From a virus, in IMG/VR virus record IMGVR_UViG_3300028610_001354, positions 1-30,239 of that record: a stretch of DNA of 30,239 nt; one strand, given 5' to 3'. Position numbers and translations under genes: made by a program. The notes beneath the pieces were generated by a model. That model saw only the letters and a list, made by a program, of their open reading frames with translations, ran no database searches and had not been told where the DNA came from. Below are positions 1 to 30,239 of the stretch, in pieces. The first letter of the stretch is position 1. Each line of letters starts with the position of its first letter.

Positions 1-144
1 ATAAAAGTTAGTTAATCTAAACAACCCAACATAACCCACCGCTATTTTTGGCTAACCACGTGCTTTAAAAAATAACCATGTCTAAGCCAACTATAACTAT
101 AACTATAACTATAACTATAACTATAACTATAACTATAACTATAA
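1..144. repeat. Terminal direct repeat, left copy
   Basis: These 144 bases are identical to 30096-30239. The repeat ends exactly at the last unit of the CTATAA array in both copies. It either closes a circular genome (assembly overlap) or is a genuine phage direct terminal repeat. The sequence alone cannot separate the two. No complete gene of known type lies inside it. Confidence 0.97.
91..144. repeat. Hexamer tandem array, nine CTATAA units
   Basis: Nine perfect CTATAA units lie in tandem (54 bp), and the same nine occur at 30186-30239. Read on + each unit contains TATAAC, and on - TATAGT, so every unit resembles a -10 hexamer on both strands. The array lies between two divergent early operons and just upstream of the replication-like gene, a typical place for an origin or AT-rich unwinding element. 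The origin role is inference. The true copy number could be misassembled because the contig ends in the array. Confidence 0.9.
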
Positions 145-160
145 AAAGTAAGAGTCTCTT

Positions 161-193
161 GTCAACGTTAATAAAAAATTAATAACAGTTGAC
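161..193 (+). promoter_or_regulatory. Inverted repeat, probable operator
   Basis: Arms GTCAAC (161-166) and GTTGAC (188-193) enclose a second inverted pair, TTAAT (168-172) and ATTAA (178-182). The right arm overlaps the -35 hexamer of the promoter at 189-217, so a protein bound here would block it. The left half belongs to an 18-bp word that recurs at 25978-25995. Confidence 0.5.
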
Positions 194-217
194 TCTTTAT
201 TAAAAATTGATTAATAT
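189..217 (+). promoter_or_regulatory. Sigma70-type early promoter
   Basis: The -35 is TTGACT (189-194), followed by a 17-bp spacer and a -10 of TAATAT (212-217). Transcription would start near 224, about 23 nt before the ATG at 247. It would drive the rightward early operon. Confidence 0.6.
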
Positions 218-246
218 TATTTTGAAACATAATATTGAGGCTAAGT

Positions 247-984
247 ATGCCAATCCCAGCTATAAAACTTTACAAAGACAAGCTCGTTTATCTCAAACAT
301 ATGACTGTAGAACTACGGTCAGCTATATTCCTCAATATCATTGTTTATTCAACGGAAGAAAATCCCGTGTTAGTTGAATTGAACGACCCTTTAGCATCTC
401 AAATCCAGCAAGATATACTTAAAAGTATTGATAGGCACGAAAAAGAATACCAAGATAAAGTAGAAAAAAACAGAGAGAACGGCAAGAAAGGCGGTCGCCC
501 TAAGTCTATTCAAGACGCACCGCCCGTAGTTGATTCTAAGCATGGAGCTCTAACAGCCCAAAAAGACCCTATAGAAGCTCAAGAACCTAAGCAAAGCAAG
601 GTTGTTAGCATGGACCTAAAGCAACCTACATTAGACTATGAATTAATAGAAACAAGCTGGAATAACATAGCTGAAAAGTACGAGAAATTTAAAATACCAA
701 AGATAGCAGGTATGGGTGACAAAAGAAAAAAAGCAATTAAGGCTAGATTAGCTGAGTTTGCTGGTGATGGTGATATAGCATTCTTTTTCAAACAAATAGA
801 ATTAAAGATAGAAGAATCCAATCATTTAAAGGGGGTTAATGACCGTGGTTGGGTAGTTAACTTTGATTTTATATGTACTGCTAGTAGCTTGTTAAAGCTA
901 TTGGAAGGCAACTATAGTAACAAAGATATAAGAAGTGAAGATCAATTAAAATGGGATAGAGTTAGAAAGGAGGTTAGTTATTAA
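247..984 (+). CDS. Phage replication initiator / primosomal-like protein
   Basis: This 245-aa protein starts at ATG 247, placed by a GAGG Shine-Dalgarno at 237-240; an in-frame TTG at 235 is less likely. Residues 75-86 read NRENGKKGGRPK, a basic motif I associate with DUF6291-type phage replication proteins. The linker after it is Pro/Gln/Lys-rich. The C-terminal ~100 residues (W-x-IA start, then GDKRKKAIKAR, then a W-x-x-x-FDF and LLEGNY ending) resemble the C-terminal domain of phage replication or helicase-loader proteins. It is first in the early operon, next to the hexamer array, which fits origin recognition or primosome recruitment. The general role is fairly likely; the exact activity is not shown. 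Confidence 0.65.
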   Translation: MPIPAIKLYKDKLVYLKHMTVELRSAIFLNIIVYSTEENPVLVELNDPLASQIQQDILKSIDRHEKEYQDKVEKNRENGKKGGRPKSIQDAPPVVDSKHGALTAQKDPIEAQEPKQSKVVSMDLKQPTLDYELIETSWNNIAEKYEKFKIPKIAGMGDKRKKAIKARLAEFAGDGDIAFFFKQIELKIEESNHLKGVNDRGWVVNFDFICTASSLLKLLEGNYSNKDIRSEDQLKWDRVRKEVSY

Positions 985-1358
985 TGAATGAGAAAGTAAC
1001 AGATTACATATTAACATTACATATATTAAACAATAGAAAATGTCCTGATACAGCATTACTAGAGTTGTATGCTAAGGATTTTCAAGGTTGCAAAAAGGAA
1101 GAACTCGACAAGGCATTTGATAAACTAAAGATACAACAAACTTTTCCTACTACAAATATAATTGGTTTGTTTCTTACAGAACTTGAGGATGCTAGGAAGC
1201 CAGATTCGGTGACTGCACAAAGAAACTTACTAGAAGAGTGTAGAAGAAAGCACGGCAAGGTTGGTCTTTACGATAAACCAGATTATCCAGAGAATAAAGA
1301 GATGGCAGACAAGGTTAGTAGTTTGCTTAAAAGTAGTATTAGAAAAATAGGAGATTAA
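984..1358 (+). CDS. Hypothetical early protein, possible replication partner
   Basis: A 124-aa protein whose ATG overlaps the upstream stop (TAATG). A strong AAAGGAGG lies 11-18 bases before it. It is mixed-charge and probably mostly helical, with no membrane segment and no motif I recognise. Direct overlap with the initiator-like gene suggests a replication accessory role such as helicase loading, but this is only positional inference. Confidence 0.75.
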   Translation: MNEKVTDYILTLHILNNRKCPDTALLELYAKDFQGCKKEELDKAFDKLKIQQTFPTTNIIGLFLTELEDARKPDSVTAQRNLLEECRRKHGKVGLYDKPDYPENKEMADKVSSLLKSSIRKIGD

Positions 1359-1359
1359 G

Positions 1360-1596
1360 ATGATAACTGACAACAAAACGCAAAAGAAAATTTTTATGGA
1401 CGCCCGTGTTGTAGTAATAGTTGGCGGGCTAAGGCTATTAGAACACACAATTGCTTCGTTCGTAAAAGATATTCATGATACTCAACCAGCAACCGCAAAC
1501 ATTGAGGAGATAGAGAAAGCCGTAAAAGATACTTGTGAAGATATCTTAACTCAGATAAAAAGCACTAAACTATTTTCACTGGAGGAAGACAAATAA
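1360..1596 (+). CDS. Hypothetical protein, 78 aa
   Basis: The ATG lies 2 nt after the upstream stop, with GGAGATTAAG ahead of it as a ribosome site. A hydrophobic patch (ARVVVIVGGLRLLEHTI, about residues 15-31) is followed by an acidic helical tail. I do not recognise a family. It is inside a tightly packed early operon, so it is probably a real gene. Confidence 0.7.
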   Translation: MITDNKTQKKIFMDARVVVIVGGLRLLEHTIASFVKDIHDTQPATANIEEIEKAVKDTCEDILTQIKSTKLFSLEEDK

Positions 1597-1835
1597 TGGC
1601 ATATGAGAGAAAAGAAATAGATTACGATTTCCAAGAAAGAGAGATATTCAAGCGTGTAAGACCATATTCAAAAAATGATGGCGAGGCTATAGGGGTTGCA
1701 AGGCAGTCTATTAACTATATGACACACGAGTTTATTTATAGAAGCCCTAGGACTAATAAAGATGTTAGAGACAACTGTGCGGGCTTGCTAGAGGACTTAG
1801 CGGAGCATTATAACAAGGAGAGATGTGATGAGTAA
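1596..1835 (+). CDS. Hypothetical protein, 79 aa
   Basis: It overlaps the upstream stop by one base (TAATG), and GGAGGAAG lies about 10 bases before the start. The protein is highly charged (Arg, Glu, Asp, Tyr) and soluble, with no recognised domain. It is translationally coupled to its neighbours. Confidence 0.7.
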   Translation: MAYERKEIDYDFQEREIFKRVRPYSKNDGEAIGVARQSINYMTHEFIYRSPRTNKDVRDNCAGLLEDLAEHYNKERCDE

Positions 1836-2088
1836 GATGAAAGATATTTTAGAACACATTGAGAATCTAGAAGATAAGAAAATTTCATTAAGCAAGGCTT
1901 TTATTTCTTTGCGATGGAAAGACTTTAATGATAGCTATGGATACGATCAACATTGTAGACAAATAGATGACCAAGTAAAAAAGGCTTATAGTCTTATCGA
2001 AAAACTATCAACTAACTACGAAGAACAAAAGCAACAAACTGATAGTTGCGAGCATGAACAGTGGGAAAGAGAGCAGGAGAATGAGTGA
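1828..2088 (+). CDS. Hypothetical coiled-coil protein, 86 aa
   Basis: The ATG at 1828 is chosen because AAGGAG (1815-1820) sits 7 nt upstream; an in-frame GTG at 1825 is possible. It overlaps the previous gene by 8 bp. The protein has heptad-like hydrophobic spacing in its first half and a very acidic, Gln-rich C-terminus. No family is recognised. Confidence 0.7.
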   Translation: MSKMKDILEHIENLEDKKISLSKAFISLRWKDFNDSYGYDQHCRQIDDQVKKAYSLIEKLSTNYEEQKQQTDSCEHEQWEREQENE

Positions 2089-2203
2089 AAAAAATATAAA
2101 TATCAAGTGGCGTATTGTTTCACATTTAATACAATTCAGTTTTGGATTCAGTTGTGGTTTTATAATAGTACAATTAGTACAATTAGTACTAAGATTATTT
2201 TAA
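2081..2203 (+). CDS. Small membrane protein, 40 aa
   Basis: ATG AGT GAA follows directly after AGGAGA and overlaps the previous stop. The charged N-terminus (MSEKNINIKWR) is followed by a long hydrophobic stretch rich in Phe, Ile, Val and Leu that runs to the end, consistent with a single membrane helix. The reading frame contains the in-frame repeat VQLVQLV (DNA: TACAATTAG twice). Its function is unknown. Confidence 0.5.
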   Translation: MSEKNINIKWRIVSHLIQFSFGFSCGFIIVQLVQLVLRLF

Positions 2204-2278
2204 ATAAAAAACTAAATAAGGGCAACATCTTTTTAAGTATGTCGGGATTTCCGAATAACTCAACCAAAAGGTGATATT

Positions 2279-2716
2279 ATGAAAAAACTAGCTGTAGATA
2301 AAAGACTATTCGCAAGTAGATTACATGAGTTTTATGCTAAGTTTAAGACTTATACAGAGGAACAGGAACTACAAGTTAAGGTCGCAGACTACCTTGATGA
2401 CTTAGAAAAAAAAGACTTAATCATTAACTGGTGGCATACCCCTAACGGGGCATATTATGGCAAGGGTTGGCTTGCTAGAAAGTATGGCTTGCTAATGCGG
2501 TTGTTGGGTGTAAAGAAAGGCATACCAGACATCCAAATAATCGCCCACAGAGAGTTTGTGTTTATAGAATTGAAAACGCCTAAGGGCAGGGTATCAACTG
2601 AACAAAATGACTTCCTAGAGTGCTTAAAACGTCAAACAACAATACACTGGATACACGGATTCTGTACATCTGTAGACGAAGTTGAAAAAACGTTAATCGA
2701 GGGGGCGGTTATATGA
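2279..2716 (+). CDS. VRR-NUC family nuclease
   Basis: A 145-aa single-domain PD-(D/E)XK nuclease of the VRR-NUC type. The signature is HTPNG (53-57), then a GVKKGIPDIQII segment with D84, then E97-L-K99 in FIELKTPKG, then Q109. These are the metal-binding and catalytic positions of the fold. Phage members are stand-alone and are thought to act on DNA structures during replication or recombination. AAAGGTGATATT precedes the ATG. The 75-base leader carries a weak TCGG/CCGA hairpin and no gene I would call. Confidence 0.85.
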   Translation: MKKLAVDKRLFASRLHEFYAKFKTYTEEQELQVKVADYLDDLEKKDLIINWWHTPNGAYYGKGWLARKYGLLMRLLGVKKGIPDIQIIAHREFVFIELKTPKGRVSTEQNDFLECLKRQTTIHWIHGFCTSVDEVEKTLIEGAVI

Positions 2717-2943
2717 TAAAAAGATACTTAGAAATACTCAAGATTACAAATGCGATTAATCAAAAAGTGAAGGGAACCCCACCGTCACAGGCTATTATTA
2801 TCTACACAAGTAGGTTTTATTATGGGGATTGTTTGGATTATATACTTGGGTCTGTCTTAATTCTTTACCCATTTAAGCGTAGACAAATAAAGCGAATATG
2901 GGTAAGTAATTATAATATTAAATGGGGCGGTGATTTGAATTAA
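2713..2943 (+). CDS. Hypothetical protein, 76 aa
   Basis: It overlaps the nuclease stop (ATGA) and has a GGGGGCGG stretch just upstream. The protein is basic and aromatic with no clear motif. Its stop shares bases with the stop of the convergent gene at 2940. It is the last gene of the rightward early operon. Confidence 0.6.
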   Translation: MIKRYLEILKITNAINQKVKGTPPSQAIIIYTSRFYYGDCLDYILGSVLILYPFKRRQIKRIWVSNYNIKWGGDLN

Positions 2944-3209
2944 CGATAGTCAGCAAGATGTTCTTTAATCTCGTGTTGCACACTCTTTTTTAAGTGCTTG
3001 TAATTTATGCCATCCTTAAGCGTATATTCGCCTATAGTCATGCCATAGTTACCAATGCCCATCTTGACAACATAACCATCTTTAGTATCAATCTCATGCA
3101 AGGTTATAGATATGTCAATGTCCTTGTATGTATCGGAAATATCGTATGCAAAGCGGTTGAATTTAAAATCATTCATAATCTCATAGTTAAAAATTAGTTT
3201 ACGACCCAT
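2940..3209 (-). CDS. Hypothetical protein, 89 aa
   Basis: This leftward gene is second in a two-gene unit. AAAGGAGG lies about 12 nt before the ATG and overlaps the end of the upstream gene. The protein looks soluble and mixed alpha/beta (ISITLHEIDTKDGYVVKMGIG) with His and Lys near the end. No family is recognised. Its stop overlaps the convergent + gene. Confidence 0.65.
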   Translation of the reverse strand: MGRKLIFNYEIMNDFKFNRFAYDISDTYKDIDISITLHEIDTKDGYVVKMGIGNYGMTIGEYTLKDGINYKHLKKSVQHEIKEHLADYR

Positions 3210-3215
3210 ATTCTG

Positions 3216-3431
3216 CTAGCCCCTCCTTTCAAAAAATTCAACAATTCCCTTAGCAAAAGCAATAGCTAGCTCAACTAAAAATAAAATAATTACTACAGTT
3301 ATAGCCCCAACGATAAGCGTAGTTACTATATTGTCCGGCATTAACCCAAATACGGGAATACGGGACACCAGAGTGTGTATTGGTACTAATAACCCATAAA
3401 AACCAAAAAATCTTAACCCCCCATATAGCAT
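3216..3431 (-). CDS. Small two-helix membrane protein, 71 aa
   Basis: An excellent ribosome site (AAGGAGAT, 5 nt before ATG) and a nearby promoter support this gene. The second half has a clear membrane segment (IVTTLIVGAITVVIILFLVEL, about residues 35-55). A weaker hydrophobic stretch lies near the N-terminus. It ends in FFERRG. It is first in a leftward unit diverging from the regulator at 3580, so it may be expressed in a different state from the lytic genes. The function is unknown. Confidence 0.7.
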   Translation of the reverse strand: MLYGGLRFFGFYGLLVPIHTLVSRIPVFGLMPDNIVTTLIVGAITVVIILFLVELAIAFAKGIVEFFERRG

Positions 3432-3458
3432 TTTTATCTCCTTTTTTAATCATTATAT

Positions 3459-3486
3459 ATACTACTATATCTTTACACACTGTCAA
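3459..3486 (-). promoter_or_regulatory. Leftward promoter for the 3431-2940 genes
   Basis: On the minus strand the -35 is a perfect TTGACA (3486-3481), with a 16-bp spacer and -10 TAGTAT (3464-3459). A TATAAT-like run slightly downstream is an alternative. The promoter sits in a ~150-bp divergent region with the + promoter at 3520. Confidence 0.6.
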
Positions 3487-3519
3487 CATAAATATATATA
3501 ATATTATGAATAAATATAC

Positions 3520-3547
3520 TTGACTTATGTAAAATGTGTGGTACTCT
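3520..3547 (+). promoter_or_regulatory. Rightward promoter for the regulator block
   Basis: The -35 is TTGACT (3520-3525), with a 16-bp spacer and -10 TACTCT (3542-3547). It would start transcripts about 25 nt before the DeoR-like gene. The divergent arrangement with the leftward promoter is typical of a regulatory switch. Confidence 0.5.
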
Positions 3548-3579
3548 ATGTAAATAAAATGAATTATGAGTAGAAACAA

Positions 3580-3822
3580 ATGATACATTATAAACAAGAA
3601 TCAAAGATAGTAAATGGAAGGATTAAAATAAAGCCAGAATATAGAAGAGAAAGGATAATCTTTTACTGTAGTAATAGTGGTTTTGTTACAGTAAAAGAAA
3701 TAGCTGATTACTTTGAAATAAGTACTATGACTGTTTTGAGAGATCTAAGAATACTACACAAACAAGGTAAGCTTGTCAGGGTTCATGGTGGGGCATTAAA
3801 AAAGGGGTTTAATAATGATTAA
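3580..3822 (+). CDS. Short DeoR-type HTH regulator
   Basis: An 80-aa protein that is only the DNA-binding part of the DeoR family. Residues about 23-72 contain the winged HTH (ERIIFYC, VTVKEIADYFEIS, TMTVLRDLRIL) followed by the family hallmark RVHGGAL. Full DeoR regulators are about 250 aa and have a sugar-phosphate sensor domain; that is missing here, with no remnant downstream. It probably acts as a phage-adapted repressor or activator of the divergent promoters just upstream. The ribosome site is weak (GAGTAG). Confidence 0.8.
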   Translation: MIHYKQESKIVNGRIKIKPEYRRERIIFYCSNSGFVTVKEIADYFEISTMTVLRDLRILHKQGKLVRVHGGALKKGFNND

Positions 3823-4012
3823 TAAAAAAAGTCTTGGGCTGTCTATAGAAGAAGCTAGCGAGAATTTCAATAAGTTTGTTAAGGCAAAGCTTAAGTTTGA
3901 TAAAGAAAATCCTCACATTGTGGAAGCTTTAGAAAAAAGACAAAAAGAGTTAGAGGCAAAAACAAAAACCAATTCTATACTATCCCACATAAGCAAACAA
4001 CATGAAAAATAA
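3815..4012 (+). CDS. Hypothetical helical protein, 65 aa
   Basis: It overlaps the previous gene by 8 bp, with AAGGGG upstream. It is Lys/Glu-rich and helical, with a long charged stretch in the middle (EALEKRQKELEAKTKT). No family is recognised. Confidence 0.6.
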   Translation: MINKKSLGLSIEEASENFNKFVKAKLKFDKENPHIVEALEKRQKELEAKTKTNSILSHISKQHEK

Positions 4013-4280
4013 GCACAAAGTAACCCCCCTAGGAACCCTACTAAGGCATATTAGATTAGACCATGAAGTTACACAAACACAAATGGCTAAAGTCATTGGT
4101 ATATGCTCTAATACCCTTTGCAATATTGAATTCGGTAGACAAGGTATGTCAATAGAACATGCTGAAAAGATTATACATTATTATAAACTAGACCATAGAC
4201 TTGCGTGTAGGATAGCAGTGTTAAGATCTGACCTTGATAAAATAACCCAAGAAAAAATATTAAAACTTTTGGAGGCTTGA
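4002..4280 (+). CDS. XRE-type HTH regulator
   Basis: A 92-aa protein with a Cro/C1-type HTH over residues about 10-60. The pattern is LGTLLRHIRL, then TQTQMAKVIGI as helix 2, then SNTLCNIEFGRQGMS as the recognition helix region. The short C-terminal tail could dimerise. It overlaps the previous gene by 11 bp and follows the DeoR-like gene, so two regulators are co-transcribed. Confidence 0.8.
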   Translation: MKNKHKVTPLGTLLRHIRLDHEVTQTQMAKVIGICSNTLCNIEFGRQGMSIEHAEKIIHYYKLDHRLACRIAVLRSDLDKITQEKILKLLEA

Positions 4281-4282
4281 GA

Positions 4283-4558
4283 ATGATAACTATAGATGAA
4301 TTGCCTGAGATAATCGGGCATTATATTGTAAATATTAGACATTATAAGACTGAAAAATACGGGGTTTTTAACTTATTTAAGCGACGTGTTGCCTGCTTAG
4401 AGTCTGTAAAAACTGGTAATTTAACAAAAACCACTAACCTCATGTCAGTCATACACAACGAAGTAGTTGGAGTAGAAGGTCTAGACTATGTAATTGTAGC
4501 TATTCGCTTTGCTAAGACTGAGGGTTATAAACTAGTAAGAGGGTATCGAGAGGTGTGA
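4283..4558 (+). CDS. Hypothetical protein, 91 aa
   Basis: The ATG at 4283 is preferred over an in-frame TTG at 4277 because GGAGG (4271-4275) sits 7 nt before it. It looks like an alpha/beta soluble protein. The 3' end of the gene is the first copy of a 24-bp direct repeat (4537-4560). Unknown family. Confidence 0.65.
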   Translation: MITIDELPEIIGHYIVNIRHYKTEKYGVFNLFKRRVACLESVKTGNLTKTTNLMSVIHNEVVGVEGLDYVIVAIRFAKTEGYKLVRGYREV

Positions 4559-4560
4559 TA
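4537..4560 (+). repeat. 24-bp direct repeat, copy 1
   Basis: This copy is identical to 5539-5562. It spans the 3' end of one gene and the ribosome site (GAGAGG) of the next, so the duplicated unit is a gene junction. See the second copy for the fused arrangement. Confidence 0.9.
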
Positions 4561-4794
4561 ATGATTAAAACATTAATACTATTATTGCTTTTGAGTACGG
4601 GGGCTAGGGGTCATGAAGTAAAGACCCCAAAAGGCTACCTATCATTGGATAATGTTAGAAGTTATGAGGATGTTGACTACTTGTTTGGTTCTTTAAAATG
4701 TAAAGTATGGTGGACTTTGACAAACTCTAAATCCACAATAATGACTTGCAAACAACTAGTAGAAGAACACAGAAGACTTGAGGGGTTAGATTAA
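4561..4794 (+). CDS. Small secreted protein, 77 aa
   Basis: The start at ATG 4561 is set by GAGAGG 7 nt upstream; an in-frame GTG at 4555 is also possible. MIKTLILLLLLSTGARG is a classic short signal peptide, with cleavage likely before HEV. The mature part has two cysteines (LKCKVWW and MTCKQ) that could form a disulfide in the periplasm. A secreted small phage protein suggests a superinfection or envelope role, but no family is recognised. Confidence 0.65.
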   Translation: MIKTLILLLLLSTGARGHEVKTPKGYLSLDNVRSYEDVDYLFGSLKCKVWWTLTNSKSTIMTCKQLVEEHRRLEGLD

Positions 4795-4937
4795 TGGATT
4801 GGATTAGAGAATTCTTATTAAGATTTAATAGTTCTTATAAAAAGAATGATATTGTGGGTAATAGCTTGCCCTTTAAAAATAAGTTGTTCGGTCTATTTTA
4901 TATTTTTAGTAACAGTTATTGGATGTGTGATGCATGA
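4794..4937 (+). CDS. Hypothetical small protein, 47 aa
   Basis: The ATG overlaps the upstream stop (TAATG), with AGGGG 9-13 nt before. The end overlaps the next ATG (ATGA). The protein is basic in its first half and aromatic in its second (LFGLFYIFSNSYW), perhaps membrane-associated. It is probably real because both ends are coupled. Confidence 0.45.
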   Translation: MDWIREFLLRFNSSYKKNDIVGNSLPFKNKLFGLFYIFSNSYWMCDA

Positions 4938-5146
4938 GCAAAAAACAGATTAAAGATTATAAAGATATTGAAAAGGTTTTAGAAGTTGGTGATCTAGAAT
5001 TCTATAGAGACGTTACTGACTTTGGTTTTAGTACAGTTTATGTTGTAAAAGAAGGGATTGTTATTGCTAGCATGGAAGGTGACATTCAGTATTCGTTACC
5101 AGAGATAAACAATTTCATTGATTGGACAAAGGAGAAAGACCAATGA
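4934..5146 (+). CDS. Hypothetical protein, 70 aa
   Basis: A soluble acidic protein with alternating beta-type sequence (TVYVVKEGIVIASMEG). It overlaps both neighbours by 4 bp. Its first ~35 bases are repeated at 5555-5592, where the copy terminates after 11 codons. Unknown family. Confidence 0.6.
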   Translation: MSKKQIKDYKDIEKVLEVGDLEFYRDVTDFGFSTVYVVKEGIVIASMEGDIQYSLPEINNFIDWTKEKDQ

Positions 5147-5277
5147 AAGAAATATTTAAGGTGCTTAATGGGGATGTGGGGGAAGAAGAAATAGACGGGG
5201 TATGTCCTACAACTAAAGAGTACATGGATAGCTTTATAAGAGTTTACGCGATAGCCAACAGCTATAATTACATCTAA
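5143..5277 (+). CDS. Small ORF, 44 aa, possible N-terminal remnant
   Basis: A good ribosome site (AAAGGAG, 8 nt before) and an ATGA overlap support translation. It is acidic, with one cysteine. Just downstream lie a perfect 27-bp palindrome and a gene fragment without a start codon. This ORF may therefore be the 5' part of a longer broken gene. The two parts cannot be joined in one frame. Confidence 0.4.
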   Translation: MKEIFKVLNGDVGEEEIDGVCPTTKEYMDSFIRVYAIANSYNYI

Positions 5278-5307
5278 GTTGTAAAATCGAACAGGTTTAT
5301 CTGAATT

Positions 5308-5334
5308 AGCAATTTGCAAATTTTGCAAATTGCT
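5308..5334. repeat. Perfect 27-bp palindrome
   Basis: Arms AGCAATTTGCAA (5308-5319) and TTGCAAATTGCT (5323-5334) are fully complementary with a 3-base ATT loop. No T-run follows, so it is a poor terminator. It sits at the junction between a small ORF and a start-less gene fragment. It could be a protein-binding site, a repetitive palindromic unit or the scar of a rearrangement. Confidence 0.85.
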
Positions 5335-5567
5335 GTGGTGGGATTGAGTCAATAGATTCAGAGACAAACGAGGTTTTTCATAATGAGAGCTGTGAGGCTA
5401 TCTTAGAGATTGATAAAAACGACTCTAGCAAGGTTAAATTATTTATAGATGGCGAATACAAGGAAAAAAATTATATTTTTAATACTTATACTAAATATGA
5501 GTTTGAAGTTGATCGGGCTAGGCTAAAGAGTTGGGTAGAAGAGGGTATCGAGAGGTGTGATACATGA
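5310..5567 (+). pseudogene. Start-less gene fragment
   Basis: An open frame of about 85 codons begins right after an in-frame TAG that lies partly inside the palindrome, and ends at TGA 5565-5567. It has no ATG, GTG or TTG start. The translation (for example EAILEIDKNDSSKVKLFIDG and KSWVEEGIERCDT) looks like normal protein, so it is probably the 3' part of a gene whose start was lost. It ends in the second copy of the 24-bp repeat. Confidence 0.5.
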
Positions 5568-5592
5568 GCAAAAAACAGATTAAAGATAATAA
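5539..5592 (+). repeat. Fused second copies of two direct repeats
   Basis: 5539-5562 is identical to 4537-4560, and 5555-5592 matches 4925-4962 with a few mismatches. The two repeats are apart at their first site but overlap here through the shared GTGTGAT. That is the pattern left by recombination between gene junctions. The copied start MSKKQIKD runs only to MSKKQIKDNND before a stop. Confidence 0.75.
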
Positions 5593-5753
5593 TGACTGAT
5601 CAGATAATCTTAACACTCGTTACAGTAGGATGGATTGTAATGTTTCAGGGTTTAATATATAGGAACTTATTCATTGGCTTCATAGGGATATTATTGTCAC
5701 TAGTTGGAGTCTATGAATTGCTTATGCTAGTAGAATTGCCAACAACCCCGTAA
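5592..5753 (+). CDS. Small two-helix membrane protein, 53 aa
   Basis: Two hydrophobic segments are seen: ILTLVTVGWIVMFQGLIY and LFIGFIGILLSLVGVYELL, separated by RN. The size and topology would suit a holin-like or superinfection-exclusion protein. It lies directly upstream of the late promoter, away from the lysis genes. The ribosome site (AAAGATAAT) is weak. Unknown family. Confidence 0.5.
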   Translation: MTDQIILTLVTVGWIVMFQGLIYRNLFIGFIGILLSLVGVYELLMLVELPTTP

Positions 5754-5764
5754 TATGCTATATA
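5736..5764 (+). promoter_or_regulatory. Promoter ahead of the terminase and head genes
   Basis: The -35 is TTGCCA (5736-5741), with a 17-bp spacer and -10 TATATA (5759-5764). A TGC just before gives an extended -10. An inverted repeat ATTAAC/GTTAAT (5764-5769 and 5775-5780) covers the expected start point and may bind a regulator. The leader to the ATG at 5790 is only about 20 nt and lacks a good Shine-Dalgarno. Confidence 0.55.
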
Positions 5765-5789
5765 TTAACGAATAGTTAATCTAATTAGT

Positions 5790-7376
5790 ATGTATAGTAT
5801 GGCAATTCATAAGGTTGCGTCGGATAAACATAATCATCCTGATGCTAAAATTATAGCTAATTTAGAAGAGTTAGCCAGCGAAGGGCTTACAATTAATGCA
5901 ATAGCACCTTACGTGGTTGCACAAGGCTATAATAGAACTCATTTACATGATTTGATAGCTTTACACCCCGAATACTCCGACTCTATTGAAAAAGGTTTGG
6001 CTATATTTGAGCGTGAAAACATTGCTAGCATAAGAAAATCTGGCGAAACAAACTGGCAAGCTAAAGCTTGGGTTACAGAAAGACGCTTGCCACAATGGCG
6101 TATGCCAAAAGACGACCCTAAGATTATTATTAACAATGGCTCTCAAGAAGACGATCTAATACCTTTTGTTATAAGCACGCTAGAAAATGCCATGTTACCA
6201 ACAACCCTAGAGATGTATAAATCTGGGGCTGCTCATAATGGTGCTAAGGGTGGTAGGGGTGGTGCAAAGTCAAGCGAAATAGGTCTTATTATGCTTAGAG
6301 AGACTTTTGATAGTACCTTAAAAGATACTAATTTTATGTGCTTAAGAGAATTCCAAACTTCAATTAAAGCAAGTGTATATTCCGTTTTAGCTGAGCTAAT
6401 TCGCAAACACAATCTATCTAAGTTCTTTGATATAAAGCATGATGTAATTATTAACCAACACTATAATATTACTTTTTACTTTAAAGGTTGCCAAGACCCT
6501 GAGGGTATAAAATCAGTGCATAATATCACACGTAGTTGGAGTGAGGAAGCCCAAACAGGTAGATTAGCTAAGCTTGATATTATTATGCCATCAATTCGCA
6601 ATGATAGGAATATCCCAACGCGTACTTATTATACATTCAACCCTACTAAACCCATTGACGACGTGGTTGCATATATTAATAGGTATGAAAGTGTACACTG
6701 GTTGCATATCAATATGATGAGAAATCCCAAAGATCCATCGCAAGCCTACCTACCTAAACATTATCAGAATAGTACCCTTATGCAGTTGTATGAAGGTGAT
6801 TTAAAGTACCAACCTGAGATTGTACCACATAAATGGTATGGAGAAGCATCTACAGATTATGCTGGTATGCCATTTATTAATGTATCTGTAAGACCCCTCG
6901 AAGGTGAGCCTACAACCAATGGTCACGTATACGCTTTTATAGACCCTAGCTTTAAGGGTGGTGATTATACAGCGTTAACAGTTGTGTGGTTAGAGGGTGA
7001 ACTCATGATGGTGTACGGGCAGATATTTAAAAGGGCTTGGAATGAATGCCTAGACGAGTGTGTACGGGTACTCTCAAGGTTTAAAGTACAGAACTTTGCC
7101 TATGAAGATAACTCCCTTGGTACAGCTCCACTGGACGCATACAACCCCCTAGGTTGGCATGCAATACCTATTAATAATACAGCTAATAAGATTAATCGTA
7201 TATATAAATATGGATACCTAGCTAAAGATATGATAATGTTACATGATAATAATAGTCATACTTACATTGAACAAGTACGTAACTATGATAAAACAGTTAG
7301 CAAGGCAAGCAGTGGTCAGCACGATGATGCACCCGACAGCCTAACTAGTTGTATTGAATTTGCAGGGATTAGATAA
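5790..7376 (+). CDS. terL: Terminase large subunit with TerS-like N-terminal extension
   Basis: A 528-aa DNA-packaging ATPase and nuclease of the Terminase_3 type. The ATPase part has a Walker A-like GGRGGAKS (154-161) and a Walker B-like WSEEA (250-254) inside an IKS...W.EEA context. The nuclease part has acidic residues in AFIDPSFKGGDYTAL (D385), YEDNS (D440) and HDDAPDSL (D512/513, D516). The first ~115 residues look like a small terminase subunit: an HTH-like stretch (EGLTINAIAPYVVAQGYNRT) and a tail W-x-x-ERRLPQW. No separate small terminase gene is seen nearby. ATG 5799 is an alternative start. Walker A has GAK where most relatives have SGK. Confidence 0.88.
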   Translation: MYSMAIHKVASDKHNHPDAKIIANLEELASEGLTINAIAPYVVAQGYNRTHLHDLIALHPEYSDSIEKGLAIFERENIASIRKSGETNWQAKAWVTERRLPQWRMPKDDPKIIINNGSQEDDLIPFVISTLENAMLPTTLEMYKSGAAHNGAKGGRGGAKSSEIGLIMLRETFDSTLKDTNFMCLREFQTSIKASVYSVLAELIRKHNLSKFFDIKHDVIINQHYNITFYFKGCQDPEGIKSVHNITRSWSEEAQTGRLAKLDIIMPSIRNDRNIPTRTYYTFNPTKPIDDVVAYINRYESVHWLHINMMRNPKDPSQAYLPKHYQNSTLMQLYEGDLKYQPEIVPHKWYGEASTDYAGMPFINVSVRPLEGEPTTNGHVYAFIDPSFKGGDYTALTVVWLEGELMMVYGQIFKRAWNECLDECVRVLSRFKVQNFAYEDNSLGTAPLDAYNPLGWHAIPINNTANKINRIYKYGYLAKDMIMLHDNNSHTYIEQVRNYDKTVSKASSGQHDDAPDSLTSCIEFAGIR

Positions 7377-8329
7377 TGGCACATCAAGGCAATTTGGGTA
7401 GTATTGATTTTATACCAATAAATATACCACTGTTATTACTTAGTCAAGATGATTGGGTTAAACATGCTATACACAACTTTTATACTAGAGTCTTTTATGA
7501 AGTCCTCAACTGTACTACGGGAATCAAGGATAAAGATAAGCCTATATTTTATAATAACAGTAACATATCTTTTGTGAATAAATTTGGTTTGATACATTAT
7601 ATTGTGATCGGTTATTCAACTGGCATAACATTTGGATTAAGTCTTGATAAAAATGGTGGGAAGCCTTTTGTTAAACAAGTAGATTCAAGTTCGTTTACGA
7701 ATGAGCAGGTGAAAAATAAAGACGTGATAAGGCTTGATTTTAAGCATTTCAATGAGCCACACCAAATACGTCAAATTTTCCATTTGCAGTATGAATTATT
7801 AACCTTTATGCACGCTGGTATGTCAGTTGCTAGCACCCCTGCGTATAAAATGAAGGAACTTAGAAGTACTAACAGTACATCTACTTTGGATGCTATAAGA
7901 AAGCAATTAAATAGTATGATTAGTGCATTTAAGCGGGCGGGTAGTGTAATTACTATGGATGAGGGCGATAGGTTTGAATATACCCCTTTTGATGCAACCC
8001 CCGCTGAAAAGCTTAATGATATATTGATAGGGTTATTATCTACTGTTACAGGCTTACCAAAGGCTTACATAGGAGCTAATAGGGCATCTAGCCTAGGTGA
8101 TAGTGGGCAGGCAGATACCTTACAACTTAAGATGGCTATATCAAGATATTTTAATGAGTTATTTAAAGGCACAGTGGATAGTTTGCTAGGTACAGATGTG
8201 CAGTTAATAGCTAATAGTAGAGATAGAATCACTTGGCAATTAGATGCTTTAAACGCTTTGGAAGAAGTATCTGAGCTAGATGAAAATACTAAGTCTGCAA
8301 TGCAAAAAGAAATATTAGAAATTAGGTAG
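7376..8329 (+). CDS. Portal protein
   Basis: A 317-aa protein starting in the terminase stop (TAATG). Its position right after the terminase and the motif STVTGLPKAYIGANRASSLGDSGQAD (split across 225-250) match the C-terminal half of DUF1073-type portals, where a GxP-x-x-x-L-G segment precedes a Q-x-D region. It would form the dodecameric ring at the capsid vertex for DNA entry and neck attachment. It is shorter than most portals (usually 400 or more aa). Confidence 0.8.
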   Translation: MAHQGNLGSIDFIPINIPLLLLSQDDWVKHAIHNFYTRVFYEVLNCTTGIKDKDKPIFYNNSNISFVNKFGLIHYIVIGYSTGITFGLSLDKNGGKPFVKQVDSSSFTNEQVKNKDVIRLDFKHFNEPHQIRQIFHLQYELLTFMHAGMSVASTPAYKMKELRSTNSTSTLDAIRKQLNSMISAFKRAGSVITMDEGDRFEYTPFDATPAEKLNDILIGLLSTVTGLPKAYIGANRASSLGDSGQADTLQLKMAISRYFNELFKGTVDSLLGTDVQLIANSRDRITWQLDALNALEEVSELDENTKSAMQKEILEIR

Positions 8330-8332
8330 ATT

Positions 8333-9220
8333 ATGTCAATAATCGTATATCCTAAATCCCATTTTAATAACTCAGATAAGCAATTCAAGTGGTCTAAACA
8401 ACTCTTACGTAAGTTCCCAAAAGAAATCATACGTATTTTACCTAGCGAATCAGCTACATCAGATGCCCTACATGGATTACAGTATGGTGTAAAGATGACA
8501 GTTCGTAAGGCGGTGGGTACTAATGAGTACTATAGACGCTTTGGTTGTGGATGTGGGCTTGAGTATGATGGGGATAATGAGAAGTTTATAGCGTTCTTAA
8601 CTAAAACAAAAGTACCTACCACAAGGGGATTATCTGATACTACCAAAGAAATTAATGTGGATAAACGGATCACTGGTAGCCAAGAGTCTACTATAACTAG
8701 TGAGCTTGCAGAAGAAGAGATTGATAAAGACTTTTTACAAATAGATACTACCAATAAGAAAGCCCCCGCTATCACTCTTGCTAGTGGTTTAATATTTACG
8801 GTAGGGGCATCTTTTGTGGTAAATGGTGTACTTAAAGATGATAAAAAAGAAGAGACTAAGAAGGCCGCAAACAAGGCATTAAAGGCACAAGAGCCTGCTA
8901 CAAGTAAGGAAGTTGAACAACTCACAGAACTGTATAACGTGCAAGAAGATGGCAATATTCTACTTCGTAAGGCTACTATTACTACTATCAAAGGTGCAAC
9001 CAACACCCGTGAATATTTACTATATAGCAAGCCAAGAGACTCTGTTATGGCTCTCACCAAGGTTACAACTAAATCTAAAAAAGATATTGACTTTACAATT
9101 AAAGAAAGTGTACTATTGAGTGAGTTGAATAAAAGTAATGATTTGTTAATACTTTTCAATAGGCATTATAAAGATTTTAATCCTAAAGAGGTTACTAGGC
9201 AATGGCAGAAAATAAGCTAA
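8333..9220 (+). CDS. Putative head morphogenesis protein
   Basis: A 295-aa protein between portal and scaffold, where minor head or protease genes usually lie. It shows a Cys motif (FGCGCG, 70-75), an acidic linker, and a hydrophobic segment (APAITLASGLIFTVGASFVV, about 144-163) flanked by lysines. I see no protease triad and no Mu F-like motif. A virion or internal head protein is the best guess from position. Confidence 0.6.
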   Translation: MSIIVYPKSHFNNSDKQFKWSKQLLRKFPKEIIRILPSESATSDALHGLQYGVKMTVRKAVGTNEYYRRFGCGCGLEYDGDNEKFIAFLTKTKVPTTRGLSDTTKEINVDKRITGSQESTITSELAEEEIDKDFLQIDTTNKKAPAITLASGLIFTVGASFVVNGVLKDDKKEETKKAANKALKAQEPATSKEVEQLTELYNVQEDGNILLRKATITTIKGATNTREYLLYSKPRDSVMALTKVTTKSKKDIDFTIKESVLLSELNKSNDLLILFNRHYKDFNPKEVTRQWQKIS

Positions 9221-9381
9221 AAGGTAGTAAGAAAGGATCTGAGAATGTGGCGGAAGTTACAGCCCCAATTGTTGGAACTACACAAGAAGGATCTGAGAAT
9301 GTGGCGGTTAGTCGTAAAGCCAGAGTTGTTGCACAACGCACAGGTCGCGCATTAAAGTTTAATTATAGAATGAGGGCTTAA
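9202..9381 (+). CDS. Small basic head-region protein, 59 aa
   Basis: It overlaps the previous gene by 19 bp and ends in the start of the scaffold gene (TAATG). The DNA contains a 21-bp direct repeat giving GSENVA twice. The C-terminus is Arg-rich (SRKARVVAQRTGRALKFNYRMRA, in pieces). The tight coupling supports a real gene. It could be a DNA- or capsid-binding accessory. Confidence 0.55.
   Translation: MAENKLKGSKKGSENVAEVTAPIVGTTQEGSENVAVSRKARVVAQRTGRALKFNYRMRA
9233..9307 (+). repeat. 21-bp direct repeat inside a small gene
   Basis: AAGGATCTGAGAATGTGGCG plus one more G occurs at 9233-9253 and again at 9287-9307. The spacing is 54 bp, so the frame is kept. It encodes GSENVA twice. Confidence 0.9.
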
Positions 9382-10112
9382 TGTCTGATACCGAGAATAC
9401 AACAACTGAAACAGTAGATAATGCACCTACAAAGGTTGATACTACTGAGCAAGTAGTAAGTATGCAAGCTCAAATTGATAAATTAACTGCAAGCCTTAAG
9501 ACTAGTGAGGTTAAAGAACCACCTCAAGAACCACTTACAAGTGTTGCTACTCAGGCTAAAATAGTTAAGGATAAGGCTGATGCTGAGATAGTAAGAGATA
9601 AAATTACTAAGGTTGTTAGTTATGTATCAAACTTTCAATCTCTAATTGATAAGAACAAGGATTTGTTACCCGAAGAATGCCAATTTATCAAGTCATTTTA
9701 TGATGACAAAGATAGTAGCGAGGATGATAGATATTATGGATATCGTAGCGATTTAGCTGATAATTTCTTTAAATCAGATGAGAATATCAAATTACTGGAT
9801 GGCGACATTTATAAAAAGCATAGATCGGCTGTTACCAAGTGGATGGCTCGTGATGTGATGAAGCAGGATCCTAAAGCTTTGGAACTAGTTTCAGAAGCTT
9901 TTGCAATGGCTTTACATTCTAAAGGATTACTTACAAAGCAAGCACAAGTTAATAATGCTAATAATGTCAATAATGGCTACGTCGGGAACACCGATGACAG
10001 TGTTATGCAAATGTATATAGATTATGTCCAAGCCCCAAGTCCTGAAATTGCAAAAGATGCAAATAAAAGATTAAATATGAAAATGAGTGAACTAAGGAGT
10101 AGAGTACAATGA
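9381..10112 (+). CDS. Capsid scaffolding protein
   Basis: A 243-aa acidic protein, Thr/Glu/Lys-rich, with a coiled-coil N-terminal half (VSMQAQIDKLTASLKTSEV) and a helical, more basic C-terminus (DANKRLNMKMSELRSR). Composition and position directly before decoration and major capsid genes match phage scaffolds, which line the procapsid and then leave. No protease domain is fused to it. Confidence 0.7.
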   Translation: MSDTENTTTETVDNAPTKVDTTEQVVSMQAQIDKLTASLKTSEVKEPPQEPLTSVATQAKIVKDKADAEIVRDKITKVVSYVSNFQSLIDKNKDLLPEECQFIKSFYDDKDSSEDDRYYGYRSDLADNFFKSDENIKLLDGDIYKKHRSAVTKWMARDVMKQDPKALELVSEAFAMALHSKGLLTKQAQVNNANNVNNGYVGNTDDSVMQMYIDYVQAPSPEIAKDANKRLNMKMSELRSRVQ

Positions 10113-10591
10113 GTAAATTTGCAGCCAATGTTAATGCTAGTGTGTTAGGAAGATCAGCCGAGCACAGCCCTGCTGAAACTGTTAATATTTTTGATTTTGG
10201 TACTAAGCCAATTGCTGGCGTTTTTGTAGAGTACGATGGTCTCAATAGCGTTAAGACCGTAGATAGTATCTTAACTAATGATGTTAGTGTTGCCGGTATC
10301 TCAGCCGTTAATCATGGAAACATTCTTGATGCTGGTATTGATGTAACACAAAAAGGTCGTTTTGTGCCGGTTTTGGCCTCTACAACACAAACATTTACAG
10401 TTGGTGGGGATGTATTTATTAATGATGCTGGTTTAGCTTTAGCAACGGGTACTACTAACCTACTACTAGGTGCAAAAGTTGCCGCTTTAGGCTCAGTTGG
10501 TGGGTCTTTAGAAACTGGTGGAATTATAGCTAGAGATGCTAGCGGTAGTATACCAGCAGATTATGTATACGTTCACATTGATTTAACTTAA
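10109..10591 (+). CDS. Head decoration / capsid cement protein
   Basis: A 160-aa protein that overlaps the scaffold stop by 4 bp. It is Gly/Ala/Thr-rich and beta-type, with IAGVFVEYDGLNSVKT near residue 35-50 and TVGGDVFINDAG and IPADYVYVHIDL towards the end. This resembles the DUF2190-type capsid cement proteins that stabilise the shell. Position just before the capsid gene agrees. Confidence 0.65.
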   Translation: MSKFAANVNASVLGRSAEHSPAETVNIFDFGTKPIAGVFVEYDGLNSVKTVDSILTNDVSVAGISAVNHGNILDAGIDVTQKGRFVPVLASTTQTFTVGGDVFINDAGLALATGTTNLLLGAKVAALGSVGGSLETGGIIARDASGSIPADYVYVHIDLT

Positions 10592-10600
10592 GGAGTAGCC

Positions 10601-11497
10601 ATGTCTACAGATTTAATCTCAAGCAATAAAGAAGAAATTTTTAGAAATACTTTTATTATACCGTCTTTAATCCAAAGCTACCAGCCTACAGCGTTAAAAG
10701 TAGTTGGTACAAGAATGCAGCATAGTGGTGTTGACACTAGTGGTTTTGGCAACGGTAAATTTACCCATTTATCTATAGTTCAACTTGGTGATCAAGTTGT
10801 GGCTAAAGAAATTAGTGATGCAACTAATGTGTTTGCAACCACAAAAGGCGTGCAAAAAGCCTTTACATTTGATATGTTAGCGTTGGCTTTAAAATATAGA
10901 GTCTCTAATTTAAGCATGAATACTGATCAAACAAACGTGTTCAATAAGACGGGTAAAGATTTACTTGTACAATGGGATATTGATACAACACCTACGTTAA
11001 TAGCTAACGAAACAGATAATGTGGAAAATATTGTAAGTGCTACAGGTCTTACAATAGCTAATATTAATGCAGCTGTAAGTGCGGGGCTTGATTCATTTAA
11101 GGATAATCTACGTATTAGCATAGAAGATCCCAATATAATCTCAGTTGACATTGATAATAACACTAATGCTATTCTTAGGCAACCAACTACTAACGGTGTA
11201 ACTACTAACGCCACGCCATTTAGAGAGGCGTTAGGTGATAGGGATTTCTCTGTTATGAACAAAGATGTTTCTGATGCTGTTAAAGCTCAATCTAGTGAGG
11301 TGTTTGATCCTCTTGATGGATTAATTATGATGACATATCGCAATGATAATAGATTGCATCATGGTATGTTACCCCAAGTCTTCAAGTCCGGAGAATCAAT
11401 TGAGTCTTTAGATATGATTAGTTATTTTGGTTATAACAATGCTAAGTTTGAGGTGTTTGAAAAATCTGTGGTTATTATAAGATTAAATAACGCATAA
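10601..11497 (+). CDS. Major capsid protein
   Basis: A 298-aa protein with a strong ribosome site (TAAGGAG) and clear position after scaffold and decoration genes. It begins with a helical N-arm, contains long beta-rich parts, and ends with VFEKSVVIIRLNN. The sequence is not one I can tie to a named family, but order, length and the strong start support the coat protein of an HK97-type shell. Confidence 0.75.
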   Translation: MSTDLISSNKEEIFRNTFIIPSLIQSYQPTALKVVGTRMQHSGVDTSGFGNGKFTHLSIVQLGDQVVAKEISDATNVFATTKGVQKAFTFDMLALALKYRVSNLSMNTDQTNVFNKTGKDLLVQWDIDTTPTLIANETDNVENIVSATGLTIANINAAVSAGLDSFKDNLRISIEDPNIISVDIDNNTNAILRQPTTNGVTTNATPFREALGDRDFSVMNKDVSDAVKAQSSEVFDPLDGLIMMTYRNDNRLHHGMLPQVFKSGESIESLDMISYFGYNNAKFEVFEKSVVIIRLNNA

Positions 11498-11508
11498 GGT
11501 AGTTATGT

Positions 11509-11832
11509 ATGGCAACTGATAATCAAATAGCTGAGATAGATCGTAACTTACAGTGTTGTGATCTTGCTGTATTACAGGGTTGTGAGTTAGAGGACATTGA
11601 TACATTTGGGCTTGATTTAGATACCCCTTTTGGACAATGGCAAGCTAGCTATAATATTACTTTTAATAGAGTGAAGAAGTTAGGATGTGGGGCTAAAGAT
11701 GCTTTGGATTGTATAGTGAATAGGGCATTTAGAGAGGATGGGGTTGAAGTTATAACCTCAACTCTCCCGCCCATTGATAATGGTGTTGTGGTAGGCTTTA
11801 GTAGCTCGTGGAGGCCTTATGGTGTCCATTAA
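11509..11832 (+). CDS. Neck / head-completion protein candidate
   Basis: A 107-aa protein with five cysteines (C16, C17, C25, and two more near KLGCGAKDALDC). Acidic first half. It lies right after the capsid gene, in the usual place of head-tail adaptor proteins. Cytoplasmic proteins rarely keep so many cysteines without a reason, so metal binding or a disulfide could matter. Family not recognised. Confidence 0.5.
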   Translation: MATDNQIAEIDRNLQCCDLAVLQGCELEDIDTFGLDLDTPFGQWQASYNITFNRVKKLGCGAKDALDCIVNRAFREDGVEVITSTLPPIDNGVVVGFSSSWRPYGVH

Positions 11833-12235
11833 GATTGGTGTGAATGATAAGCCTGTGAAATTACCAAAGAGTCCAAATAGCTTTAAGAAGTTAGGTAATA
11901 AAAAAGCTAGGAAGACTGGTAGTAAGAGATCAGGTGTAAGTACATTTGAACTTGCAAAGAAAATGGAGCGTAAATATAAGATATTCTCTAGACCTATTAA
12001 ACGTCCACAAAAGGAGCTAAAAGAGGCTATGGACTTACTAGGTAAAGCAGTATTAGAGGGTAAGAAGATACCTAAGAGGGCTATAGAGAATCTTACTATT
12101 TCAGCTATACGGATTCCTATATTGAAGAAGCAGTATGGTAGTAATAGAAAAGCTACTATACTGGCAAAAGGATTTAATTTATTAACAGTAGATACAGGGA
12201 CAACTTTTAACTCAATAGATGTTAGGATAAAATAA
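11819..12235 (+). CDS. Tail-completion / neck protein (HK97 gp10-like)
   Basis: A 138-aa strongly basic protein overlapping the previous gene by 14 bp. The last residues (LLTVDTGTTFNSIDVRIK) match the ending of gp10-type neck proteins, where a TG-x-x-x-x-SI motif precedes the last strand. Position between capsid and tail terminator fits. An in-frame GTG one codon later is an alternative start. Confidence 0.55.
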   Translation: MVSIKIGVNDKPVKLPKSPNSFKKLGNKKARKTGSKRSGVSTFELAKKMERKYKIFSRPIKRPQKELKEAMDLLGKAVLEGKKIPKRAIENLTISAIRIPILKKQYGSNRKATILAKGFNLLTVDTGTTFNSIDVRIK

Positions 12236-12636
12236 TGAGTAAGATAGGTTTTTCATCTCAGTTTTTAAACTTACAGATTGCACTTAGCAAGGTTTTTGGT
12301 TTACCTGTGGTAGTTAAAGACCCTAGTGAATCATTAACTTGTCAGTTGTATTTAATACCAACTGCTTTCAAGATTAAGACAAGTACAGAATTAACGATAG
12401 AGGCTGAAATTCAATTAATGGGTGATTGTAAGAACTTACCAGTAGGTTATTTAGCTTATCAAGCTTATATAAATACACAGTACGGCAAACAATTACAGTT
12501 TCTAGAAAGTTTAATAGAAGAAGAGGTATTAGCAATAGATAAGTTTGGTGTTACAAGATCATCAATGTCTATACTTTGGGTAGATGACGTCAATATTACA
12601 ATAACTAACAACCCATTAAATGAGGTTATTACATGA
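12235..12636 (+). CDS. Tail terminator-like protein
   Basis: A 133-aa protein, coupled to both neighbours by overlaps. It has a short alpha/beta layout with helix, strand and helix (QLYLIPTAFKIK, LTIEAEIQLMG). In phages with this order the gene directly before the sheath is the tail terminator that caps the tube. Sequence evidence alone is weak. Confidence 0.5.
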   Translation: MSKIGFSSQFLNLQIALSKVFGLPVVVKDPSESLTCQLYLIPTAFKIKTSTELTIEAEIQLMGDCKNLPVGYLAYQAYINTQYGKQLQFLESLIEEEVLAIDKFGVTRSSMSILWVDDVNITITNNPLNEVIT

Positions 12637-13583
12637 GTATAATACAAGATTATGCAGTTACCGTAGAAGCTAGCACAGCTATACCACAAGTTAGTTTTGC
12701 TTTTTTGGATAAAATATGTGCCGTAGCTAAAGTCAATGGTACAGGGGTTGAGGATACTATTACAGAAGTATTCAGCATAGCAGAGATTGAAGCTATTACA
12801 GATAATACTAGCATTAAACAAGCTTTGGCAAGTGGTGCTACAAGTGTGTTTGTTATAACTAAGGCTACTTTAGATATAGCTAATCTTTTAGACGCTAATT
12901 TAGGCGAGTTCTTTACTGTATTAATTACAGAAGACTTTAATAAGACAGAAGTGGACGCTGCTGATTTGGGGCTATTTGATGGTGTGGTAGGCTGGTCAAA
13001 TGATGTAGAGGTCGATGTAGATGCATTTGGTGATGTAGCTAAGCAATCTGGTTTTCTAGATTCTGGCAATGTAAGTGAGGGTATGTTTCATGCTTTTACT
13101 AGATTGTTTGCTACCCATGTAGGGCGAGAATGGTTTAACCAGCAGTATATTGATGCCGGTACAGCCGTTGTTAATCCAGTGCTAACACTTGGAGCCGCTG
13201 AATCTGAGTTTGCTAATAGAGTTAGTTTCTTCCTACAAGATGACACTAATCTTGGTATTAGGTTAGGATTCTTTGCAGCCGGTGGGCAAGGTATTTCACA
13301 ACCTTATGTAGAAAAGCAATCTGCTTTAGAAATACAACAAGTAGGTTTAAATTTCATAGCTAACACACAACCTAATAACACGCCTGCTACAAGGGCTTCT
13401 TTGGGAGTTATTTTTAGTGATGTTTTAGATTTATATGTAGCATCAGGCGGTATCTTAACCTTTAATGTAAGAGTAGAAATTGTAACAACTGAATTCTTTA
13501 AAGCAAGCTATAGTGGTAATATTGTATTTACAAGTCCATTGTGGAGAACTAAATTAGTAACATTAAACAGTGTGAGTGCATAA
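12633..13583 (+). CDS. Tail sheath protein (DUF3383-like)
   Basis: A 316-aa protein. The N-terminus (IPQVSFAFLDKICAVAK), the middle (ATSVFVITKAT, FFTVLITEDFNKTE) and the GREWFNQQYIDAG segment look like the DUF3383 proteins that form contractile sheaths in some myoviruses. It is followed by a short tube-type gene, a chaperone and the tape measure, the standard order for a contractile tail. It is shorter than typical sheaths. Confidence 0.7.
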   Translation: MSIIQDYAVTVEASTAIPQVSFAFLDKICAVAKVNGTGVEDTITEVFSIAEIEAITDNTSIKQALASGATSVFVITKATLDIANLLDANLGEFFTVLITEDFNKTEVDAADLGLFDGVVGWSNDVEVDVDAFGDVAKQSGFLDSGNVSEGMFHAFTRLFATHVGREWFNQQYIDAGTAVVNPVLTLGAAESEFANRVSFFLQDDTNLGIRLGFFAAGGQGISQPYVEKQSALEIQQVGLNFIANTQPNNTPATRASLGVIFSDVLDLYVASGGILTFNVRVEIVTTEFFKASYSGNIVFTSPLWRTKLVTLNSVSA

Positions 13584-13584
13584 T

Positions 13585-14046
13585 ATGGCAATAGTTACGA
13601 CAGGCGACTTATCTACAAAAGAAGTGACTTTTATCTGGAAAGGAATAACATACTTAAGTACAGCGGTAGTATCTATCTTACCAGAAACACAAACTACTTC
13701 GACAATGACATTTAGTAGTAGCCCGGCAAGCAATGGGAATAGAGACAAATTAAATGCGGGTACCAATATAACCATTATATTTCTTAATATTGAGGATGAT
13801 CTCTTTGCAGTCTTACAAGAAGTAGACAAAGAGGGTATAATTACTGGAATTGACGTTGTTACAACCCCTCGAAGCGATACCGCCCAAGACAAAGGTCTAG
13901 TTACACTTCGTAACTTAAGAGTTATAACCCCGGGTGACAATGCGCAAGGGCAAGAAGTAGACAAGACATCTACTTGGATATTCAGCACAGCTGATAGGAA
14001 TCTTATTTACACTAATGTGGATGGAGAGGATATTGTTATCACATAA
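13585..14046 (+). CDS. Tail tube protein
   Basis: A 153-aa protein starting at ATG 13585, just after the sheath stop; an in-frame GTG at 13576 would overlap. It is beta-rich and Thr/Asp-rich (DLSTKEVTFIWKG start), with the size of DUF3277-like tube proteins. Sheath then tube then chaperone is the expected order. It would stack as hexamers inside the sheath. Confidence 0.7.
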   Translation: MAIVTTGDLSTKEVTFIWKGITYLSTAVVSILPETQTTSTMTFSSSPASNGNRDKLNAGTNITIIFLNIEDDLFAVLQEVDKEGIITGIDVVTTPRSDTAQDKGLVTLRNLRVITPGDNAQGQEVDKTSTWIFSTADRNLIYTNVDGEDIVIT

Positions 14047-14492
14047 TGACCAAGACTAAATCTAAGATCCATGTTAGTAAATTATCTGAATTAGACGGTA
14101 TTCATGCGCTATATTGTATCGATATAGCCAAGATCTTATTTTTTACAATGCGAAATACTACGACTCCAGACACAAATCATACAGAACAAGAATTAGTTGA
14201 CATTTATAATTATAAAGATAAGAATGAAAAACTAGGTTTAATCCTAAGAGCATTATCTTATAGACCTAAAGAAAATCGTCATTTATTAACATATGAACTT
14301 GAAACTATGTTAATGGCTTGTTTTTTAATAGATAGTGAGGGTAAAAAAGTAGAAATGAATTTGCCTATAATACAAGCTCTAGATCCTTTCGACATAGCCG
14401 ATGCTTGTGCCGAACTCATGTATCAAATTTTTAGCCTTGATAGGTTTGAGAAACATCAAGCTCCACGATTAAATAAAAAAAAAACATCATAA
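14046..14492 (+). CDS. Tail assembly chaperone, short (zero-frame) form
   Basis: A 148-aa protein that starts in the tube stop (ATAATG). It is helical and mostly soluble, and ends RLNKKKTS at an A10 run. Tail chaperones coat the tape measure during assembly and are usually made in two forms by frameshifting. Here the -1 frame stays open past the stop and reaches the next short ORF. See the slippery site and the extended form. Confidence 0.7.
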   Translation: MTKTKSKIHVSKLSELDGIHALYCIDIAKILFFTMRNTTTPDTNHTEQELVDIYNYKDKNEKLGLILRALSYRPKENRHLLTYELETMLMACFLIDSEGKKVEMNLPIIQALDPFDIADACAELMYQIFSLDRFEKHQAPRLNKKKTS

Positions 14493-14581
14493 AAATGGAC
14501 AATCTCTATAAGATTGTGGCTAATTATCCACAATTTACTTTAGAACAGATAATTTTTAAGGCAAGAATAGATGGCACTTAA
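14046..14581 (+). CDS. Tail assembly chaperone, -1 frameshifted form
   Basis: A -1 slip on the A10 run (14475-14484) would give about 178 aa. After the slip the frame reads N-I-I-K-M and then DNLYKIVANYPQFTLEQIIF and KARIDGT before TAA at 14579-14581. There is no stop between the run and the downstream ORF, and that ORF is in exactly the -1 frame. This is the layout of the known G/GT-type chaperones. Frameshifting itself is predicted, not shown. The extension could also be translated alone from ATG 14495. Confidence 0.6.
14475..14484 (+). other. A10 slippery site for -1 frameshift
   Basis: Zero-frame codons are AAT AAA AAA AAA ACA, containing A AAA AAA. Such runs allow the P- and A-site tRNAs to re-pair one base back. 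Homopolymer length could also be a sequencing error, but the coherent -1 extension argues it is functional. Confidence 0.6.
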
Positions 14582-15611
14582 AGCAATCTTAGATATTGAA
14601 CTTGCACAATCTAGTCTTAATGATGCTTTGAAAGACCTTGACAAGGGTTTAGACAAGTCAAGTAAACGTTTTGGTCGTACCTTTGGTGTAGCTTTAAGTA
14701 CTGTGGGAAAGAAATTCGCTAAGACAGCTGGTATTATAGGTGCGGTTGGTTTAGGAGCTGCGGCTGCGGCGCTTGCTCTCGTGCAAAAAGAGGGTGAAAA
14801 AGCTTTAGATGCACAACAAAAAAGAGTAAATCAGGCACAACAGATTCAAACTATTGCAACTACGGCTGGAGAAGATCCTGAACAAGTAGCTGGATTAGTA
14901 CAAGGATTGCAAGCTGAAGGTTTTACTTTTGAGGAAGCTACTAAATCGGTAGCTAATTTTGTTGATGGATTAGACGCTGCACGGCTAGGACAAGATCCAC
15001 GGCTTATAAATTTAACCCAAGAGAAAGATTTAACAGCATCTTTTGATAAGTTTATAAAAGCTCTACAAAGCCAAGATTTAGCTGTAGCGCAGGCTCAACA
15101 AGGTGGCATATTAGAGGGTAATGCTGCTGCACAAACACGTCTTTTAACAGGTCAACAAGGTACTTTTCAGCCTCAGCCTTCAGCTGATACAGGGAGAGAA
15201 ATATCAAGGGTTGCTGACATTGGTTTTCAAGCTCAACAAGCTCAACAACAATTAGATTTAGATGCTTTTACACAGGATTTAAAGTCTATTACAGCTGATT
15301 CTTTAGATAAAGAAACAAAGAATACAGAGAGAGAAATATCTAATACAAGTAATTTGTTAGAAAATATTCAAGCATTAACCAATGCTAGTGATGAAGCAAA
15401 AGATGCTCAACAAGCTTTAGTTAAGGCCACAAGAGATCTAACTTCACAGGTCTTAGTTCTAATAACTAACTTTTCTCCTACTAAATTCACAGAAGCATTT
15501 AGAACCGTTAACGTGGGTGGTACTACTGGACTTGGTGGTACAGAAAATATTAGAAATGCTTCTATTGCTCCTAAGAGAAGTGCTGGACAAATTAATAGAG
15601 AAAGTGGATAA
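14571..15611 (+). CDS. Tape measure protein (short)
   Basis: A 346-aa, Ala/Gln-rich helical protein in the canonical position after the chaperone. Residues 53-71 are hydrophobic (AGIIGAVGLGAAAAALALV), as in tape measures that insert into the cell membrane. Gln-rich coiled-coil stretches follow. By the usual ruler of about 0.15 nm per residue, the tail would be around 50 nm, a short contractile tail. The start overlaps the end of the chaperone extension. Confidence 0.75.
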   Translation: MALKAILDIELAQSSLNDALKDLDKGLDKSSKRFGRTFGVALSTVGKKFAKTAGIIGAVGLGAAAAALALVQKEGEKALDAQQKRVNQAQQIQTIATTAGEDPEQVAGLVQGLQAEGFTFEEATKSVANFVDGLDAARLGQDPRLINLTQEKDLTASFDKFIKALQSQDLAVAQAQQGGILEGNAAAQTRLLTGQQGTFQPQPSADTGREISRVADIGFQAQQAQQQLDLDAFTQDLKSITADSLDKETKNTEREISNTSNLLENIQALTNASDEAKDAQQALVKATRDLTSQVLVLITNFSPTKFTEAFRTVNVGGTTGLGGTENIRNASIAPKRSAGQINRESG

Positions 15612-15623
15612 TAACACCAACAA

Positions 15624-15654
15624 GTACCCCCCCAGCTTGATGCTAGGGGGGTAC
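15624..15654. terminator. Strong hairpin between convergent genes
   Basis: GTACCCCCC (15624-15632) pairs with GGGGGGTAC (15646-15654), and inside it AGC pairs with GCT around a TTGAT loop with one mismatch. It lies between the tape measure gene (+) and the lipoprotein gene (-). No T-run is present on either side. It probably stops or insulates both transcripts. Confidence 0.6.
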
Positions 15655-15666
15655 AGACAGAGTAAC

Positions 15667-16158
15667 CTAAGATTTAGGAACAATCTTATCACTCTCATCA
15701 GAGCTATCCTTAACAACCTTAGAATAAGTCATAAGTTTGTAAACAGGATAGAATGCAGAACTCCCAAAGGCGTTGCTTAATTCTATATCCCCGTCACCAA
15801 CAAATACATTATCCTTGGTTAAAAAGAACTCTTGGCTAGGATCTAATCTTTTCCCAACCTTAAGATAGGCAGTAAAAAGACCAGAGCCTCTAATAGAGTA
15901 ATAGACATAATTTGTGTAATGTCCATTTGTAGGAAATATCTCAACTAAATAGTCGCCACCGCCCATATTTTTAATTATACGGATTGCGTTATATTCCTTA
16001 CACACTCTATTAGTACACCAAACTTCACGGTCAGCTTTACGGCTAGCTTCACGCTTTGCCTTCAAAGCCTTCTGCTCAGCTGTATACTCCCATTTAGTAG
16101 ATGTATGACAGCCACTAAGTGTTAAAAGTGATAAAATTAAAATAAACATCGATCGCAT
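15667..16158 (-). CDS. Phage-encoded lipoprotein (moron candidate)
   Basis: A 163-aa protein with an excellent ribosome site (AAGGAG, 7 nt). Its signal peptide is MRSMFILILSLLTLSGC, with lipobox L14-S15-G16-C17, so it would be lipidated and held in the envelope. The mature part has a Lys/Arg-rich helix, then two Cys (WCTNRVCKEY), then beta-rich sequence. It points against the surrounding tail genes and is bounded by a hairpin and a promoter region. Phage lipoproteins often block superinfection or alter the host surface. That role is inferred from the type and context only. Confidence 0.75.
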   Translation of the reverse strand: MRSMFILILSLLTLSGCHTSTKWEYTAEQKALKAKREASRKADREVWCTNRVCKEYNAIRIIKNMGGGDYLVEIFPTNGHYTNYVYYSIRGSGLFTAYLKVGKRLDPSQEFFLTKDNVFVGDGDIELSNAFGSSAFYPVYKLMTYSKVVKDSSDESDKIVPKS

Positions 16159-16236
16159 GTCTATTCTCCTTATTAAGGTTACTACTAGCTTTTATTTTAC
16201 TACCTCGCTAGCTTATGGTAGGCACCAAGTTAATAC

Positions 16237-16265
16237 TTGATACATTATTGAAGTTAATATATTAT
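16237..16265 (+). promoter_or_regulatory. Promoter for baseplate and fibre genes
   Basis: The -35 is TTGATA (16237-16242), with a 17-bp spacer and -10 TATTAT (16260-16265). It restarts + transcription after the convergent lipoprotein gene and its hairpin. AAGGTG precedes the ATG at 16291. Confidence 0.65.
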
Positions 16266-16290
16266 TGTTAATAAAAGGTGAATACGAGAT

Positions 16291-17349
16291 ATGACAATTA
16301 CCAGCAATATGATTGCAAACGTACAAGGTATTATATTTTTAACAATAATACCAAGATTGACACAAGAGGAAATAGCTGAACTAAATGAATTAACCTCTGC
16401 AAATAAAGATTCTACTTTAAACCCAGAGCAAGCGGCCCGCCTTAATAAATTAACTATTCAATCACAAGGCTTAAGCAATGAGGCATCTTTATTCCGGAAT
16501 TTTGTAGACCAACCATCCAGCAAAGTATTAGTAATACCTATTCCTATAGCGGAGAATTTAATTCAAGCGGTAACTAGTCATCGTGCAACCGTAAGCGTGA
16601 ATAACACTGTATATCGTAATTTATTAGTTAGTTCACGTGGAAGTAATACCACAGAATTAGACTTTAGTGCTAGTGGTGCTATTAGTTTACTTAATCCATT
16701 GAAGTCTTATTTGTTTGCTAAATTACAAGAAGCTATGGATATGGGTTCATTGATTAAATGTAGTATATTTACGTCACATATAATTGTAAAAGATAGTGTG
16801 CTGCAAGAGTTTAATGATAGCAAAGATAATCCGGCCGATACAAAGTTTGCCTTTAGCTTAAGAGTGACTAATTTACTACCTAAAACTAGCTTAGTTCAAA
16901 TTCCTGATTCAGAATTCACAGAGCTAGTCAATACCTCGTTTATAGGTGATCTTCCTACACCCTCAGTAGCACGTTCAGTAACAACCTTTTCTACACCCAC
17001 CGCAATTATTCCTATTGATTTAGATAGACCAGCCACATATTATGGATTGTATAACTTTGCTCAAGCCCCTTGGAACCAGCATCCAGTGCCATATTTTGAG
17101 TTCGCTAATGATACTCTACAAGGTCAGGGTATAAGTAAAGTACAAGTACGTAGAAATAGTGCTATTCAAGATTATCTAATACTAGATGTACATTTTCTAG
17201 AGGGTGATAGACTGATTTTATCTCCAAAGATTAACAATCCCCTAGGGTCATTAAGAAATCCATTCATAAGGCAACGTCAGGGTAGGCTATATAGTGCTTT
17301 TCAGGAAACTAATCAAATATGGCTAGGTGTAGAAGATGCTAGTACTTAA
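16291..17349 (+). CDS. Baseplate / tail structural protein
   Basis: A 352-aa protein, first in the baseplate operon after the tape measure. The N-terminal third is helical and charged. The rest is beta-rich (KVLVIPIPIAENLI, VSVNNTVYRNLLVSSRG, YLILDVHFLEGDRLIL). Gene order suggests a hub or tail-tube initiator component. I cannot identify a family from the sequence. Confidence 0.55.
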   Translation: MTITSNMIANVQGIIFLTIIPRLTQEEIAELNELTSANKDSTLNPEQAARLNKLTIQSQGLSNEASLFRNFVDQPSSKVLVIPIPIAENLIQAVTSHRATVSVNNTVYRNLLVSSRGSNTTELDFSASGAISLLNPLKSYLFAKLQEAMDMGSLIKCSIFTSHIIVKDSVLQEFNDSKDNPADTKFAFSLRVTNLLPKTSLVQIPDSEFTELVNTSFIGDLPTPSVARSVTTFSTPTAIIPIDLDRPATYYGLYNFAQAPWNQHPVPYFEFANDTLQGQGISKVQVRRNSAIQDYLILDVHFLEGDRLILSPKINNPLGSLRNPFIRQRQGRLYSAFQETNQIWLGVEDAST

Positions 17350-17815
17350 TAATGAGTTATGGCTAGAAAGACCAGAAGAAGCTCAGATTGTAAGATCCTT
17401 AGCACCTTTTCTTATACAAACTAAGCGTGGTTACTTTACTCATGTGTTGTATGAGTTTACAGACTTAGGAAAGAAAACACAACTTGATACATTGTTATTT
17501 AAAGGGCAACCTTATAGCAATACAACTGCTACACGCACTGCAAGTGTAACTAGTTATGAATATTTAAGAGAATTATCTCTTACCCTAGATATAGAAAATA
17601 GTATACTTACAACTCAGGATGTAGAATTCTTGCCCGTGAACGAAGGAGATATGTATATTGTGGTAGGCAATCTACCTGTCATTAACATGAAACATGCTAA
17701 TAGTGAACTTTACATTATAGGTATTATGGGTTATTATGATATTGAAACTGGACTTTTTAAGGGGAGCTTAACGTTTGGAACAACGAAAACAGATAACGAA
17801 CCTGCATCTAGCTAG
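17336..17815 (+). CDS. Baseplate-region protein, 159 aa
   Basis: It overlaps the previous gene by 14 bp. The sequence is beta-strand rich (GYFTHVLYEFTDLGK, SLTFGTTKTD), suggesting a structural component. The middle part (EFLPVNEGDMYIVVG) looks like a compact beta fold. No known family. It belongs to the tightly coupled baseplate cluster. Confidence 0.5.
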   Translation: MLVLNNELWLERPEEAQIVRSLAPFLIQTKRGYFTHVLYEFTDLGKKTQLDTLLFKGQPYSNTTATRTASVTSYEYLRELSLTLDIENSILTTQDVEFLPVNEGDMYIVVGNLPVINMKHANSELYIIGIMGYYDIETGLFKGSLTFGTTKTDNEPASS

Positions 17816-18161
17816 TTTCGATGAGGGCATTGTTACCATAGAAGATCTCGGTAGTGCTGATGACTTTATTCTAAATAGTGATGGCAATACACCTAGTGAG
17901 GGTGTAGCACTAATAGTGGATAGTACACCTATCTACGTTGCAAACATCACACCTGACTTGGTTCGGATACTTGACTTAGAAACTGAACAAGCAGATTTAG
18001 AGGATAGATTGGCCGATGAGATAAGCACACTAGCTAATACCTTAGTACCGTCAATAGGTAGTCCATTAAACACGCTTGTGGCAACTAATATTACTTTGAT
18101 TAAGAATGATATTGCAACCTTGAAAAGTGATATTACAACCCTTATAGGAGAGTTAAGATAA
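17775..18161 (+). CDS. Baseplate-region protein with coiled coil, 128 aa
   Basis: The start is TTG 17775, chosen because GGGGAG sits 8 nt before and no in-frame ATG exists nearby. It overlaps the previous gene by 41 bp. The first half is beta-type and acidic, the second a regular coiled coil (LETEQADLEDRLADEIS and IKNDIATLKSDITTLIGEL). A trimeric baseplate spike or fibre-anchor role would fit but is not shown. Confidence 0.5.
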   Translation: MEQRKQITNLHLASFDEGIVTIEDLGSADDFILNSDGNTPSEGVALIVDSTPIYVANITPDLVRILDLETEQADLEDRLADEISTLANTLVPSIGSPLNTLVATNITLIKNDIATLKSDITTLIGELR

Positions 18162-18397
18162 TGGATAAAGTAATTCCTTTTCTTTTAGATAATGGCACAA
18201 CTGAACAGGTTAATTTATTAGGCTTAAGTAGGATATGTGACGATGGTAAACTGATAGAATTGCATTATAGATTAAAAGATAATAATGGTAAGTATAAAAA
18301 AGAAACTAAAGCATACCCAAGTGAAGTGAATTCTTTGGCTTTAGAGCAGGTGGTTGGCTATATTAATGGACTCTATCTAAAGAAAAGGTATGGTTAA
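18161..18397 (+). CDS. Baseplate-region small protein, 78 aa
   Basis: Coupled to both neighbours by one-base overlaps (TAATG). It is soluble and beta-type (KLIELHYRLKDNNGKYKK). Unknown family. Conserved position inside the tail operon suggests a small wedge or assembly factor. Confidence 0.5.
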   Translation: MDKVIPFLLDNGTTEQVNLLGLSRICDDGKLIELHYRLKDNNGKYKKETKAYPSEVNSLALEQVVGYINGLYLKKRYG

Positions 18398-18729
18398 TGG
18401 CTGAGGGTAGTTTATTATTTAATCAAGAAAATGCTTTTAATTCTAAAGTAGATACTATTATTAAAATAGAAGTTGGTACCGTATATTATTGGCCACAATT
18501 AGGTAGTCAAGCCTCTTTTTTTATAGTAGATAGTAGGAATTATAGCTTAGATATGTTTACAGATTATCTACAACAAACCCTAATACAACAAAATATTGAA
18601 GTTACAAATATTACTTCAACTGAACAAGGGTTTACTTTATTTATTGCGCTTGAAGGATCAATTGCTACCGGCAATACAGCTACTCAAACGTTTACTAGTA
18701 TAATACAACAGAGAGCAGGAATAACTTAA
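18397..18729 (+). CDS. Baseplate wedge protein (gp25/W-like) candidate
   Basis: A 110-aa protein directly before the J-like gene, where gp25/W-type wedge proteins usually lie. The segment VGTVYYWPQLGSQAS resembles the family's turn before a long helix, and the second half has the alpha/beta pattern expected. Similarity is weak, so position carries most of the weight. Confidence 0.5.
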   Translation: MAEGSLLFNQENAFNSKVDTIIKIEVGTVYYWPQLGSQASFFIVDSRNYSLDMFTDYLQQTLIQQNIEVTNITSTEQGFTLFIALEGSIATGNTATQTFTSIIQQRAGIT

Positions 18730-19574
18730 TGGGTGTGTTTAATTTAGCTTTATTACAATGGGAAGCTTCAACTGTACCAGATACATTTGATACATTGGTC
18801 GTGAAATACAATGCAGTCTTTAATACTAATTTTACAACTTCAAGTATTCAAGGAACCCAAGATGGTAATAATCTTTTAATTTTTTCACAAGAGTTTGTTG
18901 ATCTAGATAACGATATTAGTGAATTACAAGCTAAATTTACTGATGGGATAGCCTTAAATCAAATAGAGATAGCAGTACCAACAACAACAACAGAAGACTT
19001 GCTACTAGCTTTTAATGTTAATGGTTATAATGCTAATTTAAAGCCATTAGCGGAGCCTGCTGATGCTGGAACTGTAAGATTAGTAATAGAAAAAAATAGC
19101 ATAAACTTTGCTACAAATTTAGAGGAACGTAACATCCTTGCTAAGTTGTTTAATGACCATCTAGCGGAGGGGGTTGTTACCGTAGTAGATGCTCCTGCAA
19201 TTGAGTTAACTGGTCAAGTTGAATTGAGCAATGGACAAACTAAGCCTATGAAGTTTACAATTCCAACTGAAACATTATTGTATATTAGGGCTACTATATT
19301 ATTCAAATCTACTAATCCTGAACCTTTTCAAAATGAAGCGACAATTGCTACAAAGATTGAAGAAAATTTTTCTAATGTCTATCTAACTGGTAGCATTGTG
19401 AGTCCTGATCGATACCTGTCAATAGCTAATGATATACCTTTTGCTAATAATCTTATTATGGAATTCAGCAATGATGGCGTAGTTTTTAACAACGAGGTAT
19501 CTGAGGACGATTATTTTATTAAAAGATTGCTTACAATTGCTAGAATCACCGTTATTTTAACAGAGATCGCGTAA
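18729..19574 (+). CDS. Baseplate J-like protein
   Basis: A 281-aa protein. The start (FDTLVVKYNAVFNTNFT followed by QGTQDGNNLLIFSQEFVDL) and the AGTVRLVIEKN region match the N-terminal and middle parts of Mu gp47/J-type baseplate wedge proteins, where a disc-like domain is followed by a beta barrel. It is coupled by overlap to the upstream wedge candidate and followed by a tail-protein-I-like gene, the usual trio. Confidence 0.75.
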   Translation: MGVFNLALLQWEASTVPDTFDTLVVKYNAVFNTNFTTSSIQGTQDGNNLLIFSQEFVDLDNDISELQAKFTDGIALNQIEIAVPTTTTEDLLLAFNVNGYNANLKPLAEPADAGTVRLVIEKNSINFATNLEERNILAKLFNDHLAEGVVTVVDAPAIELTGQVELSNGQTKPMKFTIPTETLLYIRATILFKSTNPEPFQNEATIATKIEENFSNVYLTGSIVSPDRYLSIANDIPFANNLIMEFSNDGVVFNNEVSEDDYFIKRLLTIARITVILTEIA

Positions 19575-19575
19575 T

Positions 19576-20136
19576 ATGGTTGAAAACATTAGAAATAATC
19601 AAATAGAACGAGATTTACAAACCATACTTGATTCTGTTTTAATACCACAAGCAGAAGAAGTCCGTAAGTTCTTTGCTAATGCCTATGTTAGTGAGGCGTT
19701 TGGGGCGGCTTTATTTGATAGTGGCTATATGGGATTGTTTGGAGTTATTGATAGGGATTACTTTATAAAAAATTATCCAAGTATTTTTGGTTATATCGCA
19801 AGGGCTGGTACCAGTGAGGCGTATATAGGATTATTCAAGGCATTGTTTGGAGATACTACTACTGTAACCTTTGATTTTGGCGCGCCTGCTGGTACTATAG
19901 ATGTAGATGTAGTTGCTGATTTAGATTCTTTTGTTTGGATAACACAGGATACGGCCGAGGATATTATAACCCAAGATACCGCAGAAGAAATTATATTTAC
20001 AACCTTGTTTGGCGAATTAACTTTAAATCAAACAGAAAGTCTGCTAAAATTATTAGTACCACATGGAATTTTGGCAACGTTTAATATAACAAATAGTGGT
20101 ACGGTAGCTTTTAATCGTACATTGAGAAACTTCTAA
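19576..20136 (+). CDS. Tail protein I-like baseplate / fibre connector
   Basis: A 186-aa protein between the J-like gene and the fibre. The body is helical (FGYIARAGTSEAYIGLFKALFGD), as in proteins that link fibre to wedge. It contains an internal near-duplicate, TQDTAEDII then TQDTAEEII, which may be a recent in-frame duplication. The role is inferred mostly from gene order. Confidence 0.6.
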   Translation: MVENIRNNQIERDLQTILDSVLIPQAEEVRKFFANAYVSEAFGAALFDSGYMGLFGVIDRDYFIKNYPSIFGYIARAGTSEAYIGLFKALFGDTTTVTFDFGAPAGTIDVDVVADLDSFVWITQDTAEDIITQDTAEEIIFTTLFGELTLNQTESLLKLLVPHGILATFNITNSGTVAFNRTLRNF

Positions 20137-20137
20137 T

Positions 20138-21679
20138 ATGACAAAAGAAATATCCCAATTACCAGATAATCCACTCGTTGAAGACACTGATAGATATGGT
20201 GCTGATAAGATAGGTGGTGAAACTGTAAATAGCAGTCATGCACAAATCAAAGCTGATATTGTTAATACTTTATTAGGCTTAGGTGGTGAGCAAGTTGGTA
20301 GTCTACATTGGGGCGGTCAATTTAATCTTGAGTTTTTCGGTCAATTAAGTGATGGCTTAACCGAGTTTGAGAAGGCTGATTTCCCTGAATTAATACTTAA
20401 TAATAGTCCCAATGATGGCAACTGGGAAGCTTTATATGGTAGTCAATCTTGGTTTATAGGTAGTGATGCTGGTAAGTTTAGACTACCCCCCGCGGCCTTA
20501 GCAGGCTTATTCTTAAGGGCAACCAGTAGTACTTTTGGGCATAGCTTAGGTGATTTAACACCGAACAAAACAAAAGCACCCGTTATCCCATTTACGGCGA
20601 CAGGTGGGGATCATATTCACACAGGAGTTAGCAACCCGCATCACCATCAGACAATTCGTGATGTTAGTATTTCAACCGCAGATGATGAAGCACTCAGCGC
20701 AAACAAACCAGCAGTTAGAGAAAAAACAAATGTCTCTCAAATAGATTCCGAATATGGCCTTGTTTCAGAGGCCGCGAGCTCGGCTGATGCTACGGTTGGT
20801 AAAAGTTCTACAGTAAGTCCAAGTCTAACAATTGATCCAAGTGGTGACCTTAATATGTTATTCACCGGTGGCGGTGATAACGAAACAGCCTCACAAGCAT
20901 TAACTCAAAACCTATTTGTATTAATGAAGCCTAAATTAGCCTTTGCACCCCCACCAGCGGGCGTGAGTAGCTTTAATAGTAGGCTAGGTGCTGTATTGCC
21001 TATACTAGGTGATTATCATGGTGAGATATTAACGATAAGTTCGGGTGACGGTACATTAATTAAAGATTATATTGATACAATGAATGCTGATAGTTATTTA
21101 TTAGACGGTACTAACGCACTTACAGCTCCTATTGATATGCAAACATTCAAGATAAATAATATGGCCGACCCTACACTAGCTCAAGACGCGGCCACTAAAG
21201 CTTATGTAGATGGCATCTTTAGCGCAAGGAATGTAATAGTATTAGTTAATAGTACGGCAAATATTCCTATTACTGATGGGTTTGCTACAGCTCCGATAAT
21301 TGGGTTCGATGCCGCCCCAGTAGACTCCCAAGGAACAGATCTAGTTTATGATGCCATTAACATGATTACTAATAACAAGACTACACGATATAATGTCCAA
21401 CTTATGGCTAATGGCATACAAGTTGGCGGAGGGGGTATAGGTCAATTAGGTGTTATATTGGTCGTTAATGGTTTGGATGCTAGGAGACAAATAAAATCAG
21501 TAACTGATGATGTAGAGGTAACTTTTAACTTTAATCGTATAGATGTACCACTAGCTTCAGCTACTACCATACAAGTTAAACTTTATGAGAGTGGCGATGG
21601 CGATATGGAGGTGAATACTACTACTGAAGGACTTGTAACAACCAATGCTCTTACATTAATTATGTCAGAAATATTATGA
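20138..21679 (+). CDS. Tail fibre with collar domain
   Basis: A 513-aa fibre. The collar part (residues about 60-140) reads WGGQFNLEFF then FPELI, WFIGSDAGKFRLPP and GLFLRAT. It is followed by a His-rich stretch GDHIHTGVSNPHHHQ (157-171), the metal-binding arrangement of T4 gp12-type collar fibres. A GVSSFNSRLGAV-x-GDY segment and MADPTLAQDAATKAYVDG are standard shaft motifs in host-binding fibres. The C-terminal ~150 residues are the likely receptor-binding tip and look unrelated to anything I know. No separate chaperone gene is obvious. Confidence 0.85.
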   Translation: MTKEISQLPDNPLVEDTDRYGADKIGGETVNSSHAQIKADIVNTLLGLGGEQVGSLHWGGQFNLEFFGQLSDGLTEFEKADFPELILNNSPNDGNWEALYGSQSWFIGSDAGKFRLPPAALAGLFLRATSSTFGHSLGDLTPNKTKAPVIPFTATGGDHIHTGVSNPHHHQTIRDVSISTADDEALSANKPAVREKTNVSQIDSEYGLVSEAASSADATVGKSSTVSPSLTIDPSGDLNMLFTGGGDNETASQALTQNLFVLMKPKLAFAPPPAGVSSFNSRLGAVLPILGDYHGEILTISSGDGTLIKDYIDTMNADSYLLDGTNALTAPIDMQTFKINNMADPTLAQDAATKAYVDGIFSARNVIVLVNSTANIPITDGFATAPIIGFDAAPVDSQGTDLVYDAINMITNNKTTRYNVQLMANGIQVGGGGIGQLGVILVVNGLDARRQIKSVTDDVEVTFNFNRIDVPLASATTIQVKLYESGDGDMEVNTTTEGLVTTNALTLIMSEIL

Positions 21680-21723
21680 GCACATTAATTCTTAATAAAA
21701 AGCATAAACCTAGGAAACTTTAA
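21676..21723 (+). CDS. 15-codon mini-ORF bridging two genes
   Basis: An ATG overlaps the fibre stop (ATGA) and its TAA overlaps the next ATG (TAATG). The product (MSTLILNKKHKPRKL) is basic and tiny. It may only be a translational coupling device that lets ribosomes run from the fibre gene into the next gene, which otherwise lacks a ribosome site nearby. Confidence 0.25.
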   Translation: MSTLILNKKHKPRKL

Positions 21724-22196
21724 TGAACTCATACATCAGAAAAGCATCACTTGCTAATAGAACCTATAAAAACCCATTGATTTTATGGCTAGCTATTTTA
21801 TTCTTATTTGGTCTTCTAATGGTAAATAATAGTTGTACTCAGGATGTTGGTTTGAATGCTGAGTTACAGTACAACCCGACCTATCCAGTTACTAATAATC
21901 AGCCTTCATTATCTCAAGAAGTTATAGCCTTTCTTGCAGAGCCAATTGCTTGTCAAACTTATAAGGGTATGGTGTGTAAAGGTAAAGATTATAACAAAGT
22001 TTATGAAGTCATTGTTGCAATGAATGTAGTAGATCTAAATATTTTTAAAAATGGTATAAAAGATGGGTCTATAATTGACATATCTGCTAGTTACCCTTTA
22101 GAGATTGGAGATTGGATCGCATTTGCAAAAGACGACCAAGCATTTATTCGTTTTAGTCATCTCTCACCAAGTCATATGCTAATAATAGAGGATTGA
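21723..22196 (+). CDS. Membrane-anchored protein of the lysis region
   Basis: A 157-aa protein. Residues about 18-34 (NPLILWLAILFLFGLLMV) form one membrane helix with a basic N-terminus, giving an N-in, C-out topology. The periplasmic part is about 120 residues with Cys at three positions. A spanin-like or lysis-control function would fit its place before the holin, but no coiled coil typical of i-spanins is obvious. Function uncertain. Confidence 0.55.
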   Translation: MNSYIRKASLANRTYKNPLILWLAILFLFGLLMVNNSCTQDVGLNAELQYNPTYPVTNNQPSLSQEVIAFLAEPIACQTYKGMVCKGKDYNKVYEVIVAMNVVDLNIFKNGIKDGSIIDISASYPLEIGDWIAFAKDDQAFIRFSHLSPSHMLIIED

Positions 22197-22198
22197 TT

Positions 22199-22480
22199 AT
22201 GAAAAGCTTTTTTAAAAAACTACTACCCCTAGCAAGCAATATATTAGGTACCAGATTACTGAATATGAAGACTCCTTGGGGGGTTGCTATAGGAGGTATA
22301 GGGTTCGCTTTGTTTGGCATTGAGTTGGATGGTGAGGGAACTAAACAAGTGTCATCTATTCTTGAGTCAATTGGGTTAGTTAATCCTATTATTAACAATA
22401 TAATAACTTATGGATTGATTTTAGTGGGTGGCTACTTTACCGCTGCAAAGAAGAAAAAAAAAGACTTAATCAATAAATAA
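22199..22480 (+). CDS. Holin
   Basis: A 93-aa protein starting at ATG 22199 (GAGG upstream; an in-frame TTG at 22193 is less likely). Two membrane helices are seen: GVAIGGIGFALFGIEL and INNIITYGLILVGGYFTA. A dense basic tail follows (AAKKKKKDLINK). Size, topology and basic tail are those of class II holins, which make the membrane lesion that releases endolysin. It lies upstream of the amidase and lysozyme. Confidence 0.75.
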   Translation: MKSFFKKLLPLASNILGTRLLNMKTPWGVAIGGIGFALFGIELDGEGTKQVSSILESIGLVNPIINNIITYGLILVGGYFTAAKKKKKDLINK

Positions 22481-22509
22481 TTCTTGTTGGTCACCATGAT
22501 TTAGCATAG

Positions 22510-22538
22510 TTGCCTATAGTTGGTTAAAATGGTATAAT
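22510..22538 (+). promoter_or_regulatory. Promoter within the lysis region
   Basis: The -35 is TTGCCT (22510-22515), with a 17-bp spacer and a perfect -10 TATAAT (22533-22538). It starts near 22545, giving an 18-nt leader to the ATG at 22563. A 9-bp palindrome TGGTCACCA sits just upstream at 22487-22495. It lets the downstream genes, including both hydrolases, be expressed apart from the structural operon. Confidence 0.7.
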
Positions 22539-22562
22539 AGCACAAATACTAAGGAAATTAAC

Positions 22563-22838
22563 ATGGCAAAACCAAAGCAGTTATTCGTGTTAGATTATTA
22601 CAGCCCATGGGATTTAATTCATCAAATCGATACATCTTTTGCTCTTAAATTTGAATTTAGCATCACTTCAAATAATGAAATATACTATATTAGTGTTCTT
22701 GGTGATTTTGGTAACTATATGTACAAAGAAATTATCTGTATGGAAATAACTAAAAATAAAGTACAACAAATCAGCAAGATAAAATGTCAAGAAATATGTA
22801 ATTCAATACAAGAATATATTGATTTTAAAAGGGATTAA
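22563..22838 (+). CDS. Hypothetical protein, 91 aa
   Basis: First gene after the TATAAT promoter, with AAGGAAATTAAC before the ATG. It is alpha/beta with two strands (NEIYYISVLGDFGNYMYKE) and a helical, Cys-containing end (KIKCQEICNSIQEYI). No family recognised. Its private promoter suggests a function not tied to virion assembly. Confidence 0.65.
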   Translation: MAKPKQLFVLDYYSPWDLIHQIDTSFALKFEFSITSNNEIYYISVLGDFGNYMYKEIICMEITKNKVQQISKIKCQEICNSIQEYIDFKRD

Positions 22839-22839
22839 A

Positions 22840-22929
22840 ATGCAAGTAGAGATATTTGAAGAGATAATGAGATTGCTTTATGGGGTTGAATTTGTGGAAG
22901 TTGAAATATGCAAGTCTTTAGAAAAATAA
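22840..22929 (+). CDS. Very small ORF, 29 aa
   Basis: AAGGGAT lies 4 nt before the ATG, which follows the upstream stop closely. Acidic and helical (EIFEEIMRLLYGVEF). It overlaps the next membrane ORF by 22 bp. Real status uncertain. Confidence 0.3.
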   Translation: MQVEIFEEIMRLLYGVEFVEVEICKSLEK

Positions 22930-23069
22930 AATTTAATGAGGTTTTAATAGCTATATTTATTACAGGAACCCTTGTAGCTATAACCACATCTAGTTTAATT
23001 TTTGCATTTACCAATCATACAATTCTGTATAGAAATGGTGAATTATATATAGGTAGGTTAGATCCGTAA
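22908..23069 (+). CDS. Single-helix membrane protein, 53 aa
   Basis: The frame opens with basic residues (MQVFRKIKFN), continues with a long hydrophobic segment (VLIAIFITGTLVAITTS and SLIFAF), and ends with a short polar tail. It could be an antiholin, a second holin or a pinholin-like protein in the lysis cassette. The ribosome site (GGAAG) is moderate. The function is inferred from topology and position. Confidence 0.45.
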   Translation: MQVFRKIKFNEVLIAIFITGTLVAITTSSLIFAFTNHTILYRNGELYIGRLDP

Positions 23070-23088
23070 GGTTGTAATTGGCAACTAC

Positions 23089-23184
23089 ATGCTCCACAAC
23101 CCACATGAAGGCGAACATGGTACAGATATAATCATTAGGGGGGATAGCCCTGATAGTAGGTTTTTTAAGGTGAATAAGGAATAA
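23089..23184 (+). CDS. Small ORF, 31 aa, possibly a remnant
   Basis: The frame is open from a stop at about 23058 and contains ATG 23089, but there is no good ribosome site. The translation (HNPHEGEHGTDIIIRGDSP) looks like part of a larger protein. It may be a remnant of a degraded gene next to the amidase. Confidence 0.25.
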   Translation: MLHNPHEGEHGTDIIIRGDSPDSRFFKVNKE

Positions 23185-23187
23185 ATT

Positions 23188-23613
23188 ATGCTAACTAGAA
23201 AAGTTAATAAAATAATCATTCATTGCAGCGCAACAAAAGAAGCCCAAGACTTTTCTGCAAGTGATATAAAAGAATGGCATTTAGATAGAGGCTTTAGAGA
23301 TATTGGTTACCATTATGTAATTAAGCTAGATGGCAAGATAGAGTATGGCAGAAATATAGATCAACAAGGTGCGCATTGTCGAGGAGAAAACGAACACTCT
23401 ATCGGTATTTGTTATATTGGTGGCTTAGACAAAGATGGCAAGCCAAAGGATACAAGGACTAAAGAACAAAAAGAATCTTTGCTAGATTTAATTCATTCAT
23501 TAAACCAATGCATTCTTAATTGGAGTCTAGTTATACAAGGTCATAACCAGTTTAGTAACAAATCCTGCCCTTGCTTTGATGTAGAAAAGGAATATGGCAA
23601 AAATAAGGCATAA
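23188..23613 (+). CDS. N-acetylmuramoyl-L-alanine amidase (T7 lysozyme type)
   Basis: A 141-aa Amidase_2 domain. The zinc ligands of T7 lysozyme are seen as H12 (IIIHCSAT), H119 (QGHNQF) and C127 (NKSCPCFDV), with K125 two residues before the last ligand as in T7. The GYHYVI motif supplies the conserved tyrosine and histidine. It cuts the bond between muramic acid and the stem peptide. Length is close to T7 lysozyme (151 aa). No signal peptide is present, so it depends on the holin. Confidence 0.9.
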   Translation: MLTRKVNKIIIHCSATKEAQDFSASDIKEWHLDRGFRDIGYHYVIKLDGKIEYGRNIDQQGAHCRGENEHSIGICYIGGLDKDGKPKDTRTKEQKESLLDLIHSLNQCILNWSLVIQGHNQFSNKSCPCFDVEKEYGKNKA

Positions 23614-23616
23614 CAA

Positions 23617-23793
23617 ATGATACTTAGAATATTATTTGAGGTTAGTTGTTTAGTCTACCATGTTTTTTCTGGTATTCTTGCTATAACAAGATTAGAATGC
23701 TTGCCTCCATATTGGCATATAAGGAAAATGACTAAACAATTTATTAAAGAACAAAACGAAAGTATTTATTCTAAAATGGGGTTCAAAGAATAA
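23617..23793 (+). CDS. Small membrane protein, 58 aa
   Basis: It starts 3 nt after the amidase stop. An N-terminal hydrophobic helix (ILRILFEVSCLVYHVFSGILAI) is followed by a basic, helical cytoplasmic or periplasmic tail. Position between two endolysins suggests a lysis accessory such as a spanin subunit, but the motif evidence is poor. Confidence 0.45.
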   Translation: MILRILFEVSCLVYHVFSGILAITRLECLPPYWHIRKMTKQFIKEQNESIYSKMGFKE

Positions 23794-23835
23794 TGGAATT
23801 ATCACAAGTATGACAAAATGTGTTCTAAGGAATAA

Positions 23836-23952
23836 AGCAATACAATTAATTTAAAAGCTTTTAAAAAAGAGTTTGAAGAGGATACAAAGTATGCACTGAT
23901 TATGGCCAATGGTTGTAAATCTGATGAATATAGAATAATGTTAAGAAGCTAG
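23836..23952 (+). pseudogene. Gene fragment without start codon
   Basis: A 38-codon frame reading NLKAFKKEFEEDTKYALIMA and NGCKSDEYRIMLRS follows an in-frame TAA, with no suitable start apart from an internal ATG. The coding character suggests the end of a decayed gene. Together with 23794-23835, where I see nothing, it fills the gap before the lysozyme. Confidence 0.35.
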
Positions 23953-23960
23953 GAGTTCCC

Positions 23961-24398
23961 ATGAATTATTATGCTAAAAGACTAATTAAGTGTTGGGAAG
24001 GATGTAAATTACAAGCCTATCAATGTTCTGCTGGTGTTTGGACTATTGGCTACGGGCGCACAAAAGATATAAAACAAGGGGATAAGATATCACAAAGACA
24101 GGCCGATATTTTTCTTGGACAAGACCTTAGTATTTACACAAGCGCGGTTTTACGTGAGGTAGATAAGTTAGGATTAAAATCATGGCAAGTGGGAGCATTA
24201 ATCTCTTTTACTTATAATCTTGGGGGTCGCAACTTTAGACGTTCGGAATTACTAGCTACTATAAAAGAAGACCCTGAGAATTATGATGACATAGCACGTG
24301 GTTTTTTAAATTGGGACAATGCAGGTGGTAGAGAGATAAAAGGTCTATCCAAGAGGCGTATATCGGAAGCAAACTGCTATGCTAACGGGCGGATTTAA
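23961..24398 (+). CDS. GH24 muramidase endolysin
   Basis: A 145-aa phage lysozyme with AGGAG 5 nt before the start. The catalytic triad is in the form E-8-C-5-T: E13 (WEGCKL), C22 (YQC) and T28 (VWTIGYGRT). Many relatives have Asp at the middle position; Cys also occurs in the family. The C-terminus has the usual WDNAGGREIKGLSKRR. There is no N-terminal membrane anchor, so it is a cytoplasmic endolysin released by the holin. It hydrolyses the glycan chain, complementing the amidase upstream. Confidence 0.92.
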   Translation: MNYYAKRLIKCWEGCKLQAYQCSAGVWTIGYGRTKDIKQGDKISQRQADIFLGQDLSIYTSAVLREVDKLGLKSWQVGALISFTYNLGGRNFRRSELLATIKEDPENYDDIARGFLNWDNAGGREIKGLSKRRISEANCYANGRI

Positions 24399-24585
24399 GA
24401 TAGTCTTTTAAGAAATCTTTTGGATCATATCTACCTGCTTCAAATAAAAATATTCTCATTTGATCGTGTGGGCAGTCTTCTATGTTTAGGTTACAACACA
24501 TACAATACATACCTTCAAAAGGATGATACCTTTTCTCGTTAGTTTCTAAAAGCTTTTCCCAATTTTCATTAACTATATTTAACAT
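24382..24585 (-). CDS. Small zinc-binding-like protein, 67 aa
   Basis: Last gene of the leftward operon; its end overlaps the lysozyme gene by 17 bp, tail to tail. The cluster C28, C30, C31, C38, H40 (MYCMCCNLNIEDCPHD) is a likely zinc knuckle. AAGGAT/AGGGAT precede the ATG. It may bind nucleic acid. Family not recognised. Confidence 0.6.
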   Translation of the reverse strand: MLNIVNENWEKLLETNEKRYHPFEGMYCMCCNLNIEDCPHDQMRIFLFEAGRYDPKDFLKDYLKSAR

Positions 24586-24862
24586 TATCCCTATCCTTAA
24601 TTACAGTCAATGCCATTAATTCATTATGGTGGATAGCTAAGAGTAGATCATATTTCAGTAATTCCTCATCTTTTGAGTGCATCAACCTATCCACAACTAA
24701 AGATAAAACTTTCTTCAATTTAGTCTTCTTCGTGTATAAAGTTACCCCATCTTGTAGGGATATCTGGGCCATGTTTGGAGTATCATTATAAGATATAAGA
24801 TGTGTGCAAGGGATTCTTTTTAGGAAAAAAGATTTATCACTTGATTTAAGTTTCCATCCCAT
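24569..24862 (-). CDS. Hypothetical early protein, 97 aa
   Basis: GGAGA lies before the start, and both ends overlap neighbours by 17 bp. It is basic in the first two thirds and helical later (VLSLVVDRLMHSKDEELLKYD). No motif recognised. Confidence 0.6.
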   Translation of the reverse strand: MGWKLKSSDKSFFLKRIPCTHLISYNDTPNMAQISLQDGVTLYTKKTKLKKVLSLVVDRLMHSKDEELLKYDLLLAIHHNELMALTVIKDRDNVKYS

Positions 24863-25307
24863 GATTACTCTCCAATATTTTTACTTCTACTAGGCAATAA
24901 CCGCCTGACGCTATATTATCGTTAATGTATGATTGCACACTAGATTGAATATTATCTATCCTATGCTTAAATATATGGTGTGGATAGGGCGTATCACTAG
25001 GTTTCAATACTAGAATTATCCTTATAGTATCATCAACATCTAAGCGTATTTTATCAGCTACAAACTCATCATACTCAAAGAACTCTATTAGTTTTTTAGC
25101 ATACTTGCCAACACCGTCAACAGTTGCTGGCTTAATAGGCCATTGACTTATAGGCTTAGTTAAGCTATTCTCAACGGCAATATAGGAACAAGCTCTAATA
25201 TAATCCTTTAATTCTTGGGGCAACTTTTTAGTTTGCAATATTTTACGAGCTATTTTCCTATTCCTTATTTCCATTAACCATGCTACGTATCTTCTCTTAA
25301 TTCCCAT
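24846..25307 (-). CDS. Hypothetical early protein, 153 aa
   Basis: AGGAAG precedes the ATG. A strongly basic N-terminal helix (KRRYVAWLMEIRNRKIARKI) is followed by a mixed alpha/beta body (DTIRIILVLKPSDTPYPHH). It is coupled to the next gene by a 17-bp overlap. Its place downstream of ERF suggests a DNA recombination or replication role, without direct evidence. Confidence 0.6.
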   Translation of the reverse strand: MGIKRRYVAWLMEIRNRKIARKILQTKKLPQELKDYIRACSYIAVENSLTKPISQWPIKPATVDGVGKYAKKLIEFFEYDEFVADKIRLDVDDTIRIILVLKPSDTPYPHHIFKHRIDNIQSSVQSYINDNIASGGYCLVEVKILESNHGMET

Positions 25308-25312
25308 TCTTC

Positions 25313-25606
25313 CTACTCCAACTCATAAATTGCTTGTATTATATCCTCACAGGTACCACCGACCTCTAGGGACTCGTACTTAGTCTCGTTAATCATTCGT
25401 ATATGGCATGTATTCATAATACCAGGGGTCATATGAGATATATTTGCTGGATTAAGGAACACCTCCCCATCGTTAAAATTGATAAAATTGTAGTTGTTTT
25501 TAGCAGAGCCTGCTGTGTATAATACACCAAAAGCAAAGCCTATTATTAATAAGATTATACCCAAGACGGTAAATGCACGTACTATATTATAATCAATTTT
25601 CTTCAT
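25313..25606 (-). CDS. Membrane-anchored early protein, 97 aa
   Basis: AGGAG is well placed. Residues about 10-32 (AFTVLGIILLIIGFAFGVLYTAG) form one membrane helix, so the rest (with two Cys that may pair) would face the periplasm. A membrane protein inside a recombination operon is unusual; host takeover or exclusion is possible. Unknown family. Confidence 0.6.
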   Translation of the reverse strand: MKKIDYNIVRAFTVLGIILLIIGFAFGVLYTAGSAKNNYNFINFNDGEVFLNPANISHMTPGIMNTCHIRMINETKYESLEVGGTCEDIIQAIYELE

Positions 25607-25608
25607 AA

Positions 25609-26331
25609 TTAAACTCCTATAACACCTTGTAATTTATTAACTATTTGGCTATATTTGTTACTCTCAATATCTTGCAATTTATTAACCTGATACCCCGCAC
25701 ATATTCTAGCCACACTATAGCTACCGTCAACCAAGGCAGTTTTAGTTATTAAGTCCTCAATCTTAGCTATTTGTGAGGCATACATCTTTTGTGTTTTTTG
25801 AGGTTTAGGCTTTGATAGTGGTTTATTACCAAGATTCCTTTCTGGGTCATCACCACTAGAAATTCTGAATGCTTCCTTTAATGCATACTTGCTAGCATAG
25901 CTAATAGCCATCCCATAGGCTTTATCCCTAGAGTCCATGCCTTGGCCAAACCCATTTACTACAACCCTCTCTTCCGGCTTGTCAACGTTAATAAACGTGT
26001 ATTCAATTTCGACCGTACAAAGTGCATTATTTCCTATTCTTTCTATCCCGTGATTGATCATTTTAGGCTGTGCATATATGCGGTTAATAACAAATGCTTT
26101 ATTACAAGCTTCACTTACAGCCTCATGTGACAAGAAAGCCCATTGACCATTTACATCCTTACTTTCTTTTTGTAGGATACCAATTTCGTTAGTGATTTTC
26201 AATAATCTTTCATAGATATTCAAGTCCTTTATCAAGTCCTTTATACCACTATCCACAGGCTTGTCTATTTCTTGGTTTTTTACTTTCTCAGCAATTTCTT
26301 TTGCTATTTCGGGGGTGATTTTATCATTCAT
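25609..26331 (-). CDS. erf: ERF-type single-strand annealing protein
   Basis: A 240-aa recombinase of the ERF superfamily. The core (residues about 35-160) has the pattern of a helix, beta sheet (TVEIEYTFINVDKPEERVV), then GFGQGMDSRDKAYGMAISYA and SKYALKEAFRISSGDDPE. The DKA...A..YA.KY.L..F.I..GDD signature is what I use to call ERF. A short linker and a helical C-terminal domain follow. ERF proteins anneal single strands and help circularise phage DNA and repair breaks. AGGAG lies 8 nt before the ATG. An 18-bp word shared with the control region lies inside it (25978-25995). Confidence 0.88.
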   Translation of the reverse strand: MNDKITPEIAKEIAEKVKNQEIDKPVDSGIKDLIKDLNIYERLLKITNEIGILQKESKDVNGQWAFLSHEAVSEACNKAFVINRIYAQPKMINHGIERIGNNALCTVEIEYTFINVDKPEERVVVNGFGQGMDSRDKAYGMAISYASKYALKEAFRISSGDDPERNLGNKPLSKPKPQKTQKMYASQIAKIEDLITKTALVDGSYSVARICAGYQVNKLQDIESNKYSQIVNKLQGVIGV

Positions 26332-26341
26332 TTTATAGCTC

Positions 26342-26668
26342 CTAAAAAGGTATTACATCTACTTTTCCACAATACTGTGCTACATTGTCTTCTATCCAGT
26401 TTTTATGATGGGATAGTTCAATCTCAAACTCAGTTTTAGTGTAGGCATAACTAATATCATTCCAGTCATATTGCTCATTATTAATGTAAATGTGCACGAA
26501 CAATTGATTATCCTCAACAAACATTGAGAGCCTGACTTTAAAGCTTTCGCCATCATGTACATAATAATCTGATAGCTCATTGCAAATATCCCGAGCAGTA
26601 AAAAACTCTCTTTTATCTAGTTCATTAACTAATTTAGTAATCTTATTCATGCTTTGTATTATTGTCAT
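26342..26668 (-). CDS. Hypothetical early protein, 108 aa
   Basis: First gene downstream of one of the twin promoters. GGAGA precedes the ATG. A mostly helical N-terminus with the phrase FTARDICNELSDYY is followed by a beta region (VRLSMFVEDNQLFVHIYIN). No known motif. It sits directly upstream of ERF and may be a partner. Confidence 0.65.
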   Translation of the reverse strand: MTIIQSMNKITKLVNELDKREFFTARDICNELSDYYVHDGESFKVRLSMFVEDNQLFVHIYINNEQYDWNDISYAYTKTEFEIELSHHKNWIEDNVAQYCGKVDVIPF

Positions 26669-26694
26669 TGTTTGTCTCCGTTAATTGCTTTATG

Positions 26695-26736
26695 TATATA
26701 CTATATATACAATAGATTAACAAAACGTTAACGTAA
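26695..26736 (-). promoter_or_regulatory. Early promoter copy 1 with GTTAACGTAA box
   Basis: On the minus strand the -35 is TTGTTA (26723-26718), with a 17-bp spacer and -10 TATATA (26700-26695). Just upstream is ACGTTAACGT, a perfect 10-bp palindrome (26725-26734). The box and both hexamers match copy 2 at 27323-27364, so both are probably controlled by the same regulator. The adjacent HTH gene is the obvious candidate. Confidence 0.6.
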
Positions 26737-27060
26737 TAATAATAATTCGTTTTCATTTATATAATATTTACTAAGCAGTTTTTCTCTTATGGTTTCTGTA
26801 AGTCTACGCTGATGACAAGCTATAGAGCGCAAGTACACATATGATATACCAAGGCTCTCTGCAAGCTCAGTTCGGTTTATGCCATTCCTATACTGTATTA
26901 TCGTAAATAGTTTTGATAGATTTGTTTGCTTACGTGTCATTTTTTGTAGTTCTTCGTTATATTCTCTTTCGGGGTGGTTTTCAAGCCAGTAATCTAAAGA
27001 ATTTCTTGCAACAAATTGGTGATCCACACAATCATAAATTTTTCTATCTTCGCTAGCCAT
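26728..27060 (-). CDS. HTH regulator of the leftward early operon
   Basis: A 110-aa protein. Residues about 48-95 (LFTIIQYRNGINRTELAESL, GISYVYLRSIACHQRRLTE) form a helix-turn-helix of the XRE/transposase-like type with a short end. AAGGAT precedes the ATG. It lies between the two identical promoter boxes, so it is the likely protein that binds ACGTTAACGT. Binding is inference. The stop lies inside promoter copy 1. Confidence 0.65.
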   Translation of the reverse strand: MASEDRKIYDCVDHQFVARNSLDYWLENHPEREYNEELQKMTRKQTNLSKLFTIIQYRNGINRTELAESLGISYVYLRSIACHQRRLTETIREKLLSKYYINENELLLLR

Positions 27061-27086
27061 AATATTGATCCTTTTTTTAAATTAAA

Positions 27087-27299
27087 CTAAGTAGTTAGAG
27101 CGTATCTTTTTACTAAGAAATTGAATTTTCCGAGGTCAACTCCGTTTTTCAAAAAAGATTTACAAATATTGTATAATTTTTCTTCACATTCAGTTTTCTC
27201 AATTTCATCAGCAGAAGAATAACAAGTAATTTTTTCTACTTTGTAAGTTTTCAATTCGTGGTGTAAATTCCAAAATTCTTTAACGCTGTTTTCTTTCAT
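27087..27299 (-). CDS. Hypothetical early protein, 70 aa
   Basis: First gene of the leftward operon, with AGGAG 7 nt before the ATG and promoter copy 2 upstream. Charged, soluble, with three Cys (ITCYSS, KTECEE, YNICKS). No motif recognised. The first gene of such operons is often a host-takeover or regulatory protein. Confidence 0.6.
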   Translation of the reverse strand: MKENSVKEFWNLHHELKTYKVEKITCYSSADEIEKTECEEKLYNICKSFLKNGVDLGKFNFLVKRYALTT

Positions 27300-27322
27300 C
27301 TCAATCTCCTAATTACTTTATG

Positions 27323-27364
27323 TATATATAGTATCTACATAGTATTAACAAAAGGTTAACGTAA
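27323..27364 (-). promoter_or_regulatory. Early promoter copy 2 with GTTAACGTAA box
   Basis: On the minus strand the -35 is TTGTTA (27351-27346), with a 17-bp spacer and -10 TATATA (27328-27323). GTTAACGTAA lies upstream at 27355-27364. The spacing is exactly as in copy 1 at 26695-26736. Confidence 0.65.
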
Positions 27365-27392
27365 CAAACTAACAAAGAATCTTTTACAGTTG

Positions 27393-27464
27393 TCAAGGGT
27401 GCTTCAATGGTTGTTTTTTTTATGGGAGTATGGTAAGCTGTATAGAGTCTTCTTTACCCCTTGA
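27393..27464. repeat. Widely spaced inverted repeat
   Basis: TCAAGGG (27393-27399) and CCCTTGA (27458-27464) can pair. They lie in the ~140-bp stretch between early promoter copy 2 and the small RNA promoter, which otherwise shows no gene. Significance is unclear. Confidence 0.35.
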
Positions 27465-27504
27465 GTTGCACCTTTGGGGGTATCCTTCCATAGATTATTA
27501 TAGA

Positions 27505-27532
27505 TTGTGTTATTTGTGTTTTCTGCTATAAT
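27505..27532 (+). promoter_or_regulatory. Strong promoter of a small RNA
   Basis: The -35 is TTGTGT (27505-27510), with a 16-bp spacer and a perfect -10 TATAAT (27527-27532). TGC stands directly before it, giving an extended -10. Transcription would start at about 27539. Confidence 0.7.
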
Positions 27533-27538
27533 GGATGT

Positions 27539-27610
27539 GTGGTCAGCAACCGACTGATTATACTTTCATTCTAAACATAACCCCCTTTGGAAACTTTGGG
27601 GGTTTTTTTA
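27539..27610 (+). ncRNA. Predicted ~72-nt small RNA
   Basis: A strong promoter is followed after about 72 nt by an intrinsic terminator, with no gene between. The 5' part can form a small hairpin (TCAG with CTGA around CAACCGA), then an unstructured A/T/C-rich linker (27557-27578), then the terminator stem. It lies between the two divergent early operons, the place for a copy-number or early-gene regulator. Its target is unknown. The insertion sequence starts right after its U-tract. Confidence 0.6.
27579..27609 (+). terminator. Intrinsic terminator of the small RNA
   Basis: AACCCCC (27579-27585) pairs with GGGGGTT (27598-27604), followed by a run of seven T (27603-27609). The T-run belongs to the insertion target TTTTTTAT. 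Confidence 0.75.
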
Positions 27611-27611
27611 T
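27604..27611. repeat. Target site duplication, left copy
   Basis: TTTTTTAT flanks the element on the left and is repeated exactly at 29940-29947. Eight bases is the usual duplication size for IS1595-type elements. A perfect duplication suggests a recent or at least undisturbed insertion. Confidence 0.9.
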
Positions 27612-27633
27612 CGGATTAATACGCTTTAAGGTT
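27612..27633. repeat. Terminal inverted repeat, left end
   Basis: 22 bp, perfectly complementary to 29918-29939. Bases further in match only partly. It is the transposase-distal end. Confidence 0.95.
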
Positions 27634-27708
27634 ACACACTTTATTAACACCATCAAAATATCTAATAAAATCTTAACTTTTATCATTTATATTTAAGTAT
27701 ACGAGTTT

Positions 27709-27845
27709 TAACAGGCTCACACGTAGAGATCGCTATTTAATTATGGCGGGAGCAGGCTAATACAATACTTACTTCGGTAAGGAATAAGCCTACCCTCTTT
27801 CTACGTGTAGGGCTGTTAATCTCCCGCTTCCTTAATTAATTAAAT
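27709..27845 (+). ncRNA. Pseudoknotted structured RNA inside the IS
   Basis: Two long helices interlock. Helix A pairs TAACAG (27709-27714) and ACACGTAG (27719-27726) with CTACGTGT (27801-27808) and CTGTTA (27813-27818). Helix B pairs ATTTAATTA (27735-27743) and GCGGGAG (27746-27752), which lie inside helix A's loop, with CTCCCGC (27821-27827) and TAATTAAAT (27837-27845). Between them, AGGCT (27754-27758) and AGCCT (27787-27791) enclose CTTAC-TTCG-GTAAG, a C(UUCG)G tetraloop. The tetraloop reads correctly only on +. A local CCCT/AGGG pairing (27793-27812) competes with helix A, so the RNA could switch. No known RNA family comes to mind. Confidence 0.65.
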
Positions 27846-27857
27846 GGCGTAAGATAC

Positions 27858-28004
27858 ATGGATCATCTAACAAAATTGATACTATTCCATACTGGATTAA
27901 CAGAACAAGAATTACAATGTAAGCTATATGGTAAACGTGAATTTACTAAAGAGGAAGTTAAAAGGATTTTAGATTTATTATATTTCTTGCATGGACGTGA
28001 CTAG
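27858..28004 (+). CDS. 48-aa ORF downstream of the structured RNA
   Basis: ATG 27858 begins 13 nt after helix B. The translation (MDHLTKLILFHTGLTEQELQ, then CKLYGKREFTKEEVKRILDL, then LYFLHGRD) shows amphipathic helices like a small regulatory or HTH-type protein. No clear Shine-Dalgarno is seen. It is on the strand opposite to the transposase. It could be a partner of the RNA or of the passenger protein. Confidence 0.45.
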   Translation: MDHLTKLILFHTGLTEQELQCKLYGKREFTKEEVKRILDLLYFLHGRD

Positions 28005-28018
28005 CATGTTGAAAATTA

Positions 28019-28978
28019 TTAGTCGTTTTTGTCAAATAAATTAGAGTTTTGTTTCTCTTGTATTAAATCACCTGTTATTTTTGAGATTATATATTTTTCA
28101 CTACCTGATATTGCTTCTCCGTTATCGTCTTCTTCATACGTGATAACCATTTCTACAGGTAATTTAGAATTATAACGTACTTCTGTCCTTATTTCTTTTA
28201 GCTTCTCTTTAATCTGATCTGAAAATTCTATTTGTTGAGGTTTTATAGTTTTTCCAACATACATAAAAGTCCATTTTTGATCTCCATAATAATCTGCCAT
28301 ACGTATGGTAAGATTAGTTTTTATAGGGTCTTGTTTTGATTCTACAGATTCTAAGTTTAAATCTTGTTTTAGAATTGCTTCTTTATCTTTTTGTGTAATT
28401 ATTGTTCTATTACTATCTTCTTTGGTAGAGTATCCGATTTCTCCTTTAGAGTTAAGATGCTCCCCATATTTTCTTTGGATAGAATACTTTTTTTGCCAGC
28501 TAGCTTTTATCAATTTAAAAAGATTAAATTCTACTTTATACGTATCTTCTTCAATAATTAATTCAACTGTACCATCTTCTAAAATAGTATGTTTCTTTAC
28601 TTTACGCCCTTTCTCAATCATCTTATAGGCAATATATGAAGTGATAGCAACTCCAGCGACTCCACTAACTCCAGTACCAATAAAACCTAATAATTGGAGT
28701 AATTCTTCTATACTCAATGTATCTTTAAGCCCGAAAAGATTTTTTGCTGACTGCAAAGCATTAGCAGACTCCAAAGATACTTTACATTTAAAGCATTTTT
28801 TCTTAAAATCAGCAGTAATAAAAGTTTTTACATCTGCTTTTTTACCATTAATAATCTTATTACTTTCTTCTATCAATTCACCAAAAGCCAATAAAGAAGG
28901 TGCAAATTCTTTAATGTCAATCTTCCCATCCTTATAATTACTACCTTCATAGTATATGTGTAATTCTTGATTCTGCAT
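28019..28978 (-). CDS. IS passenger protein, membrane-anchored, 319 aa
   Basis: It starts 2 nt after the transposase stop, so the two are one transcript. The N-terminal ~70 residues (LHIYYEGSNYKDGKIDIKEF, APSLLAFGELIEESNKIING) form a compact domain that I have seen in uncharacterised proteins but cannot name. Residues about 95-119 (QLLGFIGTGVSGVAGVAITS) are a Gly-rich membrane segment followed by KGRKVKKH. The C-terminal ~100 residues (WTFMYVGKTIKPQQIEFSDQ and LPVEMVITYEEDD) form a beta-rich domain. Domain, membrane helix, domain resembles effector or sensor proteins. No enzymatic motif is visible. Confidence 0.75.
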   Translation of the reverse strand: MQNQELHIYYEGSNYKDGKIDIKEFAPSLLAFGELIEESNKIINGKKADVKTFITADFKKKCFKCKVSLESANALQSAKNLFGLKDTLSIEELLQLLGFIGTGVSGVAGVAITSYIAYKMIEKGRKVKKHTILEDGTVELIIEEDTYKVEFNLFKLIKASWQKKYSIQRKYGEHLNSKGEIGYSTKEDSNRTIITQKDKEAILKQDLNLESVESKQDPIKTNLTIRMADYYGDQKWTFMYVGKTIKPQQIEFSDQIKEKLKEIRTEVRYNSKLPVEMVITYEEDDNGEAISGSEKYIISKITGDLIQEKQNSNLFDKND

Positions 28979-28980
28979 AC

Positions 28981-29856
28981 CTACACCATACGTAATAATA
29001 AGTCGTTAAAAGTATTTTTGTTGTCTCTATTATTGTATCTATAAGTAAATTCGTTTATGTAATTATCTAGGTACTTTTTGCTTACTTTGTGAAAGTTACC
29101 CATGATACCACGCTTTAATAAAGCCCAAAATGATTCAATGGTATTTGTGTGAATATCATAGCTATTAACGTATTCTTTTTGGTGGTTAACTTGTGCATGG
29201 TTAATAATCTTATTCATAGTCATATAGCCTTTATATTCGTCAGTAATAAGTAATGAATTATCCATGTCTATATTATCCCTAACTAATTGCTTAAGTCCAT
29301 ATGACTTAATTTGCGCTTTCTGAACGCTCGTAGCTTTTACCTTACCGCCTCGTTCTACCATACCAACAACACACTCTTTTTTAGTACCACGACCTCTTGG
29401 ATTGCCCTTGTCGTTGTCATCCTTCTTGCCTGTTTTCCTAGGCTTTCCGCCAACATAAGTCTCATCCATTTCTATTATACCACTTAACAATTCTTTGTCA
29501 TTAGTTTTCATAGCCTTACGCACTCTTTGCATAATTGACCATACGGTAGCTTGTCTCATACCTAAGTCTCTTGCTATCTGATAGGACGATGCACCTTTTT
29601 TTGCGTTTAACATTAAGCTCATTATTAAGAACCATTTTTGTAATTCAATATGTGTGTGATGAAAAATAGTACCTACTGTTACACTAAAAGATTTTCTACA
29701 ATCATTACAATGATGTCTTAATTCTTTTTCGTTAGGGTAGGTATTTTCTCCCTTACAATATGCACATTTTACTTCATCACCCCATCTTACTTTTTCAAAG
29801 TGTTTAATACATGCTTCTTGAGTGGGAAACTTCTTTATTAACTCTAGTATATTCAT
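28981..29856 (-). CDS. tnp: IS1595/ISXO2-like DDE transposase
   Basis: A 291-aa transposase. The N-terminal zinc ribbon has C31, C34, C50 and C53. The middle has an HTH-like region (ASSYQIARDLGMRQATVWSI). The catalytic residues are D131 (MDETYVGGK), D206 (LLITDEYKGY) and E241 (NTIESFWALLKRG), the ISXO2-like order. H236 precedes the last block as is usual. The full length agrees with the family, so it is probably active. Confidence 0.93.
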   Translation of the reverse strand: MNILELIKKFPTQEACIKHFEKVRWGDEVKCAYCKGENTYPNEKELRHHCNDCRKSFSVTVGTIFHHTHIELQKWFLIMSLMLNAKKGASSYQIARDLGMRQATVWSIMQRVRKAMKTNDKELLSGIIEMDETYVGGKPRKTGKKDDNDKGNPRGRGTKKECVVGMVERGGKVKATSVQKAQIKSYGLKQLVRDNIDMDNSLLITDEYKGYMTMNKIINHAQVNHQKEYVNSYDIHTNTIESFWALLKRGIMGNFHKVSKKYLDNYINEFTYRYNNRDNKNTFNDLLLRMV

Positions 29857-29917
29857 AACACACAGCCATTTTTTATTACTTAATAGTTATATGTTACTAC
29901 TTGTTTATCTAGTTGTC

Positions 29918-29939
29918 AACCTTAAAGCGTATTAATCCG
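29918..29939. repeat. Terminal inverted repeat, right end
   Basis: Perfect inverse copy of 27612-27633; it is on the transposase-proximal side. The promoter for the transposase would lie between it and 29856. Confidence 0.95.
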
Positions 29940-29947
29940 TTTTTTAT
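29940..29947. repeat. Target site duplication, right copy
   Basis: TTTTTTAT, identical to 27604-27611. Confidence 0.9.
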
Positions 29948-30095
29948 TATAGAAATAATGGTGGTTAGGATAGGTTAAGTTAGTGGCATACACAACTGAA
30001 AGATAATCATTGAGAAAAACCCCTAAGAACTAAATCAAAGGGGTTTATGAAACATAATAGTACTAAACTACCACACTAGCATGATAGCATATAAA
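29948..30095. other. Control region remnant without genes
   Basis: About 150 bases between the IS and the terminal repeat with no gene I would call. It contains the hairpin at 30017-30046 and AT-rich sequence leading into the repeat. Without the IS it would join the small RNA terminator directly to the hexamer array, giving a native control region of about 700 bp. Confidence 0.6.
30017..30046 (-). terminator. Hairpin, better as a leftward terminator
   Basis: AAACCCC (30017-30023) pairs with GGGGTTT (30040-30046). Read leftward, the stem is followed by five T; read rightward only three. A leftward transcript from the hexamer-array region would end here, though no gene is known on it. Confidence 0.5.
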
Positions 30096-30239
30096 ATAAA
30101 AGTTAGTTAATCTAAACAACCCAACATAACCCACCGCTATTTTTGGCTAACCACGTGCTTTAAAAAATAACCATGTCTAAGCCAACTATAACTATAACTA
30201 TAACTATAACTATAACTATAACTATAACTATAACTATAA
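30096..30239. repeat. Terminal direct repeat, right copy
   Basis: Identical to 1-144 over the full length, including nine CTATAA units at 30186-30239. Confidence 0.97.

What the first reader, a model, noticed from the sequence alone, without database searches (positions are those of the whole stretch)
27709..28004. Undescribed-looking pseudoknotted RNA plus 48-aa ORF carried by an IS1595 element
Two perfectly paired long helices interlock in an A-B-A'-B' order, with a nested C(UUCG)G hairpin and a competing local hairpin. Many precise pairings in 137 nt are hard to get by chance in AT-rich DNA. The RNA ends 13 nt before a small ORF, and both are on the strand opposite to the transposase and passenger. 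I know no structured RNA of this type in the IS1595 family; comparison with known IS-linked RNAs (IS200/IS605 type) is only by analogy. It could control transposition, regulate the 48-aa protein, or work with the passenger.
Basis: partly seen in the sequence, partly recalled or inferred. Interest (0 to 1): 0.78.

Follow-up and report, generated by a model that had tools for sequence, protein, structure and literature searches.

The report
Transposon-carried C4-like pseudoknot antisense RNA
A phage-borne transposon carries a small knotted RNA that belongs with a widespread, poorly understood bacterial RNA family and is built like the phage P1 "C4" antisense switch, and the same kind of RNA recurs inside other copies of this transposon family, where it usually sits in front of a carried gene.

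Summary
Two interlocked helices, a UUCG hairpin and a competing local hairpin lie at 27708-27849 (+) inside an intact IS1595 element with 38-nt terminal repeats and a perfect 8-bp target duplication. It is not an unknown fold: it is a divergent relative of Rfam sRNA-Xcc1 (35.8 bits, below the gathering score of 53). A model trained without it gives 42.5 bits, E=8e-7, as the only hit in the window. In 88 relatives the hypervariable P3 loop and linker tend to pair with a strand upstream and often with the start-codon region of the next gene, the a1b1-C4-a2b2 layout of phage P1. In a subtype with the same close-up upstream partner as the window, that helix shows compensatory changes. The RNA recurs at nine or more other alphaproteobacterial IS1595 loci, usually followed by a cargo ORF on the same strand, as ORF48 is here. 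The window lacks a recognisable downstream target, so what it controls is inferred: most likely a C4-like antisense switch in the leader of the cargo gene. Verdict: new variant of a known kind. The C4 logic of sRNA-Xcc1 and its IS1595-borne form were not found in Rfam or in the papers held.

The parts
27604..27611 (.). 8-bp target site duplication, left copy (TTTTTTAT)
   Evidence: identical to 29940-29947
27612..27649 (.). left terminal inverted repeat of the IS1595 element
   Evidence: 38 nt, 82% complementary to 29902-29939
27644..27671 (+). possible sigma-70 promoter TTAACA-16-TAAAAT (weak; AT-rich DNA, below shuffle expectation)
27708..27714 (+). a1: upstream partner strand, pairs with a' 27813-27819
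27719..27729 (+). b1: upstream partner strand, pairs with P3 loop b' 27798-27808
27731..27743 (+). outer part of closing stem P1, 5' strand (pairs with 27837-27849)
27745..27836 (+). sRNA-Xcc1-like RNA core: P1 27745-27752/27821-27828; P2 27754-27758/27787-27791 with UUCG hairpin 27768-27781 and conserved AAUACAAUAC/GGAAUAAG; P3 27793-27796/27809-27812
   Evidence: RF02221 35.8 bits; model R1 42.5 bits, E=8.4e-7
27798..27808 (+). b': P3 loop (antisense segment; hypervariable between relatives)
   Evidence: variability in R2-type relatives
27813..27819 (+). a': linker between P3 and P1 (antisense segment)
27837..27849 (+). outer part of closing stem P1, 3' strand
27858..28004 (+). 48-aa ORF in the cargo position after the RNA; no convincing homologue or family found
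28019..28978 (-). passenger gene, LAPAL family NF053583 / PADLOC PDC-S42 candidate defence / phrog_3243
28981..29856 (-). IS1595-family (ISXO2-like) DDE transposase
   Evidence: PF12762 2.5e-38; NF033547 3e-62
29902..29939 (.). right terminal inverted repeat
29940..29947 (.). 8-bp target site duplication, right copy

Best explanation
27708-27849 (+) encodes a C4-like antisense RNA switch of the sRNA-Xcc1 superfamily, carried as cargo by an IS1595 element. The closing stem P1 holds two arms; the P3 loop (b') and the linker after P3 (a') are the antisense segments. By analogy with phage P1 C4 (C4 blocks the icd/ant ribosome-binding site) and Gifsy-1 IsrK (cis pairing in the isrK-orf45 leader holds orf45-anrP untranslated; IsrK supplied in trans releases it), the RNA most likely sets expression of the ORF that follows in cis and, because the pairing sequence differs from copy to copy, discriminates between self and other copies in trans. 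Shown: family relationship, structure, covariation of helix a in relatives, pairing with the start-codon region in many relatives, recurrence in IS1595 elements. Inferred: transcription, direction of regulation, ORF48 as target (the window has no recognisable a2/b2 downstream pairing).
For: RF02221 match 35.8 bits; model R1 built without the window gives 42.5 bits, E=8.4e-7, its only hit in 30 kb. RF02221 in 61/398 Pseudomonadota genomes, up to 9 copies. Own versus permuted flanks, 88 units: upstream -29.3 vs -24.1 kcal/mol, downstream -23.4 vs -19.7, 0/5000 permutations each; the same 7-mer anti-loop on both sides in 25/88 vs 0.45 (max 3) when swapped. Downstream genes include Bro-N, Phage_pRha, SymE_toxin, HTH_3, N6_N4_Mtase+HNH. 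Same layout annotated in phage P1: a1, b1, C4, a2, b2, icd. Helix a in the window's subtype: 100% of cells paired, 5 of 11 pairs with double changes, covariation 0.299 vs at most 0.107 when slid. Window helix A 0/2000 shuffles. IS1595 recurrence. P3 loop/linker 0.46 bits/column vs 1.5-1.7 in P1 and core, while upstream pairing is kept in 24/28.
Against: The window has no downstream a2/b2: -10.8 kcal/mol, 1367/2000 shuffles as good; no better target elsewhere in the phage. Rfam gathering score is not reached; model R1 does not hit P1 C4, so common descent with C4 is not shown. Model R2, built from the IS1595-borne RNAs, does not hit the window, so it is not the same subfamily. ORF48 has no good homologue and no visible RBS. 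No clear promoter. No expression data.
Confidence: 0.6

Rival explanations
1. Purely cis-acting structured leader: the pseudoknot gates translation or transcription of the cargo gene (attenuator or riboswitch-like), with no antisense action in trans.
For: In R2-type relatives the RNA lies 0-46 nt before most of the ORFs found, several with signal-peptide or lipoprotein-like starts; upstream pairing is kept in 24/28, downstream pairing in only 6/28. In the stand-alone subtype, promoter-like TTGAyy-17/18-TATAAT sequences (read by eye) would place the start near a1.
Against: The pairing segments are hypervariable between copies while the core is conserved, more typical of copy-specific antisense pairing than of a fixed switch. 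Many distal-type relatives place a second partner at the RBS.
Confidence: 0.25
2. Orphan trans-acting sRNA: the RNA has lost its cis target and now acts on antirepressor or toxin mRNAs of other phages or prophages, an immunity-like function for the phage or transposon.
For: No a2/b2 in the window; several relatives are also upstream-only (L154, L155, L158, L166, L167); P1/P7 C4 gives heteroimmunity (PMC12197685); sRNA-Xcc1 was described as a trans-acting sRNA (title of RNA Biol 2011, cited in PMC12444791).
Against: No target could be named; host unknown; the RNA keeps the position right before an ORF.
Confidence: 0.2
3. Regulator of transposition: the RNA controls the transposase or marks element ends.
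For: Recurs at nine further IS1595 loci.
Against: Most relatives were not found next to IS1595 transposases: of 28 R2-type hits examined, 20 had none within 1.5 kb; no convincing complementarity to the transposase transcript; the closest element L005 (68% identical transposase) lacks it.
Confidence: 0.08
4. Chance structure or decayed remnant without function.
For: Missing downstream target, weak ORF48.
Against: Structure statistics; family match; both a1:a' and b1:b' helices intact at full length.
Confidence: 0.07

Closest known systems
sRNA-Xcc1 (Rfam RF02221)
   Same: Closing stem, P2 arm with AAUACAAnAC...GGAAUA, P3, conserved 3' stem; mobile, multi-copy; upstream of small or mobile genes (symE in Xanthomonas integron cassettes, PMC12444791)
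   Different: Score below the gathering threshold; partner strand 26-37 nt upstream instead of about 58-90; AT-rich with an extended outer P1; carried by IS1595. Held literature treats sRNA-Xcc1 as a virulence-linked sRNA, not as C4-like.
C4 antisense RNA of phages P1/P7 (RF01695) with c4-a1b1 (RF03163)
   Same: a1-b1 upstream, hairpin RNA with a' and b' within a closing stem, small ORF (icd) downstream
   Different: No sequence or CM similarity found; window lacks a2b2, a terminator between b1 and the RNA, and an antirepressor gene
Gifsy-1 IsrK-orf45-anrP (RF01394)
   Same: Leader strand pairs in cis with the downstream RNA segment; a 45-aa ORF is involved; the two structures exclude each other (PMC4825925)
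   Different: orf45 overlaps the paired segment and is coupled to an antirepressor gene; ORF48 is not
IS200/IS605 omegaRNA / IS110 bridge RNA
   Same: Structured RNA inside a transposable element
   Different: No TnpB/IscB/IS110 recombinase; the variable loop pairs with the RNA's own leader

Membership tests
sRNA-Xcc1 (RF02221) | Score at or above the curated gathering threshold (53 bits) | tested here: not met
   35.8 bits; no gathering-level match
sRNA-Xcc1-like superfamily (model R1, window excluded from training) | Significant CM score over the full model | tested here: met
   42.5 bits, positions 1-85, E=8.4e-7 over 30 kb, sole hit
sRNA-Xcc1-like superfamily | Upstream partner strand complementary to P3 loop and linker | tested here: met
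   -26.7 kcal/mol, 0/2000 shuffles; same order of segments as relatives
C4 antisense RNA (RF01695) | Match to the C4 covariance model | tested here: not met
   No C4 match at E<=10, whereas P1 gives 68.8 bits
C4 antisense RNA (RF01695) | a2/b2 target site around the downstream ribosome-binding site | tested here: not met
   (1367/2000 shuffles as good)
C4 antisense RNA (RF01695) | a1/b1 target upstream of the RNA | tested here: met
   layout compared with P1 annotation
IS1595-borne RNA subfamily (model R2) | Match to model R2 built from seven IS1595-borne RNAs | tested here: not met
   Window absent from hits at E<=1; kinship runs through R1 and shared layout only
IS1595 family element | DDE_Tnp_IS1595 transposase, terminal inverted repeats, 8-bp target duplication | tested here: met
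IS200/IS605 omegaRNA | Adjacent tnpB/iscB whose 3' part overlaps the RNA | tested here: not met
   No such gene found; element proteins are the IS1595 transposase and a LAPAL/PDC-S42 protein

The most novel reading that the evidence does not exclude
A recurrent class of IS1595-family transposons carries a copy-specific pseudoknot antisense RNA as a standard module in front of its cargo gene, so that a transposon controls, and tells apart, its own cargo with a self-complementary RNA barcode. The same module, as the widespread sRNA-Xcc1 superfamily, is a general C4-type switch for mobile genes far beyond phage P1.
Probability: 0.35. Interest if true: 0.8.

Novelty: new variant of a known kind. 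Interest (0 to 1): 0.62.

Why it matters
sRNA-Xcc1 is a common Rfam family with no settled mechanism. The paired flanks found here (upstream a1b1, downstream a2b2 at the start codon of BRO, Rha, SymE and methyltransferase genes) give it a directly testable one, that of C4. The window shows that the module travels inside IS1595 transposons, including phage-borne ones, in front of cargo genes, a type of cargo control I did not find described for this transposon family. Copy-specific loops would explain how many copies can live in one genome without cross-talk.

Tried and rejected
(1) DNA similarity of the RNA/ORF48 region in plasmids and phages: only AT-rich chance matches. (2) ORF48 relatives: L006 is a chance match inside a phage protein; one weak hit in 385 genomes, inside a 555-aa frame. 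(3) Exact-pattern scan of viral contigs for the RNA core: none. (4) Trans targets in the phage: nothing stands out except the upstream a1b1. (5) attC-like reading of TTAACAG...CTGTTAA: considered because sRNA-Xcc1 occurs in integrons, dropped because the arms belong to a1:a' pairing shared with relatives outside integrons. (6) Same RNA in the closest element L005, in L007/L008 or in L010/L011: absent. (7) IS1595 in the family of multi-copy genome G481: none, but only 4 genomes were held, so this says little. (8) A tRNA/tmRNA, riboswitch or known ribozyme at this place was not found. (9) MAFFT alignment of the window with the stand-alone subtype misplaced the helices; covariation was counted only within the close subgroup (A5), without the window and without the b helix, whose columns were misaligned in A5.

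Full report
What is there. The window is a 30,239-nt viral record with phage terminase and other phage genes. At its right end lies an IS1595 element: terminal inverted repeats 27612-27649 and 29902-29939, an ISXO2-like transposase, and a perfect 8-bp duplication TTTTTTAT on both sides, which is T-rich but full length. Inside it, besides the transposase and a passenger on the minus strand, lies the finding on the plus strand.

The structure is real. Interlocked helix pairs of this strength did not occur in 300 shuffles; the nested fold has z = -4.5. The pairing of the upstream strand with the P3 loop and linker is -26.7 kcal/mol against -12.3+-2.6 in 2000 shuffles.

What family. A plain Rfam scan found nothing at gathering level, but a permissive scan of the stretch gave sRNA-Xcc1 (RF02221), 35.8 bits, E=1e-4 for 421 bases, over the full model. 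RF02221 itself is common: 61 of 398 Pseudomonadota genomes, often several copies. A model (R1) built from 22 of these, without the window, and with covarying stems, finds the window RNA as its only hit in 30 kb: 42.5 bits, E=8.4e-7. The RNA is therefore a divergent relative; by the curated threshold it is not a formal member.

How the family is built. Reading the flanks of 88 such RNAs showed that the P3 loop and the linker after P3 are complementary both to a strand upstream and, in many, to the sequence just before the next start codon. The effect is strong against swapped flanks (0/5000 permutations on either side; the same 7-mer on both sides in 25/88 against a mean of 0.45). Against dinucleotide shuffles of each unit's own flank, 37/87 (upstream) and 33/87 (downstream) reach the 5% level. 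Genes downstream include Bro-N, Rha, SymE, HTH and DNA methyltransferase/HNH proteins. This is the arrangement annotated in phage P1: a1, b1, C4, a2, b2, icd, ant. C4 blocks translation at the icd/ant ribosome-binding site (PMC8198154, PMC12197685). In Gifsy-1, pairing of the isrK leader with the following orf45 RNA holds translation off, and IsrK in trans releases it (PMC4825925). No covariance similarity between sRNA-Xcc1 and P1 C4 was found, so the likeness is one of design. A search for papers naming both found one, which lists both RNAs; the passages read did not link them.

The window's subtype. In most relatives the upstream partner lies 58-90 nt before the RNA. In the window it lies 26-37 nt before. 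A group of alphaproteobacterial loci (L154-L162, L165-L169) has exactly this close arrangement, with duplexes of -31 to -44 kcal/mol. On an alignment of ten of them the a1:a' helix is paired in 100% of cells, 5 of 11 pairs show changes on both sides, and the covariation score of the structure is 0.299 against at most 0.107 for slid partners. Some of this group also keep a downstream partner (L157 before a methyltransferase gene, L161, L162, L168/L169), others, like the window, do not. The window itself was not part of that alignment because automatic alignment misplaced its helices.

The IS1595 link. Transposase relatives occur in 47 of 385 alphaproteobacterial genomes. R1 found the RNA next to two of them, and four weaker hits carry the same kind of upstream partner: L239, L250 and L251 in the first test, L247 once its full length was taken. 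L212 repeats the window's order: terminal repeats 2949-2982/4628-4661, RNA on the plus strand near the transposase-distal end, cargo ORF on the plus strand, transposase on the minus strand. 8-bp duplications are visible by eye in L213 (ATTCGTTG), L250 (AATATTGA) and, with one-base uncertainty at the element ends, L212 (AACGCGAT). For L247 no terminal repeat was found and for L239 none is convincing. A descriptor scan added L249. A second model (R2) from seven of these gives nine distinct IS1595 loci in six genomes. In 16 genomes R2 found 33 places; of 28 examined, 8 have an IS1595 transposase within 1.5 kb, 24 keep the upstream pairing and 6 the downstream one, and many precede secreted or lipoprotein-like ORFs. 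The loop/linker region is hypervariable (0.46 bits per column) against 1.5-1.7 for the closing stem and 1.4-1.7 for the core. Scored against RF02221 these RNAs reach at most 31.5 bits, so Rfam does not report them. R2 does not recognise the window: the window shares the layout and the R1 family, not the R2 subfamily.

Mechanism. Conserved core, hypervariable pairing segments and retained self-complementarity speak for copy-specific antisense pairing, as between P1 and P7 C4. The best explanation is a C4-like switch in the leader of the cargo gene. For the window itself, the target is not shown: ORF48 is in the right place, 21 nt after the matched RNA, but no a2/b2 pairing is found, no Shine-Dalgarno is visible, and an ORF of this length arises in about 5% of shuffles. 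A purely cis-acting leader and an orphan trans-acting RNA remain open.

Limits.

Noticed in passing
window 28019-28978 (-): The passenger is a PADLOC PDC-S42 candidate defence protein / NCBIfam 'LAPAL' protein (1e-32, 5e-25). A LAPAL-like ORF (by eye, C-terminal similarity) also sits next to the same terminal-repeat sequence in two other phage contigs.
   Followed up: partly
L007 1019-1956 and L008 880-1817: A LAPAL-like ORF ends just before the same IS1595-type terminal repeat, with no transposase visible nearby and a short duplicated phage sequence on both sides: possibly a non-autonomous cargo element.
   Followed up: no
L005 4870-8210: IS1595 element in another phage contig with a 68% identical transposase and a type I restriction-like DNA methyltransferase as passenger (by eye), no C4-like RNA.
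   Followed up: no
window 30184-30239: The contig ends in a pure TATAAC hexamer array.
   Followed up: no
window 26682-26739 and 27310-27367: 58-nt direct repeat (81%) upstream of two small minus-strand phage genes, probably a shared operator/promoter; parts are also inverted repeats of each other.
   Followed up: no
L103, L134-L142, L170-L181: One 1.4-Mb alphaproteobacterial genome (G481) holds 13 sRNA-Xcc1-like RNAs, many in front of short, mutually similar ORFs of about 85-120 aa.
   Followed up: partly
L109, L143-L148: Another small genome (G658) has 11 copies, some followed by related 44-46-aa ORFs similar in size to ORF48.
   Followed up: no
L021 2890-2958: A c4-2 RNA match (34.8 bits, below threshold) lies in the same locus as an sRNA-Xcc1 RNA; Rfam puts C4 and c4-2 in one clan but sRNA-Xcc1 in none.
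   Followed up: no
L264, L280, L282, L286, L288, L290: R2-type RNAs directly precede ORFs with lipoprotein-like starts, most with poly-glycine after the cysteine (...AACGGGGGG...), suggesting a family of RNA-led surface protein genes.
   Followed up: no
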